Source: Boseongicola aestuarii
GTDB taxonomy: Bacteria; Pseudomonadota; Alphaproteobacteria; Rhodobacterales; Rhodobacteraceae
Direction: 5' to 3'
Assembly (NCBI RefSeq): GCF_900184815.1
Contig: NZ_FXXQ01000011.1
Coordinates: 1 to 64,000, forward strand
DNA length: 64,000 nucleotides
Positions 1 to 64,000 of this stretch are shown here, one piece after another. Position 1 is the stretch's first letter, and the number at the start of each line of letters is the position of its first letter. A model generated the notes under the pieces. That model was not told the DNA's origin and ran no database searches. It was given only the letters and a program-made list of their open reading frames with translations. A program made the translations under genes and the position numbers.

Positions 1-1
1 G

Positions 2-124
2 GCACAGATCGTCATCAATCATTGGCTTAAGCAGTACAACCACACACGTCCGCACCAGGCTCTGAACATGCGACCACCAGTGCCAGAAACTCTAATCAGA
101 AATGGCACAGAACTTGGGGGCTAG
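2..124 (+). CDS. IS transposase, integrase-core C-terminus (5' part outside window)
   Basis: Reading frame 2 is open from the window edge to a TAG stop and encodes about 40 residues, including NHWLKQYNHTRPHQALNMRP. The YNxxRPHQAL pattern is typical of the end of the DDE integrase core (rve domain) of IS3/IS481-type transposases, which cut and join insertion sequence ends. The segment would lie just after the catalytic glutamate, so no catalytic residue is visible. Whether the element is complete cannot be judged because its start lies outside the window, and I could not identify a terminal inverted repeat after the stop. It marks the start of an accessory region. Confidence 0.75.
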   Translation, partial: AQIVINHWLKQYNHTRPHQALNMRPPVPETLIRNGTELGG

Positions 125-496
125 ACAGTTATGCTGTCCTCATTAGGCGGCGCTATTTTTTACGCCTTAAAAACATGGCCTTTGAAGGTGTGCCCCAGAG
201 GGGTGCTAGGCGGGGTGCTGCCCCGGGAATTTGGGTGTAAGCGGACATTCGCTGCGCAGAGCACCGAGGTCTGCTTTGCGGACGAAGCCGCCATTGGCCA
301 GAGAGCGTTTGATGACTGTCGAGCGGGAAAAGGCGGTCGTCCACCGGCTGAAATTTCCAAGCTTACAATGGAGTCGGCGGACCAGACACAAACCGAACTC
401 GCTTGGGCGTGCATTGGATGTGACGGGTGTCCTGATTGACTGGTGACCGAGGCGCATTGAGCGCCCCGATATCTTCATTTGTATCTTTGATGGGGT
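125..496. other. Intergenic stretch without a convincing gene
   Basis: Overlapping ORFs exist on both strands, but none has a Shine-Dalgarno sequence or a recognisable protein. The stretch holds one copy of a hairpin-forming repeat (240-284) and otherwise looks like decayed or non-coding DNA between the IS remnant and the secreted-protein gene. Confidence 0.6.
240..284 (+). repeat. Accessory-region repeat, copy 1
   Basis: The segment starting AGCGGACATTCGCTGC aligns without gaps to 1687-1730, with about three quarters identity over 41 positions. It can fold: AGCGGACATTCG (240-251) against CGAGGTCTGCT (265-275), with a G-U pair and a mismatch. Function unknown. Confidence 0.5.
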
Positions 497-1075
497 TCAG
501 CTCTTGGCATGCTCGCAGGTTACGTTTGGGTTGAACGGCATCAAAACCCCCATAGGGTTCTCTCGGAACAGCCAAACGTGTTGGTCGTAGTGCGGCATGA
601 AGCCATGGGCTTCATCACCCGCCGTGTTCGGATCATCTGCCATGTGATCCCACGCTCGGCCGTTGAGCATTGGCACATCACCCATTCCTGCGGCCTTCCA
701 TGCGGCCTCGAAGACAAGGTTCTCAACAGCAACGAGTTCGAGTGATCCGTCGGCCTGCGGCTCGTAGATCAAGATCGACGGCTGCGACCAGTCGGTGTAG
801 GTCGACTCGCCATTCACACGCGGTTCAGTCCCTGTGATCTTTAGCATTGCCGGGTGAATATAGTGGATGCCCATTGCGCCAAGTTCAGCGGGTAAGCCCT
901 CTGCTTCCGCTGAGACACAGTGGTTGTCTGGCGTGATGTAGCCTTCTGCTAGAGCCACGTTGATATCACTGTATTTCTCGACGCTCGCACGCATCGCATC
1001 AAGATCGACTTCATCAGCCAAGACCGACATTGGTGCCAAGGCAGCGAGCAGCGTCAGGATTGATGTCTTCTTCAT
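497..1075 (-). CDS. Secreted protein of unknown function
   Basis: The ORF stays open further upstream, but the ATG at 1075 is chosen because GGAGGG precedes it closely and MKKTSILTLLAALAPMSVLA then forms a clean Sec signal peptide with cleavage after ALA. The mature protein of about 170 residues should be periplasmic. I do not recognise the family with certainty. It has two cysteines, one after the signal peptide (DNHC) and one at the C-terminus (VTCEH), and a histidine/methionine-rich C-terminal part (HGFMPHYDQHVW), so metal or haem binding is possible but unproven. It is divergent from a c-type cytochrome gene, and the pair lies between an IS remnant and an integrase, suggesting acquired genes. 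Confidence 0.8.
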   Translation of the reverse strand: MKKTSILTLLAALAPMSVLADEVDLDAMRASVEKYSDINVALAEGYITPDNHCVSAEAEGLPAELGAMGIHYIHPAMLKITGTEPRVNGESTYTDWSQPSILIYEPQADGSLELVAVENLVFEAAWKAAGMGDVPMLNGRAWDHMADDPNTAGDEAHGFMPHYDQHVWLFRENPMGVLMPFNPNVTCEHAKS

Positions 1076-1231
1076 TTTTCCCTCCAAGTTACCTGATTGG
1101 CCGAGCATCAGTCTTGAGTCGGCACAACCAGAGTACCACGAAAACGAACAATCTGCTTCGTTTGCCAGTTCAGCCGACAATTCTGCTAGGGTTGATTGAA
1201 AGTCATGGGTTGCACGCAAGGCTCTGGATAT

Positions 1232-1606
1232 ATGATTAGGAGGTCCATCATCTCAACACGTTCGACATTGATGACCGTAGCGCTTCTGGCACCGATCGCA
1301 GCGTATGCTGAAGATGCGGTCCCTCCTGATTGGGCCGATGTGAGTGCGATTTTCAAAGAACGATGTGTAATGTGTCACTCGAAGGTCGCTGGTGCCTCCA
1401 AAGGCCTTCGGTTGGACGAATATGATGCCGTGCTTGCTGGAAGCGAGCGAGGTGCGGTTCTTGTTCCTAGGAATGCCGTAGGCAGTGAGTTGGTCCGTAG
1501 ATTGCGTGGTGAGACCACTCCCCGCATGCCGTTTCTAAGTCGCCCTCTTCCAGACGATCAGATCGCTTTGATCGAAAGTTGGATTGCCGCCGGCATGCCG
1601 CACTAG
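1232..1606 (+). CDS. Small periplasmic c-type cytochrome
   Basis: The product is about 124 residues, with an N-terminal hydrophobic segment ending in AYA that fits a Sec signal. It is followed by one haem-c attachment motif, CVMCH, within FKERCVMCHSK. The C-terminal part (RMPFLSRPLPDDQIALIESW) resembles the conserved tail of cytochrome-like domains in which a methionine ligand precedes a helix ending in an IxxWIxxG pattern, as here (IESWIAAGMPH). It is likely a periplasmic electron carrier. The start is uncertain: ATG 1232 gives the full signal peptide, but the only strong SD (AGGAGG, 1238-1243) lies inside that reading frame, and an ATG at 1271 would start mid-signal. Divergent neighbour: the unknown secreted protein at 497-1075. 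Confidence 0.8.
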   Translation: MIRRSIISTRSTLMTVALLAPIAAYAEDAVPPDWADVSAIFKERCVMCHSKVAGASKGLRLDEYDAVLAGSERGAVLVPRNAVGSELVRRLRGETTPRMPFLSRPLPDDQIALIESWIAAGMPH

Positions 1607-1686
1607 AGCGAGGTTAGTTAGTCCGAAACTGCAGCTCGGCGATAGGTTCCAACTAACTGCGTGATGGGCACCCCTTTTGGGCTCCT

Positions 1687-1730
1687 AGCCGCCGTTCGCT
1701 GCACTTTGCACCAATGACCGCTTTGGGTCG
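1687..1730 (+). repeat. Accessory-region repeat, copy 2
   Basis: Ungapped relative of 240-284. The shared core is TTCGCTGC, then GCACC, then CGCTTTG or TGCTTTG. It lies between the cytochrome gene and the integrase stop codon. The hairpin arms are more degenerate than in copy 1. Confidence 0.5.
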
Positions 1731-1739
1731 TTGCTCACT

Positions 1740-3035
1740 TCACTCCACCCACACCCTCTCCAAAGCCTCCCGCATCACGTCAATCGCATAGCCTGACCCA
1801 TAGTTTGCCGCCACAGTGTTGGCGCTGTGTCCCAGGATGGCCATTGAGAGGTGCTCAGGACAGCCAGAGTTGCGCAGCTTGTCCTTCATGCGGTGCCGGA
1901 GGGAGTGCATGGTAATCTTCTTGTCCGCGATGACGGTCCGCAGCCGCTTCATCAGCATGGCTGAGGCACTGTCGTTGCCACGAGGTTTGGCGTAGGCGGG
2001 GAAGATGGGGTCGGTATCGGAGAGCCCAACCTGATGCTCTCTGAGGCACTCTGCAGCTCTCTGGGACAGCGGGATACTTCTGCTGGAGGTCTTAGTCTTG
2101 AGGCCTCGGCGGTCATTGGGCCGGATGTGCAGGATGGCGTTATCTAGGTCCACATCTTTGGCCTCCAGCCCTGTGATCTCCGCCAAGCGGGCCCCTGTGT
2201 CTGTCAGGAGGAGAAGCAGAGCCTTGGCAGTGTCGTTACTGGCAAAGGCAGGTCCCATGAGTGTGAGTTGTTCATCCGTAATGGGAAGCCGATCAGTGCT
2301 ACTGCTTCCCGCCCCCTTGATCTTGATCGCCTGGAACACATTCCTGAAGTCCAGGTCATGTTCCAGCAGAGCGTGATTGATGGCCGCCTTCACCACACCA
2401 AGGTTCCGCTGCACAGAGTTGGGGGACATACGCGCCAGCAAGACGTCACGATAGGTGTTGGCATCAGCGCGGGTGAGGTCTTGTAGCTCTGTCCACTCAT
2501 AGCGGTTCTTGCCGAGGCTCAGGATGAGGTCTTTACGGATACGGTCCAGCCGTGTGCCCAGGCCATTGTCTGCATCCTCTGCTTTATAGGCATAGTATTC
2601 ATCGAGGACCCGAGAGAGCGACATGGGTGCTGCCTTGGAGGTGGCGGCTCGGATCTGCTGTGTGACACCTTTGGGCACAGCGTGCTCGACATCCTCAGCA
2701 AGGTCCTGGAAGTCGTCGTACTCTGGCCACTCAGGGTCGACAGCTCCTTCGATGAACATGGACTGGTGCCGTTCTCCCAGCCGCTCCCGCACCAACTCTC
2801 TGGCTCGTTGCTCATCTGTGGTGCGCCGTTCTCGATCAAAAAGGGCCTCAATATCCGCGTGAACCTTGGGCAAAGCACGAAGGGCATCTTGATAGGTGTT
2901 GCCCAGCTGGCGGTACACGGTGGCCTTAGAAATCACCTTCCGCAGGTCTTTGGGAACATTCCTTTTATACCGGAAAGAGCCGTTGGCCCGGCGGAACATG
3001 TAGCGTGGGAGCTTGAGCGGCATTGCCTGATCCAT
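1740..3035 (-). CDS. Tyrosine recombinase / site-specific integrase
   Basis: This 431-residue protein has the catalytic set of the lambda-integrase family in its C-terminal half: Arg I in TDTGARLAEITGL, the HxxR box in HSLRHRMKDKL, the second His in GHSANTVAANYG, and the Tyr nucleophile in that same segment. The N-terminus (LPRYMFRRANGSFRYKRNVP) resembles the small N-terminal domain common in proteobacterial island integrases. The enzyme should catalyse integration and excision of a mobile element. It reads away from tRNA-Leu(CAG), whose 3' end faces it 175 bp upstream, the usual layout of an island inserted in a tRNA 3' end. The start is ambiguous between ATG 3035 and ATG 3023, neither with a good SD. 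Confidence 0.92.
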   Translation of the reverse strand: MDQAMPLKLPRYMFRRANGSFRYKRNVPKDLRKVISKATVYRQLGNTYQDALRALPKVHADIEALFDRERRTTDEQRARELVRERLGERHQSMFIEGAVDPEWPEYDDFQDLAEDVEHAVPKGVTQQIRAATSKAAPMSLSRVLDEYYAYKAEDADNGLGTRLDRIRKDLILSLGKNRYEWTELQDLTRADANTYRDVLLARMSPNSVQRNLGVVKAAINHALLEHDLDFRNVFQAIKIKGAGSSSTDRLPITDEQLTLMGPAFASNDTAKALLLLLTDTGARLAEITGLEAKDVDLDNAILHIRPNDRRGLKTKTSSRSIPLSQRAAECLREHQVGLSDTDPIFPAYAKPRGNDSASAMLMKRLRTVIADKKITMHSLRHRMKDKLRNSGCPEHLSMAILGHSANTVAANYGSGYAIDVMREALERVWVE

Positions 3036-3118
3036 GCTGAGTAATCTCAGCCGCAGGATCACCCGGCGCAACCTAAATCGACCCGCCAGACCCGACAAAT
3101 CTCAGACCAAACCTGACG

Positions 3119-3153
3119 AAAGTGGTCCTAAAAGCGGTCCCGAAAATGGTCCC
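3119..3153 (+). repeat. Three 12-nt direct repeats between integrase and tRNA
   Basis: GGTCC occurs at 3124, 3136 and 3148, exactly 12 nt apart, each preceded by an A-rich AAAG/AAAA stretch. The even spacing beside an integrase gene and tRNA attachment site suggests arm-type recombinase or excisionase binding sites. This is inferred from position and spacing only. Confidence 0.5.
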
Positions 3154-3209
3154 ACAAAACGCCAATCGCCAAGTTTTGCTTGGTTTTCTTCAAGTTATCG
3201 GGGGGTTGC

Positions 3210-3296
3210 TGGTGCCCAGGAGAGGACTCGAACCTCCACATCGTTGCCAATACTAGCACCTGAAGCTAGCGCGTCTACCAATTCCGCCACCTGGGC
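3210..3296 (-). tRNA. tRNA-Leu (anticodon CAG)
   Basis: The reverse strand starts GCCCAGGTGGCGGAATTGG and ends CCTGGGC-A-CCA, giving a perfect 7-bp acceptor stem, an A discriminator and an encoded CCA. The anticodon loop TTCAGGT places CAG at positions 34-36, and the long variable arm and GGTTCGAGTCC T-arm fit a class II leucine tRNA of 87 nt. The 3' end points to the integrase, so this is the probable attachment site of the element on the left. I saw no second copy of the tRNA 3' end in the window; the other att site should lie beyond the left edge. Confidence 0.96.
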
Positions 3297-3425
3297 AGGT
3301 GTCGTGAGCGGGGGAAATACGCCGCGATCCCGTGCCTGTCAACGGCCAATCACACGGCGAAATGCGCCTTGTCCGTAGGACGGTGCGGCGTTACACCAAA
3401 GGACGAATTGATAAGGACCGGACGC

Positions 3426-4406
3426 ATGTCGAAACTTGTAACAATATATGGCGGATCAGGCTTTGTGGGCCGGTATATTGCGCAGCGGATGGCGCGTCAG
3501 GGGTGGCGCGTGCGTGTTGCGGTCAGACGACCGAATGATGCGCATTTCGTAAAGCCATACGGCGTCGTCGGTCAGGTCGAGCCGGTGTTTTGCAACATTC
3601 GCGATGACGATAGCGTGCGGGCCGTTATGTCGGGCGCGGAGGCCGTGATTAACTGCGTCGGTACATTTGATGCCAAGGGAAAGAACAATTTCGACGCCGT
3701 GCAGGACGAAGGGGCCGAGCGAATCGCTCGAATTGCTGCGGAAACGGGCGTTGCGCGGATGGTGCATATCTCGGCCATTGGGGCCAAAACGGATGCGCCA
3801 AGTCGCTACGGCCAGACGAAGGGTCTAGGAGAAGACGGCGTCCTGGCGGCCATGCCAAACGCCGTTATCCTGCGGCCTTCGGTTGTCTTTGGACCCGAGG
3901 ATCAGTTCTTCAATCGGTTTGCGGCCATGGCGCGGATGTCGCCGATTGTGCCGTTGTTCGGTGCGGATACGAGATTTCAGCCGGTCTATGTCGATGACGT
4001 GGCGGCGGCGGCGGAGCTGGGTGCGACCGGCAAAGCAGCGCCGGGGGTTTACGAGCTTGGTGGCCCCGAGGTCGCGACATTCCGTGCGTTGATTGAAACA
4101 ATGCTGCAAGTGATCCGCCGCCGTCGCCTTGTCGTCGGTTTTCCATTCTGGCTGGGCCGGTTTCTGGCGACCGTGACCGGAGCGGTGTCCGCTTTGACGG
4201 GTGGTCTGGCACCTCAGCCCGTGACCGACGATCAACTGAAAGAGTTGACGCGCGACAATGTCGTTGGTGGGAATGCTCAAGGTTTTGAAGCACTTGGGAT
4301 CACTCCAAAATCGCTTGATGCGATCCTGCCAAGCTATTTGTGGATGTTCCGCCCGTCGGGCCAGTATGCTGAACTGAAAGAAAGCGCGCGTAACCTGAAG
4401 GGTTAG
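3426..4406 (+). CDS. NDUFA9-like NAD(P)-binding short-chain reductase
   Basis: The protein is 326 residues. ATG 3426 is chosen because AAGGA lies just upstream and the Rossmann motif GGSGFVGRYIAQ begins about nine residues in. It belongs to the atypical SDR family that includes the complex I accessory subunit NDUFA9 (conserved SAIGA and YGQTKGLGE, the latter standing where extended SDRs have YxxxK). Bacterial members are variously linked to complex I or ubiquinone biosynthesis, and the substrate is not predictable here. The C-terminus has a hydrophobic stretch around VVGFPFWLGRFLATVTGAVS, suggesting membrane association. It converges on uppP with a 4-nt overlap of the two stop ends. Confidence 0.85.
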   Translation: MSKLVTIYGGSGFVGRYIAQRMARQGWRVRVAVRRPNDAHFVKPYGVVGQVEPVFCNIRDDDSVRAVMSGAEAVINCVGTFDAKGKNNFDAVQDEGAERIARIAAETGVARMVHISAIGAKTDAPSRYGQTKGLGEDGVLAAMPNAVILRPSVVFGPEDQFFNRFAAMARMSPIVPLFGADTRFQPVYVDDVAAAAELGATGKAAPGVYELGGPEVATFRALIETMLQVIRRRRLVVGFPFWLGRFLATVTGAVSALTGGLAPQPVTDDQLKELTRDNVVGGNAQGFEALGITPKSLDAILPSYLWMFRPSGQYAELKESARNLKG

Positions 4407-5206
4407 GCGTAGGCGATCCATAGCAACACAAGACCGAGAATGACGCGGTAGATCACGTATGGCGTGAAGCTGATGCTGCGCAAAAGGCGCATCATCATCG
4501 CGAGGGCCGCAAGCGCCATTATGAATGCAAAAACCACTGCGATTGTGGCGTCTTTGGCGGCGGCAGCGTCCATTGTGAAGGCAACTTCTGCCCCGAGCAG
4601 GACGCCCGAAGCAAGGATCGTTGGGATCGACATGAGCATGGCGAGACGGGCGGCGTCCCCGCGCGCGTAGCCGAGGCGACGCGCGGCCGTTATGGTAATG
4701 CCCGAACGGGATGTGCCGGGGATCAGAGCGAGGGTTTGGGCCAACCCCATGGTGATTGCGTCTTTGATGCCCCAGTGTTCAGCGGTTTTTTCGGTTGGCC
4801 CCGTTTGGTCTGCCCAGTAAAGCACCAACCCGAAAATCAGGGTCATCCAGCCGACGACCATCACCGAGCGGAGCGTGTCGTCAAAACCGGTAAGCTTGAA
4901 GATGAGCCCAACGAGAATGACGGGAATCGTCGCGATGATTAGGCAAAGTGCCAGCCAGGCGTTCTGGTCGTCGATCTGACGACGGACGACTTTGGGAAGG
5001 CCAAGAAGGACACGCTTCACGTCCGTCCAGAAGTAGAGCACGACCGCGCCGAGCGTACCGACGTGAACGGCGACATCAATGACCTGACCCTGATCGTCCA
5101 TTCCTGTCAGGTTGGGCAACAGAATGAGGTGCCCTGAACTGGAGACGGGCAGGAATTCGGTGATACCCTGGATTACGGCGACAAGGATAAGATGGAGTAT
5201 GGGCAT
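4403..5206 (-). CDS. uppP: Undecaprenyl-diphosphatase
   Basis: The product is 267 residues, an integral membrane enzyme that dephosphorylates undecaprenyl pyrophosphate to recycle the lipid carrier for peptidoglycan and surface polysaccharides; loss or excess affects bacitracin sensitivity. Both family motifs are visible: the glutamate-rich GITEFLPVSSSGH (residues 14-26, catalytic Glu17 region) and PGTSRSG (163-169). Several hydrophobic helices lie between and after them. Length and N-terminus (MPILHLILVAVIQG) match the family, supporting the ATG at 5206. A 221-bp gap with the TTTAGGTC motifs separates it from divergent gltD. Confidence 0.95.
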   Translation of the reverse strand: MPILHLILVAVIQGITEFLPVSSSGHLILLPNLTGMDDQGQVIDVAVHVGTLGAVVLYFWTDVKRVLLGLPKVVRRQIDDQNAWLALCLIIATIPVILVGLIFKLTGFDDTLRSVMVVGWMTLIFGLVLYWADQTGPTEKTAEHWGIKDAITMGLAQTLALIPGTSRSGITITAARRLGYARGDAARLAMLMSIPTILASGVLLGAEVAFTMDAAAAKDATIAVVFAFIMALAALAMMMRLLRSISFTPYVIYRVILGLVLLWIAYA

Positions 5207-5271
5207 AGGGCTCGCTGCGGTGCGGAATTTTGCGCCACTCTAACTCACTGAGATTCGTTGAAAAGAATCCA

Positions 5272-5353
5272 TTTAGGTCACGTACCGGACCTAAAATTAC
5301 GCGACTGCGGCATAAAACCATACAATACCGTGTCGAAAAACGCTATTTAGGTC
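5272..5353. promoter_or_regulatory. Candidate operator: three TTTAGGTC boxes upstream of gltD
   Basis: TTTAGGTC at 5272-5279 and GACCTAAA at 5288-5295 form a perfect 8-bp inverted repeat with an 8-nt spacer. A third TTTAGGTC lies at 5346-5353. A -10-like TACAAT (5321-5326) falls between the palindrome and the single box, so the palindrome would sit near or upstream of the -35 of a gltD promoter. The regulator is unknown to me. The region also serves divergent uppP. Confidence 0.55.
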
Positions 5354-5427
5354 AGCACTACTGCCTTTTCTTTTTACAGAACTGCGAATATCAGGGCGTT
5401 CTGGAATTTTTGGAAGAGGTCCGGGTC

Positions 5428-6861
5428 ATGGCCGAGAATGCGATGCTTAAGTTTGTCTCAACACCACGCGACATGCCTGAAAAGCGTGATGCCACGGTAC
5501 GCCGTGAGGATTTCCATGAGATTTACGCCGAGTACGCGGACCAGAAGGCCAAAGAGCAGGCAAGCCGGTGCAGCCAGTGTGGCGTGCCCTATTGTCAGAC
5601 GCATTGCCCGCTGCACAACAATATCCCGGACTGGTTGAAACTGACGGCCGAAGGGCGACTGCGCGAAGCCTATGAGTTGTCGCAGGAAACCAACGCTTTC
5701 CCCGAAATTTGTGGGCGGATTTGCCCTCAGGACCGGCTTTGCGAGGGCAATTGCGTGATTGAGCAATCCGGCCACGGCACAGTGACGATCGGGTCGGTCG
5801 AAAAATACATCACCGATACGGCATGGGAAAACGGCTGGGTGCAGCCAATTGCTCCGCGCGCCGAGCGGAGCGAGAGCGTTGGGATTATCGGCGCGGGTCC
5901 AGGCGGATTGGCAGCGGCGGATCGACTGCGCCGCGCGGGCGTGCAGGTCACGATCTATGATCGCTATGACCGCGCCGGCGGCTTGCTAACCTACGGTATT
6001 CCGGGCTTCAAGCTGGAGAAGGACGTCGTGATGCGGCGCAACGAGCAGCTTGAAAAGGGCGGCGTTGAATTCGTGCTGAACTGCAATGTCGGCGAGGACA
6101 TCACTTTTGACGAATTGCAGGCCAAACACGACGCAATCCTCATTGCTACAGGCGTTTACAAGTCCCGCGAGCTGGACGCGCCGGGTGTTGGAGCGGAAGG
6201 AATTGTGCGGGCGATCGACTATCTGACGGCCTCGAACCGCAAGTCCTTTGGCGATGAAGTGCCGGAATTTGACGCAGGCTTGCTGGATGCGGAAGACAAG
6301 CGCGTCGTCGTGATCGGCGGCGGCGACACGGCAATGGACTGTGTTCGCACGGCGATCCGTCAGGGCGCGGAAAGCGTGAAATGCCTCTATCGCCGCGACA
6401 AGGCGAACATGCCAGGCTCGCAGCGCGAGGTGCAGAACGCGGAAGAAGAAGGTGTGGAATTCGTCTGGCTATCGGCGCCCAAAGGGTTCACTGGCGATGA
6501 GGTCGAGGGCGTGATGGTGCAGAAGATGCGCCTTGGCGCGCCGGATGCGACGGGCCGTCAGGTGCCGGAGCTGATCGAAGGGTCGGATTACGTCGAAGGC
6601 GCAGATCTGGTGATCAAGGCGCTGGGGTTCGAGCCCGAGGACCTGCCGAAACTGTGGGGCGTAGATGGTCTTGAAGTGACGCGCTGGGGCACGATCAAGG
6701 CCGACTACAAAACGCACGTAACCAACATTCCAGGTGTCTATGCGGCGGGCGACATTGTGCGTGGCGCGTCATTGGTTGTCTGGGCGATCCGCGATGGTCG
6801 CGAAGCCGCAGACGCGATTTTGGATCAGTTCAGCGGGGCGGCTCAGGTGGCCGCAGAGTGA
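5428..6861 (+). CDS. gltD: Glutamate synthase, small (beta) subunit
   Basis: This 477-residue NADPH-dependent flavoprotein feeds electrons to the large subunit for glutamine + 2-oxoglutarate to two glutamate. The N-terminal iron-sulfur domain has Cys48, 51, 56 and 60 (CSQCGVPYCQTHC) and a second cysteine cluster at about 95-109 (CGRICPQDRLCEGNC). The FAD-binding Rossmann motif GIIGAGPGGLAAADRL starts near residue 153, and the NADPH motif VVIGGGDTAMDC lies near residue 290. ATG 5428 is chosen over upstream in-frame starts because GGAAGAGG precedes it and GltD homologues start close to here. First gene of a unit with the GFA-family gene and gltB. Confidence 0.96.
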   Translation: MAENAMLKFVSTPRDMPEKRDATVRREDFHEIYAEYADQKAKEQASRCSQCGVPYCQTHCPLHNNIPDWLKLTAEGRLREAYELSQETNAFPEICGRICPQDRLCEGNCVIEQSGHGTVTIGSVEKYITDTAWENGWVQPIAPRAERSESVGIIGAGPGGLAAADRLRRAGVQVTIYDRYDRAGGLLTYGIPGFKLEKDVVMRRNEQLEKGGVEFVLNCNVGEDITFDELQAKHDAILIATGVYKSRELDAPGVGAEGIVRAIDYLTASNRKSFGDEVPEFDAGLLDAEDKRVVVIGGGDTAMDCVRTAIRQGAESVKCLYRRDKANMPGSQREVQNAEEEGVEFVWLSAPKGFTGDEVEGVMVQKMRLGAPDATGRQVPELIEGSDYVEGADLVIKALGFEPEDLPKLWGVDGLEVTRWGTIKADYKTHVTNIPGVYAAGDIVRGASLVVWAIRDGREAADAILDQFSGAAQVAAE

Positions 6862-6968
6862 CGTCGGTACAACGTCGGTATGACGTCGGTGCGCCCGTTC
6901 GCAGGGTTAGGGATTTGGAAACCACATGGGACAGCATCGCTGACCGTTCGGGTTAAAGGGAAGTGAAG

Positions 6969-7394
6969 ATGGCTCGGAAGACCGGACAGTGTCTGTGTGG
7001 CGCGGTGACGTTCACCGCTGTCGTCGGCGATGCTATCCAGGCTTGCCATTGCGTCCAGTGTCAGCGCTGGACCGGCGGCGGTCCCTACTTTGCCGTCGAG
7101 GTCGAGGCACTTGAATTGTCGGGTGGAGACGTGCTGCGCGAATATCACGCAAGCACCTGGGGCGAGCGCGTGGTTTGCGGCACCTGTGGGTCGACCGTTT
7201 ACTGGAAGATGCAAGGCAAGGCCCCGCGCACGATTGCGGCGGGTCTTTTGGACGATCAGTCCGGCCTGCGCGTGACAGAAGAGATTTTCGTCGATTACCG
7301 GCCGGGGTGGCTGCCGCCTTTTGAAGGTGCGGCACAATCCACTGAAGCGCAGGAAATGGCGAAACTGGAAGAATTTCTGGCCGGTCAAACTTGA
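6969..7394 (+). CDS. GFA-family (CENP-V fold) zinc-binding protein
   Basis: The product is 141 residues. Three paired cysteine groups typical of the GFA/CENP-V Zn fold are present: QCLCGAV near the N-terminus, CHCVQCQ near residue 30, and VCGTCGS near residue 73. The family was named for glutathione-dependent formaldehyde-activating enzyme, but most members have no proven activity, so function is open. ATG 6969 is preferred over GTG 6963 because AAGGG would be only 2 nt from the GTG. It is placed between gltD and gltB with gaps of 107 and 43 bp, so it is probably co-transcribed with glutamate synthase. Its role there is unknown. Confidence 0.88.
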   Translation: MARKTGQCLCGAVTFTAVVGDAIQACHCVQCQRWTGGGPYFAVEVEALELSGGDVLREYHASTWGERVVCGTCGSTVYWKMQGKAPRTIAAGLLDDQSGLRVTEEIFVDYRPGWLPPFEGAAQSTEAQEMAKLEEFLAGQT

Positions 7395-7437
7395 TGAGAC
7401 AGGCCGCAAGACACCTCCAAATTGCAGGAGATTTGAC

Positions 7438-10400
7438 ATGACGACATATGATGCAAACTGGGCCGCCGCCGAAGAAGAGCGTCGCAGGTGGATGAGCGAG
7501 CATTCTCTGTTTCGCGCGGACGACGAACATGCGTCGTGCGGCGTGGGCCTTGTGGTTGCGATCGACGGCAAGCGGTCACGCAAGGTCGTTCAGAACGGTA
7601 TCGATGCGCTGAAAGCTGTCTGGCACCGGGGTGCGGTCGATGCCGACGGCAAGACTGGCGACGGTGCGGGCATTCACGTGCAGATCCCTTATGCGTTTTT
7701 CGGCGACATGATCGAACGCACCGGCCATGCGCCGCGCGAAGGTGAGATGCTGGCCGTGGGTCAGGTGTTCCTGCCCCGCACGAATTTCGGCGCGCAGGAA
7801 ACCTGCCGGACGATCATCGAAACCGAAATTCTGCGGATGGGCTATTACATTTATGGCTGGCGTCACGTGCCGGTGAAGATCGATGTGCTGGGTGAGAAAG
7901 CCAACGCGACGCGGCCCGAGATCGAGCAGATCCTGATTTCCAACTCGAAGGGCGTGGATGAGGAGACGTTCGAGCGCGAGCTTTACGTGATCCGTCGTCG
8001 GGTTGAGAAAGCGGCGGCGGCGGCGCAGGTACCGACTTTGTATCTGGCATCGCTGTCGTGCCGGTCGATCATCTACAAGGGCATGATGCTGGCGCAGGAT
8101 GTGGCCGAGTTTTATCCCGACCTGAAAGACGAACGTTTCGAGAGTGCCTTTGCGATCTATCACCAGCGGTACTCGACGAACACCTTCCCTCAGTGGTGGC
8201 TGGCGCAGCCGTTCCGCATGTTGGCGCACAACGGCGAGATCAACACTCTGAAGGGCAACGTGAACTGGATGAAGTCTCACGAGATCCGCATGGCGTCGAG
8301 CGCGTTCGGCGATATGGCCGAGGACATCAAGCCGATCATTCCGCAAGGTTCGAGCGACTCGGCAGCGTTGGATTCAGTGTTTGAGGTGTTGGTGCGCGCG
8401 GGGCGGACTGCGCCGATGGCCAAGACGATGCTGGTGCCGGAAAGCTGGTCGAAGCAGGCGGTGGAACTGCCGCAGTCGTGGATCGACATGTATTCCTATT
8501 GCAACGCGGTGATGGAACCGTGGGACGGGCCTGCCGCCTTGGCGATGACGGACGGGCGCTGGGTTTGTGCAGGACTGGATCGCAACGGATTGCGCCCGAT
8601 GCGGTATACGGTGACAGGTGATGGTCTGCTGATTGCGGGGTCCGAGACAGGGATGGTGCCTACGAACGAAGGCACGGTCGTCGAGAAGGGCGCGCTTGGT
8701 CCCGGACAGATGATCGCCGTCGATATGGCGACCGGCAAGCTGTTCCACGACACTGAAATGAAGGAGGTTCTGGCCGAAGCGGCGCCATTCAGCGAGTGGA
8801 TTTCCAAGGTTGCCGAGATGGACGAGGTTCTGGCCAGTGTGACGGAGAAGCCCGTGTTCACGGGCAACGAGTTGCGGCGGCGTCAGGTGGCTGCAGGTTA
8901 TTCGATCGAGGAGCTGGAGCAAATTCTTGCGCCGATGGCGGAGGATGGCAAAGAGACGCTGGCCTCGATGGGTGATGACACGCCGTCCGCAGTCTTGTCC
9001 AAGATGTACCGGCCGTTGAGCCATTACTTCCGGCAGAACTTTAGCCAGGTGACGAACCCGCCAATCGACAGCTTGCGGGAATTCCGGGTGATGAGTCTGA
9101 AGACCCGTTTCGGGAACCTGAAGAACGTGCTGGATCAGGACAGCAGTCAGACCGAAATCATCGTGCTGGACAGCCCTTTCCTTGGGAATGCGCAGTTTGA
9201 CCGCCTGAAAGAAGCGTTTGACGATGGCATGGTCGAGATCGACTGCACCTTCCCTTCTGGTGGCTCGCAAGGCGCGCTTCAAGCCGCTCTGGAGCGTATT
9301 CGCGCCGAAGCCGAGGACGCGGTGCGTTCGGGGGCCGGGCATCTGGTTCTGACGGATCAGGCATCGGGCGATGGCAAAGTCGCGACGCCGATGATCCTTG
9401 CGACCAGCGCGGTGCATTCGTGGCTGACCCGCAAGGGTCTTCGCACCTTCTGTTCGCTGAACGTGCGATCTGCTGAGTGCATTGACCCGCATTACTTCGC
9501 GGTGCTGATCGGCTGCGGTGCGACTACGGTAAACGCGTATCTGGCCGAAGACAGTATTGCGGATCGGATCGAACGCGGGCTGATCGACGGCACATTGACC
9601 GAGGCCGTGGCGCGGTATCGTGCCGCGATCGATGCGGGTCTTTTGAAGATCATGTCAAAGATGGGCATTTCGGTCGTCTCGTCCTATCGCGGTGGTCTGA
9701 ACTTCGAGGCTGTTGGCCTCAGCCGTGCTTTGGTCGCCGAGTATTTCCCCGGCATGCACTCGCGCATCTCGGGCATTGGTATCGGCGGTTTGCAAAAGAA
9801 GGCCGAAGCGGTTCATGCCAAGGGCTTCGCGGGTGACTCTGTCTTGCCAATCGGCGGCTTTTACAAAGCCCGTCGGACGGGCGAAACGCACGCTTGGGAA
9901 GCAACGTCGATGCATCTGTTGCAGGCGGCCTGTACCAAAGCGTCCTACGCGATGTGGCAGCAATACTTGGCCAAGATGAAGTCGAACCCACCGATCCATT
10001 TGCGCGACCTGCTGGACATCAAGCCGATGGCCAAGCCCGTGCCGATCGAAGAGGTCGAAAGCATCACGTCGATACGCAAGCGGTTCGTGACGCCCGGCAT
10101 GTCACTTGGGGCGCTCAGCCCTGAGGCGCACAAGACGCTGAACGTCGCGATGAACCGCATAGGTGCGAAATCCGACAGCGGTGAAGGCGGCGAAGATCCG
10201 GCGCACTTTGTGCCAGAGCCGAACGGCGACAACCCGTCTGCGAAGATCAAGCAAGTGGCCTCGGGGCGTTTTGGCGTCACGGCGGAATATCTGAACCAGT
10301 GCGAAGAGCTTGAGATCAAGGTTGCTCAGGGCGCCAAGCCAGGTGAGGGTGGTCAGCTTCCGGGGATGAAGGTCACCGAATTGATCGCGCGTCTTCGGCA

Positions 10401-11973
10401 CTCTACGCCTGGCGTGACGCTGATCTCGCCACCGCCACACCACGACATCTATTCTATCGAGGATCTGGCGCAGCTGATCTATGACCTGAAGCAGATCAAC
10501 CCGCGTGCCAAGGTGACCGTGAAGCTGGTCGCGGCATCGGGGGTCGGCACGATTGCCGCTGGTGTTGCCAAGGCAAAGGCGGATGTGATCCTGATTTCCG
10601 GCCACAACGGCGGCACGGGTGCCTCGCCCGCGACATCGATCAAATACGCGGGTTTGCCGTGGGAAATGGGCCTGACAGAAGCGCATCAGGTTCTTTCGAT
10701 GAACAACCTTCGCAGCCGCGTGACATTGCGGACCGACGGTGGTTTGCGCACGGGCCGTGACATCGTCATGGCAGCCATGATGGGGGCCGAGGAATTCGGT
10801 ATCGGCACCGCCGCGCTAATCGCGATGGGTTGTATCATGGTTCGTCAGTGCCAATCGAACACGTGCCCTGTCGGCGTCTGTACGCAGGACGAGGAGTTGC
10901 GCAAGAAGTTCACCGGCGACGCGGACAAGGTGGTGAATCTCATTACCTTCTACGCACAGGAAGTCCGCGAGATTCTGGCGTCGATCGGCGCGCGATCTCT
11001 GGCGGATGTGATTGGCCGGGCGGATCTCTTGTCTCAGGTCAGCCGAGGTGCGGCGCATCTCGATGATCTCGACCTGAACCCGCTTCTGATCACGGTCGAT
11101 GGCGCGGAACAGGTTGACTATGCCACGGCGAAAGAACGCAACCCCGTCGACGACACACTGGACGCCGAGATCGTGCGCGACGCGGCTCGGTTCCTGGATG
11201 ACGGCGAGAAAATGCAGCTTGGGTATTCTGTACGCAACACGCACCGGACTATTGGCACACGCACGTCCAGTCACATCGTCAAGCGGTTCGGTATGCGGAA
11301 TTCTCTGCAACCCGACCACCTGTCGATCCGTCTGGCGGGCTCTGCCGGTCAGTCGCTTGGGGCTTTTGCGGCACCAGGCCTAAGGATCGAAGTGTCGGGC
11401 GATGCGAATGATTATGTCGGAAAGGGTCTGTCGGGCGGCACTTTGGTCGTGCGGCCACCGAAGATCTCACCTCTGGTAGCGGCGGACAACGTCATCATCG
11501 GCAACACGGTGCTTTATGGTGCGACGGACGGCTATCTCTTTGCCGCCGGACGAGCGGGCGAGCGTTTCGCAGTGCGAAATTCGGGCGCGAAAGTTGTGGT
11601 CGAGGGCGTCGGCTCGAACGGGTGCGAGTATATGACCGGCGGAGTTGCTGTCATCATCGGCAGCATCGGTCCGAATTTCGGCGCAGGGATGACCGGCGGC
11701 ATGGCCTATCTTTATGATCCTGACCGGACCGCGCTTTCCATGATGAACCTTGAGACGATTGTCACCGTTCCGGTGAACGAAGGCGTCTATGAAGACGAAC
11801 TGAAAGGCTTGATCCAACGCCATCATCAGGAGAGCGGCAGCGCACGCGCCGCCGAGATCCTGCAACACTGGGACGAGGAAAAGCTGCACTTCCACCAGAT
11901 TTGCCCGAAAGAGATGCTGAATAAGCTGAAGGTGCCGCTTCGGGGTCTCGATATGGCGGTTCCGGCGGAATAA
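7438..11973 (+). CDS. gltB: Glutamate synthase, large (alpha) subunit
   Basis: The protein is 1511 residues, the expected size. A propeptide of about 33 residues precedes Cys34 (ASCGVG), the nucleophile of the class II glutamine amidotransferase domain after processing. The order is amidotransferase, central domain, FMN-binding TIM barrel with the [3Fe-4S] cysteines in CQSNTCPVGVC, and a C-terminal GXGXG beta-helix (GKGLSGGTLVV). Ammonia from glutamine is tunnelled to 2-oxoglutarate. ATG 7438 has a GCAGGAG SD at 7425-7430; longer in-frame starts overlap the GFA gene and would displace the propeptide. A strong terminator follows at 11996. Confidence 0.97.
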   Translation: MTTYDANWAAAEEERRRWMSEHSLFRADDEHASCGVGLVVAIDGKRSRKVVQNGIDALKAVWHRGAVDADGKTGDGAGIHVQIPYAFFGDMIERTGHAPREGEMLAVGQVFLPRTNFGAQETCRTIIETEILRMGYYIYGWRHVPVKIDVLGEKANATRPEIEQILISNSKGVDEETFERELYVIRRRVEKAAAAAQVPTLYLASLSCRSIIYKGMMLAQDVAEFYPDLKDERFESAFAIYHQRYSTNTFPQWWLAQPFRMLAHNGEINTLKGNVNWMKSHEIRMASSAFGDMAEDIKPIIPQGSSDSAALDSVFEVLVRAGRTAPMAKTMLVPESWSKQAVELPQSWIDMYSYCNAVMEPWDGPAALAMTDGRWVCAGLDRNGLRPMRYTVTGDGLLIAGSETGMVPTNEGTVVEKGALGPGQMIAVDMATGKLFHDTEMKEVLAEAAPFSEWISKVAEMDEVLASVTEKPVFTGNELRRRQVAAGYSIEELEQILAPMAEDGKETLASMGDDTPSAVLSKMYRPLSHYFRQNFSQVTNPPIDSLREFRVMSLKTRFGNLKNVLDQDSSQTEIIVLDSPFLGNAQFDRLKEAFDDGMVEIDCTFPSGGSQGALQAALERIRAEAEDAVRSGAGHLVLTDQASGDGKVATPMILATSAVHSWLTRKGLRTFCSLNVRSAECIDPHYFAVLIGCGATTVNAYLAEDSIADRIERGLIDGTLTEAVARYRAAIDAGLLKIMSKMGISVVSSYRGGLNFEAVGLSRALVAEYFPGMHSRISGIGIGGLQKKAEAVHAKGFAGDSVLPIGGFYKARRTGETHAWEATSMHLLQAACTKASYAMWQQYLAKMKSNPPIHLRDLLDIKPMAKPVPIEEVESITSIRKRFVTPGMSLGALSPEAHKTLNVAMNRIGAKSDSGEGGEDPAHFVPEPNGDNPSAKIKQVASGRFGVTAEYLNQCEELEIKVAQGAKPGEGGQLPGMKVTELIARLRHSTPGVTLISPPPHHDIYSIEDLAQLIYDLKQINPRAKVTVKLVAASGVGTIAAGVAKAKADVILISGHNGGTGASPATSIKYAGLPWEMGLTEAHQVLSMNNLRSRVTLRTDGGLRTGRDIVMAAMMGAEEFGIGTAALIAMGCIMVRQCQSNTCPVGVCTQDEELRKKFTGDADKVVNLITFYAQEVREILASIGARSLADVIGRADLLSQVSRGAAHLDDLDLNPLLITVDGAEQVDYATAKERNPVDDTLDAEIVRDAARFLDDGEKMQLGYSVRNTHRTIGTRTSSHIVKRFGMRNSLQPDHLSIRLAGSAGQSLGAFAAPGLRIEVSGDANDYVGKGLSGGTLVVRPPKISPLVAADNVIIGNTVLYGATDGYLFAAGRAGERFAVRNSGAKVVVEGVGSNGCEYMTGGVAVIIGSIGPNFGAGMTGGMAYLYDPDRTALSMMNLETIVTVPVNEGVYEDELKGLIQRHHQESGSARAAEILQHWDEEKLHFHQICPKEMLNKLKVPLRGLDMAVPAE

Positions 11974-11995
11974 TCGTTCAAGCGTCAAAGAAAGC

Positions 11996-12024
11996 ATGCG
12001 CGGGCCCTCGGGTCCGCGCATTTT
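11996..12024 (+). terminator. Intrinsic terminator after gltB
   Basis: ATGCGCGG (11996-12003) pairs with CCGCGCAT (12014-12021) around a G/C-rich loop and is followed by TTT. It lies 23 nt past the gltB stop. Confidence 0.8.
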
Positions 12025-12055
12025 GATTCAATTTGTCGGTTTTTTGGGATAGCCC

Positions 12056-12985
12056 ATGGCGGTCATGCCCGTTCAACGAGTCATATTCGCGCATCTGGCG
12101 GGCCACCAAAGCTCGGGCGCCAAGATCATGCGCTGCGACCAGTTGGCGGCAATGGCTTCCGAGCATCTGGACATGCGGCGCTGGTCATTCGAAGTGCTGG
12201 CGATGCCACGCGACGGACAGCTGCGCAAACAGAGGCTGATGACAGATCACGTCCGTGGCGCAGTTGTCATCTTCCTGAAACGCGCGTGGAAGGTGCTTTC
12301 CCCGGACCATCTGATGCATTGGCGCGAAGCCGCAAAGGCGCTGGCGATCGATTATGTCGACGCACGCACCACGCCTCAACCCGGCGTCGAAATCGACGTG
12401 CATATCGCGGCCTCCGGCACGCTCGAGCGCTATCTCAAAGCCCAATTCAACGGCGCGCGGGTGATGCGGCTGGACCATCATGCTGATCCAGGTCTGAGAC
12501 GCGGCCCCCCCGGGCAGTCCTTCCGGCTCGCCTATTTCGGACGTGAAAGTAACAGGACGCTTCCCGCGTCATTGCAGCACAAAGTCGACACTCCTGAATA
12601 CAACGGTCTTGCACTCCCAAGCGACATCCAAACGGCGATGATGCAATCGAACATGCACTACGCCGTGCGCGACATGGAAAACGCGGACTACCGAACGTCG
12701 TTCAAACCCTTCACCAAAGGCTTCAACGCCGCCGCCGTGGGCGCTCACATCCTGGTTAATCGCCAGGTGGATGACTCGATCGACTGGCTCGGAGCCGACT
12801 ACCCTTTCCTGATCGACGATTGCAGTGTTGAAACCATTGCAACAGCCATCGACGCGGCGGAGAGCCTGTTCGGGACACAACACTGGACCGATGCGCTCGC
12901 ACCGATCGAGGCCCTAAGGCAGACCGTGCACCCCGAAAAGATAACCCATCAGCTTGAACAGATCCTGGAATCGATCGCGCCGTAA
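12056..12985 (+). CDS. Conserved protein, glycosyltransferase-like
   Basis: The product is 309 residues with no signal peptide. I do not recognise a named family. The N-terminus (RVIFAHLAGHQSSGAKIMRC) and C-terminal part (YFGRESNR, then FTKGFNAAAVGAHILV, then WLGADYPFLID) resemble the donor-binding half of GT-B glycosyltransferases, where a glycine-rich segment is followed by a search for the visible protein, but the typical EXXXXXE motif is not clear. It stands alone between the gltB terminator and convergent carD. The SD before ATG 12056 is weak. Coding reality is well supported by length and codon use; function only weakly. Confidence 0.75.
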   Translation: MAVMPVQRVIFAHLAGHQSSGAKIMRCDQLAAMASEHLDMRRWSFEVLAMPRDGQLRKQRLMTDHVRGAVVIFLKRAWKVLSPDHLMHWREAAKALAIDYVDARTTPQPGVEIDVHIAASGTLERYLKAQFNGARVMRLDHHADPGLRRGPPGQSFRLAYFGRESNRTLPASLQHKVDTPEYNGLALPSDIQTAMMQSNMHYAVRDMENADYRTSFKPFTKGFNAAAVGAHILVNRQVDDSIDWLGADYPFLIDDCSVETIATAIDAAESLFGTQHWTDALAPIEALRQTVHPEKITHQLEQILESIAP

Positions 12986-12990
12986 CACGT

Positions 12991-13034
12991 TCTTTTTGGC
13001 AAAAATATCCAAACCGCGGCCCCGAAGGGGGCGC
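12991..13034 (-). repeat. Dispersed intergenic element, copy A
   Basis: On the minus strand the segment reads GCGCCCCC, TTCGGGG, then GGATATTTTTGCCAAAAAGA. It shares the C-run plus GATATTT-TG-CAAAA-GAA core with 14672-14712, 21258-21330 and 38627-38680. Confidence 0.6.
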
Positions 13035-13046
13035 AAAACAAGAAAA

Positions 13047-13072
13047 TCGGCGGAACCTTTCGATTCCGCCGA
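13047..13072. terminator. Terminator between convergent GT-like gene and carD
   Basis: TCGGCGGAA (13047-13055) pairs perfectly with TTCCGCCGA (13064-13072) around an 8-nt loop, with A-rich DNA on the left, so it is best placed to end carD transcripts (minus strand, TTTTC tract). It may act in both directions. Confidence 0.75.
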
Positions 13073-13098
13073 CCTTTGAATACGTTTTCGCGCCTTAG

Positions 13099-13614
13099 TT
13101 ACGCGGCAGCCGCGCGGCTGACCAAAACGTCGTCAACCTGCTTTTGTGCCTCTAACTCGTCCGAGCCGCCAACAGCTGCGATCTCGCGAGTCAGACGTTC
13201 CAAAGCGGCTTCATAAAGCTGACGCTCTGAATAGCTTTGCTCGCGCTGGTCGTCGGCACGGTGCAGATCGCGAACGACCTCAGCAATCGCAATCAGATCA
13301 CCCGAGTTGATTTTCTGTTCGTATTCCTGCGCGCGACGCGACCACATGGCCTTCTTGACGCGGGCCTTGCCCTTTAGGGTGGTCATCGCCTTGGCCACGA
13401 CGTCAGGCGACGACAGCGTGCGCATCCCGACATCAGCCGCCTTGTTCGTTGGAACGCGGAGAGTCATTTTGTCCTTCTCGAACGAAATCACGAACAGCTC
13501 AAGCGTCAGCCCGGCGATGTCCTGCTCTTCGATCGAGATGATCTGCCCGACCCCATGCGCCGGGTAGACGACGAAATCGTTCGGACGGAATTCCATTTTC
13601 TTAGGCTTGGTCAT
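13099..13614 (-). CDS. carD: CarD-family transcriptional regulator
   Basis: The product is 171 residues. The N-terminal domain (FVVYPAHGVGQIISIEEQ) is the CarD/Mfd RNA polymerase beta-interaction fold. The helical C-terminal domain binds promoter DNA near the -10 element, stabilising open complexes, notably at rRNA-type promoters. The C-terminal helices contain the conserved W (KKAMWSRRAQEYEQKI). ATG 13614 is chosen because AAGGAA precedes it and homologues begin at MTKxKKxxFRxND; the longer ORF lacks an SD. It is transcribed from a strong sigma-70-type promoter at 13764-13792 with a 5' leader of about 140 nt. Confidence 0.94.
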   Translation of the reverse strand: MTKPKKMEFRPNDFVVYPAHGVGQIISIEEQDIAGLTLELFVISFEKDKMTLRVPTNKAADVGMRTLSSPDVVAKAMTTLKGKARVKKAMWSRRAQEYEQKINSGDLIAIAEVVRDLHRADDQREQSYSERQLYEAALERLTREIAAVGGSDELEAQKQVDDVLVSRAAAA

Positions 13615-13763
13615 GCAGATTTTTTCCTTATCAGCCCCAAAAGTTACGGCGACAGAAGCACGTCGGGAACACACACATCCTCCCGTCGTTCTGACCCTGT
13701 CGATGTCGGTATTTCAGATACAGCTCTTGTCCAGAGCTGCGAAAACCCGCGCTATGTAGAGAG

Positions 13764-13792
13764 TATATAGCATAAAATTAGGCTTTTTCCAA
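13764..13792 (-). promoter_or_regulatory. Sigma-70-type promoter for carD
   Basis: On the minus strand TTGGAA (13792-13787) is followed after exactly 17 nt by TATATA (13769-13764), a near-consensus housekeeping promoter pointing to carD. Confidence 0.7.
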
Positions 13793-13889
13793 GGCACATG
13801 CGAAAACCCATATACGCCGTTGCGTCACAGCGGTTTTGGACGCCGAATCCGCACAGGCGGACGACCGAATCACCCTTGTCAAAGCTAGC

Positions 13890-14225
13890 TTAACCGCCCT
13901 CGCCCGGGTTCTCCGAGAACAATTCCATCTTACCGGGCTTGCCGTCCATTTCGTCGGCTGCCGGCAGCGGGTCTTTCTTGGTGATGATCACCGGCCAAAG
14001 CTCGGAATACTTCCGATTGAATTCGACCCACTTTTCCATGTCGGGTTCGGTATCCGGGCGGATCGCGTCCGCGGGGCACTCAGGCTCGCACACACCGCAG
14101 TCAATGCATTCGTCGGGATGGATCACAAGCATGTTTTCGCCCTCGTAGAAGCAATCCACGGGGCAGACTTCGACACAGTCGGTGTATTTGCAGGCGATGC
14201 AGCTGTCGTTGACAATATAGGTCAT
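13890..14225 (-). CDS. fdxA: 7Fe ferredoxin (FdxA type)
   Basis: The product is 111 residues. [17 protein letters not shown] in the first 25 residues supplies a [3Fe-4S]-type cluster with an extended loop, and [12 protein letters not shown] supplies a [4Fe-4S] cluster. This arrangement and the longer C-terminal tail are typical of Azotobacter-type 7Fe ferredoxins, cytosolic low-potential electron carriers. The family N-terminus MTYIV supports the ATG at 14225. It lies 49 bp after the S4 gene on the same strand and 275 bp before carD, and probably shares a transcript with the upstream helicase and S4 genes. Confidence 0.95.
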
Positions 14226-14274
14226 GAATTGGTCTCTTGAAACGAGTTAGGACTGCCTAGCCCAGCAGGAAACC

Positions 14275-14649
14275 TCATTCAAGCGGGCCGGTTCGGTAAA
14301 GACGCTCATTGCGACGATCTTTCCCGCTTGGGCGGCCTTTGCCCTCGAAACGCGGATTCTGCTGGCCTGGCTCTTCGGGCGGCGTGAGGTCGGTGTAAAG
14401 CGTTTGCGCTTCTGGCGCCGAGCCGCGTCGGGTTGACAGAGCTACTATGCGGATGATGCGCACACGCTTTGCTTGCGGGAAGGTCAGTGTAAGGCCCGGA
14501 CGAATGGCGTGACTGGGCTTGGACACGCGGTCTCCGTCGATGCGCACATGCCCTGCCGAAACGAGTTTCGTCGCAAGGCCGCGTGTCTTGAAGAACCGGG
14601 CGTGCCAGAGCCATTTGTCGAGGCGTTGAGTCGGTGCGGGGTCACTCAT
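14275..14649 (-). CDS. S4-domain RNA-binding protein (Hsp15-like)
   Basis: The product is 124 residues. An S4 RNA-binding domain occupies residues 9-70 (QRLDKWLWHARFFKTRGLAT at its start). The C-terminal tail is Arg/Lys/Pro-rich and probably disordered. The family includes HslR/Hsp15, which binds 50S subunits carrying stalled nascent chains. No heat-shock promoter is evident here. It follows the helicase gene by 80 bp, and the gap contains a copy of the dispersed intergenic element. Confidence 0.88.
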   Translation of the reverse strand: MSDPAPTQRLDKWLWHARFFKTRGLATKLVSAGHVRIDGDRVSKPSHAIRPGLTLTFPQAKRVRIIRIVALSTRRGSAPEAQTLYTDLTPPEEPGQQNPRFEGKGRPSGKDRRNERLYRTGPLE

Positions 14650-14671
14650 GGAGCGGCGGATGGCGGGCGCT

Positions 14672-14712
14672 GCCCCCCGGCCCCCCCCGGGATATTTCTG
14701 AACAAAAGAAGG
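14672..14712 (+). repeat. Dispersed intergenic element, copy B
   Basis: A C-run (CCCCCCCCGG) is followed by GATATTTCTGAACAAAAGAA, the same core as copies A, C and D. It lies in the gap between the helicase and S4 genes. Confidence 0.6.
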
Positions 14713-14729
14713 ATTGGAGCCTCACGGCC

Positions 14730-17651
14730 TCAGTTGTCTTTCTTCGTGAGCCCCATGAGCGCTGCGGCAAAGGGGTTGTCAGGATCGATGGCTTTTTCCT
14801 TGCGCGGTGGTCGTGCTTCGAATCTCCGGGGGCCGTCTGCGCCCGGTTTGCCGCGCGGCTTGCCTTTGCCTTTTGGTTTGCTACCCTGTTTGCCTTGTGG
14901 GCGTCCGCCTGAGCGCTGTTGATGGCGACCACGGTTTCCGGCCCAGACGAAGGTGTAGAAGACTTCCACGCGGTCCGCGTCAATTGCCGCGTCGGCGCTG
15001 GTGCCCACGGGAACTTCGGTATCTGCGGTTTCCGGTGGAGGCGCGCCTTCGACCTCGGCTTCTTCTCTTGTATCGGCCGATTGCTGTGTCTCGTCGATCG
15101 GCGCGCGACCTTCGTCAATCAGGTTTTCGGTACCTTCGGGGATGGACGCGTCCTGAGGCGTGGCAGGCGTTTCGGTGACCGTGCCGAGGGCATCGTCGTG
15201 TCTGTCCATCACGGGCGTGTCGGCTGCGTCGTCAGGTGCGGCCGCTTCTGGAACGACGGCATCAACGGGAGCCGGCTTTTCGCGTTCGCCGCGCGTGGCG
15301 GTATAGCCGAGGCCCGCCATGAGGTTGGCGAATTGCTCCAGCGTCATGCCGGTGATCGAGAGCATGTCGGGGTTGGCCTCAAAGCCGCCCCGGCTGTCTT
15401 CTTTACGCAGCATGTCGGCGAGGCGCTCCAGCATATCGATGCGGATCGAGCGGTCGCCCGCCTGTTTGTAGCCCGCCTTCAGCGCATGTTCGGCGGGTGT
15501 GCCGGCGGCTGTCGGGATCGTTACGAGGCCCGGGGGCGGGCTTTCGGGGAATTCGTCGAGGTTCTTCGAGAGCGCCCAGAGGACCAGCCGCAAGCGGGTC
15601 GGGGCCGGTTTCAACAGGAGCGGCATGAAGATAGTGAACTGACCGAAACGCACACCGTGTTTGCGCAGGACTGAGCGCGCATCCTGATCGAGGGCTTTTA
15701 CATCGTCGGCCACATCGCGACGATCAACCACGCCGAAGTTCTCGACCATGCGAAAGCCGAAACCGCGCGCCAGACCCGTGAGCGTTTCATCGCGCTGAAT
15801 ATTCATCAGCGGCTCAAAAAGGGCGGCGATCTTGCGGTCGATGAAGTGTTGCAGGCGGCGTTGGACTTTTTCGGCGACGTCTGTGCCGGCTTCGTCGTCG
15901 ACAAAGGCCTGCGCGCGCGGTTTCAAAGCGTCATCGCCGGCGACAAGTTTGCCGACAGCGTGCTCGCCCCACATGAGGCCACCTTGTTCGGTGAAGTCAA
16001 TTTCAGTGTCCGGCGCGTTATAGAAACGGTCGGCGCGCAGGTGAAACTCGGGTTGCAGCGCCTGAATGGCGGCGGCGCGCACAGTTTTGGCTTCGTCTCC
16101 GGTCGCAGAAGCGTCCTGATGGAAGCGGAACCCTTCGATACGGCCGATGAACTGATCCTCGACTGTGACTTCACCTTTATCGTTAACTTTGGCCACCAGG
16201 CCCTCCTTCTGTTTCAACCGGCGAAGCAAGACGGATGTCCGCCGGTCGACAAATCTTTGTGTGAGCGCCGTGTGAAGCGCATCTGACAGGCGGTCTTCTA
16301 CAGCGCGCGTGGCCTCGCGCCAATGACTTTCGTCACGGCACCATCCGCTGCGCTGTGCGACATAGGTCCATGTGCGGATATAAGCGAGGCGTTTTGACAG
16401 GGCGTCGATGTCGCCGTCGGTGCGGTCGATACGGTTGATTTTCCCGGTGAGCCATTCTTCCGAAACTTCGCCGTGTTCGTGCAGGAACCCGTAGATGGTT
16501 TCCAGCAAATGCGCATGCTCCTGGTGGCTGATACCGCGGAAGTCGGGGATGCGGCAGACGTCCCAGAGCAGTTTGACCGATGGCCCGTCACTGGCGCGGG
16601 CGCGGACTTCGGCGACTTCGGCGAGGGACTTCAGGGCCATGAGGTCGTCGGCTTCGCGGGCGCGGACCAGCCAGTCATCGCTGGCTGCCTGTTCCAGAGA
16701 AGCGATAAGACGGTCGATCGTGCCGAATTCCAACCTGGAATTGCGCCATTGCAGTTTCTTCATTGGCGTGAAGCTGTGGGACGTGATCGCCGCGACGACG
16801 TCGTCTTGCAGAGGCGGTGCCTCTCCGGTGACGCCGAAAGTTCCGGGGGTCATGTAGCGCCCTGCGCGGCCTGCGATCTGAGCAAGCTCGTTGGGTTGAA
16901 GCTGGCGCATGCGGCGGCCGTCGAATTTTCTCAGGCCCGAGAAGGCGACGTGCGTGATGTCCAGGTTCAGGCCCATGCCGATCGCGTCGGTGGCGACGAG
17001 GTAATCCACGTCTCCGTTCTGGTACATCTCGACCTGTGCATTACGCGTGCGTGGACTGAGAGCGCCCATAACGACGGCCGCGCCACCTTTCTGGCGGCGC
17101 AGAAGTTCGGCGATGGCATATACGTTATCGACGGAAAACCCAACGATGGCAGCGCGGGCGGGCATACGGCTGATCTTCTTCGAGCCAGTGTAAGTGAGAT
17201 CGGAGAACCTTTCGCGTCGAGTGAATTGCGCTTTCGGCTCGAGCGCCACAATGGCGCCACGCATTGTGTCTGATCCCATGAACAGGGTCTCATGCTGGCC
17301 GCGAGCGCGCAAAAGCCGATCGGTGAAGACATGACCGCGTTCGGGGTCGGCACAAAGCTGGATTTCGTCGACGGCGAGAAAATCGACGCCCATACCCTCG
17401 GGCATCGCTTCAACCGTGCAGACCCAGTATTGCGTGCGCTCGGGGACGATGCGTTCCTCACCCGTCACCAGTGCCACAACAGACGGGCCACGCAGTGCAA
17501 CGATGCGGTCATAGACCTCGCGAGCCAAAAGGCGGAGCGGCAGGCCGATAACGCCCGTGCGATGCGCAAGCATACGCTCGATCGCATAGTGCGTCTTGCC
17601 GGTGTTGGTGGGGCCGAGGACCGCGACAATGCGGCCTTGGGATTGAGACAT
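14730..17651 (-). CDS. Suv3-like ATP-dependent RNA/DNA helicase
   Basis: The product is 973 residues. Walker A is GPTNTGKTHYAIERM near residue 13, motif II is DEIQ, and motif VI is in QIAGRAGRY; the family is superfamily 2, closest in layout to mitochondrial SUV3, a helicase of the RNA degradosome. The core spans roughly the first 450 residues. The last ~200 are acidic and Ala/Pro/Thr-rich, then a basic Gly/Lys/Arg tract (RPQGKQGSKPKGKGKPRG), probably a disordered RNA-binding tail. ATG 17651 is chosen because Walker A then lies at the usual distance; a longer ORF adds 16 atypical residues. Confidence 0.9.
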   Translation of the reverse strand: MSQSQGRIVAVLGPTNTGKTHYAIERMLAHRTGVIGLPLRLLAREVYDRIVALRGPSVVALVTGEERIVPERTQYWVCTVEAMPEGMGVDFLAVDEIQLCADPERGHVFTDRLLRARGQHETLFMGSDTMRGAIVALEPKAQFTRRERFSDLTYTGSKKISRMPARAAIVGFSVDNVYAIAELLRRQKGGAAVVMGALSPRTRNAQVEMYQNGDVDYLVATDAIGMGLNLDITHVAFSGLRKFDGRRMRQLQPNELAQIAGRAGRYMTPGTFGVTGEAPPLQDDVVAAITSHSFTPMKKLQWRNSRLEFGTIDRLIASLEQAASDDWLVRAREADDLMALKSLAEVAEVRARASDGPSVKLLWDVCRIPDFRGISHQEHAHLLETIYGFLHEHGEVSEEWLTGKINRIDRTDGDIDALSKRLAYIRTWTYVAQRSGWCRDESHWREATRAVEDRLSDALHTALTQRFVDRRTSVLLRRLKQKEGLVAKVNDKGEVTVEDQFIGRIEGFRFHQDASATGDEAKTVRAAAIQALQPEFHLRADRFYNAPDTEIDFTEQGGLMWGEHAVGKLVAGDDALKPRAQAFVDDEAGTDVAEKVQRRLQHFIDRKIAALFEPLMNIQRDETLTGLARGFGFRMVENFGVVDRRDVADDVKALDQDARSVLRKHGVRFGQFTIFMPLLLKPAPTRLRLVLWALSKNLDEFPESPPPGLVTIPTAAGTPAEHALKAGYKQAGDRSIRIDMLERLADMLRKEDSRGGFEANPDMLSITGMTLEQFANLMAGLGYTATRGEREKPAPVDAVVPEAAAPDDAADTPVMDRHDDALGTVTETPATPQDASIPEGTENLIDEGRAPIDETQQSADTREEAEVEGAPPPETADTEVPVGTSADAAIDADRVEVFYTFVWAGNRGRHQQRSGGRPQGKQGSKPKGKGKPRGKPGADGPRRFEARPPRKEKAIDPDNPFAAALMGLTKKDN

Positions 17652-17845
17652 AAGAAAGATTCTCGGGAAATTCGGGTTTGGAGGGTTAAAGCTGATCAAT
17701 CCCCTTGGGGCAAGCGCGTCTGTTTACCAATCACAAACAATAAAGTTTACTAAACGTTAACCAAGTCCAATTTGGGCCCGATTCGTAGGCTAAGGTGCAA
17801 GGGTAGTAAGCATATTGTTGTGTAACCAGTTGAGTGAATTGCCTT

Positions 17846-18067
17846 ATGACATGTGGATTCCGGCACTGTAAGGGAAAGCATGAATGTCTTTTGAAAGACA
17901 CATCGCCCTGCCCCGAATATGAATGTTCTCAAACCTTGATGGAAGTTGGCCGCACGCGCAGTCGGATGACGTCTTATTCCCGAAAAGGGTTTGTTGACGT
18001 GGACGCGCTTGTTGGCGTCGATGCAGGCGTGATGGCCCGCAAACAGTCCCGCCAAACCGTCTTTTAG
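17846..18067 (+). CDS. Possible small Cys-rich ORF in an otherwise empty 420-bp gap
   Basis: Between the helicase start and the TlpA stop there is no recognised gene. One plus-strand ORF could encode about 73 residues, beginning MTCGFRHCKGKHECL, with Cys pairs suggestive of metal binding but no known pattern. No SD precedes the ATG and the overlapping reverse frame is also open, so it may be chance. The left part (17700-17770) is AT-rich and probably carries the helicase promoter. Confidence 0.22.
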   Translation: MTCGFRHCKGKHECLLKDTSPCPEYECSQTLMEVGRTRSRMTSYSRKGFVDVDALVGVDAGVMARKQSRQTVF

Positions 18068-18073
18068 CACCTG

Positions 18074-18631
18074 TTAGCCGTCAGTAGCCGGCAGGATTGC
18101 TTCCAGAACTGCGTATGCGCTTTCGCTGTTCCACTCGGCGTCACCGCGCATACGTGCGATCTCGCGGCCTTCGGGATCAAGGATCAGGGTGATCGGAAGG
18201 CCCAGAACACCCATGTCGCGGGCTAGGCTTGAGCGTGGGTCAAGGTACTTCGGCAGGTTATTAACGCCGATCTCCTCAAAGAAACGGTCAATCGCGACCT
18301 GGAGGTTGCGGCCCGTGGCGATTGTCACGACTTCAAACGTATCGCCGCCGAGATTTGTCTGAAGTTCCGACAGCATCGGCATTTCCTTGCGGCACGGCGC
18401 GCACCAGGTCGCCCAGAAGTTGACCAGCACATATTTGCCCTCAAAATCAGCCAGCGTGTATTCGCCACCGGACGGATCGGTGAAGCTGTTGGTCGACACC
18501 GGCGTCGGGTCGGAGAAGATCAGTTTCTTCATCGTGCCTTCACGGGCCGCTTCTGCCGCCGCAATATCCGCGTGAGCGGTGTTTGCACCAAGGACAAGGG
18601 CCGTGTACAGGACGGCAGAGAGTAAACGCAT
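18074..18631 (-). CDS. TlpA-like periplasmic thiol-disulfide oxidoreductase
   Basis: The product is 185 residues. An N-terminal signal peptide ([21 protein letters not shown]) is followed by a thioredoxin fold with active-site WCAPC (Cys77 and Cys80) and the cis-Pro loop GLPITLILD. Such proteins reduce disulfides of periplasmic partners such as apocytochromes or copper chaperones. ATG 18631 has a GGAGGG SD; upstream in-frame starts run into divergent argH. Only 25 bp separate the two start codons, so the promoters must overlap the opposite genes or be very compact. Confidence 0.92.
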
Positions 18632-18656
18632 GGGTCCCTCCGAAGGACAATTACCG

Positions 18657-20045
18657 ATGACCGACAACGCAAATTCAATGTGGGGCGGCCGCTTTGCCGC
18701 CGGACCGGACGCGATTATGGAGGCGATCAATGCCTCAATCGGGTTCGACAGACGACTGGCCGCGCAAGACATTGAAGGTTCGCGCGCCCATGCCGCCATG
18801 CTGGCGTCCACGGGCATCATTGAACCTAGCGACGCCGAGGCGATCCGGGAAGGTCTCCTCACGGTGTTGTCAGAGATTGAAACGGGGACGTTTCAGTTTT
18901 CGACCGCTTTGGAAGACATTCATATGAATGTCGAAGCGCGGCTGAAGGATTTGATCGGCGAGCCCGCCGGGCGACTGCACACGGGACGGAGCCGGAACGA
19001 TCAGGTGGCCCTCGATTTCCGCATGTGGGTGCGCGATCAGTGCGATGCGGCGATTGTCGGGATTGAGGCTTTGCAAAAGGCGCTGTTGGTGCAGGCCGAG
19101 GCCGGTGCCGACTGGGTGATGCCGGGTTTCACGCATTTGCAGACGGCGCAGCCGGTGACATGGGGACATCACATGATGGCTTACGTCGAGATGCTGGGCC
19201 GGGATGCCTCAAGATTTGCCGATGCGCGGGCCAGGATGAACGAATCGCCTTTGGGCGCAGCTGCGTTGGCGGGAACGTCTTTTCCGATTGATCGTGAAAT
19301 GACGGCAACGGCGCTGGGCTTTGACCGGCCTGCGGCGAATTCGCTGGATGCGGTGGCGGACCGGGATTTTGCCTTGGAGTTTCTGTCGGCCTCGACGATT
19401 TGCGCGATGCACCTCAGCCGGTTTGCCGAGGAATTGGTGATATGGTCGTCAGCTCAGTTCCGGTTTGTCACGATGTCGGACCGGTTTTCGACCGGTTCCA
19501 GCATCATGCCGCAAAAGAAGAACCCGGATGCCGCTGAACTGGTGCGCGCCAAGATCGGGCGGATCATGGGCGCGACGGTGGGTCTGTTCACTGTGATGAA
19601 GGGGTTACCACTGACCTATTCCAAGGACATGCAGGAAGACAAAGAGCAGGTCTTTGATGCCGCTGACAGTCTGATGCTGGCCTTGGCCGCAATGGAGGGC
19701 ATGGTCGGCGATATAACTGCGAATGTTGACCCATTGCGCGCCGCCGCCGCGAGCGGGTTTTCGACGGCGACTGATCTTGCTGACTGGCTGGTGCGCGAGG
19801 CGGGTTTGCCGTTTCGGGATGCGCATCATGTGACGGGGCGTCTGGTGGCTCTGGCCGAAGCAGAAGGCTGTGATTTGCCGGATCTAACCCTTGATCAGAT
19901 GAAATCCGCGCACGGCGCGATCACATCAAGCGTGTTTGACGTGCTTGGCGTGGACAATTCGGTGGCAAGTCGCACATCCTATGGCGGAACCGCGCCCGAT
20001 CAGGTGCGCGCACAAATCAAACGCTGGAAGGAACGTCTTGCATGA
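18657..20045 (+). CDS. argH: Argininosuccinate lyase
   Basis: The product is 462 residues. It catalyses the last step of arginine synthesis, argininosuccinate to arginine plus fumarate. The family begins [11 protein letters not shown] as here, [11 protein letters not shown] is in the substrate loop, and the fumarase/aspartase signature [18 protein letters not shown] lies near residue 280. ATG 18657 has GAAGGA upstream and is the only start consistent with the family N-terminus. The stop overlaps the ATG of a tiny lipoprotein gene (ATGA), beginning a chain of translationally coupled small genes. Confidence 0.97.
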
Positions 20046-20197
20046 AGAAAATCACCCTTTTGATCGCTTTTCTTGGAATGGCGGCTTGTGAGAACCCCCA
20101 GCTTGGAATTGGCGCTACCTTTGGCAGCGGCGGCGTCAGCGTCACGCCTTCGGTGTCCGGCAACGTCGGCGGCGCGCGGGTCGAGGTCAGCGGATGA
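20042..20197 (+). CDS. Tiny lipoprotein 1
   Basis: The product is 51 residues. It starts in an ATGA overlap with argH. The sequence has a Lys-rich n-region, a hydrophobic core and a lipobox GMAAC (Cys16), so it is predicted to be a lipid-anchored outer- or inner-membrane protein. The mature part is only about 36 residues, Gly/Ser/Val-rich with alternating hydrophobics ([20 protein letters not shown]), which would suit a short beta-strand region. No family recognised. Its stop overlaps the next lipoprotein start (ATGA). Small lipoproteins after argH are common in proteobacteria; this looks like that position. Confidence 0.7.
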
Positions 20198-20322
20198 GAG
20201 CGCTTCTGGCGCTTGCGTTTCTGGCACTGGCGGCTTGCGGTGCCGATGGTGCGCCTGAACCGGTGCCGGGCGGCATCACTGTAAGTGGCGAGGCGAGAAT
20301 CGGCGTCAGGGGTTCGCTTTGA
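20194..20322 (+). CDS. Tiny lipoprotein 2
   Basis: The product is 42 residues, starting in an ATGA overlap with lipoprotein 1. [15 protein letters not shown] is a complete lipoprotein signal with lipobox (Cys15). The mature part is about 28 residues and ends in a pattern (GGITVSGEARIGVRGSL) like that of its neighbour, so the two may be diverged copies. The stop TGA overlaps the ATG of the DUF2834 gene (TGATG). Confidence 0.65.
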   Translation: MRALLALAFLALAACGADGAPEPVPGGITVSGEARIGVRGSL

Positions 20323-20639
20323 TGTCGCCGCTTCGAATGGTTTATCTGGCGCTGGCGATCTGGGGTGCGATACATCCCATGTACTATTTCGTGACCTATA
20401 TGCGCGAGACCGGGACGGGTCTGGGTGGTCTGATTGACGCTTGGTATGTGAATGCCTCAACGCATGGCTTGGTCTGGGATCTGACGATTGCGGCGATAAC
20501 CTTGACGGTGTGGATCATTGCCGAGACCATTGTGCGCAAGAACTGGCTTGGTCTTGTCGCGATCCCGGCGACTTTTTGCATTGGCGTCAGCTGCGGGCTG
20601 CCGCTGTATCTGTTCCTGCGCACGCGTAACCCGGAGTAA
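20322..20639 (+). CDS. DUF2834-type small membrane protein
   Basis: The product is 105 residues with three hydrophobic helices: about 7-24 (VYLALAIWGAIHPMYYFV), 51-70 and 75-95. The N-terminal pattern RxVYLxLAxxGxxxPxxYF fits DUF2834, a family of small inner-membrane proteins of unknown function. It is translationally coupled by a TGATG overlap to lipoprotein 2, and the RNase D gene follows 7 bp later, so argH through rnd is probably one transcript. Confidence 0.75.
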   Translation: MSPLRMVYLALAIWGAIHPMYYFVTYMRETGTGLGGLIDAWYVNASTHGLVWDLTIAAITLTVWIIAETIVRKNWLGLVAIPATFCIGVSCGLPLYLFLRTRNPE

Positions 20640-20646
20640 CGGCATT

Positions 20647-21258
20647 ATGAAGAACACATTGTATCAGGGCGATTTGCCGGATGATCTGGACCTTGGCGAC
20701 ATGGTAGCGATCGACTGCGAGACGATGGGGCTGAACCCGCATCGCGACCGGCTGTGTCTGGTGCAATTGTCGGGTGGTGACGGGAATGCGCATCTGGTGC
20801 AGATCGCCAAGGGGCAGACGCGCGCGCCCAATCTTGAGCGGCTTTTGACCGATCCGAAGGTGTTGAAGCTGTTTCATTTCGGACGCTTCGATATTGCCGC
20901 GATGTATCATGCGTTTGGCGCGCTGACGGCGCCGGTCTATTGTACCAAGATCGCCTCGAAACTGGTGCGGACTTATACAGACCGGCACGGGTTGAAGAAC
21001 CTTCTCGATGAATTGTTGAGTGTCGATATCTCGAAATTGCAGCAGATGAGCGACTGGGGTGCGGCCGATTTGAGCGAGGCTCAGTTGGCCTATGCTGCGT
21101 CGGATGTTTTGTACCTGCACGGGTTGCGCGACAAGCTGAACGAACGGCTTGAACGGGAAGGTCGGATGGATTTGGCCGAGGCTGCTTTCGCGTTTTTGCC
21201 GACGCGCGCGCGGCTAGATCTGGCGGGTTGGCCCGAGATCGATATTTTTTCGCATTAG
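20647..21258 (+). CDS. rnd: Ribonuclease D (short form)
   Basis: The product is 203 residues. The DEDDy exonuclease motifs are present: Asp23 and Glu25 in AIDCETMGL, the FHFGRFDIAA motif, and YAASDVLYL with the Tyr-x3-Asp pair. It trims 3' ends of tRNA precursors and structured RNAs. E. coli RNase D is about 375 residues with two HRDC domains; this protein holds only the nuclease domain, which is the usual short alphaproteobacterial form. ATG 20647 is chosen since it directly follows the DUF2834 stop; a longer frame would overlap that gene. Confidence 0.92.
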   Translation: MKNTLYQGDLPDDLDLGDMVAIDCETMGLNPHRDRLCLVQLSGGDGNAHLVQIAKGQTRAPNLERLLTDPKVLKLFHFGRFDIAAMYHAFGALTAPVYCTKIASKLVRTYTDRHGLKNLLDELLSVDISKLQQMSDWGAADLSEAQLAYAASDVLYLHGLRDKLNERLEREGRMDLAEAAFAFLPTRARLDLAGWPEIDIFSH

Positions 21259-21330
21259 GGGCTTTCAGCCCCCGGTCCGCTGACGCGGCCCTCCCCCGGT
21301 GGTTTTTTGGACCCAAAAAACAGTAAGAAT
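21258..21330 (+). repeat. Dispersed intergenic element, copy D
   Basis: It begins with the hairpin GGGGC-TTTCA-GCCCC (21258-21272), then CTCCCCCGG, then GGTTTTTTGGACCCAAAAAA with an inverted T-run/A-run. The order matches copy C on the opposite strand. It may also end the rnd transcript. Confidence 0.6.
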
Positions 21331-21389
21331 CGGCGGGAAGATGAGCATCGGGGCACTTGCCGGTTTCGGAGGGGTTCGGGCGGGCCTAT

Positions 21390-22007
21390 ATGAGCAGGAC
21401 GATGGCTTCTGTTGATAACGCATATTCAAGGCTGGTGCTTTGGCTGAAGGTGGCTCTGCCGCTTGTGGCGCTGGCGATATTGTCGACGTTGTTTCTGGTG
21501 GCAGAGACGCTCGATCCGGAATCTGCAATCCCCTATGCGGACGTGGACGTGGATCAGATTCTGCGCGATCAGGGGATTACGACGCCTTCCTTTGGAGGAG
21601 TGACGTCGGATGGGGCGGCGGTGTCCTTGCGGGCGGCCGCGCTGCGACCGGGCGAAAGCCTGCGCGACGAGCTGATCGCGACCGCGCTTGAGGCGACAAT
21701 TGTTCTGCCCGGCGGCACAACGATCCGCATCTCCAGCCCCAAGGGTACGATAGATATGGCCGCAGACGTCGCGCTCTTGCAGGGCGGGGCGCGATTTGAA
21801 AGTTCGATCGGATATACCATCGAAAGTGCGGATATCGTGACCCGTTACACCGAGGTGCGCGTGACGACCGGTGGCACGGTGACCGCAACTGGTCCCGGTG
21901 GGCTGATTACTGCCGGGACGATGGGACTGGAACGTGATCCCGACACCGAAGCCTATGTTCTTGTTTTCAAGGACGGCGTTCGCCTGATATACGACCCGCA
22001 ACCTTGA
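21390..22007 (+). CDS. lptC: LPS export periplasmic protein LptC
   Basis: The product is about 205 residues. One N-terminal transmembrane helix (LVLWLKVALPLVALAILSTL) is followed by a beta-strand-rich periplasmic domain, as in LptC, which receives LPS from LptB2FG and passes it to LptA. Sequence identity within the family is low; the assignment rests on topology, length and position directly before lptA and lptB. The start is ambiguous between ATG 21390 and ATG 21402, the latter with GCAGGA just ahead. Confidence 0.85.
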   Translation: MSRTMASVDNAYSRLVLWLKVALPLVALAILSTLFLVAETLDPESAIPYADVDVDQILRDQGITTPSFGGVTSDGAAVSLRAAALRPGESLRDELIATALEATIVLPGGTTIRISSPKGTIDMAADVALLQGGARFESSIGYTIESADIVTRYTEVRVTTGGTVTATGPGGLITAGTMGLERDPDTEAYVLVFKDGVRLIYDPQP

Positions 22008-22020
22008 GGAGCCGCCGCGC

Positions 22021-22518
22021 GTGACCCGTTTTCTGATCGTTCTCATCTTTGCCGTCGGCTTTCCTGCTGTCTTGATGGCGCAAGGCACTTCACTGGCAAT
22101 CGGAAGTGGCGCCTTTGACGGCGGCCAGCCCGTGGAAGTGTCAGCGGATGCGCTGAGTGTGGATCAGGCCAGTGGGGCAGCGACTTTCGAAGGTAACGTC
22201 CTGGTGGTTCAGGGGGATGTGCGGCTGTCTGCAGGTCAGGTCGTTGTGCTTTACGCCTCGGATGATGCAGGAAGTCCCAGTGGTATTGCCCGTCTCTTAG
22301 CTTCGGGCGGCGTGACGTTCGTCACTCCGACAGACGCCGTGGAGGCCGTGACCGCCGAGTATTCGATAGCTGACAGCACGGTGACGCTGACCGGTGACGT
22401 GCTTTTGACCCAAGGCGCCACGGCCATTTCCGGCGAGCGTCTGGTAATCGATCTGAACTCTGGCAGTGGCCGGATGGAGGGCCGGGTGCGCACGATCATC
22501 GGCGGGAGCAACAACTGA
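22021..22518 (+). CDS. lptA: LPS transport periplasmic protein LptA
   Basis: The product is 165 residues with a GTG start at 22021 after GAGGAG. The signal peptide ends at LMAQG. The mature protein is an OstA/LptA beta-jellyroll with the repeat hallmark VEVSADALSVDQASGAATFE followed by GNVLV. It polymerises to form the periplasmic bridge for LPS. Its stop overlaps the lptB start (TGATG), indicating coupling. Confidence 0.92.
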   Translation: MTRFLIVLIFAVGFPAVLMAQGTSLAIGSGAFDGGQPVEVSADALSVDQASGAATFEGNVLVVQGDVRLSAGQVVVLYASDDAGSPSGIARLLASGGVTFVTPTDAVEAVTAEYSIADSTVTLTGDVLLTQGATAISGERLVIDLNSGSGRMEGRVRTIIGGSNN

Positions 22519-23273
22519 TGGCGCCGGAACTGACCGTCGCACAGGGTGATCAGGGGCTGAAAATCCGCAATCTGCGCAAGGCCTATCGCAAACGCGTGGT
22601 CATTCGCGACGTCAGTCTGGATCTCAATCGCGGCGAAGTCGTCGCGCTGTTGGGGCCGAACGGCTCGGGGAAGACGACGTGTTTCTATTCGATCGCGGGT
22701 CTGGTGATGCCCGATGGCGGACAGGTCCTGATTGATGGTCATGACGTGTCGACCTATCCGATGTATCGTCGCGCGAAGCTGGGCATCGGCTATTTGCCGC
22801 AGGAACGCTCGATTTTTCAAGGACTTAACGTAGAGGATAATATCCTAGCCATCCTTGAGATCGTCGAAAAGGATCGTACCAAACGGCGAGAGCGACTGGA
22901 CGAACTTTTGAATGAATTCTCGATAGCCCATCTGCGCCGCACTCCGTCCGTGGCCCTGTCGGGCGGTGAGCGGCGGCGATGCGAAATCGCGCGCTGTCTG
23001 GCTGCGAACCCAAAGTATCTTTTGCTGGACGAGCCATTCCCGGGTATCGATCCTATTGCCGTCGGAGATATTCGCGATCTTGTCATGGACCTTAAGAAGC
23101 GCGGGATCGGCGTCCTTATCACCGACCACAACGTTCGCGAGACGCTTGAAATCGTTGATCGCGCCTACATTCTGCACGACGGCGGTGTTTTGATGAGCGG
23201 CACCGCGGAAGAGGTCGTAGCGGACGAAAAGGTCAAGCGCGTTTATCTTGGCGACAGCTTTCGAATTGTCTGA
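22518..23273 (+). CDS. lptB: LPS export ABC transporter ATPase LptB
   Basis: The product is 251 residues. Walker A is GPNGSGKTTCFYSI, signature LSGGERRR, Walker B LLLDEPFPGIDP, and the H-loop is in LITDHNVRETLEI. The DEPFAGIDPIAV-like stretch and the C-terminal AEEVVADEKVKRVYLGDSF are characteristic of LptB. It powers extraction of LPS from the inner membrane with LptF/LptG, whose genes are not in the window. Last gene of the tightly coupled lptC-lptA-lptB set. Confidence 0.97.
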   Translation: MAPELTVAQGDQGLKIRNLRKAYRKRVVIRDVSLDLNRGEVVALLGPNGSGKTTCFYSIAGLVMPDGGQVLIDGHDVSTYPMYRRAKLGIGYLPQERSIFQGLNVEDNILAILEIVEKDRTKRRERLDELLNEFSIAHLRRTPSVALSGGERRRCEIARCLAANPKYLLLDEPFPGIDPIAVGDIRDLVMDLKKRGIGVLITDHNVRETLEIVDRAYILHDGGVLMSGTAEEVVADEKVKRVYLGDSFRIV

Positions 23274-23474
23274 AACAGGCAATCCGCCCATTGACACCAC
23301 CCGTGGATTTATCGCCAAATGGGGGTAATGACGGACCAACTGTCCCTGACCGACTGCCCCAGAAAATCGCCGAAAGCGCGGTTGGCTCTCGGTTATCCTC
23401 CAGCCATTAACAACCTGTTTAAGTCCCTGTTCTAGGGTCTTAATCGACTATTAACTGCCCAAAGGGAGACCCAT

Positions 23475-24044
23475 ATGCGTTATCAGATCACGGGCAAGCA
23501 GATCGACATCGGTGAGGCCCTTCAAACCCATGTGAAGGACAATCTGGCCGAGGTTTTTGAGAAGTATGCAGGTCGTCCAACCGATGCGATGGTCGTATTT
23601 TCACGCGACGCCCACGAGTTTGTCTGCGAAGCGACGGTGCATCTTTCGACTGGTCTGACGGCCCAGGCCAAGGCGCATGCTACTGAAATATATGCTTCTT
23701 TTGACGGTTGCTCCGAGAAAATGGAAAAGCAGCTCCGCCGATACAAGCGCAGGTTGAAAGATCATCACAAAGATCGCACGACTCCGGTTGAATTAATGCA
23801 AGGGTCCTCGTATATCCTCGCGGCATCGGATACGCCGGAAGAACTTGAGCCTGATACACTGCAGCCCATGATCATAGCTGAAATGGAAACGTCCATTCCG
23901 ACGTTGTCCGTTGGAGAAGCGGTGATGCAAATGGAAATCGCAGGGGCTCCGGTTCTGGTGTTCCGTAACGATAAACAAAAGACAGGCGTCAATATCGTAT
24001 ATCGGCGTGACGACGGGAACATCGGGTGGATTGACCCAAACTGA
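23475..24044 (+). CDS. hpf: Ribosome hibernation promoting factor, long form
   Basis: The product is 189 residues. The N-terminal domain (MRYQITGKQIDIGEALQTHV) is the HPF/YfiA ribosome-binding fold. The C-terminal domain (AVMQMEIAGAPVLVFRNDKQ to IGWIDPN) is the dimerisation module found only in long HPF, which joins two 70S particles into inactive 100S dimers in starvation. GGGAGA precedes the ATG. Gene order lptB-hpf-ptsN follows the common proteobacterial arrangement, but rpoN, usually between lptB and hpf, is absent here; the 201-bp gap has no coding remnant. Confidence 0.95.
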   Translation: MRYQITGKQIDIGEALQTHVKDNLAEVFEKYAGRPTDAMVVFSRDAHEFVCEATVHLSTGLTAQAKAHATEIYASFDGCSEKMEKQLRRYKRRLKDHHKDRTTPVELMQGSSYILAASDTPEELEPDTLQPMIIAEMETSIPTLSVGEAVMQMEIAGAPVLVFRNDKQKTGVNIVYRRDDGNIGWIDPN

Positions 24045-24096
24045 GTGAATAGCGTATGGGGCGGCGCCATTGGCAAAACCCTAGGAGAAATGTGCG

Positions 24097-24564
24097 ATGA
24101 TTGATCTGGCGACGATTTTGCGTCCGGACGCGGTAAAAGCCTTGCATGGCGTGACCAGCAAGAAACGCCTGTTCCAGGAGATTGCTGACGTCGCCAGCAG
24201 CATCAGCGGTGTCGAACTGACCGATATCTGTTCCGCCCTGCAGGAGCGCGAGAACCTTGGGCCGACCGGCGTCGGCCATGGCATCGCGCTTCCGCATGCG
24301 CGCCTTGCTGGGATCACCAGTGTTTTCGGTGTGTTCATTCGTCTTGAAAAGCCGCTGGATTTCGACTCGGTCGACCGGCAGCCGGTTGATCTGGCATTTG
24401 CGCTGCTTGCGCCGGAAGATGCCGGTGTCGAACATCTCAAGGCGCTTGCTTTGGTGTCACGGACGATGCGCGATACGAATGTCTGCGGTAAGCTTCGGGC
24501 CAATAATAATCCCGCCACGCTGCACACGATCCTGACAGAACGGCAGAACGTTCAGGCCGCCTGA
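24097..24564 (+). CDS. ptsN: PTS IIA-like nitrogen regulatory protein
   Basis: The product is 155 residues. EIIA-Ntr accepts phosphate from the nitrogen PTS; the active histidine is His67 in GHGIALPHARL. In proteobacteria it signals carbon/nitrogen and potassium status. An AGGAGAAATGTGCG sequence places a good SD before ATG 24097. Its 3' end overlaps that of the convergent sulfotransferase gene by 13 nt, so the glycan operon ends inside this gene. Confidence 0.94.
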   Translation: MIDLATILRPDAVKALHGVTSKKRLFQEIADVASSISGVELTDICSALQERENLGPTGVGHGIALPHARLAGITSVFGVFIRLEKPLDFDSVDRQPVDLAFALLAPEDAGVEHLKALALVSRTMRDTNVCGKLRANNNPATLHTILTERQNVQAA

Positions 24565-25991
24565 GCCGCATCCCAGCGTTCGAAACCGAACATCATGAAA
24601 TCGCGCTGGTATGCTGCGCGGATCGCGTCGTCGATCGCTCCGTCCCGGACGTCGGACAGGGAAAAGGGTGCGGGGGCTGCGAATTCGGATTTGATTGCAG
24701 GAGCCGGGGTTTTCGCGTCCTTTGCGACTTGCGCCAGTCCGATGGCAAGGTCGGATTCCCGTATGACACGGTCGGGAATCGCAAAATCCGTGATGGCTTG
24801 CAGCAATATACCCTGACTGGCCCAGGTGTTGTCGACGCGAAGCGATGTCTGACCGCCTAGATTGCCTTTGAGAAAGGTCAGGAATGCAAGAAATGCCGCG
24901 CGCTGGTCTACTGGCGTCCAGAGCGCGTCCGGCCCATTTTGCGGCAGCGGCACGTCGTATCGCTTGATAAGCGCATCGCGCAAATCGGCGTAAGCTTCAG
25001 CTCCGGCCGGCAGAAGATAACGGCAGAACGCATCGTAGGCGCGCGGCAAGGGGTGGCGCACAATGGTGAAAGAACGGTGTCCCGGATGCTGGCGCTTCCA
25101 GCGGCGCATGTCACGTTGGGTAAGGTTGGACAGGACTTCGCCCTTGGGGTCGACCATTTCAAGCCAGCCGGGCACGGGATCAATCCCTGCGCCACGGATC
25201 GGCATATAGAGAAGCGGCGCGTTCGCGCAGGCACGAAAGAACTTCAGGCCCGGCCCACGACCGGGTTCGCGCGATGGCGCGCCTCCGATATCCGGCGCAG
25301 CAAGACGTCCAAGAGCGGTTTCTGCTTCGTCCGGATTCGTAAGGCGATCGGAAAGCGGATCCGGGTTCTGTACTTTTGCCCGGATGCGGCCCGGCTCTTT
25401 GGGACCTCGGGCGCCCAGGAAATCACCAAGCCCTGAAATCACGTCCTCATCCGCAAGATCGTCGTAATCTATATGAAATGCCGTCTGACCTGTCGTTTGG
25501 AGAGACCGCGCAATCTGGCTTTGGAACAGGGCGAGTGTTTCGAGAAATTCGGTGTATTCCTGCGCGTCGAACTGCACTTTTGCGGCGCGGGCGGTGGTCA
25601 GGTCTCCAAGCCACCACTGGCCTGTCTTTCGGGCGACCTTCAGCGACACGTAGCTGTCGATCGGGCGGCGGGAGAGGATGATCTTGGCCGCACCCGGATC
25701 GTTCAGCACATGAGCAATCACGCGCGGATCATGGTCATGAAACAGGCGGAAACCGGGCAGACCCTTGTCTGACGCAACCATCGCGTCGATCGCGCGCAAG
25801 GGGTCCGCTTCGCGCGCGGCCATGGACAGATCGAAGGCCGAGGTCTGCTTGGGACGGCCGAAAAAGTGCGGATTGAACAACTCTCCATGGGCAGTGATGC
25901 CCGGAAAGGCGGAGAGGTGCTCTTCAAGGAGGTTCGACCCCGTGCGCATTCCGCCGAGGACGACCCAGTAGCGGAAAGTCTGCGCTGGCAT
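24552..25991 (-). CDS. Sulfotransferase with two related modules
   Basis: The product is 479 residues. The N-terminal module has the PAPS 5'-phosphosulfate loop GGMRTGSNLLEEHL (13-26) and a 3'-phosphate-binding-like segment IILSRRPIDSYVS. The second half has another such segment, FTIVRHPLPRAYDAFCRYLL, but no clear second PSB loop, so it may be a fused half-module or lid. The likely reaction is transfer of sulfate from PAPS to a glycan. ATG 25991 gives the family N-terminus; the longer ORF overlaps the preceding gene. It lies 1 nt after the GT14 gene and is the last gene of the operon that starts with cysQ. Confidence 0.85.
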   Translation of the reverse strand: MPAQTFRYWVVLGGMRTGSNLLEEHLSAFPGITAHGELFNPHFFGRPKQTSAFDLSMAAREADPLRAIDAMVASDKGLPGFRLFHDHDPRVIAHVLNDPGAAKIILSRRPIDSYVSLKVARKTGQWWLGDLTTARAAKVQFDAQEYTEFLETLALFQSQIARSLQTTGQTAFHIDYDDLADEDVISGLGDFLGARGPKEPGRIRAKVQNPDPLSDRLTNPDEAETALGRLAAPDIGGAPSREPGRGPGLKFFRACANAPLLYMPIRGAGIDPVPGWLEMVDPKGEVLSNLTQRDMRRWKRQHPGHRSFTIVRHPLPRAYDAFCRYLLPAGAEAYADLRDALIKRYDVPLPQNGPDALWTPVDQRAAFLAFLTFLKGNLGGQTSLRVDNTWASQGILLQAITDFAIPDRVIRESDLAIGLAQVAKDAKTPAPAIKSEFAAPAPFSLSDVRDGAIDDAIRAAYQRDFMMFGFERWDAAQAA

Positions 25992-25992
25992 C

Positions 25993-27675
25993 CTAGCCAA
26001 GCTCCTGCGCGTTCCGGCGATCAAGCGGCTCTTGAGGCAGCACAACCGGGCCAGCGGTATGCGGGTCCATTCCGATGTTGCGCAGTTCGGTCAAGAAGGC
26101 GGCCAGTGCGTCCATATCATGCAGCGACGGCATGATCGTCAGCGCGGCGGCACCCGGCACCGAGTGATCTTCAAGCACCGCTCGCAGTGGTTCGGCAGGG
26201 GCGTTCAGGACGTCGGCAAGGCTCCAGATGCGCACACGGGCGCGCGTGCGTCTCTCGCGCAAAAGCTCCATCATCCGAACTTCGCGCTGTTGCAGACGCG
26301 CGGCTTGTCGGCGCAGGGCTTGCACAGGTTTTCCCGAGCGCAAAAGCGGCATCGCCCATGCGCCGCTGATGACCGCAATCGAGGCGTTGGGGTCGCGCGC
26401 AAGAAACCCGGTGATCTTCTGGTTGTCGCGCGCGGCGAAAAGGAACGCTGGGTAAGCCTCGTGGGCTGACCAGATGATGTTGGCCAGAAACGCCTCCGGG
26501 TTGTAGTCGCGCAATCGCGTCGCGGCGGTTAAACCACCTGCCGAGTGATCGGTTCCGTCTGCGAAATCCGCGCTTTCGGGGGAAAACAGATGCCCTTGCG
26601 TCCTGGCACCAAGGTTGGAGGTCACCCAGTCCGGGAAGTCACGGTATATGTCGTCAAAACCGTGGAATACGGCATAAGGTGCGGCGGTCAGCGGACCTTC
26701 GAAAGACGCGCTTGGAAAACGTCCGGCATTGTTGAGGCCGGGGCGGCCAGTGGTTCGGCGCGCGACTGCTGCGGCAAAGGTCCGGTCGATTTCGCTTTGG
26801 GCTACCCTGCGCCGGGCCTTGGGCTGTTGCGTGCCAAGGAACGCGCCGTAAAGCTTGCGCGCGCCGGGCCAGATCTTGCGCGCAAAGAACGCCGGACTGC
26901 TTTGCAACAGCCCCAGATGATCATCGTAAAACAGATGCGGTTTGCCTTGGAAGTCGAACTTCGCCAGAGTCAGGCTTCGGCTTTCGATCTGGCGCGCGTG
27001 GCGGCGGACCAGAGTGGCGTAGTAGCTTTCATCGGGGATCCAGACGCGCGAGAAGAACTTGTCATAGTGGGGGGCTTTCTCATCGCCGAGAATACCTTGC
27101 AGCGTCTTGCGCGTCAGGCACCACCATTGCGATCCCATATGCGGCGCGATGCCGTCGGGCGTTTTTCTGCGGAAACCGAGGCGGCGCTGCGCCTGGACCC
27201 AGAGATCAAACATACGGCGCTGGCGCTTCCAAGCGAAAGGGAACGTCAGTGTGAAACGTTCTTCGCTGAGACCCCCCTTGGTCCATGTAACGTCTTCGAT
27301 GGTGACGCTTTCGATGTAATCTGTGTCAGGGTTGGCATCGAGGTGCGCCACCAATTCCGACACCGGGCGGATCGGCAGGCAGGCGCCCGAAATCAGGTAG
27401 ACGTGGCGCACGTCCGGCGCATGCGCCAACAGGTAGGCGCTGGCGCTTCGGCTGGCTTCGACCAGTGACCACTGGCCCCAGTCGCAGGCAATGCGGGGGG
27501 CCAGATGGATACGGGGCTGGCCAGAAACGCGGCGCACCAGATCGAAGAAGTCCGCTGCATCAGCCCGTTTGTCGACATGGATCACGACGGGGCAACCCTG
27601 ATCCGCCAGATGCAACGCCACTTGAGCGGCCCGGTCCAGAGCCGCGTGCGCCATCATGACGAAACCGACGCTCAT
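25993..27675 (-). CDS. Core-2/I-branching-type (GT14) glycosyltransferase with C-terminal extension
   Basis: The product is 560 residues. The first ~250 fit the GT14 branch domain: MSVGFVMMAHAALDRAAQVA, then VIHVDKRAD, VYLISGACLPIRP and MGSQWWCLTRKTL. Relatives transfer GlcNAc or xylose to make branches. The remaining ~300 residues are not a domain I can name; similar long C-terminal parts occur in Rhodobacterales homologues. No membrane helices, so it is cytoplasmic. Its ATGA overlaps the stop of the upstream glycosyltransferase, which fixes the start at 27675. Confidence 0.82.
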   Translation of the reverse strand: MSVGFVMMAHAALDRAAQVALHLADQGCPVVIHVDKRADAADFFDLVRRVSGQPRIHLAPRIACDWGQWSLVEASRSASAYLLAHAPDVRHVYLISGACLPIRPVSELVAHLDANPDTDYIESVTIEDVTWTKGGLSEERFTLTFPFAWKRQRRMFDLWVQAQRRLGFRRKTPDGIAPHMGSQWWCLTRKTLQGILGDEKAPHYDKFFSRVWIPDESYYATLVRRHARQIESRSLTLAKFDFQGKPHLFYDDHLGLLQSSPAFFARKIWPGARKLYGAFLGTQQPKARRRVAQSEIDRTFAAAVARRTTGRPGLNNAGRFPSASFEGPLTAAPYAVFHGFDDIYRDFPDWVTSNLGARTQGHLFSPESADFADGTDHSAGGLTAATRLRDYNPEAFLANIIWSAHEAYPAFLFAARDNQKITGFLARDPNASIAVISGAWAMPLLRSGKPVQALRRQAARLQQREVRMMELLRERRTRARVRIWSLADVLNAPAEPLRAVLEDHSVPGAAALTIMPSLHDMDALAAFLTELRNIGMDPHTAGPVVLPQEPLDRRNAQELG

Positions 27676-28718
27676 GCCCAATTGCCTTTCGACATGAGGC
27701 CCAGCGTTTCGAGGCTTTGCCAGCCTTCGAACCGTTTGGACCAAGGGGTCCACAGGCCCTCGGTGCCTTCGTCTTTCAGGTAATAAGCGTCGTATTCGCG
27801 GCCGCGCGCAAAGTGCTGACGGCGCTCGACCTCCTCGGCGGCTTTGTCGGCAAGCGTGTCAAGAAACTTGGCGTGCAGCAGACAGCCCGTCGCCTTTTCG
27901 CCGCCGGCTTCATCGTACACCCGGTTCAGACCGCGCGGCAAAAGCATGTGGGTCGAGCTGACGTAGGCGAACTTGCGGTTCCATTTGACCAGCGGGATTT
28001 TATTCAGCGACGGTGCCTGATGTGGGGCATTCTCGAAATAGGCCCGCGCACGCGGGCCGCCCTGGATCCAGAGATTGCCATATTTGTGGTTCTTCGAGAT
28101 CATGTAATTCGCGGCGTCGAACCATGGCGCTTGCGCGAAGGGGTCGTCGCCTTCGCGGTAGGTTTCAGCCGACAAGGGCCCGCGCGGGTAGAGGTCTAGC
28201 AGCAGCGTGCCGAACGTACGGATGTCGGACTGGTCAAGCCAGCCGCACAACGCCGGCAAAGGGCGCGTGTCGCAATACGGGTAAACCAGGAATTCGTCAG
28301 GATCGAGCGTCAGCGTCCAGTGACCGTGACCATATCTGAACTTCAGCCAGTTGAGCCAATCCGTGCCGAACCGGCTTTCGCGATACCAGGCGTCCGTGTG
28401 CCAGAGCGATACATCCGGCTGGTCGGCAAGGTATTCTGCCCCGCCGTCGGACGAGCCATTATCCACGAACAGGAAGTGATCAACGCCCAGCGCGCGGTAG
28501 TAATCGAGGAAATACGGAAGCCGTGGCTTTTCGTTGCGGATCGTAAGGAACGCAAGGATCGCCTTGGGACCGATCTGGCCCGTCCGATCAGCCACCGGAG
28601 TCAGTTCGCGGCGCTTGCGGATGGCACGAAATTGCCGTTTCCGGCGTTCGATCCTGAATTTCAGTGCGGTTGTAATTCCCACGTGCCCTGCCCGACTGCT
28701 CTCGCCGGACCCAGCCAC
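27672..28718 (-). CDS. Family 2-type glycosyltransferase
   Basis: The product is 348 residues with a GTG start. The core FLTIRNEKPRLPYFLDYYRA followed by VDNGSSDGG, and the metal-binding LDPDEFLVYP, match the Glyco_tranf_2_4 group (GT-A fold, DxD-like motif). The acceptor is unknown. GTG 28718 lies 12 nt after the upstream stop; an internal GTG at 28682 has a better SD-like GGGCAGGG and would remove 12 residues. It sits in the leftward glycan operon, overlapping the GT14 gene start. Confidence 0.85.
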   Translation of the reverse strand: MAGSGESSRAGHVGITTALKFRIERRKRQFRAIRKRRELTPVADRTGQIGPKAILAFLTIRNEKPRLPYFLDYYRALGVDHFLFVDNGSSDGGAEYLADQPDVSLWHTDAWYRESRFGTDWLNWLKFRYGHGHWTLTLDPDEFLVYPYCDTRPLPALCGWLDQSDIRTFGTLLLDLYPRGPLSAETYREGDDPFAQAPWFDAANYMISKNHKYGNLWIQGGPRARAYFENAPHQAPSLNKIPLVKWNRKFAYVSSTHMLLPRGLNRVYDEAGGEKATGCLLHAKFLDTLADKAAEEVERRQHFARGREYDAYYLKDEGTEGLWTPWSKRFEGWQSLETLGLMSKGNWA

Positions 28719-28730
28719 GGGACACGACGA

Positions 28731-29897
28731 TTAATCTATTAGTTCGAAGACACGATCGAAGTGTTTTTCCCACGTCGGCAGCCCGTAAGCGAGCAGTTCA
28801 GTGCGGCGTTTCGCCTTTTGCGCCAAGTCTTCGGTGGCCAACCCCCGTATGGCCTGGAACCACTGATACATATCCGCCGGATCTGCGTAAATAGGCATGT
28901 CGCCCAGAAACAACTCTACTGTGCGCAATGGCGCAGAAATCGACGGAACGCCTAGTGCGGTCGCTTCGAACGGTGGCAGGCCGAAGCCTTCGGCATGACT
29001 TGGGAACAACAGGCCTGTCGCGCCGGACAGTTGCGCTTTCATCTCTTTGTCCGGCAGCGACCCCAGTTCGAAGACCGTTCGGCCGACGTGAGGTGAGTGG
29101 TCCAGCCAGTCAAAGACCGTCGGGTTCTTCCAGCCCCGTGCGCCGATAATCCGCAATTCGGGGATTCGGCTTTCGTCCATTTTCCGGTGCATCCGGTCCC
29201 AGATGTCCAGAAGCAACTGGTGGTTCTTGCGTGGCTCGATTGTTCCGAGAATGACGAAATACGGTTTGTCGCCCTTGGCGGGTGTCGCGGGACGGCCGCC
29301 AATATCGATCCCAAGCGGTGAAACGGTGACAGGCACCCGATGGCCGGTGCCGACCATGCGTCGCTCGATGTTTTCACGCACTTCGTCCGACGGGACAATA
29401 ATGTGGTTGGCAAAGTTGATCGTGGCCGTCAGGCGTTCGACAAACTTCGCGCGGCTTGCTTCAGTCTGATATTCCGGGTGGTCGATGGGGATTGTGTCGT
29501 GAATCATCACGATCTTGCGGTTGTCCGGCATTTCCATCATCGCGCGGAACGTCTGGCTGTTGATATTCGTATGACCGACGTTGATGTAAGCAAGGCCATT
29601 CGGCATGCGCCACATGATCTTGCGGATCGACAGGCTGGACGACCGCGACGAGGCGATTGCACGGATCGTCGAGGCAAGGTCCGCTCCGTCAAGGTCTGTG
29701 CGGTCAAGGTAGTCCGGCAGGCGCGGCAGGCGGTCCGGTTCGAACATCAGAAATCCGCGCGGCGTGCGGATAAGGGCCCAGCCACCCCGGCGAATGGTTT
29801 CTTCCAGATACGCACGTTCCACCCGGTCTATGCCGGTGGAAGCTCGCGGACCTAACCGCGAGAAAGTCCTGCTAAGGTCAAGGACGGGGGTAGCCAA
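28731..29897 (-). CDS. Family 4 glycosyltransferase
   Basis: The product is 388 residues with a GT-B fold. The C-terminal donor-binding half has FVILGTIEPRKNHQLLLDIW and the HAEGFGLPPFEATALGVPSI stretch with the EX7E motif. The N-terminal acceptor half contains MIHDTIPIDHPEY, typical of GT4 mannosyl- or rhamnosyltransferases for exopolysaccharides. Cytoplasmic, using a nucleotide sugar. Separated by 40 bp from galU and 12 bp from the next glycosyltransferase. Confidence 0.9.
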   Translation of the reverse strand: MATPVLDLSRTFSRLGPRASTGIDRVERAYLEETIRRGGWALIRTPRGFLMFEPDRLPRLPDYLDRTDLDGADLASTIRAIASSRSSSLSIRKIMWRMPNGLAYINVGHTNINSQTFRAMMEMPDNRKIVMIHDTIPIDHPEYQTEASRAKFVERLTATINFANHIIVPSDEVRENIERRMVGTGHRVPVTVSPLGIDIGGRPATPAKGDKPYFVILGTIEPRKNHQLLLDIWDRMHRKMDESRIPELRIIGARGWKNPTVFDWLDHSPHVGRTVFELGSLPDKEMKAQLSGATGLLFPSHAEGFGLPPFEATALGVPSISAPLRTVELFLGDMPIYADPADMYQWFQAIRGLATEDLAQKAKRRTELLAYGLPTWEKHFDRVFELID

Positions 29898-29937
29898 ATA
29901 TCGTTGCCTGCTCGCTTGGTGTTTCGGATTATTAAGA

Positions 29938-30840
29938 CTACTCGGCCGCCCGGATCAATGGAGATATCTCGCGCAGATAGGCGGCAAACTCGTCCTGTAA
30001 TTCTTCTCGTGCCAGCGCAAAACTGACGGTTGCCTGAAGGAACCCTGCCTTCGAGCCGCAGTCAAAACGCTGCCCTTCGAACTTGAGGCCATGCACGCGG
30101 CGTCCGGCGGTTATTTCGGCGGCGATCGCATCGGTCAGTTGGATTTCACCACCGGTCCCGGACTTTTGATTGTTCAGAGTCTCAAGAACATCGGGCGTCA
30201 GAATATAGCGCCCGATTACCGCAAGGTTGGAGGGTGCGCCCTCGACTTTCGGTTTCTCGACCATTCCGCGTACCGATACCAGAGAGCCGCCGTTGGCCTC
30301 TCCGTCGAGGATACCATAGGACGACGTCTTTTCGCTCGGCACCTCCATTGTGGCGACCATGCTGCCGCCGGTGGATGCATAGGCGTCGACCATCTGTTTC
30401 AGGCACGGTTTGTCCGCCGCGATCACGTCATCTGGCAGGATCACCGCGAAAGGCTCGTCTCCGATCAGCCGACGCGCGCACCAGACAGCATGGCCAAGAC
30501 CCATCGCCTTGTGCTGGCGGATATAGGCGATCGCACCACTTTCCATATTCGTCGACTTCAGAATTTTCAGCAGCTCGTCCTTGCCGGACTTTTTCAGCGA
30601 AGACTCAAGCTCGGGCGCGTGATCGAAGTAATCCTCAAGCGCGTTTTTGCCGCGCGAGGTGACGAAAATGAACTCGGTGATGCCCGCTGCGCGGGCTTCG
30701 TCAATGGCGTACTGGATCAAGGGGCGATCCACCAAAGTCATGATCTCTTTGGGAACGGACTTCGTGGCGGGAAGGAAACGCGTTCCAAGCCCGGCTACGG
30801 GAAATACAGCTTTCGTTACACGTCGATTCAACTTAGACAC
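29938..30840 (-). CDS. galU: UTP-glucose-1-phosphate uridylyltransferase
   Basis: The product is 300 residues. It makes UDP-glucose from UTP and glucose-1-phosphate for polysaccharides. The nucleotidyltransferase signature KAVFPVAGLGTRFLPATKS begins at about residue 9, followed by KEIMTLVDRPLIQY. The start is GTG 30840, with GAGG in the correct position just upstream; the longer ORF to 30891 has no SD. Located inside the glycan operon between a GT2 gene and the GT4 gene, so it probably supplies their donor. Confidence 0.96.
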   Translation of the reverse strand: MSKLNRRVTKAVFPVAGLGTRFLPATKSVPKEIMTLVDRPLIQYAIDEARAAGITEFIFVTSRGKNALEDYFDHAPELESSLKKSGKDELLKILKSTNMESGAIAYIRQHKAMGLGHAVWCARRLIGDEPFAVILPDDVIAADKPCLKQMVDAYASTGGSMVATMEVPSEKTSSYGILDGEANGGSLVSVRGMVEKPKVEGAPSNLAVIGRYILTPDVLETLNNQKSGTGGEIQLTDAIAAEITAGRRVHGLKFEGQRFDCGSKAGFLQATVSFALAREELQDEFAAYLREISPLIRAAE

Positions 30841-30937
30841 ACAAACCTCATGCAGGCTTAACGGGCCGAACGGACACACCGCACGCCCCAAAGTTACGAT
30901 ACAGGGTGGTCAACATCCCCACCGTACCCTGCGTAGG

Positions 30938-32155
30938 TTAATTTTCACCGATCCCCCTCTGCAATGCAACTCGGCCGGTTTCTTCTTCCACACGTTCGGC
31001 AAATCTGCACCACCTGAATGCCGATCCGTCCCGAAGGCTGGGCCCGAACTGGCCACCAGTCTGGACCCAGACGCCGGGTTCAACAAATGTCACATGGTGA
31101 CGCAGGGTGGTGCGCGAAAAGCGAAAGACGCTGGTGCGTTGATCTGCAGGCATTTTCGCACGTTTGCCCAGAAACCGCTCGGCTATGACACAATGCCCCG
31201 GTGGGGTGGCCGGAAAGCGCAAAAAGCCCTCGGGCTGCGCATCGAACGGCCTGAAAGGCGTCAGATCCTCAACGTTTCCGGCATTCCAACCTGCCTTCAA
31301 AGTCTGAGAAAGCCGCGAGATATCACGTGGTTCGCAGGTTCCGGCGACCATGTGGCGCAGAAGCCGACGTCTTTCACGGGCCTGCAACCACTGGAAGGCC
31401 TGATCGGTCGCCCTGCCGTGTTTTCTAAGAAACAGCGCCGTGCTGCGCCCCATATCGAACAAGTCCCGAGGTCGACGCGCAGGCGTGCGACGCGCCGAAG
31501 GGGCGGTCGCGTGGTGGACTTCGGCCAGCGGCGCAACGGCGGACTTGTGGCCTGCCACAGCAAGTCGAAGCGACACATCCGTGTCGTCCAGATAGTACCG
31601 AAAGGCCTCATCGAAGCCGCCGATGTCGCACAGTGCGGCGCGGCGGATCGCGAAATTTGTGCCAACCAACTTCACGGCGCGTCCCGTTGAGATTTCGGGA
31701 ATGAAAGGCGTCATATCCGGCGATTGTTCAATGTGGGTCTGGGCGTGAGCGTCCACCGATTCGGCACGGGACTGGAAGCTTATGCCGTTGCGGCCACGGA
31801 CATAGCCGACCGACGCGGACGCTCCCGTGGCGGCCAGCGACTGCGTATGAAAGCGCAGCCAGAGCGGTTCGGGAACCGCATCGTCGTCGATGAACGCCAC
31901 AATATCGCCAGCCGCCTGCGCCAATCCAAGATTGCGTGTGCGCGCGATGTTCGCCTCGTTGGCTTCAATGATCTTAACAAGTGAAAGGGCGCGATGTTCG
32001 CCAATCGCCTGCAATCCTGAGGCGTCAGCGGCGATAATGATTTCGAAGTTTGGATAGTCGAGTTGAGTCAGCGCGGTCAGACAGCGCCGCAACCACATGG
32101 GTCGCTGGTGGCTGGCGACGATGACGCTGATTGAAGGAGCATCCGTCGCGGCCAT
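30938..32155 (-). CDS. Family 2 glycosyltransferase
   Basis: The product is 405 residues. The GT-A domain starts immediately (SISVIVASHQRPMWLRRCL) with a DxD-type motif in VAFIDDDAVPEP and a TNFAIRRAALCDIGGFDEAF acceptor loop; the catalytic acid region is YYLDDTDVSLR. A C-terminal part of about 130 residues is unlike the core and unnamed. It starts 3 nt after the cysQ stop, so it is co-transcribed with it; a 97-bp gap precedes galU. Confidence 0.9.
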   Translation of the reverse strand: MAATDAPSISVIVASHQRPMWLRRCLTALTQLDYPNFEIIIAADASGLQAIGEHRALSLVKIIEANEANIARTRNLGLAQAAGDIVAFIDDDAVPEPLWLRFHTQSLAATGASASVGYVRGRNGISFQSRAESVDAHAQTHIEQSPDMTPFIPEISTGRAVKLVGTNFAIRRAALCDIGGFDEAFRYYLDDTDVSLRLAVAGHKSAVAPLAEVHHATAPSARRTPARRPRDLFDMGRSTALFLRKHGRATDQAFQWLQARERRRLLRHMVAGTCEPRDISRLSQTLKAGWNAGNVEDLTPFRPFDAQPEGFLRFPATPPGHCVIAERFLGKRAKMPADQRTSVFRFSRTTLRHHVTFVEPGVWVQTGGQFGPSLRDGSAFRWCRFAERVEEETGRVALQRGIGEN

Positions 32156-32158
32156 GCG

Positions 32159-32965
32159 CTATTCCGGTTTCAGATCAACGCCGCGCGAATAAGCCAGGAA
32201 ATGCGGGTTCCGGAAGTCGGCCTTGCCATAGCGCAGCGATTTCAGCGTCGATCGGTCCACCACCTCGCCGCCTGCCCCACGCAGGACCGCATCACCGGCA
32301 GCCGTGTCCCACTCCATCGTCGGGCCGAGGCGCGGATAGAAGTCAGCTTCGCCGACCGCAACGAGGCAGAACTTCAGCGACGAACCGGCCGCCACGCTGT
32401 CTGCCACGTTGTAGCGGTCGATATAGGACTCAAGTTCAGGGCTGCGGTGCGATTTCGAGGCGACGACGCGCAACGCCGTGTTATCGGGCGCACCGACGCA
32501 AAGCCGTGTCACCGGTCCTGGAGTATCCTTGGCGAACTCGCCGGTTTCCTCGACCGAACCGCCGGTGGCGGCGGTGTAGAACAACCGCCCCTTGGCCGGT
32601 GCGAACACAACACCAAGTGTCGGCACGCCATCTTCGACAAGCGCAATGTTGACGGTGAAATCGCCGCGCCGCTGCACGAATTCCTTGGTGCCGTCCAGCG
32701 GGTCAACGATGATGAAGGTCGACACCGACTGATTGTGCGTCTCGGATTGTTCTTCGGTCACAAGCGGAATCTTCTCAAATGCGGCGCGCAACCCCGCCGA
32801 GATCACCCGGTCTGCGGCCTCGTCGGCCTGGGTCACCGGGCTGTCGTCGGATTTGGCGCGAACGTCGAAATCGTCGCGGCCATAGACTTCCATGATCGCG
32901 TCACCGGCCAAAATCGCGAGGCGGCGAAATGTTGCAACCATGTCGGCTCGGTCATAATCCGCCAT
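32159..32965 (-). CDS. cysQ: 3'(2'),5'-bisphosphate nucleotidase
   Basis: The product is 268 residues of the inositol monophosphatase fold. It hydrolyses 3'-phosphoadenosine 5'-phosphate (PAP), the by-product of PAPS-dependent sulfation or sulfate reduction. Metal-binding motifs are TEEQ, DPLDGTKEF and WDTAAGDAVLRGAGG. ATG 32965 has AAGGG upstream and yields the family N-terminus; the longer ORF to 33115 adds 50 unusual residues. It is the first gene of the seven-gene operon that ends with the sulfotransferase, which suggests PAP removal for that enzyme. Confidence 0.93.
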   Translation of the reverse strand: MADYDRADMVATFRRLAILAGDAIMEVYGRDDFDVRAKSDDSPVTQADEAADRVISAGLRAAFEKIPLVTEEQSETHNQSVSTFIIVDPLDGTKEFVQRRGDFTVNIALVEDGVPTLGVVFAPAKGRLFYTAATGGSVEETGEFAKDTPGPVTRLCVGAPDNTALRVVASKSHRSPELESYIDRYNVADSVAAGSSLKFCLVAVGEADFYPRLGPTMEWDTAAGDAVLRGAGGEVVDRSTLKSLRYGKADFRNPHFLAYSRGVDLKPE

Positions 32966-33087
32966 CGGGCATCCCTTGGTTCTGGAAAACTCTGCTGTCT
33001 CAGGGTTATGATGTTCGAACGGGGCAACGACAAGAGGCGACGGCGCAAAGACGCTGCGGTTCTGGTCAGGATTGAGCGAGACACTGG

Positions 33088-33909
33088 ATGTTTCAGGCAG
33101 AAGGCAGATCATCAACTGTGCAGGGTGCGGCGACGCTTCTTGTGCTGGTCTACCATAATTCCGTGCGTTCGATCCGCAAATCCCACCGAAACGCGGCCAT
33201 CGCGATCCTGTTCAACATTCTGCAAAAGCTGGTCATGGTTCTGGCTTTCTTCCTTCTGCTCGATATTCTCGGGCTGAGGCGACTGGCCATCCGGGGCGAC
33301 TTCCTGCTTTACGTCATGTCCGGCATTTTCGTCTTTGTTGCCCACGTCAAGTCGGTCGGAGCGGTCATGGGGTCAGAAGGCCCGACGTCGCCGATGATGC
33401 AGCATCGCCCGATGAATCAGGTCATTGCGGTATGTGCGGCGGCGCTGGGCGCGCTTTACATTCAGGCCGTATCGATGATCGCAATCCTGCTGGTCTATCA
33501 TCTGGTCTGGACGCCAATCGAGATTTTCCAGCCCTTTGGCGCCGCCATGATGCTGTTGCTGTCGTGGTTCTCTGGCTGTTCCGTGGGCATGGTGTTGCTG
33601 GCGTTGAAACCCTGGTTCCCGAAAACGACGGCCATCTTCATGCAGATCTACTCGCGCGCGAATATGTTTGCGTCAGGCAAGATGTTTGTGGCCAACACGT
33701 TGCCCGCGCATATGGTTGCCCTGTTCGACTGGAATCCGCTGTTCCATATCATTGATCAGGGGCGCGGTTATATTTTCGTGAACTACAACCCGATGAAATC
33801 TTCGCTGATGTATCCGTTCTGGGTATCCTTGGCCCTGCTTGCGATCGGGATCATCGGGGTCTTCTACACATCACGTCACGCGTCGCTCAGTTGGGATGCC
33901 GCGCGGTGA
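33088..33909 (+). CDS. ABC-2 type polysaccharide export permease (KpsM-like)
   Basis: The product is 273 residues with six predicted membrane helices. The N-terminal cytoplasmic segment has VLVYHNSVRSIRKSH, and the fold and spacing resemble capsule or O-antigen export permeases (KpsM/Wzm). Such permeases work with an ATP-binding partner, which is not next to it; it may lie elsewhere. It is divergent from cysQ, with 122 bp between start codons, and its stop overlaps the GTG of the next gene (GTGA). Probably exports or anchors the glycan made by the neighbouring operon. Confidence 0.85.
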   Translation: MFQAEGRSSTVQGAATLLVLVYHNSVRSIRKSHRNAAIAILFNILQKLVMVLAFFLLLDILGLRRLAIRGDFLLYVMSGIFVFVAHVKSVGAVMGSEGPTSPMMQHRPMNQVIAVCAAALGALYIQAVSMIAILLVYHLVWTPIEIFQPFGAAMMLLLSWFSGCSVGMVLLALKPWFPKTTAIFMQIYSRANMFASGKMFVANTLPAHMVALFDWNPLFHIIDQGRGYIFVNYNPMKSSLMYPFWVSLALLAIGIIGVFYTSRHASLSWDAAR

Positions 33910-34556
33910 TCCGCGTCTTTTGCATACTTCTGGCGCTGGTCTCTCCTGCGGCGGCCTCGCAACATTCCTGGCCCGCGCTTCATGATGTGATCGGTGTCGA
34001 CGAGGGCGACGTCCTGAACCTGCGCGCCGCGCCGGATATCACAGCCGAGGTGCTGGACACGCTGTCCGCCGATGCCTCGGATATCGAAGTCATCCGCCCG
34101 AATGAGGACCTGACCTGGGGTCTTGTCAATGTGGGCGAGCGCACGGGCTGGGTGTCACTGACGTACTTAGCACAGCAAGCCAGACAGCCTGCTTCCGCCT
34201 TCGTCGACATAACACAATGCTTTGGCACCGAGCCGTTCTGGTCGCTCAGTTACAAACAGCCCGCGATACGCCTGTCGATGCCGGATGTGCCGCCCGCCGA
34301 GGGTTTTATTTCGGGACTTTTCAAATCCCGGTCACAATCGGACCGATACTTCTATCGTGGCAGCATGATGACGCCCGATGCGGGACCGATCGAGGTCGAT
34401 TTGTCCATCCGGCTGCGCGCTTGCAGCGACGGCAGGTCGGACCGGGCCTATGGGATTGAGGTCGATATGCTGGTCACGGACAACAATACCGAAGACGGCT
34501 TTCGCCAGCCCGGACTGTTCTCGGGCTGCTGCACTATTGCGCCACCCGCAGAGTGA
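33906..34556 (+). CDS. Periplasmic SH3-domain protein (COG3650-like)
   Basis: The product is 216 residues with a GTG start in a GTGA overlap with the permease gene. Residues 1-18 form a signal peptide ending PAAAS. A bacterial SH3 domain follows (VLNLRAAPDITAEVLDTL to RTGWVSLTYLA), then a domain with CFGTEPFWSLSYKQP, a pattern of the COG3650 family of periplasmic or lipoprotein-like proteins. Paired Cys may form disulfides. Function unknown; cell-wall or glycan binding is possible from the SH3 domain. The 3' end overlaps that of alkB by 23 nt. Confidence 0.85.
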   Translation: MIRVFCILLALVSPAAASQHSWPALHDVIGVDEGDVLNLRAAPDITAEVLDTLSADASDIEVIRPNEDLTWGLVNVGERTGWVSLTYLAQQARQPASAFVDITQCFGTEPFWSLSYKQPAIRLSMPDVPPAEGFISGLFKSRSQSDRYFYRGSMMTPDAGPIEVDLSIRLRACSDGRSDRAYGIEVDMLVTDNNTEDGFRQPGLFSGCCTIAPPAE

Positions 34557-35163
34557 CGTTGATACGCCCGCCCTCGGGTAACACTTCGCCCTCTCCGAAT
34601 TTGATACGGTCGATCCCGTGAAAGGCCAGCCGCGCTTCGCCCGCTAGGACCGCCACATCCCCGGAGTTGAGCCAGCGGCTTTTGGTCGGATCCTTCCGCG
34701 AATGCCCGCCAACGCGAAACAACCCCGGATCGCCGAGCGAAATTGACACCACAGGCCAGCGCGGATCGGCCTCGTCCTTGTCCTGATGCAGACCCATCTT
34801 CGCTCCCTCGCCGTAGAAATTCACAAGACAGCTGTCAGGGTCGCGATCCACACCGGATACCGCGCGCCAGACGGCAAGAACCGACGCGGGAATATCCGGC
34901 CAGGCGCCTCCATCTGCGTGGCACGGCGCATAGCGATAACCCGCCTTGTCCGTGACCCAGCCTACTTCGCCGGCGGCGGTCATCCGTACACTCATCTTTT
35001 GACCACCCGGCGTTTCATATTGCCGAAGCGGCGCCGCCCGCGCCACATCACGCAACTCTGCCAACATCGCCGACTGCGCCGCGTCGTCCAGCCACCCAGA
35101 CCAGATCGTCACTCCGTTCAGATCGACTGGCGCGTCCGGTTCCGTGTCAAACAGATCAACCAT
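34534..35163 (-). CDS. alkB: Alkylated DNA repair dioxygenase
   Basis: The product is 209 residues. Fe(II)/2-oxoglutarate-dependent dioxygenase that demethylates 1-methyladenine and 3-methylcytosine. The iron ligands are in LHQDKDE and FHGIDR, and the 2-oxoglutarate-binding arginine is in GRINVTLR at the C-terminus. Length and order fit AlkB. It converges on the SH3-domain gene with a 23-nt overlap and is divergent from dnaK with a 186-bp gap. Confidence 0.93.
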   Translation of the reverse strand: MVDLFDTEPDAPVDLNGVTIWSGWLDDAAQSAMLAELRDVARAAPLRQYETPGGQKMSVRMTAAGEVGWVTDKAGYRYAPCHADGGAWPDIPASVLAVWRAVSGVDRDPDSCLVNFYGEGAKMGLHQDKDEADPRWPVVSISLGDPGLFRVGGHSRKDPTKSRWLNSGDVAVLAGEARLAFHGIDRIKFGEGEVLPEGGRINVTLRVAQ

Positions 35164-35207
35164 TGAAAAAGATTCCTATAATTGGACCAAAACCCCCGCC
35201 ACCACGG

Positions 35208-35236
35208 CTTGCAGGCCCATATTCACCTCCCTATAT
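35208..35236 (+). promoter_or_regulatory. RpoH-type heat-shock promoter for dnaK
   Basis: CTTG (35208-35211), an 18-nt spacer, then CCTATAT (35230-35236) match the alphaproteobacterial RpoH consensus CTTG-N17/18-CYTAT-T. It lies about 115 nt upstream of the dnaK start. A possible second promoter, TTGGGA-N15-CATAAT (35280-35306), is much weaker as a match. Confidence 0.75.
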
Positions 35237-35349
35237 ACCCCACGAAGCCGTGATGAACCGTTTGGGGGAGTCACATTCCTTGGGATGGGACCTGAGGTGC
35301 CATAATGGGCCCGGGCCCCAACAATCGCCAGAGTTAGAGGATTTAGAGC

Positions 35350-37260
35350 ATGGGTAAAGTCATCGGTATTGACCTTGGTACCACCAACAGCTGCGTCGCC
35401 ATCATGGACGGCAGCCAGCCAAGGGTCATCGAGAACGCAGAAGGCGCACGCACGACACCGTCGATCGTGGCTTTCAAAGACGACGAACGCCTCGTCGGTC
35501 AGCCTGCCAAACGCCAGGCCGTCACCAACCCTGAAAACACCGTATTCGCGGTGAAGCGCCTGATCGGCCGCCGGGTGGATGATGATGCGGTTACAAAAGA
35601 CAAGGCAATCGTCCCTTACGACATCGTCGATGGCGGCAATGGAGACGCATGGGTCAAAGCCGGTGAGAAGAAGTATTCTCCTTCACAGATTTCGGCCTTT
35701 ATCCTTGGCAAAATGAAAGAGACCGCCGAGAGCTATCTTGGCGAAGAAGTCACGCAAGCCGTTATCACGGTTCCTGCGTATTTCAACGACGCCCAGCGTC
35801 AGGCCACCAAGGACGCCGGCAAGATCGCCGGTCTGGAAGTGCTGCGGATCATCAACGAGCCGACAGCCGCCGCACTTGCCTATGGTCTCGACAAGAAAGA
35901 AACGAAAACCATCGCGGTCTATGACCTTGGTGGCGGTACGTTCGACATTACCATTCTTGAGATTGACGACGGTCTGTTCGAAGTGAAATCTACCAACGGC
36001 GACACGTTCCTCGGCGGTGAAGACTTCGACATGCGCATCGTCAATTACCTCGCCGACGAGTTCAAAAAGGAACACGGCGCGGATCTGAAGAAAGACAAGA
36101 TGGCGCTGCAGCGTCTCAAGGAAGCTGCTGAAAAAGCGAAAATCGAGTTGTCTTCGTCCAGCCAGACCGAGATCAACCAGCCGTTCATTTCGATGGACAA
36201 GGAATCGGGCCAGCCGTTGCACATGGTTATGAAGCTGACCCGCGCCAAGCTGGAAAGCCTGGTGTCTGACCTGATCAAGAACTCGATCAAGCCATGTCAG
36301 GCGGCTTTGAAAGACGCTGGCCTCTCGACCTCCGACATTGACGAGATTGTTCTCGTCGGTGGTATGACCCGTATGCCGCGCGTCGTCGAAGAAGTGACCA
36401 AGTTCTTCGGAAAAGAGCCGCACAAGGGTGTGAACCCGGACGAAGTGGTTGCCTTGGGTGCTGCCATTCAGGCCGGCGTTCTGCAGGGTGATGTGAAAGA
36501 CGTCGTTCTTCTGGACGTGACACCGCTTTCGCTTGGAATCGAAACGCTCGGTGGCGTGTTCACACGCCTGATCGACCGCAACACGACGATCCCGACGAAG
36601 AAGTCGCAGATCTTCTCGACCGCGGAAGATAACCAGAACGCCGTGACGCTGCGCGTGTTCCAGGGCGAGCGCGAAATGGCCTCCGACAACAAATTGCTGG
36701 GCCAATTCAACCTTGAGGACATCCCGCCAGCACCACGCGGCATGCCACAGATCGAAGTGACCTTTGACATCGACGCCAACGGCATCGTTGAGGTGACCGC
36801 AAAAGACAAGGGCACCGGTAAAGAGCACAAGATCACGATCCAGGCATCCGGTGGTCTTTCGGACGAGGATATCGAAAAGATGGTCAAGGACGCCGAGGCG
36901 AACGCCGAAGCCGACAAGGGCCGCAAGGATCTCGTCGAAGCCAAGAACGCGGCAGAAAGCCTCATCCACTCGACCGAAAAGGCGATGGAAGAGCACAAAG
37001 ACAAGGTCGACCCAACCACGATCGAAGCGATCGAGCTGGCGATTGCCAACCTGACCGAACAGATGGAAACCGAAGATGCGGGCAAAATCCGCGGCGGCAT
37101 CCAGAACGTGACCGAAGCGGCAATGAAGCTGGGCGAAGCGATCTACAAGGCGCAACAGGAAGAGTCCGGTGAGGGCGAACCTGAAGAAGAAATGCGCGGC
37201 GTAGATGACGACATTGTTGATGCCGACTTCGAAGATCTCGACAACGACAAGCGCGCTTAA
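35350..37260 (+). CDS. dnaK: Hsp70 chaperone DnaK
   Basis: The product is 636 residues, an ATP-dependent folding chaperone. The ATPase domain begins [20 protein letters not shown], includes [20 protein letters not shown] and [13 protein letters not shown], and the linker is [18 protein letters not shown]. The C-terminus ends in the acidic [11 protein letters not shown], close to the EEVD-like tail of bacterial DnaK. A GAGGA SD precedes the ATG. Transcription from the RpoH-type promoter at 35208 is expected; dnaJ follows with a 78-bp gap holding a hairpin, and grpE is not in the window. Confidence 0.98.
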
Positions 37261-37284
37261 ACGGCGACGCGTCTGACGCGAAAA

Positions 37285-37314
37285 AGGCCGGCCTGACATG
37301 TTCGGGCCGGTCCT
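37285..37314 (+). other. Hairpin in the dnaK-dnaJ gap
   Basis: AGGCCGGCCTGA (37285-37296) pairs with TCGGGCCGGTCCT (37302-37314), allowing one bulge and one mismatch. No T-run follows, so it is more likely an mRNA processing or stability element that lowers dnaJ relative to dnaK than a terminator. Confidence 0.45.
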
Positions 37315-37338
37315 CGCGTTCCAAGGGGACGACACCAG

Positions 37339-38487
37339 ATGGCAAAGCGCGATTATTACGAGGTGCTCGGGGTCTCGAAGGGCGCGTCGGCGGACGAAAT
37401 CAAGAAGGGCTATCGTCAGAAGGCGAAAGAGCTTCATCCTGATCGCAACTCCGGCAATCCAAACGCTGAAACCCAGTTCAAGGAAGCGAACGAAGCCTAT
37501 GAGGTTCTAAAGGACGCCGACAAGAAGGCGGCCTACGATCGCTTTGGTCATGCCGCTTTCGAAGGCGGCATGGGCGGCGGGCGACCCGGCGGTTTTGGTG
37601 GCGGCGGACAGGGAGATTTCGCCTCCGCATTCTCGGATGTCTTCGACGATCTGTTCGGCGATATGATGGGCGGACGTCGTGGCGGCGGTGGCAATCGCGC
37701 GGTGCGAGGCTCGGACTTGCGCTATAACTTGCGGATTTCATTGGAAGAAGCCTTCTCCGGCCTGCAAAAAACAGTTCAGGTTCCAACGGCAGTAGGATGC
37801 GACGTCTGCAGTGGAACCGGCGCTCAAGGCGGTGCCGAACCCACATCCTGCCCAACCTGCTCCGGCATGGGAAAGGTGCGGGCGCAACAGGGTTTCTTCA
37901 CAGTAGAACGTACCTGCCCGACCTGCTCGGGCATGGGCCAGATCATCCAGAATCCCTGCAAGAACTGCGGCGGCGCAGGCCGTGTTGAAAAGGGCCGCTC
38001 GCTTTCGGTCAACATCCCCGCTGGCGTCGAAACCGGCACCCGCATCCGCCTTGCTGGCGAAGGCGAAGCGGGCCTGCGCGGCGGCCCGACGGGTGATCTC
38101 TACATCTTCATAGAGGTCACTGAACATAACCTGTTCCAACGAGACGGCGCTCAGCTTTACTGCCGCGTACCTGTGTCCATGACCATCGCGGCCATGGGTG
38201 GCGATATCGAAGTGCCAACCATCGACGGTGGTCGCAGCCGCGTCAAAGTCCCCGCAGGCAGCCAGTCAGGCCGACAAATGCGCCTGCGCTCCAAGGGTAT
38301 GCCAGCGCTGCGCGGCGGTCCGGCTGGTGATATGCTGATCGAATTGGCGGTCGAAACACCGGTCAATCTGACATCAAAGCAAAAAGACCTCCTGAAAGAA
38401 TTCGAAAAGCTGTCCGAGGAAAACAACCCCGAGACGTCCGGCTTCTTCAAAAAGGTCAAAACGTTCTGGGACAGCATGAAGGGTTGA
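37339..38487 (+). CDS. dnaJ: DnaJ co-chaperone (Hsp40)
   Basis: The product is 382 residues. The J domain ([20 protein letters not shown], with HPD in ELHPDRNSG) stimulates DnaK ATPase. A Gly/Phe-rich linker follows at about 77-115, then four CxxCxGxG zinc repeats ([32 protein letters not shown]) and the substrate-binding C-terminal domain. GGGGACGACACCAG provides an SD before ATG 37339. Probably co-transcribed with dnaK. Confidence 0.97.
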
Positions 38488-38626
38488 ACCTGCCCACCGG
38501 TAAAGCCCGGCGCGCTTTGTATGAAATGCAGCGCCCTTCCCTAATTCCGGGCCACGTGGGCACGATCCCTCCAAACCAACCTGAACACTCGCGTTAACGG
38601 TAACAGACGTTAAGGTTAACGCCCCC

Positions 38627-38680
38627 CTTCTTCTGTTTCAAAGTATCCTGGGGGAGCGCACAGCGCGGGGGCAAAGCCCC
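38627..38680 (-). repeat. Dispersed intergenic element, copy C
   Basis: On the minus strand it reads GGGGCTTTGCCCC, then GCGCTCCCCCAGGAT, then ACTTTGAAACAGAAGAAG. Order and composition match copy D (21258-21330), with the core shared by copies A and B. It lies in the gap between dnaJ and radC. Confidence 0.6.
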
Positions 38681-38747
38681 TATGAAATCGTTGAAATCCG
38701 AACCGCCATTAACGTGATCTTCACCGCAAACCGGTCAGCCTCATCCC

Positions 38748-39503
38748 ATGGCCGAACCATCTCTCAATGACCCCCCGCTTCCGCTCTTCGAAGGGCAGGA
38801 ACTTATCGTGACCGGCGCGAAGGGACAGATGCCCTCCTATATCGCGAACCACCGAAAGCGTCTGCGCGACCGCTTCACAAAGGCCGGGACGAACGCCTTG
38901 CCCGACTATGAATTACTTGAACTTGTCCTTTTCCGTTCCCTTCCGCGTTGCGATGTCAAACCCGTGGCCAACCGACTGCTTCAGACCTTCGGCGATTTCA
39001 ATCGCGTCCTGTCGGTGTCAACTTCGCGCCTCACCGACGTCCGCGGCGTCGGCGCAGCCGTTGCCAGCGACCTCAAACTGATCGAAGCGGCGGCCCACCG
39101 CATGGCACAGTCCCGCATCCTGCAATTGCCGGTTTTGTCCTCATGGGATGCCCTTCTGGACTATTGCCGCACAGCCATGGCACACCTTGAAACCGAGCAG
39201 TTCCGCGTGCTTTTCCTGAACCGCAAGAACGTCCTGATCGCGGACGAGGCGCAGGCAAGGGGTACAGTCGATCACGTCCCTGTCTATCCGCGCGAGGTCA
39301 TCAAGCGCGCCCTGGAACTCAATGCCTCGGCGCTGATCCTGATCCACAATCACCCCTCCGGCGACCCAACTCCCTCGCAGAGCGATCGTGAAATGACGAC
39401 ACAAATCGAAAGCGCGGCGCGGGCGCTTGGACTTACCGTTCACGACCACCTGATTATCGGGAAGTCCGCCGAATTCTCGTTTAAAAGTGCGGGCTATCTT
39501 TAG
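38748..39503 (+). CDS. radC: RadC-family JAB-domain protein
   Basis: The product is 251 residues. A helix-hairpin-helix-like N-terminal part (ALPDYELLELVLF) precedes the JAB/MPN metallo-domain with its Zn motif in HNHPSGDPTPSQSD. Originally linked to DNA repair, but the actual activity of RadC proteins is uncertain. The 260-bp gap to dnaJ holds a repeat copy and short GTTAACG repeats; no SD stands out at ATG 38748. Its stop overlaps by 4 nt that of the convergent membrane-anchored gene. Confidence 0.92.
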   Translation: MAEPSLNDPPLPLFEGQELIVTGAKGQMPSYIANHRKRLRDRFTKAGTNALPDYELLELVLFRSLPRCDVKPVANRLLQTFGDFNRVLSVSTSRLTDVRGVGAAVASDLKLIEAAAHRMAQSRILQLPVLSSWDALLDYCRTAMAHLETEQFRVLFLNRKNVLIADEAQARGTVDHVPVYPREVIKRALELNASALILIHNHPSGDPTPSQSDREMTTQIESAARALGLTVHDHLIIGKSAEFSFKSAGYL

Positions 39504-40465
39504 CGCGCGGCCAGCCGAACATCATTGAACAACATGGTCAGCGACACAATATCCCCAAGGTTATCACAGCTTGGCATCGTCAATCGCACCTCGCGCGAAC
39601 TGAGCCCTCCCAGCGGATCGCTCTGAAGCGCCAAAACATCTGCAATCCGACCGCAAGTCTGCGACGTTACCTCGGCTTCGGCCAAAAGGCGAACTGAAGT
39701 GGCGCTAATTGGAAAGGTATACACCTCGGCCATCGCTCCTGAGCCGTCGCCAAGCTGCGTCATGAATCCCGTCGTGCTGCCGAGATCGGCAAATCCGTGT
39801 TTGGCCGCGTGAATATGGCCCTCTGCGCCGAAGTCTGCGTCACCGACAAAGGCATGAAGTCCAAGCACTTTTGAACCGCCCCAGACAAGCGCGCCGCGCG
39901 TCAGCCGTCCCGCTTCCGGCACCGATACTGAAACGCTTTCGCTCAAACCGTCGGGAAACCGAACCGCGACAACTGGTGTCGCCGTCAACGCAGGAAGATC
40001 AACGGACAGACGACCGTCTTCATCAAGAGCCCAGTCCACCACCATACCGGCTTGCGCCACGGTAACGACCTCTCCACCCGAACAGGGTGCCGCGATCTCC
40101 AGCCAGATCAGTCCGGCGTCCCCGGCAATCGCGTCGACTTCGATGCGACAAGGCGCGCCAAGGGGCCGCGCGGAGGCGTCCTCCTGGGGCGGTTCGGGAA
40201 GAGGCGGGTCATCGGTGATGCGATCACTCGGAGCGAACTCAGGCGTCTTGAAAGGCGTGAGGGTTGCGGCGGGCGGAACCGGAAGACCCGGAGCTTGCGA
40301 AGCGCGGCGCAAATCGCGCTCAACCTCCTTCGCGCCGCTGCGCACGGCAACATGCATGTCCCGCGCCAGCACATTCTGCATGATATGCCCTGCAGAAAAC
40401 GCCAAGAGCATAACCGACACAATCAAGATGACGCGCCGCCGGGTTGCGGTGTTCAAAACGCTCAA
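39500..40465 (-). CDS. Membrane-anchored protein of unknown function next to secA
   Basis: The product is about 321 residues. One N-terminal hydrophobic helix (RRVILIVSVMLLAFSAGHIM) is followed by a Pro-rich spacer (TDDPPLPEPPQEDA) and a beta-rich periplasmic domain with Cys residues. Homologues beside secA in Rhodobacteraceae are often labelled translocase by annotation pipelines, which the sequence itself does not support. A TTG start at 40465 is preferred because CGGAGG lies 5 nt ahead; the ATG at 40522 has no SD and adds a polar leader. Upstream is the secA terminator at 40552. Confidence 0.75.
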   Translation of the reverse strand: MSVLNTATRRRVILIVSVMLLAFSAGHIMQNVLARDMHVAVRSGAKEVERDLRRASQAPGLPVPPAATLTPFKTPEFAPSDRITDDPPLPEPPQEDASARPLGAPCRIEVDAIAGDAGLIWLEIAAPCSGGEVVTVAQAGMVVDWALDEDGRLSVDLPALTATPVVAVRFPDGLSESVSVSVPEAGRLTRGALVWGGSKVLGLHAFVGDADFGAEGHIHAAKHGFADLGSTTGFMTQLGDGSGAMAEVYTFPISATSVRLLAEAEVTSQTCGRIADVLALQSDPLGGLSSREVRLTMPSCDNLGDIVSLTMLFNDVRLAAR

Positions 40466-40551
40466 GTCTGCCTCCGTTTCAGTGCACGTAAACGCACCGG
40501 GCCAGTCGTTTGTGCCAGCCATCCGTTGAGAAAACCTTACCCCAAATCAAA

Positions 40552-40583
40552 CAGCGCCGCGCATCATTCGACACGCGGCGCTG
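40552..40583 (-). terminator. Intrinsic terminator after secA
   Basis: CAGCGCCGCG (40552-40561) pairs perfectly with CGCGGCGCTG (40574-40583); on the minus strand it is followed by TTTGATTT. Confidence 0.85.
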
Positions 40584-40621
40584 AATTTATCAACAGTTTG
40601 AAGCGATTACGCCACAGGCTT

Positions 40622-43321
<2,700 letters not shown>

Positions 43322-43498
43322 CTGCCAACCTTAACGTGCGTGTCTGACGAGAACGTGTGAGGAGTTCCGCTTGCCCGTAACTCTGGCCCGCCATAGAAGG
43401 GCAAAACGAAACCGCTCACCCGAGTTCAACGGGATGTAAGCGCGCGGTTTCACACTGTCAACGTCGCCTACCGCTGCGGCACCGAGAGAGGGTAAATA

Positions 43499-44347
43499 AT
43501 GGCTTTTAAACAGACGTTTTCTGCAGCTTGTGTTGCGCTTTTCGCGCTATCTACGCCAATCCACGCTGAGGGTCACGCATCCGCCGATACGGTTGTGGCG
43601 ACGGTGAATGGTGTGGATATCACACTGGCGCACATGATCGTGTTGAAACAGCGCCTGCCCGCTCAGTATCAGTCACTACCGGCGGACGTGCTCTTCAACG
43701 GCATTCTGGATCAACTGGTGCAGCAAACTGTTCTGGGTCAATCGGGCGACGGCCTGTCCCCCGGATCGCAAGCCACGCTGGAAAACGAGGAGCGTGCCTT
43801 GCGCGCTTCCGAGCTGATCCAGGGCATCACCGACGAGGCGATCACGGACGAAGCTCTTCAGGCGGCCTATGAGGAAACCTATGCTGAGATCGATGCCGAA
43901 ACCGAGTACAACGCCTCGCACATCCTCGTCGAAACCGAAGAAGAGGCTTTGGCCATCATCGAGGAAATCGCGGCAGGTGCAGAATTCGCTCTGGTGGCGC
44001 AGGAAAAATCAACCGGACCTTCCGGCCCGAACGGCGGCCAGCTTGGCTGGTTCGGTACCGGCGCAATGGTCGCTCCGTTTGAAGAAGCGGTCGTCGCGAT
44101 GGAGGCAGGCACAGTGTCCGCGCCTGTCCAGACGCAGTTCGGCTGGCATGTCATCCGCCTGAACGAAACCCGCGTGACCGAAGCCCCGCCACTTGAAGCC
44201 GTGCGCGGTGATCTGATCGCTCAGTTGCGCCAGGTGGCCGTGGAAGCCCGCGTCGCTGAATTGACCGAAGGCGCCGATATCACGCGCATCACAATCGAAG
44301 AGATCGATCCGGCACTGCTCGACGATCTTTCCCTGCTGGAGAAATAA
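43499..44347 (+). CDS. Periplasmic parvulin-type peptidyl-prolyl isomerase
   Basis: The product is 282 residues with a signal peptide ending HAEG. The N-terminal helical part resembles SurA/PpiD-type chaperone segments. The parvulin domain spans about 135-230 (ASHILVETEEEALAIIEEI to TQFGWHVIRLNETR), with the FGTGAMVAPFEEAV stretch typical of PpiC. It catalyses proline isomerisation during outer-membrane or periplasmic protein folding. It is divergent from secA, a fitting neighbour, and argJ begins 3 bp after its stop. Confidence 0.92.
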   Translation: MAFKQTFSAACVALFALSTPIHAEGHASADTVVATVNGVDITLAHMIVLKQRLPAQYQSLPADVLFNGILDQLVQQTVLGQSGDGLSPGSQATLENEERALRASELIQGITDEAITDEALQAAYEETYAEIDAETEYNASHILVETEEEALAIIEEIAAGAEFALVAQEKSTGPSGPNGGQLGWFGTGAMVAPFEEAVVAMEAGTVSAPVQTQFGWHVIRLNETRVTEAPPLEAVRGDLIAQLRQVAVEARVAELTEGADITRITIEEIDPALLDDLSLLEK

Positions 44348-44350
44348 ACC

Positions 44351-45580
44351 ATGGCTGGCCCCTTGCCTGTCTCCCCTTTGGCACCAAAGGGCGGTTTCCC
44401 CGACCTTCCGGTGATCGACGGCGTCCGCTTTGCGACAATCGCGGCGGGTGTCAAATATCAGGGTCGCACTGACGTCATGCTGGCCGAACTATCGCCGGGC
44501 ACGACAATTGCGGGAACTTTCACGCGCTCGAAAACACGGGCTGCGCCCGTGCTGGACTGTCAGGAAAAGCTGGGCGGGCCGTCCGACGGTGCTGCGGCTA
44601 TCCTCGTGAACTCGGGTAACTCCAACGCATTCACCGGCATAAAGGGTGTGGAGGCCGTGCAAGCGCTGACGGCAACGGTGGCGTCAACAATCAACGTTCC
44701 GGCAGCGCGCGTCTTTACCTCGTCGACCGGCGTCATCGGTCAGCCCTTGCCCTACGAGCGGATCACACGCGTCATCTCTGATCTTGGCAACTCACTGAAA
44801 GCCGACGGCATCGCAGACGCGGCCAAAGCGATCATGACAACCGACACCTTTCCAAAGGGCGCGGCGCAGACCGTCGAAATCGACGGCAAGACAGTCTCTA
44901 TCGCGGGGATTGCAAAGGGTTCCGGCATGATCGCCCCCGATATGGCGACGATGCTGGTCTATATCTTCACGGACGCAAAAGTCGGTTTTGACGATCTTCA
45001 GCCTCTGGTGTCTGGCCTGTGCAACGGCACGTTCAACTGCATTACGGTAGACAGCGATACGTCCACGTCGGACACGCTTCTTGTTGCTGCAACCGGCGCG
45101 TCAGGTGTGGACGTTGCGGGCAATGGCCGCTTTGCGGCCGCCCTTTTCGACGTCATGAACGATCTTGCCAAACAGGTCGTTCGCGACGGCGAGGGCGCAA
45201 CGAAGTTCGTGACCGTTTCGGTAAATGGCGCGACCTCGGACGCGGACGCGAAACAAGTCGCGATGGCCATCGCCAATTCGCCACTTGTCAAAACCGCGAT
45301 TGCCGGAGAGGACGCAAACTGGGGTCGCGTTGTCATGGCCGTCGGAAAATCCGGCGCAGAGGCCGACCGCGACCGCTTGTCGATCTGGTTCGGAAAAGTC
45401 GAAGTCGCCCGGAATGGTCAGGTTGCTGACGGTTATGACGAGGCTGCGGCCACCGAGCATATGAAAGGCGACGAAGTGTACATTGGCGTCGATCTTGGTA
45501 TCGGCGAAGGCAAGTCGACCGTCTACACTTGCGACCTCACCGCACAATATATCGCCATCAACGCAGACTATCGGTCGTGA
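44351..45580 (+). CDS. argJ: Bifunctional glutamate N-acetyltransferase / amino-acid acetyltransferase
   Basis: The product is 409 residues. ArgJ recycles acetyl from N-acetylornithine to glutamate and may also acetylate glutamate directly. It self-cleaves between Ala and Thr in KGSGMIAPDMATML; the Thr becomes the nucleophile of the beta subunit. Other family motifs are LVNSGNSNAFTG and ITVDSDTSTSDT. The stop overlaps the mutT start (GTGA), so the two are coupled. Together with argH it is the second arginine-synthesis gene in the window. Confidence 0.96.
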   Translation: MAGPLPVSPLAPKGGFPDLPVIDGVRFATIAAGVKYQGRTDVMLAELSPGTTIAGTFTRSKTRAAPVLDCQEKLGGPSDGAAAILVNSGNSNAFTGIKGVEAVQALTATVASTINVPAARVFTSSTGVIGQPLPYERITRVISDLGNSLKADGIADAAKAIMTTDTFPKGAAQTVEIDGKTVSIAGIAKGSGMIAPDMATMLVYIFTDAKVGFDDLQPLVSGLCNGTFNCITVDSDTSTSDTLLVAATGASGVDVAGNGRFAAALFDVMNDLAKQVVRDGEGATKFVTVSVNGATSDADAKQVAMAIANSPLVKTAIAGEDANWGRVVMAVGKSGAEADRDRLSIWFGKVEVARNGQVADGYDEAAATEHMKGDEVYIGVDLGIGEGKSTVYTCDLTAQYIAINADYRS

Positions 45581-45975
45581 AATCAGTGCTCGTCTCTGCG
45601 GTCGCACTTGTCGACCCTGACGGGCGCGTTCTCATCGCCCAACGCCCGGAGGGCAAGTCCATGGCCGGCCTCTGGGAGTTTCCCGGTGGAAAGGTCGAAC
45701 CCGGCGAAACGCCGGAAGCAGCCCTGATTCGAGAACTTCGAGAAGAACTTGGGATCGACACATGGGCCAGTTGCCTCGCGCCGTTGACCTTCGCAAGTCA
45801 TTCCTACGACGATTTTCACCTCCTCATGCCGCTCTTTGCGTGTCGCAAATGGCAAGGCACGCCAGTGGCGCAGGAAGGCCAGACACTAAGGTGGGTATTC
45901 GCCCGTGATCTGCGCGAATACCCGATGCCCCCCGCCGATATTCCGCTGATCCCAATTCTGCGCGACTGGCTATAG
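45577..45975 (+). CDS. mutT: 8-oxo-dGTP diphosphatase MutT
   Basis: The product is 132 residues with a GTG start in a GTGA overlap with argJ. The Nudix box reads GGKVEPGETPEAALIRELREELGI, preceded by LWEFP, as in MutT enzymes that remove 8-oxo-dGTP. The C-terminal half has PPADIPLIPIL. The longer frame starting at 45529 lies within argJ and lacks support. Coupling to argJ is common in alphaproteobacteria. A perfect 17-bp inverted repeat follows at 45996. Confidence 0.93.
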   Translation: MKSVLVSAVALVDPDGRVLIAQRPEGKSMAGLWEFPGGKVEPGETPEAALIRELREELGIDTWASCLAPLTFASHSYDDFHLLMPLFACRKWQGTPVAQEGQTLRWVFARDLREYPMPPADIPLIPILRDWL

Positions 45976-45995
45976 GCGATCGTATCGTGAGCATT

Positions 45996-46048
45996 TGCGC
46001 ACTTTGTGCGCACAATAACTTGTATCAATTGTAACAGTTTCGTGTAAT
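45996..46048 (+). promoter_or_regulatory. Inverted repeat and sigma-70-type promoter for a small ORF
   Basis: TGCGCAC-TTT-GTGCGCA (45996-46012) is a perfect inverted repeat directly before TTGTAT (46020-46025), which is followed after 17 nt by TGTAAT (46043-46048). The repeat could be an operator, or end mutT transcripts, though no T-run follows. A 40-codon ORF starts 30 nt after the -10. Confidence 0.6.
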
Positions 46049-46077
46049 TTTATCTCACCGATGGCGGGGGCGACGGT

Positions 46078-46200
46078 GTGATTAGAACGATCCTTCTGGG
46101 AAGTTGCGTGTTTGTGCAGGGGCGCTTTGTCCACGCGCTCTCGGACGGACGTATTGCTATCAAAGTGGGCCAACGACTTTTTTACGGACGCCCGGTCTGA
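46078..46200 (+). CDS. 40-residue small protein
   Basis: GTG start; the product begins MIRTILLGSCVFVQGRFVHA and ends in VGQRLFYGRPV. GGGGGCGA lies just upstream as an SD-like site. The pattern of alternating hydrophobic residues (CVFVQGRFVHAL, GRIAIKVGQRLFYGR) would fit a small beta-barrel or sheet. I believe similar short proteins occur in Rhodobacteraceae but cannot name a family. The flanking promoter (46020-46048) and terminator (46255-46292) delimit a self-contained transcription unit, the main support for it being real. Confidence 0.6.
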   Translation: MIRTILLGSCVFVQGRFVHALSDGRIAIKVGQRLFYGRPV

Positions 46201-46228
46201 CCCCTCATCCGAAGCGGTAAGCTCACGG

Positions 46229-46292
46229 AAACCTGTGCGAACCTACAGGTTAAGGCAAAGGCGCGTCGTCAAGGAGACGGCGCGCCTTTTGC
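46229..46292. terminator. Double hairpin, bidirectional terminator
   Basis: AACCTG pairs with CAGGTT (46229-46251), followed by a long stem: GCAAAGGCGCG (46255-46265) with CGCGCCTTTTGC (46281-46292) and an inner CGTC/GACG. The T-run GCTTTTTC follows on the plus strand, and the A-tract AAAGG serves the minus strand, so it can end both small ORFs. Confidence 0.8.
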
Positions 46293-46307
46293 TTTTTCTG
46301 GCACTTC

Positions 46308-46457
46308 CTACAGCCAAATACGCGCTGAATAGAGCTTTGAGCGATCTTTTCGGTTTTGCGCTCCCGCACGCCCCTGCTGTCGGGCGATTTCCTGTTCGCG
46401 GGCCCGTCGATCGGTTGCGCCGTTCATTCCGGCAAAGACAAAATGGCTGAGTTTCAT
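46308..46457 (-). CDS. 49-residue basic small protein
   Basis: The ATG at 46457 has AAGGA about 9 nt upstream. The protein begins MKLSHFVFAGMNGATDRRAR and continues with a highly charged Arg/Gln-rich helix (EQEIARQQGRAGAQNRKDRS), ending in SARIWL. No domain recognised; the composition suggests a nucleic-acid- or ribosome-binding peptide, but this is only inferred. It faces the shared terminator and is divergent from the hydrolase-LuxR gene, whose upstream repeats could also govern it. Confidence 0.5.
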   Translation of the reverse strand: MKLSHFVFAGMNGATDRRAREQEIARQQGRAGAQNRKDRSKLYSARIWL

Positions 46458-46527
46458 GGCGTCGGTTCCTTTTGCTTGTCATTTTCATCTGGTTGGTAAG
46501 ACTGAGAATGACCGTCCGGCTTCTCTG

Positions 46528-46590
46528 GTGATATCGGACAGATGTCCCAAGTCAGGTGCTGGCGTGCAGAAAGTGATAGGACAGATGACC
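46528..46590 (+). promoter_or_regulatory. Repeated GTGAT-GGACAGATG boxes upstream of the hydrolase-LuxR gene
   Basis: GTGATATCGGACAGATG (46528-46544) and GTGATAGGACAGATG (46574-46588) are near-identical direct repeats about 44 nt apart. The first contains the perfect palindrome GGACA-GA-TGTCC. They lie just upstream of the start at 46605 and are good candidates for autoregulatory binding sites. Confidence 0.5.
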
Positions 46591-46604
46591 CGACGTGCCG
46601 GAAA

Positions 46605-47639
46605 ATGACGCCCGTTCGCTTCATCGAAACGCACGATGGGCTGTCGCTTGCGTGGTCCCGAACCGGAAAGGGGCCGCCTTTGGTGAAAGCGGCAGCTTGG
46701 TTGACGCACCTTGAGTACGATGCCGAAAGCCCGGTCTGGTCTCACTGGGTGCGCTTTCTTGAAGGCCATTTCGACTATCTGAGATACGATGAACGCGGTT
46801 GCGGACTGTCGGACCGCAAGACCGGGGCGCTGAACCTGACGTCGTGGACGAATGACCTTGAACGGGTCATAGATGCCGCCAAAATACCAAAGCCCTTCGC
46901 GCTTCTGGCAATGTCCCAAGGCACCGGCGCTGCTGTTGAATATGCGGCCAGACATCCTGAAGACGTATCGCATCTGATCCTCTGTGGCGGGTATGCGCGC
47001 GGGGTCAATCACCGCAACAACCCCGAAGCCGCGAAGTTCTATGCGGCGATCATCGACGTGTTCCGTATGGGCTGGGATTCGTCAAACCCGACCTTTCGCG
47101 AGGTTTTTACCAAGCGGTTCATCCCCGATGGAAACCCGGAGAAAGTCCAATGGTTCAATGATCTTTGCGGCCGCGCCACGTCTCCCGAGATCGGAGCCGA
47201 ATTGCTTGCTGCACGAGGTGACATGGATGCAACCGCAGCCCTGAGAAACGTTGAATGCCCGACTCTGGTCATTCACGCCAAGGGCGACAACATTGCACCG
47301 CTGGAAGAAGCGCGCTTTCTGGCCCGCTCAATTCCGTCCGCTGAACTTGTCGTGCTGCCGTCCAACAATCACATCCTTCAGGAACAAGAGCCGGCCTGGG
47401 AGGCATTTTGCACGCAGATTCTCGCGTTCGTTGGAGCATCCGCGCCCGAGACCTCGAACCCGCTCACACCCCGCGAGCGTCAGGTTCTGGACGGGATTTG
47501 CGCCGCGAAGAGCAACAAGGAAATCGCACGCGATCTTGGGGTGAGCGACAAGACGGTGCGCAACCAGATCACTGGCATTTTCGCCAAACTCGGTGTCAGC
47601 ACGCGCCAGGAAGCCATTCTGAAAATGCAGCGTCCCTGA
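46605..47639 (+). CDS. Alpha/beta hydrolase fused to LuxR-type DNA-binding domain
   Basis: The product is 344 residues. Residues ~10-275 are an alpha/beta hydrolase with an intact-looking triad: Ser104 in the elbow AMSQGTG (the usual first Gly is Ala), Asp228 in HAKGDN, and His256 in PSNNHILQ. Residues 286-344 are a LuxR/GerE helix-turn-helix (LTPRERQVLDGI to KTVRNQITGIFAKLGV). This joins a possible ligand-binding or ligand-cleaving domain to DNA binding in a single protein, suggesting a one-component regulator. The substrate is unknown. ATG 46605 is chosen by homology of the hydrolase N-terminus; 46542 is also possible. A terminator follows at 47645. Confidence 0.88.
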   Translation: MTPVRFIETHDGLSLAWSRTGKGPPLVKAAAWLTHLEYDAESPVWSHWVRFLEGHFDYLRYDERGCGLSDRKTGALNLTSWTNDLERVIDAAKIPKPFALLAMSQGTGAAVEYAARHPEDVSHLILCGGYARGVNHRNNPEAAKFYAAIIDVFRMGWDSSNPTFREVFTKRFIPDGNPEKVQWFNDLCGRATSPEIGAELLAARGDMDATAALRNVECPTLVIHAKGDNIAPLEEARFLARSIPSAELVVLPSNNHILQEQEPAWEAFCTQILAFVGASAPETSNPLTPRERQVLDGICAAKSNKEIARDLGVSDKTVRNQITGIFAKLGVSTRQEAILKMQRP

Positions 47640-47644
47640 AACGA

Positions 47645-47675
47645 AAAAAGCCCCGCTGGATAGCGGGGCTTTTTC
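47645..47675. terminator. Bidirectional terminator between the LuxR fusion and infB
   Basis: AAAAAGCCCCGCT pairs with AGCGGGGCTTTTT around a short loop. A-run on the left and T-run on the right let it end transcripts from both sides, including the infB operon. Confidence 0.9.
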
Positions 47676-47691
47676 CAAACTGTGACGCCGT

Positions 47692-50184
47692 TTACTTCAG
47701 CGAACGCTCGACCTCTTCGCGCTCGAAGATCTCGATCACGTCATCGGGGCGGATATCTTCGTAGTTCTCGAACGCCATACCGCATTCCTGACCGGACTGA
47801 ACCTCGGGCACTTCGTCCTTGAAGCGCTTGAGGGTCTTCAGCGTCCCTTCGTGGATCACAACATCGTCGCGCAGAAGACGCACACCCGCCGAACGACGCG
47901 CAACACCTTCAGTCACAAGACAACCGGCAACCTTGCCAACATTAGAGACCTTGAAGACCTCTTTGATCTTTGCGTAGCCGATGAACTTTTCGCGGACCTC
48001 GGCGGACAACAGACCCGATGCGGCCGCTTTGACGTCGTCCACAAGGTCGTAGATCACGCTGTAATAGCGGATTTCAACGCCCTTCTGGTTGGCCGAATTC
48101 CGCGCCGGAGCATTGGCACGCACGTTGAAGCCGATCACAGGCGCACCGCTGGCTTCCGCCAGACCGATGTCGCTTTCGGTGATCGCGCCAACGCCGGAAT
48201 GAAGAACGCGGACACGCACTTCGTCGTTGCCGATTTTCTCCATCGCCTGCACGATCGCTTCCGCGGAACCCTGCACGTCGGCTTTGACCAGAATTGGCAA
48301 CTCGCTGACGTCTTCGTTCGCCTTGGCGTTGGCCATCAGCTGATCCAGCGTGACCGCCGCACCTGCTGCTGCGCGTTTGTCCTTGGCGGCTTTCTCGCGG
48401 TACTCCGCGATTTCGCGCGCCTGCGCTTCCGTTTCAACAACGTTCAACACGTCGCCTGCTTCCGGCGTGCCGTTCAGACCCAGCACCTCGACAGGCACGG
48501 ATGGTCCAGCCTCTTTCACACGCTCGCCATGGTCGTTTTCCATCGCGCGCACACGGCCCCACTGCTCGCCCACGACGAAGATATCGCCCTGACGAAGCGT
48601 GCCGTTCTGCACAAGAACCGTCGCGACAGGACCGCGACCTACATCAAGTTGGGCTTCGATTACCGCACCGGTCGCGGCGCGATTCGGGTTGGCCTTCAGT
48701 TCCAGAATCTCCGACTGAAGCGCAATCGCCTCAAGCAGATCGTCCAGACCCGTGCCGTTGATCGCAGACACTTCGACGTCCTGCACATCGCCCGACATTT
48801 TCTCGACGATCACTTCGTGCTGAAGCAGATCGGTCCGCACCTTGTCAGGGTTGGCATCCGGACGGTCGATCTTGTTGATCGCCACGATCATCGGCACTTT
48901 GGCCGCTTTCGCATGGTTGATCGCTTCGATCGTCTGCGGCATCACCGCATCGTCGGCTGCCACAACCAGAACAACAATGTCCGTCACTTGCGCACCACGC
49001 GCCCGCATTGACGTGAATGCCGCATGGCCCGGAGTATCGAGGAACGTCAGTTTATTGCCGCCCTGTTCGACCTGATACGCACCGATGTGCTGCGTGATAC
49101 CGCCAGCCTCACCTGCCACAACCTTTGCGTTGCGGATCGCGTCCAGAAGCGATGTCTTGCCGTGGTCAACGTGACCCATAACGGTGATTACAGGAGGACG
49201 ATCCTGAAGATCCTCTTCCTTGTCTTTGACCGTCTCGATGACCTGCTCGACATCCGAGTCAGAGACGCGCTGCACCTTGTGACCGAATTCCTCGATAATC
49301 AGCTCGGCTGTATCGGCGTCAATCGTCTGGTTCTGAGTCGCCATGATACCACTGGTCATCAGCGATTTCACCACGTCGGCCACACGCTCGGACATGCGGT
49401 TTGCAAGTTCACCAACGGTAATCGCCTCGGGCAATTGCACCGTACGCATGACCTTTTCACGCTCGACAGTCCCGCCCATCGCCTTTTGACGGGCGCGTTC
49501 CTGTTTGCGCTTCATGGCGGCCATGGACTTCTGACGTCCACCTTCACCACCGGTCAAAGCCTGGTTCAGCGTCAGCTTGCCGCCACGACGACCACCGTCA
49601 TCGCGCGTTGGCTTCGCCTTGCGGGTTTCGCGATCATCGCCGCGGTCGCGACGCGGTGCCGCTGCCGGTTTGGTCGCATTGCTGCGAGGGGCAGCGTCAG
49701 GTGTAGGCTCGGACGGAACCGCAGGCGCATCGGCGCGCGCTTTGGCTTCGGCCGCTTCCCGCGCAAGGCGCTCGTCTTCCTCGGCCTTGGCCTTGGCACG
49801 CTCTTCGCGTTCGCGCTCTTCCTGTTCCTTGGCTTCGGCTTCGGCCCGGCGGCGATCACGGTCTTCCGCGCGCGCCTTTTCGTCGGCTTCGCGCGCCTCC
49901 GCTTCTTCCGCTTCAACAGCTTTGGCCGCGGCCAAAGCCTTCATACGACGCTCGAGTTCGGCGTCGGAAATGCCTGCTGGACGCTTGGATGGGTCCGACG
50001 CAGGCGAAGACGCCCCGCCTGCACCACCAGCCGATTTCGCCGCGCCGGGCTTAGGAACCACGACACGCTTACGTTTGGTCTCAACCACGACGCTCTTGGT
50101 CCGGCCATGGCTAAAGCTTTGCTTTACCTGTCCTGGACGGCTGCCGCGCAGCCCCAGAGTCTTTTTGCCGTCATTATCGCTCAT
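47692..50184 (-). CDS. infB: Translation initiation factor IF-2
   Basis: The product is 830 residues. The GTPase domain has [14 protein letters not shown] near residue 340 and [15 protein letters not shown] and [12 protein letters not shown] after it; IF-2 places initiator fMet-tRNA on the 30S subunit and promotes subunit joining. The N-terminal third is low-complexity, Ala/Glu/Lys/Arg-rich with an IF-2 N-terminal helix ([20 protein letters not shown]). Last gene of rimP-nusA-ylxR-infB, 5 nt after ylxR. The long antisense ORF at 49024-50361 is a codon-bias artefact. Confidence 0.98.
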
Positions 50185-50189
50185 ATGGT

Positions 50190-50813
50190 CTACTTTACCT
50201 TTCCGGTAGCAACGCCACCGTCCACTTCGCGAACGCCAGATAGCCGGATGGCGTCCTCTCTGATCCGTTCAGTGAGTCCGCCAAAACCGAGCGCCGCATG
50301 TATCACACGTTCGCGCCCAAAGGACAAACCCAATTCTGAGGCTGTTAACACCTCGAAATAACTACCCCTTCCGCCCGGGGCATGGAGCTTTGACTTGCCT
50401 CTTTCCGACCCGTCAGAGGCCTGAAAAAGGATGCGCGCTTCTTCCTTGCCAAGCCAGTCACGCACCTTTTCGTAACCGGCAATCGCGCGCCCCGCTTTGC
50501 GTGCCATCGACACGCCGTCAATCAACCGACGCACCAACAAGGCTTCCACATCGGCCACCAGCGTTTCAGGCACTGTGACCGCCTGTTTTGCCGCCCGCGC
50601 GAACAAGCCCTTCTTCACCGCCGTCTCAAGCGCGGCACGATCCGCCGCGACCCAGATGCCGCGCCCCGGAAGTTTCTCCAGCACATCCGGCACGACAAAG
50701 CCGTCCGGAGACACCGCAAATCGGATCAGCCCACGCTTGGGCTGCGCCTCGCCCGTGGCGATGCAGCGACGTTCAGGATCGTCGCGCGTCTTGTCCTTGC
50801 CACCGCGTGACAT
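50190..50813 (-). CDS. ylxR: YlxR-family RNA-binding protein with L7Ae-like C-terminus
   Basis: The product is 207 residues. The N-terminal DUF448/YlxR domain ([20 protein letters not shown], ending GRGIWV) is followed by an L7Ae/L30e-like region ([20 protein letters not shown]). YlxR proteins bind RNA and interact with the RNase P RNA in some bacteria; the exact role is uncertain. ATG 50813 is used because it gives the shortest leader before the conserved RRCIATGE; an earlier in-frame ATG inside nusA is also possible. Located between nusA and infB as in most bacteria. Confidence 0.92.
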
Positions 50814-50835
50814 GGGCACCAACCGAGGCCTGAGA

Positions 50836-52461
50836 TCAGGCCCCGACCTCCTGCTCTTCACCGTCTTCACCATCTGCGGCGTCGTCGGTTGCAAGATCCG
50901 CAGGATCGACCCAGCCAAGCTGGATACGTGCGGTCATGACCAGTGTCTGCGCTTCCTCTAGCGAAACGTCGAATTTCTCGAGAACGCCGTCGTCCTTGAC
51001 GCGCTCGCCGTTGACCGTAGTCCAGCCGCCAGCCAGCTCCCAGTCTGCGCAAGTTGCAAAGTCTTCCAGCGTTTTCACATCGTCTTGTGCAAGCGCCTCA
51101 ACCATTTGGGGTGTCAGACCCTCGAAATCAATGAGGCTGTCCTCGGCGCCCAATTCGCGGGCATGTTCAAGCGCCTTCTTGTTCTCGGCTTCCAGATAAT
51201 CGCGCGCACGGGCCTGAAGCTCGCTTGCGGTATCTTCGTCCACGCCGTCGATGACCAGAAGCTCTTCTGCCTCGACGTAGGCGACTTCTTCAAGATTGGT
51301 AAAGCCTTCGGACACCAGAAGCTGCGCGAAGAATTCGTCCAGATCCAGCGTATCCATGAACAGCTTAGTGCGCAGCTCGAACTCGGCCTGACGACGCGCT
51401 GATTCTTCTTCTTCCGTCATGATGTCGATGTCGAGATGGGTCAACTGAGACGCCAGACGCACGTTCTGACCGCGACGACCGATCGCAAGGCTCAACTGTT
51501 CTTCCGGTACGACGACTTCGATCTTGCCGGCTTCTTCGTCCAGAACAACCTTGGACACCTCAGCAGGCTGCAACGCATTCACAAGGAACGTCGGTGCATC
51601 TTCATTCCACGGAATGATGTCGATCTTTTCGCCCTGAAGTTCGTTCACAACGGCCTGCACGCGCGAACCACGCATACCAACGCAGGCACCAACCGGGTCA
51701 ATCGAGCTGTCATAGGAAATCACAGCGATCTTCGCGCGACTGCCGGGATCGCGGGCCACGGCCTTGATTTCGATGATACCGTCGTAGATCTCAGGCACTT
51801 CCATCTTGAACAGCTCGGCCATGAATTCCGGTGCGGTCCGTGACAGGAAGATTTGCGGCCCACGGGCTTCGCGACGCACTTCCTTGATGTAGCAGCGAAT
51901 ACGGTCGTTCGGACGATAGCTTTCGCGACCGATCTTTTCGTTGCGGCGCAGAACAGCTTCGCCCCGGCCCACGTCGACGATAACGTTGCCATATTCTTCG
52001 CGTTTGACCTGCCCGTTGATGATCGTGCCTGCGCGGTCCTTGAATTCTTCGTACTGACGATCCCGCTCGGCTTCACGGACTTTCTGCAAGATCACCTGCT
52101 TGGCCGACTGCGCCGCGATCCGGCCCATTTCAACCGGCGGAACTTCGTCCACAATCGTGTCACCGATCTTGGGATCATCCAGATATTGCTTGGCCTGCTC
52201 GACGGTCAGTTGCGCCTGATAGTTCTCAAGCTCTTCCTCTTCCGGATCAATCACGGTGCGCACGCGCGTGAACGTCGCCTTGCCAGTCTTGCGGTCAATC
52301 GACACGCGGATGTCCATCTCGGCGCCGTAACGCGACTTCGCGGCACGGGCGAGGCTTTCTTCCATCGCTTCGATCACAAGACCGGGGTCGATCATCTTCT
52401 CGCGCGCGACCGCCTCGGCCGTTTGCAGAAGTTCAAGCTGGTTTGCGGAAGTGATTGCCAT
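50836..52461 (-). CDS. nusA: Transcription termination/antitermination factor NusA
   Basis: The product is 541 residues. The order is an N-terminal RNA polymerase-binding domain, S1 domain (VNGQ-like INGQVKREEYGNVIVDVGRG), two KH domains (PVGACVGMRGSRVQAVVNEL and LSLAIGRRGQNVRLASQL), and C-terminal helix-hairpin-helix repeats (ELLVIDGVDEDTASELQARA). It modulates pausing, intrinsic termination and rRNA antitermination. It starts 2 nt after the rimP stop. Since a terminator lies in the leader of its own operon, NusA could feed back on its expression. Confidence 0.97.
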   Translation of the reverse strand: MAITSANQLELLQTAEAVAREKMIDPGLVIEAMEESLARAAKSRYGAEMDIRVSIDRKTGKATFTRVRTVIDPEEEELENYQAQLTVEQAKQYLDDPKIGDTIVDEVPPVEMGRIAAQSAKQVILQKVREAERDRQYEEFKDRAGTIINGQVKREEYGNVIVDVGRGEAVLRRNEKIGRESYRPNDRIRCYIKEVRREARGPQIFLSRTAPEFMAELFKMEVPEIYDGIIEIKAVARDPGSRAKIAVISYDSSIDPVGACVGMRGSRVQAVVNELQGEKIDIIPWNEDAPTFLVNALQPAEVSKVVLDEEAGKIEVVVPEEQLSLAIGRRGQNVRLASQLTHLDIDIMTEEEESARRQAEFELRTKLFMDTLDLDEFFAQLLVSEGFTNLEEVAYVEAEELLVIDGVDEDTASELQARARDYLEAENKKALEHARELGAEDSLIDFEGLTPQMVEALAQDDVKTLEDFATCADWELAGGWTTVNGERVKDDGVLEKFDVSLEEAQTLVMTARIQLGWVDPADLATDDAADGEDGEEQEVGA

Positions 52462-52463
52462 TC

Positions 52464-53051
52464 TCAGGTCTCCTCGTCGCCATCAATGATGGTCTGTATT
52501 TCGTCGAATTGTTTTTCGTCCACGTCGCCCGCGTCTTTCCGGGCCCGCAAAACATCGCGGATCAGGTCGTCGGTCAGCACCAGTTTGGCATCCGACAACC
52601 ACTCGTATTTCAGCCCGATCGTCGTCGGTTCACCATGAACTTCGATCTCGATCAGAACGTCACCGTCTTCCGTGCCCTGAAGCACACCCTTGAAGCGGCG
52701 GCGACCGTCGATCATTTCGGTCGTTTCGATCTTCACTTCGTACCCGTCCCAGGCATCGAAATCCTTAAGACGCGTCAATGGTCGGTCGATACCGGGCGAG
52801 GACACCTCAAGCGTGTATGCGTCCTCAAGCGGATCCTCGACATCGAGAGTCGCACTCACTGCCGTCGAAATCTTGGCGCAGTCATCAACCTCAATCCCGC
52901 CTTCGGGCTTGTCGGCCATGATCTGCAGCGTCTTCGTCTCTCCGCCCATCAGGCGCACGCGGACCAGTTCGAACCCCATGTCTTCAATGACTGGGGTAAT
53001 GATCTCGGCCATCCGGCGATCCATCGAGGTTTTGGCGATCAGTTCAGACAT
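52464..53051 (-). CDS. rimP: Ribosome maturation factor RimP
   Basis: The product is 195 residues. It helps assemble the 30S subunit. N-terminal KH-like domain ([20 protein letters not shown]) and a C-terminal SH3-like domain, with the conserved [14 protein letters not shown]. First gene of the rimP-nusA-ylxR-infB operon. The SD is weak. An intrinsic terminator (53080-53102) sits 29 nt upstream of the ATG, inside the presumed leader. Confidence 0.96.
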
Positions 53052-53079
53052 CTATCTTTCGGTCGTAAGCATTGAGCAC

Positions 53080-53102
53080 AAAAAAACGGGCGCGCGGCCC
53101 GT
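53080..53102 (-). terminator. Attenuator-like terminator in the rimP leader
   Basis: ACGGGC (53086-53091) pairs with GCCCGT (53097-53102) around GCGCG; on the minus strand a run of seven T follows. The hairpin lies after the promoter-like pair at 53158-53186 and before rimP, so it would stop the operon prematurely unless bypassed. Confidence 0.75.
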
Positions 53103-53157
53103 GAAAATTTCCGGTGGAGCGTCGGGGGTGGAAGCCGAAGCGCCGCTGTTGAGGAGG

Positions 53158-53186
53158 CATATACGCCCGAGGTCCCGGTTCCGCAA
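53158..53186 (-). promoter_or_regulatory. Sigma-70-type promoter for the rimP operon
   Basis: On the minus strand TTGCGG (53186-53181), a spacer of exactly 17 nt, then TATATG (53163-53158). The predicted start is near 53151, giving a leader of about 100 nt with the terminator near its end. Confidence 0.6.
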
Positions 53187-53267
53187 GGGGAAACCGATGT
53201 TATCGGCGCTAAAGCCGCCCGGCGCGCCGATACTGCCCTCCGTCAGAACGGGGGCTCACCCCCATGG

Positions 53268-54182
53268 TCAATCTACCTCACTGGGATCGCCCGTAGCCCA
53301 CGCAATGCTAAGTCCTCGATCCATCTCAAGCATCGTCGCCATGTCGTCCGCATCAATCTCGAACGAAAACAAATCGAGGTTCTGCGCCATGCGGGTGGCG
53401 TTCAAACTCTTCGGTAAAACCGCATAGCCATTCTGAACACCCCAGCGAAGCAACAGCTGCGCTTCGCTGACACCATATTTTTGCGCCATCACCTGAAATG
53501 GCGCATCTACGCCACCCACCTTCATTTCATCCGATTTTGCGCTGTCCTGACCCGGCGCGCTTCGCCAAGTCGAAAGCGGCGCAAGGCTTGAATAGGCTAT
53601 TGGCTGGATTCCCAAAGCACGCATTTTGCCAATCAGGTCCGTCTTTTGTGACCACGGATGGAGTTCAACCTGATTTGCATCCGGCATGGGCAAACCAGCG
53701 GCTTCGATCTCGTCCAAATGGTCCGAATTGAAATTGCTTACTCCAGCGGCGCGCGCACGTCCCTGCGCTTTCAATTCAAGAAGCGCCTCCCACTCCGCAA
53801 TACGATGCGCGCCGCCATAGGGCGCGTGGATAAGGTACAAATCGACGTAGTCGAACCCGAGCGTCTCAAGGCTGTTCTCGAAAGCGGCGAGTGTGGCTGG
53901 ACCGTCTGCCGGCTCCTGCCCCCAGGCGGGATTGCCGGGCCACAGCTTGGTCGTCACGAAAATGTCTTCGCGCCGCAAACCCTTAGCTTCGATACCGGCT
54001 CTAACGCCTTTTCCGACACCTTCTTCATTCTGGTACCCCTGCGCGGTGTCGATATGCCGGTATCCCGTCTCTATTGCGGCCTTCACAGCCTCCGGGGTCT
54101 GGTCGTTGGTGATAAGATAAGTCCCAAAACCGACGGCAGGCATCGTTGTCGTGGCGTTCAGTGTAAAGTCTGAGGTTGTCAT
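53268..54182 (-). CDS. Aldo/keto reductase
   Basis: The product is 304 residues with a TIM barrel. The catalytic tetrad is visible as Asp/Tyr in HIDTAQGYQNE, Lys in VTTKLWPG, and His in LIHAPYG. It probably reduces 2,5-diketo-gluconate or small toxic aldehydes with NADPH. ATG 54182 is chosen over 54215 since GGAGA lies upstream. It is divergent from an AraC regulator, an arrangement like YqhC with yqhD/dkgA. A short GGGGG-CCCCC hairpin (53250-53263) follows the gene. Confidence 0.93.
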   Translation of the reverse strand: MTTSDFTLNATTTMPAVGFGTYLITNDQTPEAVKAAIETGYRHIDTAQGYQNEEGVGKGVRAGIEAKGLRREDIFVTTKLWPGNPAWGQEPADGPATLAAFENSLETLGFDYVDLYLIHAPYGGAHRIAEWEALLELKAQGRARAAGVSNFNSDHLDEIEAAGLPMPDANQVELHPWSQKTDLIGKMRALGIQPIAYSSLAPLSTWRSAPGQDSAKSDEMKVGGVDAPFQVMAQKYGVSEAQLLLRWGVQNGYAVLPKSLNATRMAQNLDLFSFEIDADDMATMLEMDRGLSIAWATGDPSEVD

Positions 54183-54234
54183 CTTGCGCACCCTGTCTCC
54201 AAGTTTCGATTTCATAACCTCAAACTAGACGCGA

Positions 54235-54251
54235 CAGGCGTACCACGCCTG
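54235..54251. promoter_or_regulatory. Candidate operator between aldo/keto reductase and AraC genes
   Basis: CAGGCGT-ACC-ACGCCTG is a perfect 7-bp inverted repeat with a 3-nt spacer, in the middle of the 153-bp divergent gap. Probably a regulator site; the AraC protein next door is a candidate, though AraC sites are usually direct repeats. Confidence 0.5.
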
Positions 54252-54335
54252 CCAATTCATCCAAGAGTTCTGCCTGTTTCTCCGGACGCTCGGATTTTTG
54301 AGTGCGCTGGATGGGATCAGGAGTTAGTGTAGACT

Positions 54336-55211
54336 ATGGAAATCAAAGATCTCATAGCCCCCGCAGAAAGGCACGCAACCCGTTTTTCCAAGGAAAATAG
54401 CGCATTGCCTGGGTGTTTCGTCTTTCGGAGAGAGATGCCAAGCGATTTTGAAGCCGTCGTCTATGATCCCGTTATCTGCCTGATCTTACAGCGCGGCAAA
54501 ACTTTGAACGCCGGTGGCACTACCGTGTCCATGACTGCGGGCGACGCCCTGCTGGTCAGCCACGACATGCCGGTATCGTCTCGCATCACCAAGGCGTCAC
54601 GGGTAAGCCCATACCTGGCACTGATACTGTCTCTCGATATTTCGATCCCACGCAGCCTCTACGAGCTTGTTGGCGTGCAGGACACCAGATCATCGGTTCC
54701 CGCTTTGTCGCTATTTCGCGCCAGTCAGGATCTGGTGGACCCCATGAGCCGCTATCTGGCACTTGCCGACGATTCATTGGCTGCCGAAGTGCTTGGGCCA
54801 TCGGTTCTTCGCGAAATTCACTTCCGCCTTCTGATCTCTCCTGCGGGCGGCATGTTGCGCAATCTCCTGTCTGTTGGCAGTCACGCCAGCCGCATCGCAA
54901 AGGCCATTCGTGCAATCCGCGAGGACTTCCGCGCGCCACTTTCAATATCTCACCTCGCAAGCCTCGCCGGGATGAGCACCTCTTCATTTCACGAGCATTT
55001 CAAAGCCGTCACGGGAACGTCGCCACTGCAGTACCAAAAGGACCTGCGGATGATTGAAGCCCGCCGACTACTTGCGGAAGGCCGGGTTTCGGTATCCAGC
55101 GCCAGTTTCGAAGTTGGCTATGAAAGCGCGACGCAGTTCAGCCGGGAGTTCTCACGAAAATTCGGCACACCGCCAAGCCGAATCGCCGAGATCGCGTTGC
55201 GCACATTTTGA
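54336..55211 (+). CDS. AraC-family transcriptional regulator
   Basis: The product is 291 residues. The N-terminal part (GCFVFRREMPSDFEAVVYDP, then CLILQRGKTLNAGG) fits the AraC_N cupin-like domain, as in YqhC. The C-terminal AraC helix-turn-helix pair is PLSISHLASLAGMSTSSFHE and VSVSSASFEVGYESATQFSR. Likely activator of the divergent aldo/keto reductase, possibly sensing aldehydes. The 55-bp gap to the GH13 gene allows, but does not prove, co-transcription. Confidence 0.92.
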   Translation: MEIKDLIAPAERHATRFSKENSALPGCFVFRREMPSDFEAVVYDPVICLILQRGKTLNAGGTTVSMTAGDALLVSHDMPVSSRITKASRVSPYLALILSLDISIPRSLYELVGVQDTRSSVPALSLFRASQDLVDPMSRYLALADDSLAAEVLGPSVLREIHFRLLISPAGGMLRNLLSVGSHASRIAKAIRAIREDFRAPLSISHLASLAGMSTSSFHEHFKAVTGTSPLQYQKDLRMIEARRLLAEGRVSVSSASFEVGYESATQFSREFSRKFGTPPSRIAEIALRTF

Positions 55212-55266
55212 TTTAAGTCCGGGCATATCCAAACTAGAACGGGCGTCCTCAACTTTGGCCGCATCC

Positions 55267-57153
55267 ATGACCTTTTCAACCCACGATCAAAACCTGTTCA
55301 AACTGCGCCTTGAACGCTCGCGCCGCGATCTTTTCGACATGCTCGAAGCGCTTTATGGCCGTCACCCAAGCTATTCGGACGTCCGAGCACGGCTTGAAGC
55401 CGCCATGCTCGAAGCCTGGGAGGATCGCCCGGACGACCTGAAATGGCTCGACATGAAGCGCGACCTTGAGCCCGACTGGTTTCAACGCCCCGACATGGTT
55501 GGCTATGTCTTTTACATTGACCAGTTTGCCGGTGATCTGAACGGAGTCCTTGGCAAACTCGACTATCTCGAGGAAATGGGCGTCACATACGTTCACCTCA
55601 TGCCCTGCCTGAAACCGCGCCCCGGCGACAGCGATGGCGGTTATTCCGTCATGGATTACCGTCAGATCAACCCGAAATACGGAACAATGGAAGACTTCGA
55701 ACGCGTCGCCGCCGCCCTGCGCGCGCGCGGCATGTCGCTCTGCATCGACCTTGTTCTGAACCATACCGCCCGCGAACACGCATGGGCCGAAGCCGCGCGC
55801 AAAGGCGACACCGACAAGCAGGCCTATTTCCACATCTTCGAAGACCGCGCCCTGCCGGACCAATACGAAAAAACCCTGACCGAAGTCTTCCCCGAACACG
55901 CCCCCGGCAATTACACCTTCGACGACACGCTACAGAAATGGGTCTGGACCACGTTCAACACCCACCAATGGGACTTGAACTGGGCCAACCCCGAAGTCTT
56001 CCTCGAGATCGCCGAAGTCATGCTCTACCTCGCCAACAAGGGTGTCGATGTACTGCGACTGGATGCAGTGGCCTTCATGTGGAAACGCATGGGCACGCGA
56101 TGCCAGTCCGAGCCCGAAGTCCACATGATCTTGCAAGCGCTGCGTGCCGTCTGCCGCATTGCCTGCCCGGCGGTCATCCACCTTGAAGAGGCCATAGTCG
56201 GCCCCGAGGAAATGCTACCCTACCTCGGTCGTGGCGCTCATGACGGAAAAGAGGGTAACCTCGCCTATCACAACTCACTTATGGTGCAGTTCTGGTCCGC
56301 TCTGGCGACCCGCGATACGTCTCTTATGACACATGTTCTGCGCACGCATTTTCCGACACTACTGCGCAATGCCACTTACGCTACGTACATTCGTTGCCAC
56401 GACGATATCGGCTGGGCGATCACCGACCAAGACGCCGCCGAAGTTGGCGCAACAGGCCACGGCCACCGCGCATTCCTGCGTGATTTCTATACCGGGGATT
56501 TCCCCGGCAGCTTCGCGCGCGGCACGCTCTTCGGGGTTAACGAACAAACCGGTGACAGTCGCATTTGCGGCAGTTTCGCCTCGCTCACAGGTCTCGAAAC
56601 GGCCCTCGAAAGCGGCGACAAGATCGCCATCCAACGCAGCGTTGATCGCATACTCCTGGGCCATGCTTTGATTGCCTCCTTCGGAGGTATACCGCTGATC
56701 TACATGGGTGACGAAATCGCCATGCTGAACGATTCCGGCTATCTTAAGGATCCGGAAAAGGCGCACGACAGCCGTTGGATCCACCGCCCAAAGATGGACT
56801 GGAACCGAGTATCCTCAGCGAAAGCGGACGGCAGTGAAACCGCAGAAGCACTTGTGTTTCAGGGCACGCGCACCATCATGAGCCGCCGCAAGGCAACTCC
56901 GGAACTTCACACAGGCCACCCGACCCACATCATTGATACACCGGAACCCGGCCTCTTTGCCCTGACCCACGAAGCTCCGACCGGCGCCCTCCTTTGCCTT
57001 TTCAACTTTACCGAAAACTGGACCTCAGTGCCCGGCGAATGGGCCTTGACCCACGGTGTGCGCGACCTGCACGACGCTCTCTCCGACAACCCCGTAGCAC
57101 TGAAGAACGGAAATATAGCGCTCGCCCCTTATGCGCGTGTATGGTTGCGATAG
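55267..57153 (+). CDS. Amylosucrase-like GH13 enzyme
   Basis: The product is 628 residues. Closest in motif layout to GH13 subfamily 4 amylosucrases, which make alpha-1,4-glucan from sucrose: N-terminal helical domain, NHTAREHAWA, nucleophile Asp266 in RLDAVAFMWKRMG, acid/base Glu308 in LEEAIV, and Asp379 in YIRCHDDIGWAI. A C-terminal beta domain ends the protein. No signal peptide, so cytoplasmic. It may act on imported sucrose or on glucosyl donors of osmolyte metabolism. The start is ATG 55267, since earlier in-frame starts lie inside the AraC gene. It is unaccompanied by other sugar genes. Confidence 0.85.
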   Translation: MTFSTHDQNLFKLRLERSRRDLFDMLEALYGRHPSYSDVRARLEAAMLEAWEDRPDDLKWLDMKRDLEPDWFQRPDMVGYVFYIDQFAGDLNGVLGKLDYLEEMGVTYVHLMPCLKPRPGDSDGGYSVMDYRQINPKYGTMEDFERVAAALRARGMSLCIDLVLNHTAREHAWAEAARKGDTDKQAYFHIFEDRALPDQYEKTLTEVFPEHAPGNYTFDDTLQKWVWTTFNTHQWDLNWANPEVFLEIAEVMLYLANKGVDVLRLDAVAFMWKRMGTRCQSEPEVHMILQALRAVCRIACPAVIHLEEAIVGPEEMLPYLGRGAHDGKEGNLAYHNSLMVQFWSALATRDTSLMTHVLRTHFPTLLRNATYATYIRCHDDIGWAITDQDAAEVGATGHGHRAFLRDFYTGDFPGSFARGTLFGVNEQTGDSRICGSFASLTGLETALESGDKIAIQRSVDRILLGHALIASFGGIPLIYMGDEIAMLNDSGYLKDPEKAHDSRWIHRPKMDWNRVSSAKADGSETAEALVFQGTRTIMSRRKATPELHTGHPTHIIDTPEPGLFALTHEAPTGALLCLFNFTENWTSVPGEWALTHGVRDLHDALSDNPVALKNGNIALAPYARVWLR

Positions 57154-57172
57154 CCAATTCGGAGCAGGCCTC

Positions 57173-58027
57173 ATGACAGACACCGGCAATGCAAGCGAAC
57201 GTGACTTCTGGTCCGGACCCTCTGGCCAAAGCTGGGTAACCTCGCAGGAGGAAATGGATACACAGCTCGCCGAAGTGGCGGACCTTGTGATGCGTCATGC
57301 TGAACCGCGGAAAGGTGAGCGAATTCTGGATATCGGGTCGGGCGCCGGTGCTTTGTCTCTGATGGCCGCAGAGGCCGTTGGCCCGACCGGCCACGTGCTG
57401 GCCACGGACATCTCGAAACCTCTTCTGGACTGTGCCAACAAGCGCGGTCGCGACCTGCCGCAGTTTCAAACGCTCCTTGCGGACGCCCAGATCACCGACT
57501 GGCCTGATATGGACTACGATTTGGCGATCTCACGCTTTGGCGTCATGTTTTTCGCCGATCCCCCTGCGGCCTTTGCCAATATCGCCCGCGCCCTGAAACC
57601 CGGTGGCCGCATCGCGTTCGCTGCATGGGCGCCGCCCAGTGACAATCCATTCTGGAAAATCCCGACACAGCATGCCGTCGCCCACCTCGGTCAACCCCCG
57701 AAAATCGAACTCAACACACCCGGTCCAATGGGTCTCGCTGACGTCGACCTGGCTTGCGGGCGTCTCGCCAAAGGCGGCCTGATCGATGTCGCCTGTCGCG
57801 TTGAAACCGTTCAGCTGCGGCATCCAAAAGGCGCCCGCGCCTTCGCGAACCTTTGTTGTCGCATCAGTGCCGCCAAGCGGGCAATTTCCCACTTTGAAGC
57901 CGACAGCGCCGCTCAGAAGGCGATCGAAGACGCTATCGCGGCAGATTTCGTCCAGTTTGAACAGCCCGACGGCGGCTGCGCCATCCCCGCCTCTATCAAC
58001 CTGCTGACAGCCAGGAAGCCACACTGA
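57173..58027 (+). CDS. Class I SAM-dependent methyltransferase
   Basis: The product is 284 residues. Motif I is ILDIGSGAGALSL, with ATDIS as the acidic loop and ARALKPGGRIAFAAWAPPS as the post-III strand, a Methyltransf_11-like fold. The substrate is unknown; similar proteins are often close to UbiE-type enzymes. GGAGCAGGCC gives an SD ahead of ATG 57173, 19 bp after the GH13 stop; a longer frame would overlap that gene. Probably in the same transcript as the GH13 gene. Confidence 0.87.
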   Translation: MTDTGNASERDFWSGPSGQSWVTSQEEMDTQLAEVADLVMRHAEPRKGERILDIGSGAGALSLMAAEAVGPTGHVLATDISKPLLDCANKRGRDLPQFQTLLADAQITDWPDMDYDLAISRFGVMFFADPPAAFANIARALKPGGRIAFAAWAPPSDNPFWKIPTQHAVAHLGQPPKIELNTPGPMGLADVDLACGRLAKGGLIDVACRVETVQLRHPKGARAFANLCCRISAAKRAISHFEADSAAQKAIEDAIAADFVQFEQPDGGCAIPASINLLTARKPH

Positions 58028-58158
58028 CGGCTTCAATGAGCCCGAAGATCTCTGGGAAGACTCCAACAGAGAACCGAGCCGCGCCCCATAAATCCTTGCG
58101 CGACACGACAGCGAAGGCCATATAGTCCAAAATCACAAAGGTCAGGAAAGGCCGGGGC

Positions 58159-59121
58159 ATGCAGAGCTACCTCGAATTCGAAAAACCTCTCGCCGAGATT
58201 GAAGGCAAGGCCGAAGAGCTGCGCGCGATGGGCCGCGCCAACAAAGAGATGGACGTCGAAAAAGAAGCCAAAGCCCTTGATAAAAAGGCAGAACAGCTTC
58301 TGAAGGACCTCTACAAGGACCTCTCTCCCTGGCGCAAATGCCAAGTCGCACGGCACCCGAACCGACCGCATTGCAAAGACTACATCGAGGCTCTCTTCAC
58401 CGAATACACGCCGCTCGCGGGGGACCGCAACTTTGCCGACGACCACTCGGTCATGGGTGGTCTGGCGCGGCTCGACGGACGACCCGTGATGGTGATCGGC
58501 CACGAAAAGGGCAACGACACGAACTCGCGGATTGAGCGTAATTTCGGCATGGCCCGTCCCGAAGGCTATCGCAAGGCCATCCGCCTCATGGATCTGGCCG
58601 ACCGCTTCAATGTGCCGGTCGTCACGCTTGTCGACACACCCGGCGCCTACCCCGGCAAAGGCGCCGAAGAACGCGGCCAATCCGAGGCCATCGCGCGCTC
58701 GACCGAAAAATGCCTGCAGCTTGGTGTCCCGCTGGTTAGTGTCATCATCGGCGAAGGCGGCTCCGGCGGGGCCGTCGCTTTTGCAACTGCGAACCGCGTC
58801 GCGATGCTGGAACACTCGGTTTACTCGGTGATTTCACCCGAAGGCTGCGCCTCGATCCTCTGGAAGGACGCTGAAAAAATGCGCGAGGCCGCCGAAGCGC
58901 TGCGCCTCACAGCGCAGGATCTGCACAAGCTTGGTGTCATCGACCGTATCATCGCCGAACCCATGGGCGGCGCCCAGCGCGGTGCCTCGGCGGCGATCAA
59001 GGCGGTAGGCGAGTGTATCGACGATATGATCACCAAGCTTGCAAGCCTGTCGCGCGATGAAGTCCGCCGCGAGCGCCGCAAGAAATTCCTCAACATCGGA
59101 TCAAAGGGCCTGGCCGCCTAG
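58159..59121 (+). CDS. accA: Acetyl-CoA carboxylase carboxyltransferase, alpha subunit
   Basis: The product is 320 residues, the usual length. With AccD it transfers CO2 from carboxybiotin to acetyl-CoA, the first step of fatty-acid synthesis. The N-terminus ([18 protein letters not shown]) and the crotonase-like core ([20 protein letters not shown], then [12 protein letters not shown]) are characteristic. Possible promoter sequence TATAGT lies at 58121, but its -35 is poor. A hairpin without T-run (59152-59173) follows the stop. Confidence 0.97.
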
Positions 59122-59623
59122 ACGAAACCTTCGCGATTCGCTGGTTTCCTGCCTGACACCTGCACCTGTCAGGTCGCTGGCATCATTCCGGGTATAGTAA
59201 AATCGCATCGAAGATCTCGTATTAAACCCGCTGTCCAGGAGTATTGCGCCTAAATACTGAGGCTTAGTTCACTTCTGGATTTGCCCGATAACAGAATTAA
59301 AGCCGACCAACCCCTTTTCGCGAGTCTGAATGACAACCCCAAGCGGTCGCTGGAAATCATGGCAAGCCTTCTTGTCTTGCAAAAAGTTGGGGACACAGGC
59401 CACAGCCGAGGATGTGGAAACACAGGAGCAACCCGAACTGTTCCCCAGACCGGTTTGCGATGTGCTTCAAGGGTATTTTTTCGGTCGCCTTGCGGTTTTG
59501 GAATGCGGACAACAGGCTGGCACCATCGGTGGCATGGCACCCAAAAAGGCGGGTACCGCAAACCGTTAGGGTTTTTCGAAACGGCAAAGGGTCACTATGT
59601 CAGGCCTTGAGCGCGCTTACCTT
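59122..59623. other. 500-bp gap with no supported gene
   Basis: After the accA hairpin CCTGACA/TGTCAGG (59152-59173) the sequence is less biased in base composition than its surroundings. Short ORFs exist on both strands (for example 59281-59610 plus, 59250-59561 minus) but none has an SD or familiar sequence, and they overlap each other. I see no RNA gene, repeat or IS end. Confidence 0.55.
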
Positions 59624-61552
59624 TCAGTCTTTTTCCAACTCTACGGCACCCGCTCCGTCCCGGACTGCCTTCACCTGCGTCGCCAATTCAAGTAGCCAGC
59701 TTTCGCGGATCTTTAGCACCGCCGCGATATAGGCTGCGTTTTCGGCTGGGGGAGTTTCAAGATCAAACACATCCGCCAGAGCAATCATTGAGCGACGATC
59801 GTTCTCGTTAAAGATATCCGCCATCCTTTCGGCACGGTCTTTGGGAACTCCCATGGCTTCGTAGGCCGATCGCCCGATGCGCACGGCACTGTCATACGTC
59901 TCTCGGATGATATCGCGGCAACCGACGGCCCAAAGGTGATAGACATGATGGCGCGTGCGGGCGCGGGCAATCACGTGCAGGTCTGGATAGTTCGCGATCG
60001 CATACTTCGTCAGTTCGGTGATCTTGTGTTCGTCATCGATGACGATCACCAAAATCTTGGCTTTCGCAATGCCGGCAGCCGCCAAAAGGTCGGGACGCGT
60101 CGCATCGCCATAATAGGCACTGCCTCCGAATTTGCGCAAATTGTCGATTTGCTGCGAGCTGTAGTCAATCACTGTGGTCGTATAACCAGCAGCCTCCATC
60201 ATCCGATCGATCACCGTACCCATGCGCCCGTATCCTGCAATGATCACATTTCCTTGCTCTTCGATCGTATCCTCCTCGCGATCAGCAGCGGCTCGGACAT
60301 AGCGCGGTGCGATCACGCGGTCGTAAAGAATGAACAGCGCGGGCGTCAGAACCATCGACAGCGCAATCACCAGCAAAAGCTGATCCGCAACAGTCTGAGG
60401 AATCACGGAACTGGCAACAGTGAAACTGAGCAGGACAAATCCAAACTCCCCTGCCTGTGCGATGCCGAGCGCCAGAAGCCACCTGTCAGAGCCGCGCAAG
60501 CCGAAAATCGTGGCCAGAACGAACAGGATACCACCTTTGATCACCATCAGGCCAACGGTCATCGCGATCACCAATGCAAGGCTTTCGAACAGCAGGCCAA
60601 AGTCAATGCCCGCGCCGACAGTCATGAAGAACAGTCCCAGCAAAAGTCCCCGAAAGGGATCGATGTCGGATTCCAACTCGTGCCGATATTCGCTGTTCGC
60701 AAGAACAACACCCGCCAAGAACGTTCCCAAAGCAGGTGAAAGGCCCACCAGGCTCATCAAGAGAGCAATGCCGACCACGCCCATCAGGGCAGCGGCGACA
60801 AAAATCTCGCGCAGCCCTGCAAGCGCGATGAATCGAAAGAGCGGTCGCGTCAGATAGTTGCCGCCCAGAATAACCGTGGCAATGGCTGCCAGGTTGACCA
60901 GAGCCGTCTGCCAACCGTTCAATCCACTTACAAGGCTCAAGGACGATTTGTGGTCTTCGTCACCATGAGCATCTTGGGAGGCATGAATTTCCGTCGTTCC
61001 ATGCCCATCCACTAAGGCCGATGCTGTGTCCATCAGGTCCGGCATGGCCAAAAGTGGGATCAGCGCAAGGATCGGGATCACCGCGATATCCTGAGCCAGC
61101 AGCACCGAAAAGCTCGCCTCGCCGCCATCCGACTTCATCAGCCCCTTCTCGTTCAGCGTTTGCAAAACGATCGCCGTCGATGACAGAGCCAGCACCAAAC
61201 CCATCGCCAAGGCAATCGTCCAAGCCTGCCCGAACATCATTGCAACACCCATTACAGCAACCGTGGAAAGCAATACCTGACCTCCGCCCAGCCCAAAAAG
61301 CTGACGGCGCATTCCCCACAGATGCTTCGGCTCTAGCTCCAGCCCAACCAGAAACAGCATCATGACCACGCCGAATTCCGCAAAATGCTGGATCGACACG
61401 ACATCCACGTGCAGCACCGCAAGCAGCGGCGAGATCAATATCCCCGCAATCAGATACCCAAGCACCGACCCAAGACCAAGGCGCGAGGCAATCGGCACCG
61501 AGACCACGCCCGCGACCAGAAAAATAAAGGCAAGCAAAAGAAAGTCGGTCAT
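59624..61552 (-). CDS. KefC-type monovalent cation:proton antiporter (CPA2)
   Basis: The product is 642 residues. An N-terminal Na+/H+-exchanger-type membrane domain of about 12-13 helices (GSVLGYLIAGILISPLLAVL at its start; LLAQDIAVIPILALIPLL) is followed at about 430 by a TrkA-N/RCK domain (VIIAGYGRMGTVIDRM). It probably exports K+ or Na+ in exchange for protons; glutathione gating as in KefC is not shown. ATG 61552 has AGGGGAT upstream and yields the family N-terminus. An His/Asp-rich loop (HGTTEIHASQDAHGDEDHK) lies between helices. Confidence 0.92.
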   Translation of the reverse strand: MTDFLLLAFIFLVAGVVSVPIASRLGLGSVLGYLIAGILISPLLAVLHVDVVSIQHFAEFGVVMMLFLVGLELEPKHLWGMRRQLFGLGGGQVLLSTVAVMGVAMMFGQAWTIALAMGLVLALSSTAIVLQTLNEKGLMKSDGGEASFSVLLAQDIAVIPILALIPLLAMPDLMDTASALVDGHGTTEIHASQDAHGDEDHKSSLSLVSGLNGWQTALVNLAAIATVILGGNYLTRPLFRFIALAGLREIFVAAALMGVVGIALLMSLVGLSPALGTFLAGVVLANSEYRHELESDIDPFRGLLLGLFFMTVGAGIDFGLLFESLALVIAMTVGLMVIKGGILFVLATIFGLRGSDRWLLALGIAQAGEFGFVLLSFTVASSVIPQTVADQLLLVIALSMVLTPALFILYDRVIAPRYVRAAADREEDTIEEQGNVIIAGYGRMGTVIDRMMEAAGYTTTVIDYSSQQIDNLRKFGGSAYYGDATRPDLLAAAGIAKAKILVIVIDDEHKITELTKYAIANYPDLHVIARARTRHHVYHLWAVGCRDIIRETYDSAVRIGRSAYEAMGVPKDRAERMADIFNENDRRSMIALADVFDLETPPAENAAYIAAVLKIRESWLLELATQVKAVRDGAGAVELEKD

Positions 61553-61659
61553 GAGATATCCCCTCGCCGGAGAACAGCCCCGACCTCTAATCCCACCGTC
61601 AAAGCAGAAGCCGCTGACGTCAAGAACTCCAACTAAGTCAACGGCGCCGAAAATATTTT

Positions 61660-61726
61660 TGAACAATGTTCATATTTGCTATTGACGCATCGCATTCGCC
61701 CCCCTACCTATTGTGAACGCTGTTCA
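61660..61726. promoter_or_regulatory. Paired palindromic operators around a promoter
   Basis: TGAAC-AAT-GTTCA (61660-61672) and TGAAC-GCT-GTTCA (61714-61726) are perfect 5-bp inverted repeats with 3-nt spacers. Between them lies TTGACG (61682-61687), a 17-nt spacer, then TACCTA (61705-61710). A dimeric repressor binding both could block the plus-strand promoter and possibly that of the divergent antiporter. Confidence 0.65.
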
Positions 61727-61742
61727 TGAAAGGAGTGAACCA

Positions 61743-62087
61743 ATGCTGAAATCAACTTTGACACTTTCCGCCATCGCGCTTGCCGCCACAGCAGCTCTTG
61801 CCTCAACGCCCGCTGAAGCCGGCGCGTCCGGCCAACACTCGGCCGCCGCATCGGAACACGCAGGCGCCGCTTCGGCTCATGGCTCAGCCGCGGTCGGCAC
61901 CAGCGTTTCCACCGCCATCGCGGTTCCGGTCATTGCCGCGGGCTCGGTGCTTTACGTGACGGGAGCCGCACTTGAATCCGTCGGCGATACCGTCATCGGC
62001 GCAGGCTCAGACCTCGCCAATTCCTCGGCAACCCCTCTCATAATCGACATACATACCGCGCCAAATCGCGCCCCGGCGCTCGATTAA
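61743..62087 (+). CDS. Secreted Ala/Ser/His-rich small protein
   Basis: The product is 114 residues. AAAGGAG stands 8 nt ahead of ATG 61743. A signal peptide ends at PAEAGAS. The next part (GQHSAAASEHAGAASAHGSA) is low-complexity with regularly spaced His, then a hydrophobic stretch (AIAVPVIAAGSVLYVTGA) suggests membrane insertion. No family recognised. It is followed after 9 bp by the DUF2145 gene and controlled by the paired palindromes. Confidence 0.75.
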   Translation: MLKSTLTLSAIALAATAALASTPAEAGASGQHSAAASEHAGAASAHGSAAVGTSVSTAIAVPVIAAGSVLYVTGAALESVGDTVIGAGSDLANSSATPLIIDIHTAPNRAPALD

Positions 62088-62096
62088 GTAACTGAA

Positions 62097-62897
62097 ATGA
62101 AACGCTTATCAGCTCTCATTTTCGCCGCCATGGTCGCGCTTTTGCCTACCATGGCCCCGGCGGGCAGCAGTGAAGCCACCGAGGCCATTCTGCCCGCCGA
62201 TCAAGTCGCGACATTCTCTAATCGCGTCCAAAAAGACCTTGCCGCCCGTGGCGCGCATGTCGCAATCGTGGCCCGCATGGGCCGCGACCCCTCAACGCTG
62301 CCCAAAGGAATCAACTACACCCACGTCGCCTATTGGGTTTACTCGGAAATCACCGACCAGAACGGCGGTAAGAGTTATGGCTACCGTGCCTATAACCTCT
62401 ACCAACTCGGAGACGATCAGACAAAAAGTCGGCTGATCCAGGACACCCCGGCTGACTTCTTCGCCGGCGCACAAAAACTCGATGCCGGAATCATCATTCC
62501 GGACCGCCGCCTGCAACAGAAACTGCTGAGCGTCATCGCCAGCCCGACCTACAGCGCGCTTCACAACGCCAACTACGCGGTGCTTGCGAACCCTTCGAAC
62601 AAACGCTTCCAGAACTGTACCGAACACACGCTCGATGTGATGATGGCGGCGCTTTATGACACCTCGGACCGCAGCCAGATCAAGGCCAACATCAACGCGC
62701 ACTTCGACGCGCAGGAGATCAGGATCAGCGGTATGAAACGCACGTTCGGGCCACTGGCCTCCGGCGCACTATCCACTTCGGACCACGGCGCAAAGATCAA
62801 AACCGCGACTTTCGGTTCGATCTCACGGTTCATGAAGGAATTCGACCTGGCCGAGAAAGTCTACAGGATCACACCGGAAGCAAGCTATCGCTTCTGA
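62097..62897 (+). CDS. DUF2145-like periplasmic protein
   Basis: The product is 266 residues with a signal peptide ending MAPAGS. The body (FSNRVQKDLAARGAHVAIVA, then GINYTHVAYWVYSE and NYAVLANPSNKRFQNCTEH) fits DUF2145, a family of periplasmic proteins of unknown function. A Cys-x-x-His (NCTEH) and an earlier His (YTHVAYW) might form a Cys/His active site as in NlpC/P60-like peptidases; this is inference. Probably co-transcribed with the preceding small secreted protein. Confidence 0.78.
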   Translation: MKRLSALIFAAMVALLPTMAPAGSSEATEAILPADQVATFSNRVQKDLAARGAHVAIVARMGRDPSTLPKGINYTHVAYWVYSEITDQNGGKSYGYRAYNLYQLGDDQTKSRLIQDTPADFFAGAQKLDAGIIIPDRRLQQKLLSVIASPTYSALHNANYAVLANPSNKRFQNCTEHTLDVMMAALYDTSDRSQIKANINAHFDAQEIRISGMKRTFGPLASGALSTSDHGAKIKTATFGSISRFMKEFDLAEKVYRITPEASYRF

Positions 62898-62902
62898 TGT
62901 GC

Positions 62903-62938
62903 GGGCCCTGCCTCCGTCATCCCCCGAGGCAGGGCCCC
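62903..62938. terminator. Terminator hairpin between convergent genes
   Basis: GGGCCCTGCCTC (62903-62914) pairs perfectly with GAGGCAGGGCCC (62926-62937). No T-run, but placement between the ends of the DUF2145 gene and the convergent small membrane ORF supports a termination role. Confidence 0.65.
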
Positions 62939-62949
62939 AGAAATCGTCT

Positions 62950-63069
62950 CTAACACAGGCGTAAACTGGCCAGATGGTAAACCATTTCAGGCGACAGATA
63001 GAGCTGGAACAACGCGAAAAGCACGCCCAGCGCACCCAGCAGATAAATGAATTGCACTGTCCGCGTCAT
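62950..63069 (-). CDS. 39-residue single-helix membrane protein coupled to MFS gene
   Basis: The ATG at 63069 forms an ATGA overlap with the MFS stop, and GAGGGG lies about 10 nt upstream. The protein is MTRTVQFIYLLGALGVLFAL plus 19 more residues ending in LASLRLC: one transmembrane helix with short ends, positive residues at the N-terminus. No family recognised. The coupling, SD and clean helix argue it is real; it may be a small accessory subunit of the transporter. Confidence 0.65.
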   Translation of the reverse strand: MTRTVQFIYLLGALGVLFALFQLYLSPEMVYHLASLRLC

Positions 63070-64000
63070 GCAACTTTCCCCTCGGGTCGCTCGGATATGG
63101 GCCAGTTCAAAGCTGCTGCCAGAACGCTCAAACCAATCGCCACTCCCCAAGCCATATCATAGTTGCCGGTGCGGTCATACAACCAGCCACCCATCCAGCC
63201 GCCCGCGAACGACCCGAGCTGATGCGCGAAAAAGACTATTCCGCCCAGCATCGACATATGCTTCACGCCCCATACGCTCGCCACCGTCCCGTTCGTCAAA
63301 GGCACCGTCGACAACCAGAACAGACCCATCAAGGCACCAAAGATATACGCCGATACGGCCGTGACCGGCATCAGCACAAAGCCCGCAATCAGCGCACCCC
63401 GCGCAAGGTAAATCCAGCTCAGCAACATCGGTTTGCGCATCCGACCGCCCCAAAGCCCGGCCAGATAGCTGCCAAGAATATTCACCAACCCGATCAGGGC
63501 CAGCACCACCGTCGCGACCGAAACATCAACGCCTTCATCAGCCAGAAACGCGGGCAGATGGACCGCGATGAACACCACCTGAAAGCCACAGGCGAAAAAT
63601 CCCAGCGACAACAACCAGAAGTCCCGGTTGCCAAAAGCGCCCGACAGCGCATCACGGACGGTCGTTGTGTCGGGCAGAGCCGCACCGCTCTTTGGCGCAT
63701 CCGGCCGACGAATACCCAACGCCAATGGCACCATCAAAAGCGCGCACCCCGCCAAAGCCACAAGTGCGCCATCCCATTCCAGAAATCCAATGGCTCCCAG
63801 CGTCAGTGGCAACAAGGCGAACTGCCCGAAGGATCCGACCGACATGGTGATCCCCATTGCCATCGATCTCTGTTCGGGCGCTACAAGCTTGCTGATCGCC
63901 CCGAAGATGACCGGCATTGTCGTTCCCGCCAAACCAAGCCCGATCAAAACACCCGCGCCGAGAACGAACATCGTCTCTCCGGCAACGACGCTCATCAACC
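63066..64000 (-). CDS. MFS transporter (N-terminus outside window)
   Basis: About 311 residues are visible, running off the right edge at the N-terminal end. Multiple hydrophobic helices and Gly-rich turns (GAGVLIGLGLAGTTMPVIFG, GFFACGFQVVFIAVHLPAFL, GWMGGWLYDRTGNYDM) match the major facilitator superfamily, of the type often annotated as oxalate/formate- or YbfB-like carriers. The substrate cannot be told. Coupled by an ATGA overlap to the 39-residue membrane protein. Confidence 0.88.
   Translation of the reverse strand, partial: LMSVVAGETMFVLGAGVLIGLGLAGTTMPVIFGAISKLVAPEQRSMAMGITMSVGSFGQFALLPLTLGAIGFLEWDGALVALAGCALLMVPLALGIRRPDAPKSGAALPDTTTVRDALSGAFGNRDFWLLSLGFFACGFQVVFIAVHLPAFLADEGVDVSVATVVLALIGLVNILGSYLAGLWGGRMRKPMLLSWIYLARGALIAGFVLMPVTAVSAYIFGALMGLFWLSTVPLTNGTVASVWGVKHMSMLGGIVFFAHQLGSFAGGWMGGWLYDRTGNYDMAWGVAIGLSVLAAALNWPISERPEGKVA

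What the first reader, a model, noticed from the sequence alone, without database searches (positions are those of the whole stretch)
5272..5353. TTTAGGTC inverted repeat plus third box in front of gltD
An 8-bp perfect inverted repeat with 8-nt spacer and a third identical half-site 66 nt further on is unlikely by chance. It suggests a dedicated regulator of glutamate synthase in this lineage, with possible looping across the promoter.
Basis: seen in the sequence. Interest (0 to 1): 0.5.

Follow-up and report, generated by a model that had tools for sequence, protein, structure and literature searches.

The report
Operators for an ilvE-linked MarR regulator
The repeated TTTAGGTC boxes in front of the glutamate synthase gene are parts of two paired protein-binding sites, kept across the bacterial family and probably read by a little-studied MarR-type regulator that appears to sit on its own promoter in much of the Alphaproteobacteria.

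Summary
The boxes are real, but they belong to two operators. Site A (5272-5295) is the inverted repeat; the third box is the left half of a second palindrome, site B (5348-5368). Site B is found in 144 of 145 family gltD upstreams and site A lies 72.5-75 bp away, about seven helical turns, in 117 of 121 called cases. A weak third copy (site C, 6926-6948) follows gltD. In this genome the motif also occurs between ilvE and a divergent MarR gene plus OmpR-type response regulator, and between a LysR gene and indolepyruvate oxidoreductase. Outside the family, 25 of 28 MarR homologues have the site near their own start; 0 of 27 LysR homologues do. A matrix from those 25 foreign MarR operators finds sites in 139 of 145 family gltD upstreams. 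So the ilvE-linked MarR protein is the likeliest binder. Half-sites come in two flavours (AGGTCCG, AGGTMA), and flavour goes with dyad spacing, which suggests one dimer with two binding registers; on a tree this is not significant. Binding, direction of control and ligand are untested.

The parts
5272..5295 (.). Site A: TTTAGGTC-N8-GACCTAAA; left half of AGGTCA flavour, right half of CGGACCT flavour, centre 5283.5
5346..5370 (+). Site B (the third box is its left arm); palindrome TAGGTCA-N7-TGCCTTT at 5348-5368, centre 5358, 74.5 bp from the centre of A
   Evidence: matrix score 14.0, the best in the window
5389..5394 (+). Putative -10 element (TATCAG); its TA is conserved at this distance from site B in 144 aligned upstreams; would put B at about -43 and A at about -117 (inferred)
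   Evidence: the simple promoter scan found none here
5428..6861 (+). gltD, glutamate synthase small subunit
   Evidence: gene name by my reading
6926..6948 (+). Site C: weak third copy (GGACAGCATCGCTGACC core) between gltD and the next gene
   Evidence: scores only 1.9 with the matrix
6963..7394 (+). GFA-family gene between gltD and gltB
7438..11973 (+). gltB, glutamate synthase large subunit (ORF runs from 7321; the ATG at 7438 is my choice of start; name by my reading)
4403..5206 (-). uppP/bacA, divergent from gltD; site A lies 66-89 nt upstream of its start

Best explanation
Sites A, B and probably C are operators of the MarR-family protein that is encoded divergently from ilvE (own genome G000:C36:65218-65721) together with an OmpR-type response regulator. 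A dimer binds each palindrome. At gltD two dimers sit about seven helical turns apart, B over the -35 region and A about 117 bp upstream of the predicted start, which looks like an activator layout with a poor -35. At its own promoter and at the indolepyruvate oxidoreductase promoter the site lies between -35-like and -10-like letters, which looks like repression. Each half-site can be of two flavours, and the CCG flavour sits one base nearer the dyad, so sites with two, one or no CCG halves have 7, 8 and 9 bases between AGGTC and GACCT; the window's A is a mixed 8-base site. Shown: sites, conservation, the spacing trend, presence at the MarR promoter across the class. Inferred: which protein binds, the direction of control, co-operation between A and B.
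For: Site B in 144 of 145 correctly read family upstreams of 200 bases or more, 16 or more of 21 letters; A-B centre distance 72.5-75 in 117 of 121 called, within a search range of roughly 50-86. A de novo search of 56 marR upstreams finds sites such as GAATGTCAACAAGGCTGACATAA in 55, and in the 56th, L182, once read correctly. Outside the family 25 of 28 fetched marR homologues (of 49 genomes with a hit) have the site with 12 or more of 14 letters; 0 of 27 LysR homologues exceed the matrix threshold. The matrix from those 25 finds 139 of 145 family gltD upstreams above the 99% level of shuffles (8.5); 106 of 146 best hits are centred at -80 to -61. Outside the family, gltD has a site in 21 of 34 genomes with the MarR gene and 2 of 11 without (Fisher p 0.017). 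Two CCG halves: 19 of 19 at the shortest spacing; one: 22 of 28 at the middle; none: 63 of 74 at the longest. The ilvE-side sites, 27 of 42 with two CCG halves, are short in 38 of 42. TKQSL-RVL is invariant in 14 aligned homologues, 12 of them from outside the family.
Against: No binding data. G023 (91% complete) has both gltD sites but no MarR hit; G216 and G213 have a gltD site without a MarR hit. 13 of 34 genomes with MarR show no strong gltD site. The matrix also finds 28 of 30 LysR-oxidoreductase regions of the family, so it does not by itself separate the two proteins there. The window's own A scores only 3.2 and C only 1.9, because the matrix assumes the longest spacing. In one search a looser pattern gave 2 own-genome hits, B and C, but its reversed control gave 7. 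The spacing rule is not significant on a tree: of 9 independent pairs about 4 agree, 0 disagree, 5 are uninformative (median p 0.125), and of 4 pairs for the two shorter classes about 1 agrees. In many other families the marR site overlaps the MarR start codon (ATGGCTGAC), so part of its conservation could be coding; in the window's family the site is kept with that ATG lost.
Confidence: 0.72

Rival explanations
1. The LysR-type protein encoded beside indolepyruvate oxidoreductase binds gltD sites; B-type sites fit the T-N11-A rule for such proteins (rule recalled).
For: A B-type site lies in 28 of 30 LysR-oxidoreductase intergenic regions of the family; LysR gene in 147 of 150 family genomes.
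Against: 0 of 27 LysR homologues outside the family keep the site, while 25 of 28 MarR homologues do. The homologues outside may not all be true orthologues. Short sites (T-N9-A) break the rule. One palindrome between -35 and -10 is unusual for this family (recall).
Confidence: 0.12
2. Two proteins share the region: one reads CCG-flavour sites, another AGGTCA sites, and site A swaps owner between genera.
For: The two flavours differ in core and spacing; site A is CCG type in some genera and AGGTCA type in others.
Against: Mixed sites with the intermediate spacing are common: 22 of 28 one-CCG sites, and the window's is one. Both types stand in the ilvE-marR region.
Confidence: 0.15
3. The OmpR-type response regulator encoded behind the MarR gene is the binder.
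For: A homologue lies in the same locus as the MarR gene in 24 of 28 loci outside the family.
Against: Such regulators usually bind direct repeats (recall); these sites are inverted repeats.
Confidence: 0.06
4. Chance repeat, or a hairpin acting as a terminator.
For: One terminator-like hit coincides with site A on the - strand; such repeat clusters are common in shuffled windows.
Against: Conserved place and sequence in the family, with the arms' spacing and flavour varying in step; rare in the intergenic region by chance.
Confidence: 0.02

Closest known systems
MarR-family autoregulated regulons
   Same: MarR-domain protein (Pfam MarR_2), palindromic operator at its own divergent promoter
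   Different: Targets are glutamate synthase, ilvE and an oxidoreductase; operators come in three dyad spacings that go with half-site flavour
LdtR of Liberibacter and Sinorhizobium
   Same: Alphaproteobacterial MarR protein that activates and may have two sites in one promoter (passages of PMC3999280 and PMC5481520)
   Different: Published LdtR motif ATATTCCTTGTATTTTAA is unlike these sites by eye; it is linked to the ldtP L,D-transpeptidase gene and many others
PetP/PetR of Rhodobacter capsulatus (PetP recalled; PetR seen in passages of PMC9603854)
   Same: A MarR-like gene followed by an OmpR-type response regulator (recall)
   Different: PetR is described upstream of the cytochrome bc1 operon; here the neighbours are ilvE and genes of the histone-deacetylase, polyprenyl-synthase and DXP-synthase families; identity with PetP was not tested
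NtrC, Fur and IscR control of gltBD/gltDB
   Same: Control of the same genes: NtrC in several Proteobacteria including some alphaproteobacteria (PMC5343134, passages); IscR and Fur discussed for gltDB in Caulobacter (PMC11475020, passages)
   Different: Those sites were not compared here; the protein proposed here is of another family

Membership tests
MarR regulon | Regulator has a MarR winged-helix domain | tested here: met
   Pfam MarR_2 3.1e-11, 43.7 bits against a cut-off of 27
MarR regulon | Palindromic operator at the regulator's own promoter | tested here: met
   56 of 56 in the family, 25 of 28 outside
MarR regulon | Same operator at gltD | tested here: met
   139 of 145 above the 99% shuffle level; outside the family 21 of 34
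MarR regulon | Direct binding, relieved or changed by a ligand | not testable with these tools
   Needs protein and DNA
LysR-type regulation | T-N11-A box (recalled) | tested here: inconclusive
   Site B and the oxidoreductase site fit; the window's site A (T-N10-A) and most ilvE-side sites (T-N9-A) do not
LysR-type regulation | Box kept beside the LysR gene across the class | tested here: not met
   0 of 27 outside the family
NtrC, Fur or IscR regulation | Their binding sites at this promoter | not tested
   Sites not compared
LdtR regulon | LdtR operator sequence | tested here: inconclusive
   Published motif (PMC5481520, passage) compared by eye only; unlike sites A and B

The most novel reading that the evidence does not exclude
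One pan-alphaproteobacterial MarR dimer, encoded with a response regulator beside ilvE, governs glutamate supply (gltDB), branched-chain transamination (ilvE) and, in this family, aryl-pyruvate oxidation, and reads half-sites in two registers one base apart, so operators can drift between three spacings without losing function.
Probability: 0.4. Interest if true: 0.65.

Novelty: new member of a known kind. Interest (0 to 1): 0.5.

Why it matters
It names a testable regulator for glutamate synthase in a large group of bacteria and links it to branched-chain and aromatic amino-acid metabolism. Control of gltBD by NtrC, IscR or Fur is already discussed for some alphaproteobacteria (PMC5343134, PMC11475020, passages), but no MarR protein for it turned up in my searches of open-access papers. 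It also proposes a simple rule for how half-site type goes with operator spacing.

Tried and rejected
Chance and terminator readings: rejected on conservation. LysR as binder: first favoured because of T-N11-A and the oxidoreductase site, set aside after the class-level comparison. LdtR: motif differs by eye. Own-genome pattern hits (16 rows on both strands, reversed control 8): besides the glt, ilvE-marR and oxidoreductase sites, most lie in or beside unrelated genes by my reading and were not followed. Pattern searches of 150 family genomes: 57 places against 24 for the reversed control, 41 against 4. Site C: weak in the window, but 62 of 136 family loci have a match of 10 or more of 12 letters within 200 bases after gltD, 56 of them at 40-130, against 10 of 319 window tiles. 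The gltB distances used a query that I translated out of frame and are not used.

Rows dropped, misread or repeated: of 149 family gltD upstreams, 3 are shorter than 200 bases; L244 was misread because its gene starts 128 bases into the contig (read correctly it has a site B); L074 has a poor site B. The spacing count used 144: 121 called, 14 none, 9 ties. L182 was misread and L371; one search mends this. L206 and L215 lack a clear LysR-region site. In one search about half the loci were read on the wrong strand; one search repeats it. Loci were fetched only for the best 30 matches of a search, so the 28 marR and 28 LysR homologues outside the family are the closest ones. Searches list the same 150 family genomes; the same 96 of the class. 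The window tiles (1 of 244 above 8.5) miss a hit of 12.5 at 35355 that spans a tile border; by my reading it is the start of a DnaK-like coding sequence.

Literature: PMC5343134, PMC11475020, PMC3999280, PMC5481520 and PMC9603854 were seen as found passages; PMC10888616 was opened for one term and gave none; all others as search listings.

Full report
Observation. By repeat statistics alone they are not remarkable in 64 kb (41 of 100 shuffles hold a comparable cluster), though they are rare within the 221-bp intergenic region (0 of 5000 full-length shuffles).

Conservation. Upstreams of gltD from 80 named loci show exact TTAGGTC or GACCTAA in about half of them, mostly near two places, and a common 25-base pattern, site B, in nearly all. 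Of 145 correctly read family upstreams of 200 bases or more, 144 have it. Site A is found 72.5-75 bp from B in 117 of 121 called cases. The third box of the finding is the left arm of site B. A conserved TA 43-44 bases after the start of the B pattern, with T-rich letters in the -35 position, suggests a -10 element and puts B near -43; the simple scan found no consensus sigma-70 promoter there.

Other places. Pattern searches of 150 family genomes and clustering of the neighbouring ORFs gave two recurrent loci besides gltD: the intergenic region of a LysR gene and indolepyruvate oxidoreductase, and that of ilvE and a MarR gene followed by an OmpR-type response regulator. Of the 30 loci fetched (of 41 places) for the CCG-type pattern, 18 fall at ilvE-marR and 11 at gltD. 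In the marR region a de novo search found a second, stronger site, so that region too has two sites, 62-63 bp apart in 37 of 42 called, of 55.

Which protein. Both candidate genes are nearly universal in the family (148 and 147 of 150). Outside it, 25 of 28 MarR homologues have the operator near their own start, 0 of 27 LysR homologues do, and the ilvE-marR-regulator neighbourhood is kept (ilvE in 26, regulator in 24 of 28). A matrix built only from those foreign marR operators, with its centre masked, finds sites in 139 of 145 family gltD upstreams above the 99% level of shuffles, in 28 of 30 family LysR-oxidoreductase regions, and in 21 of 34 other gltD upstreams with the MarR gene in the genome against 2 of 11 without. 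Three genomes have gltD sites but no MarR hit: G023, G216 and G213; the first two are 91% and 90% complete, G213 95%.

Spacing rule. With cores called without the flavour letters, the number of CCG halves goes with the dyad spacing (Spearman -0.85). Related genomes are not independent: the spacing class changes at least 26 times on a gltD tree of 109 rows, but the tests of independent pairs have too few informative pairs to reach significance. The ilvE-side sites (short, mostly CCG) and the marR and oxidoreductase sites (long, TGTCA or GGTCA) obey the rule. The window's A is a mixed site with the intermediate spacing; G004, of the same genus, has the same spacing.

Mechanism. I think a dimer of the ilvE-linked MarR protein binds each site, represses its own gene and the oxidoreductase, and activates or otherwise sets gltDB from B with help from A. 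Site A may also act on uppP. The direction of control, the co-operation of A and B and the signal are inferences. The name PetP for this protein is recall and was not tested.

Verdict. I file it as a new regulon of a known regulator family, with an interesting but unproven register rule.

Noticed in passing
window 1743-3029 (-) and 3210-3296 (-): Phage-type integrase gene (Pfam Phage_integrase) just beside a tRNA-Leu(CAG), a common integration arrangement.
   Followed up: no
L272 about 65100-65150 of G000:C36, and the ilvE-marR regions of the family: The ilvE-side site is flanked on both sides by conserved TTGCGC(AA) words, possibly sites of another regulator.
   Followed up: no
marR loci outside the family, L318-L345: In many families the marR operator overlaps the likely MarR start codon; in the window's family the corresponding letters read AAG and the gene starts further on.
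   Followed up: partly
L307 (G000:C31:544425): A 2-mismatch copy of the motif lies before what reads as an acetolactate synthase large subunit gene (my reading of the translation); may be chance.
   Followed up: no
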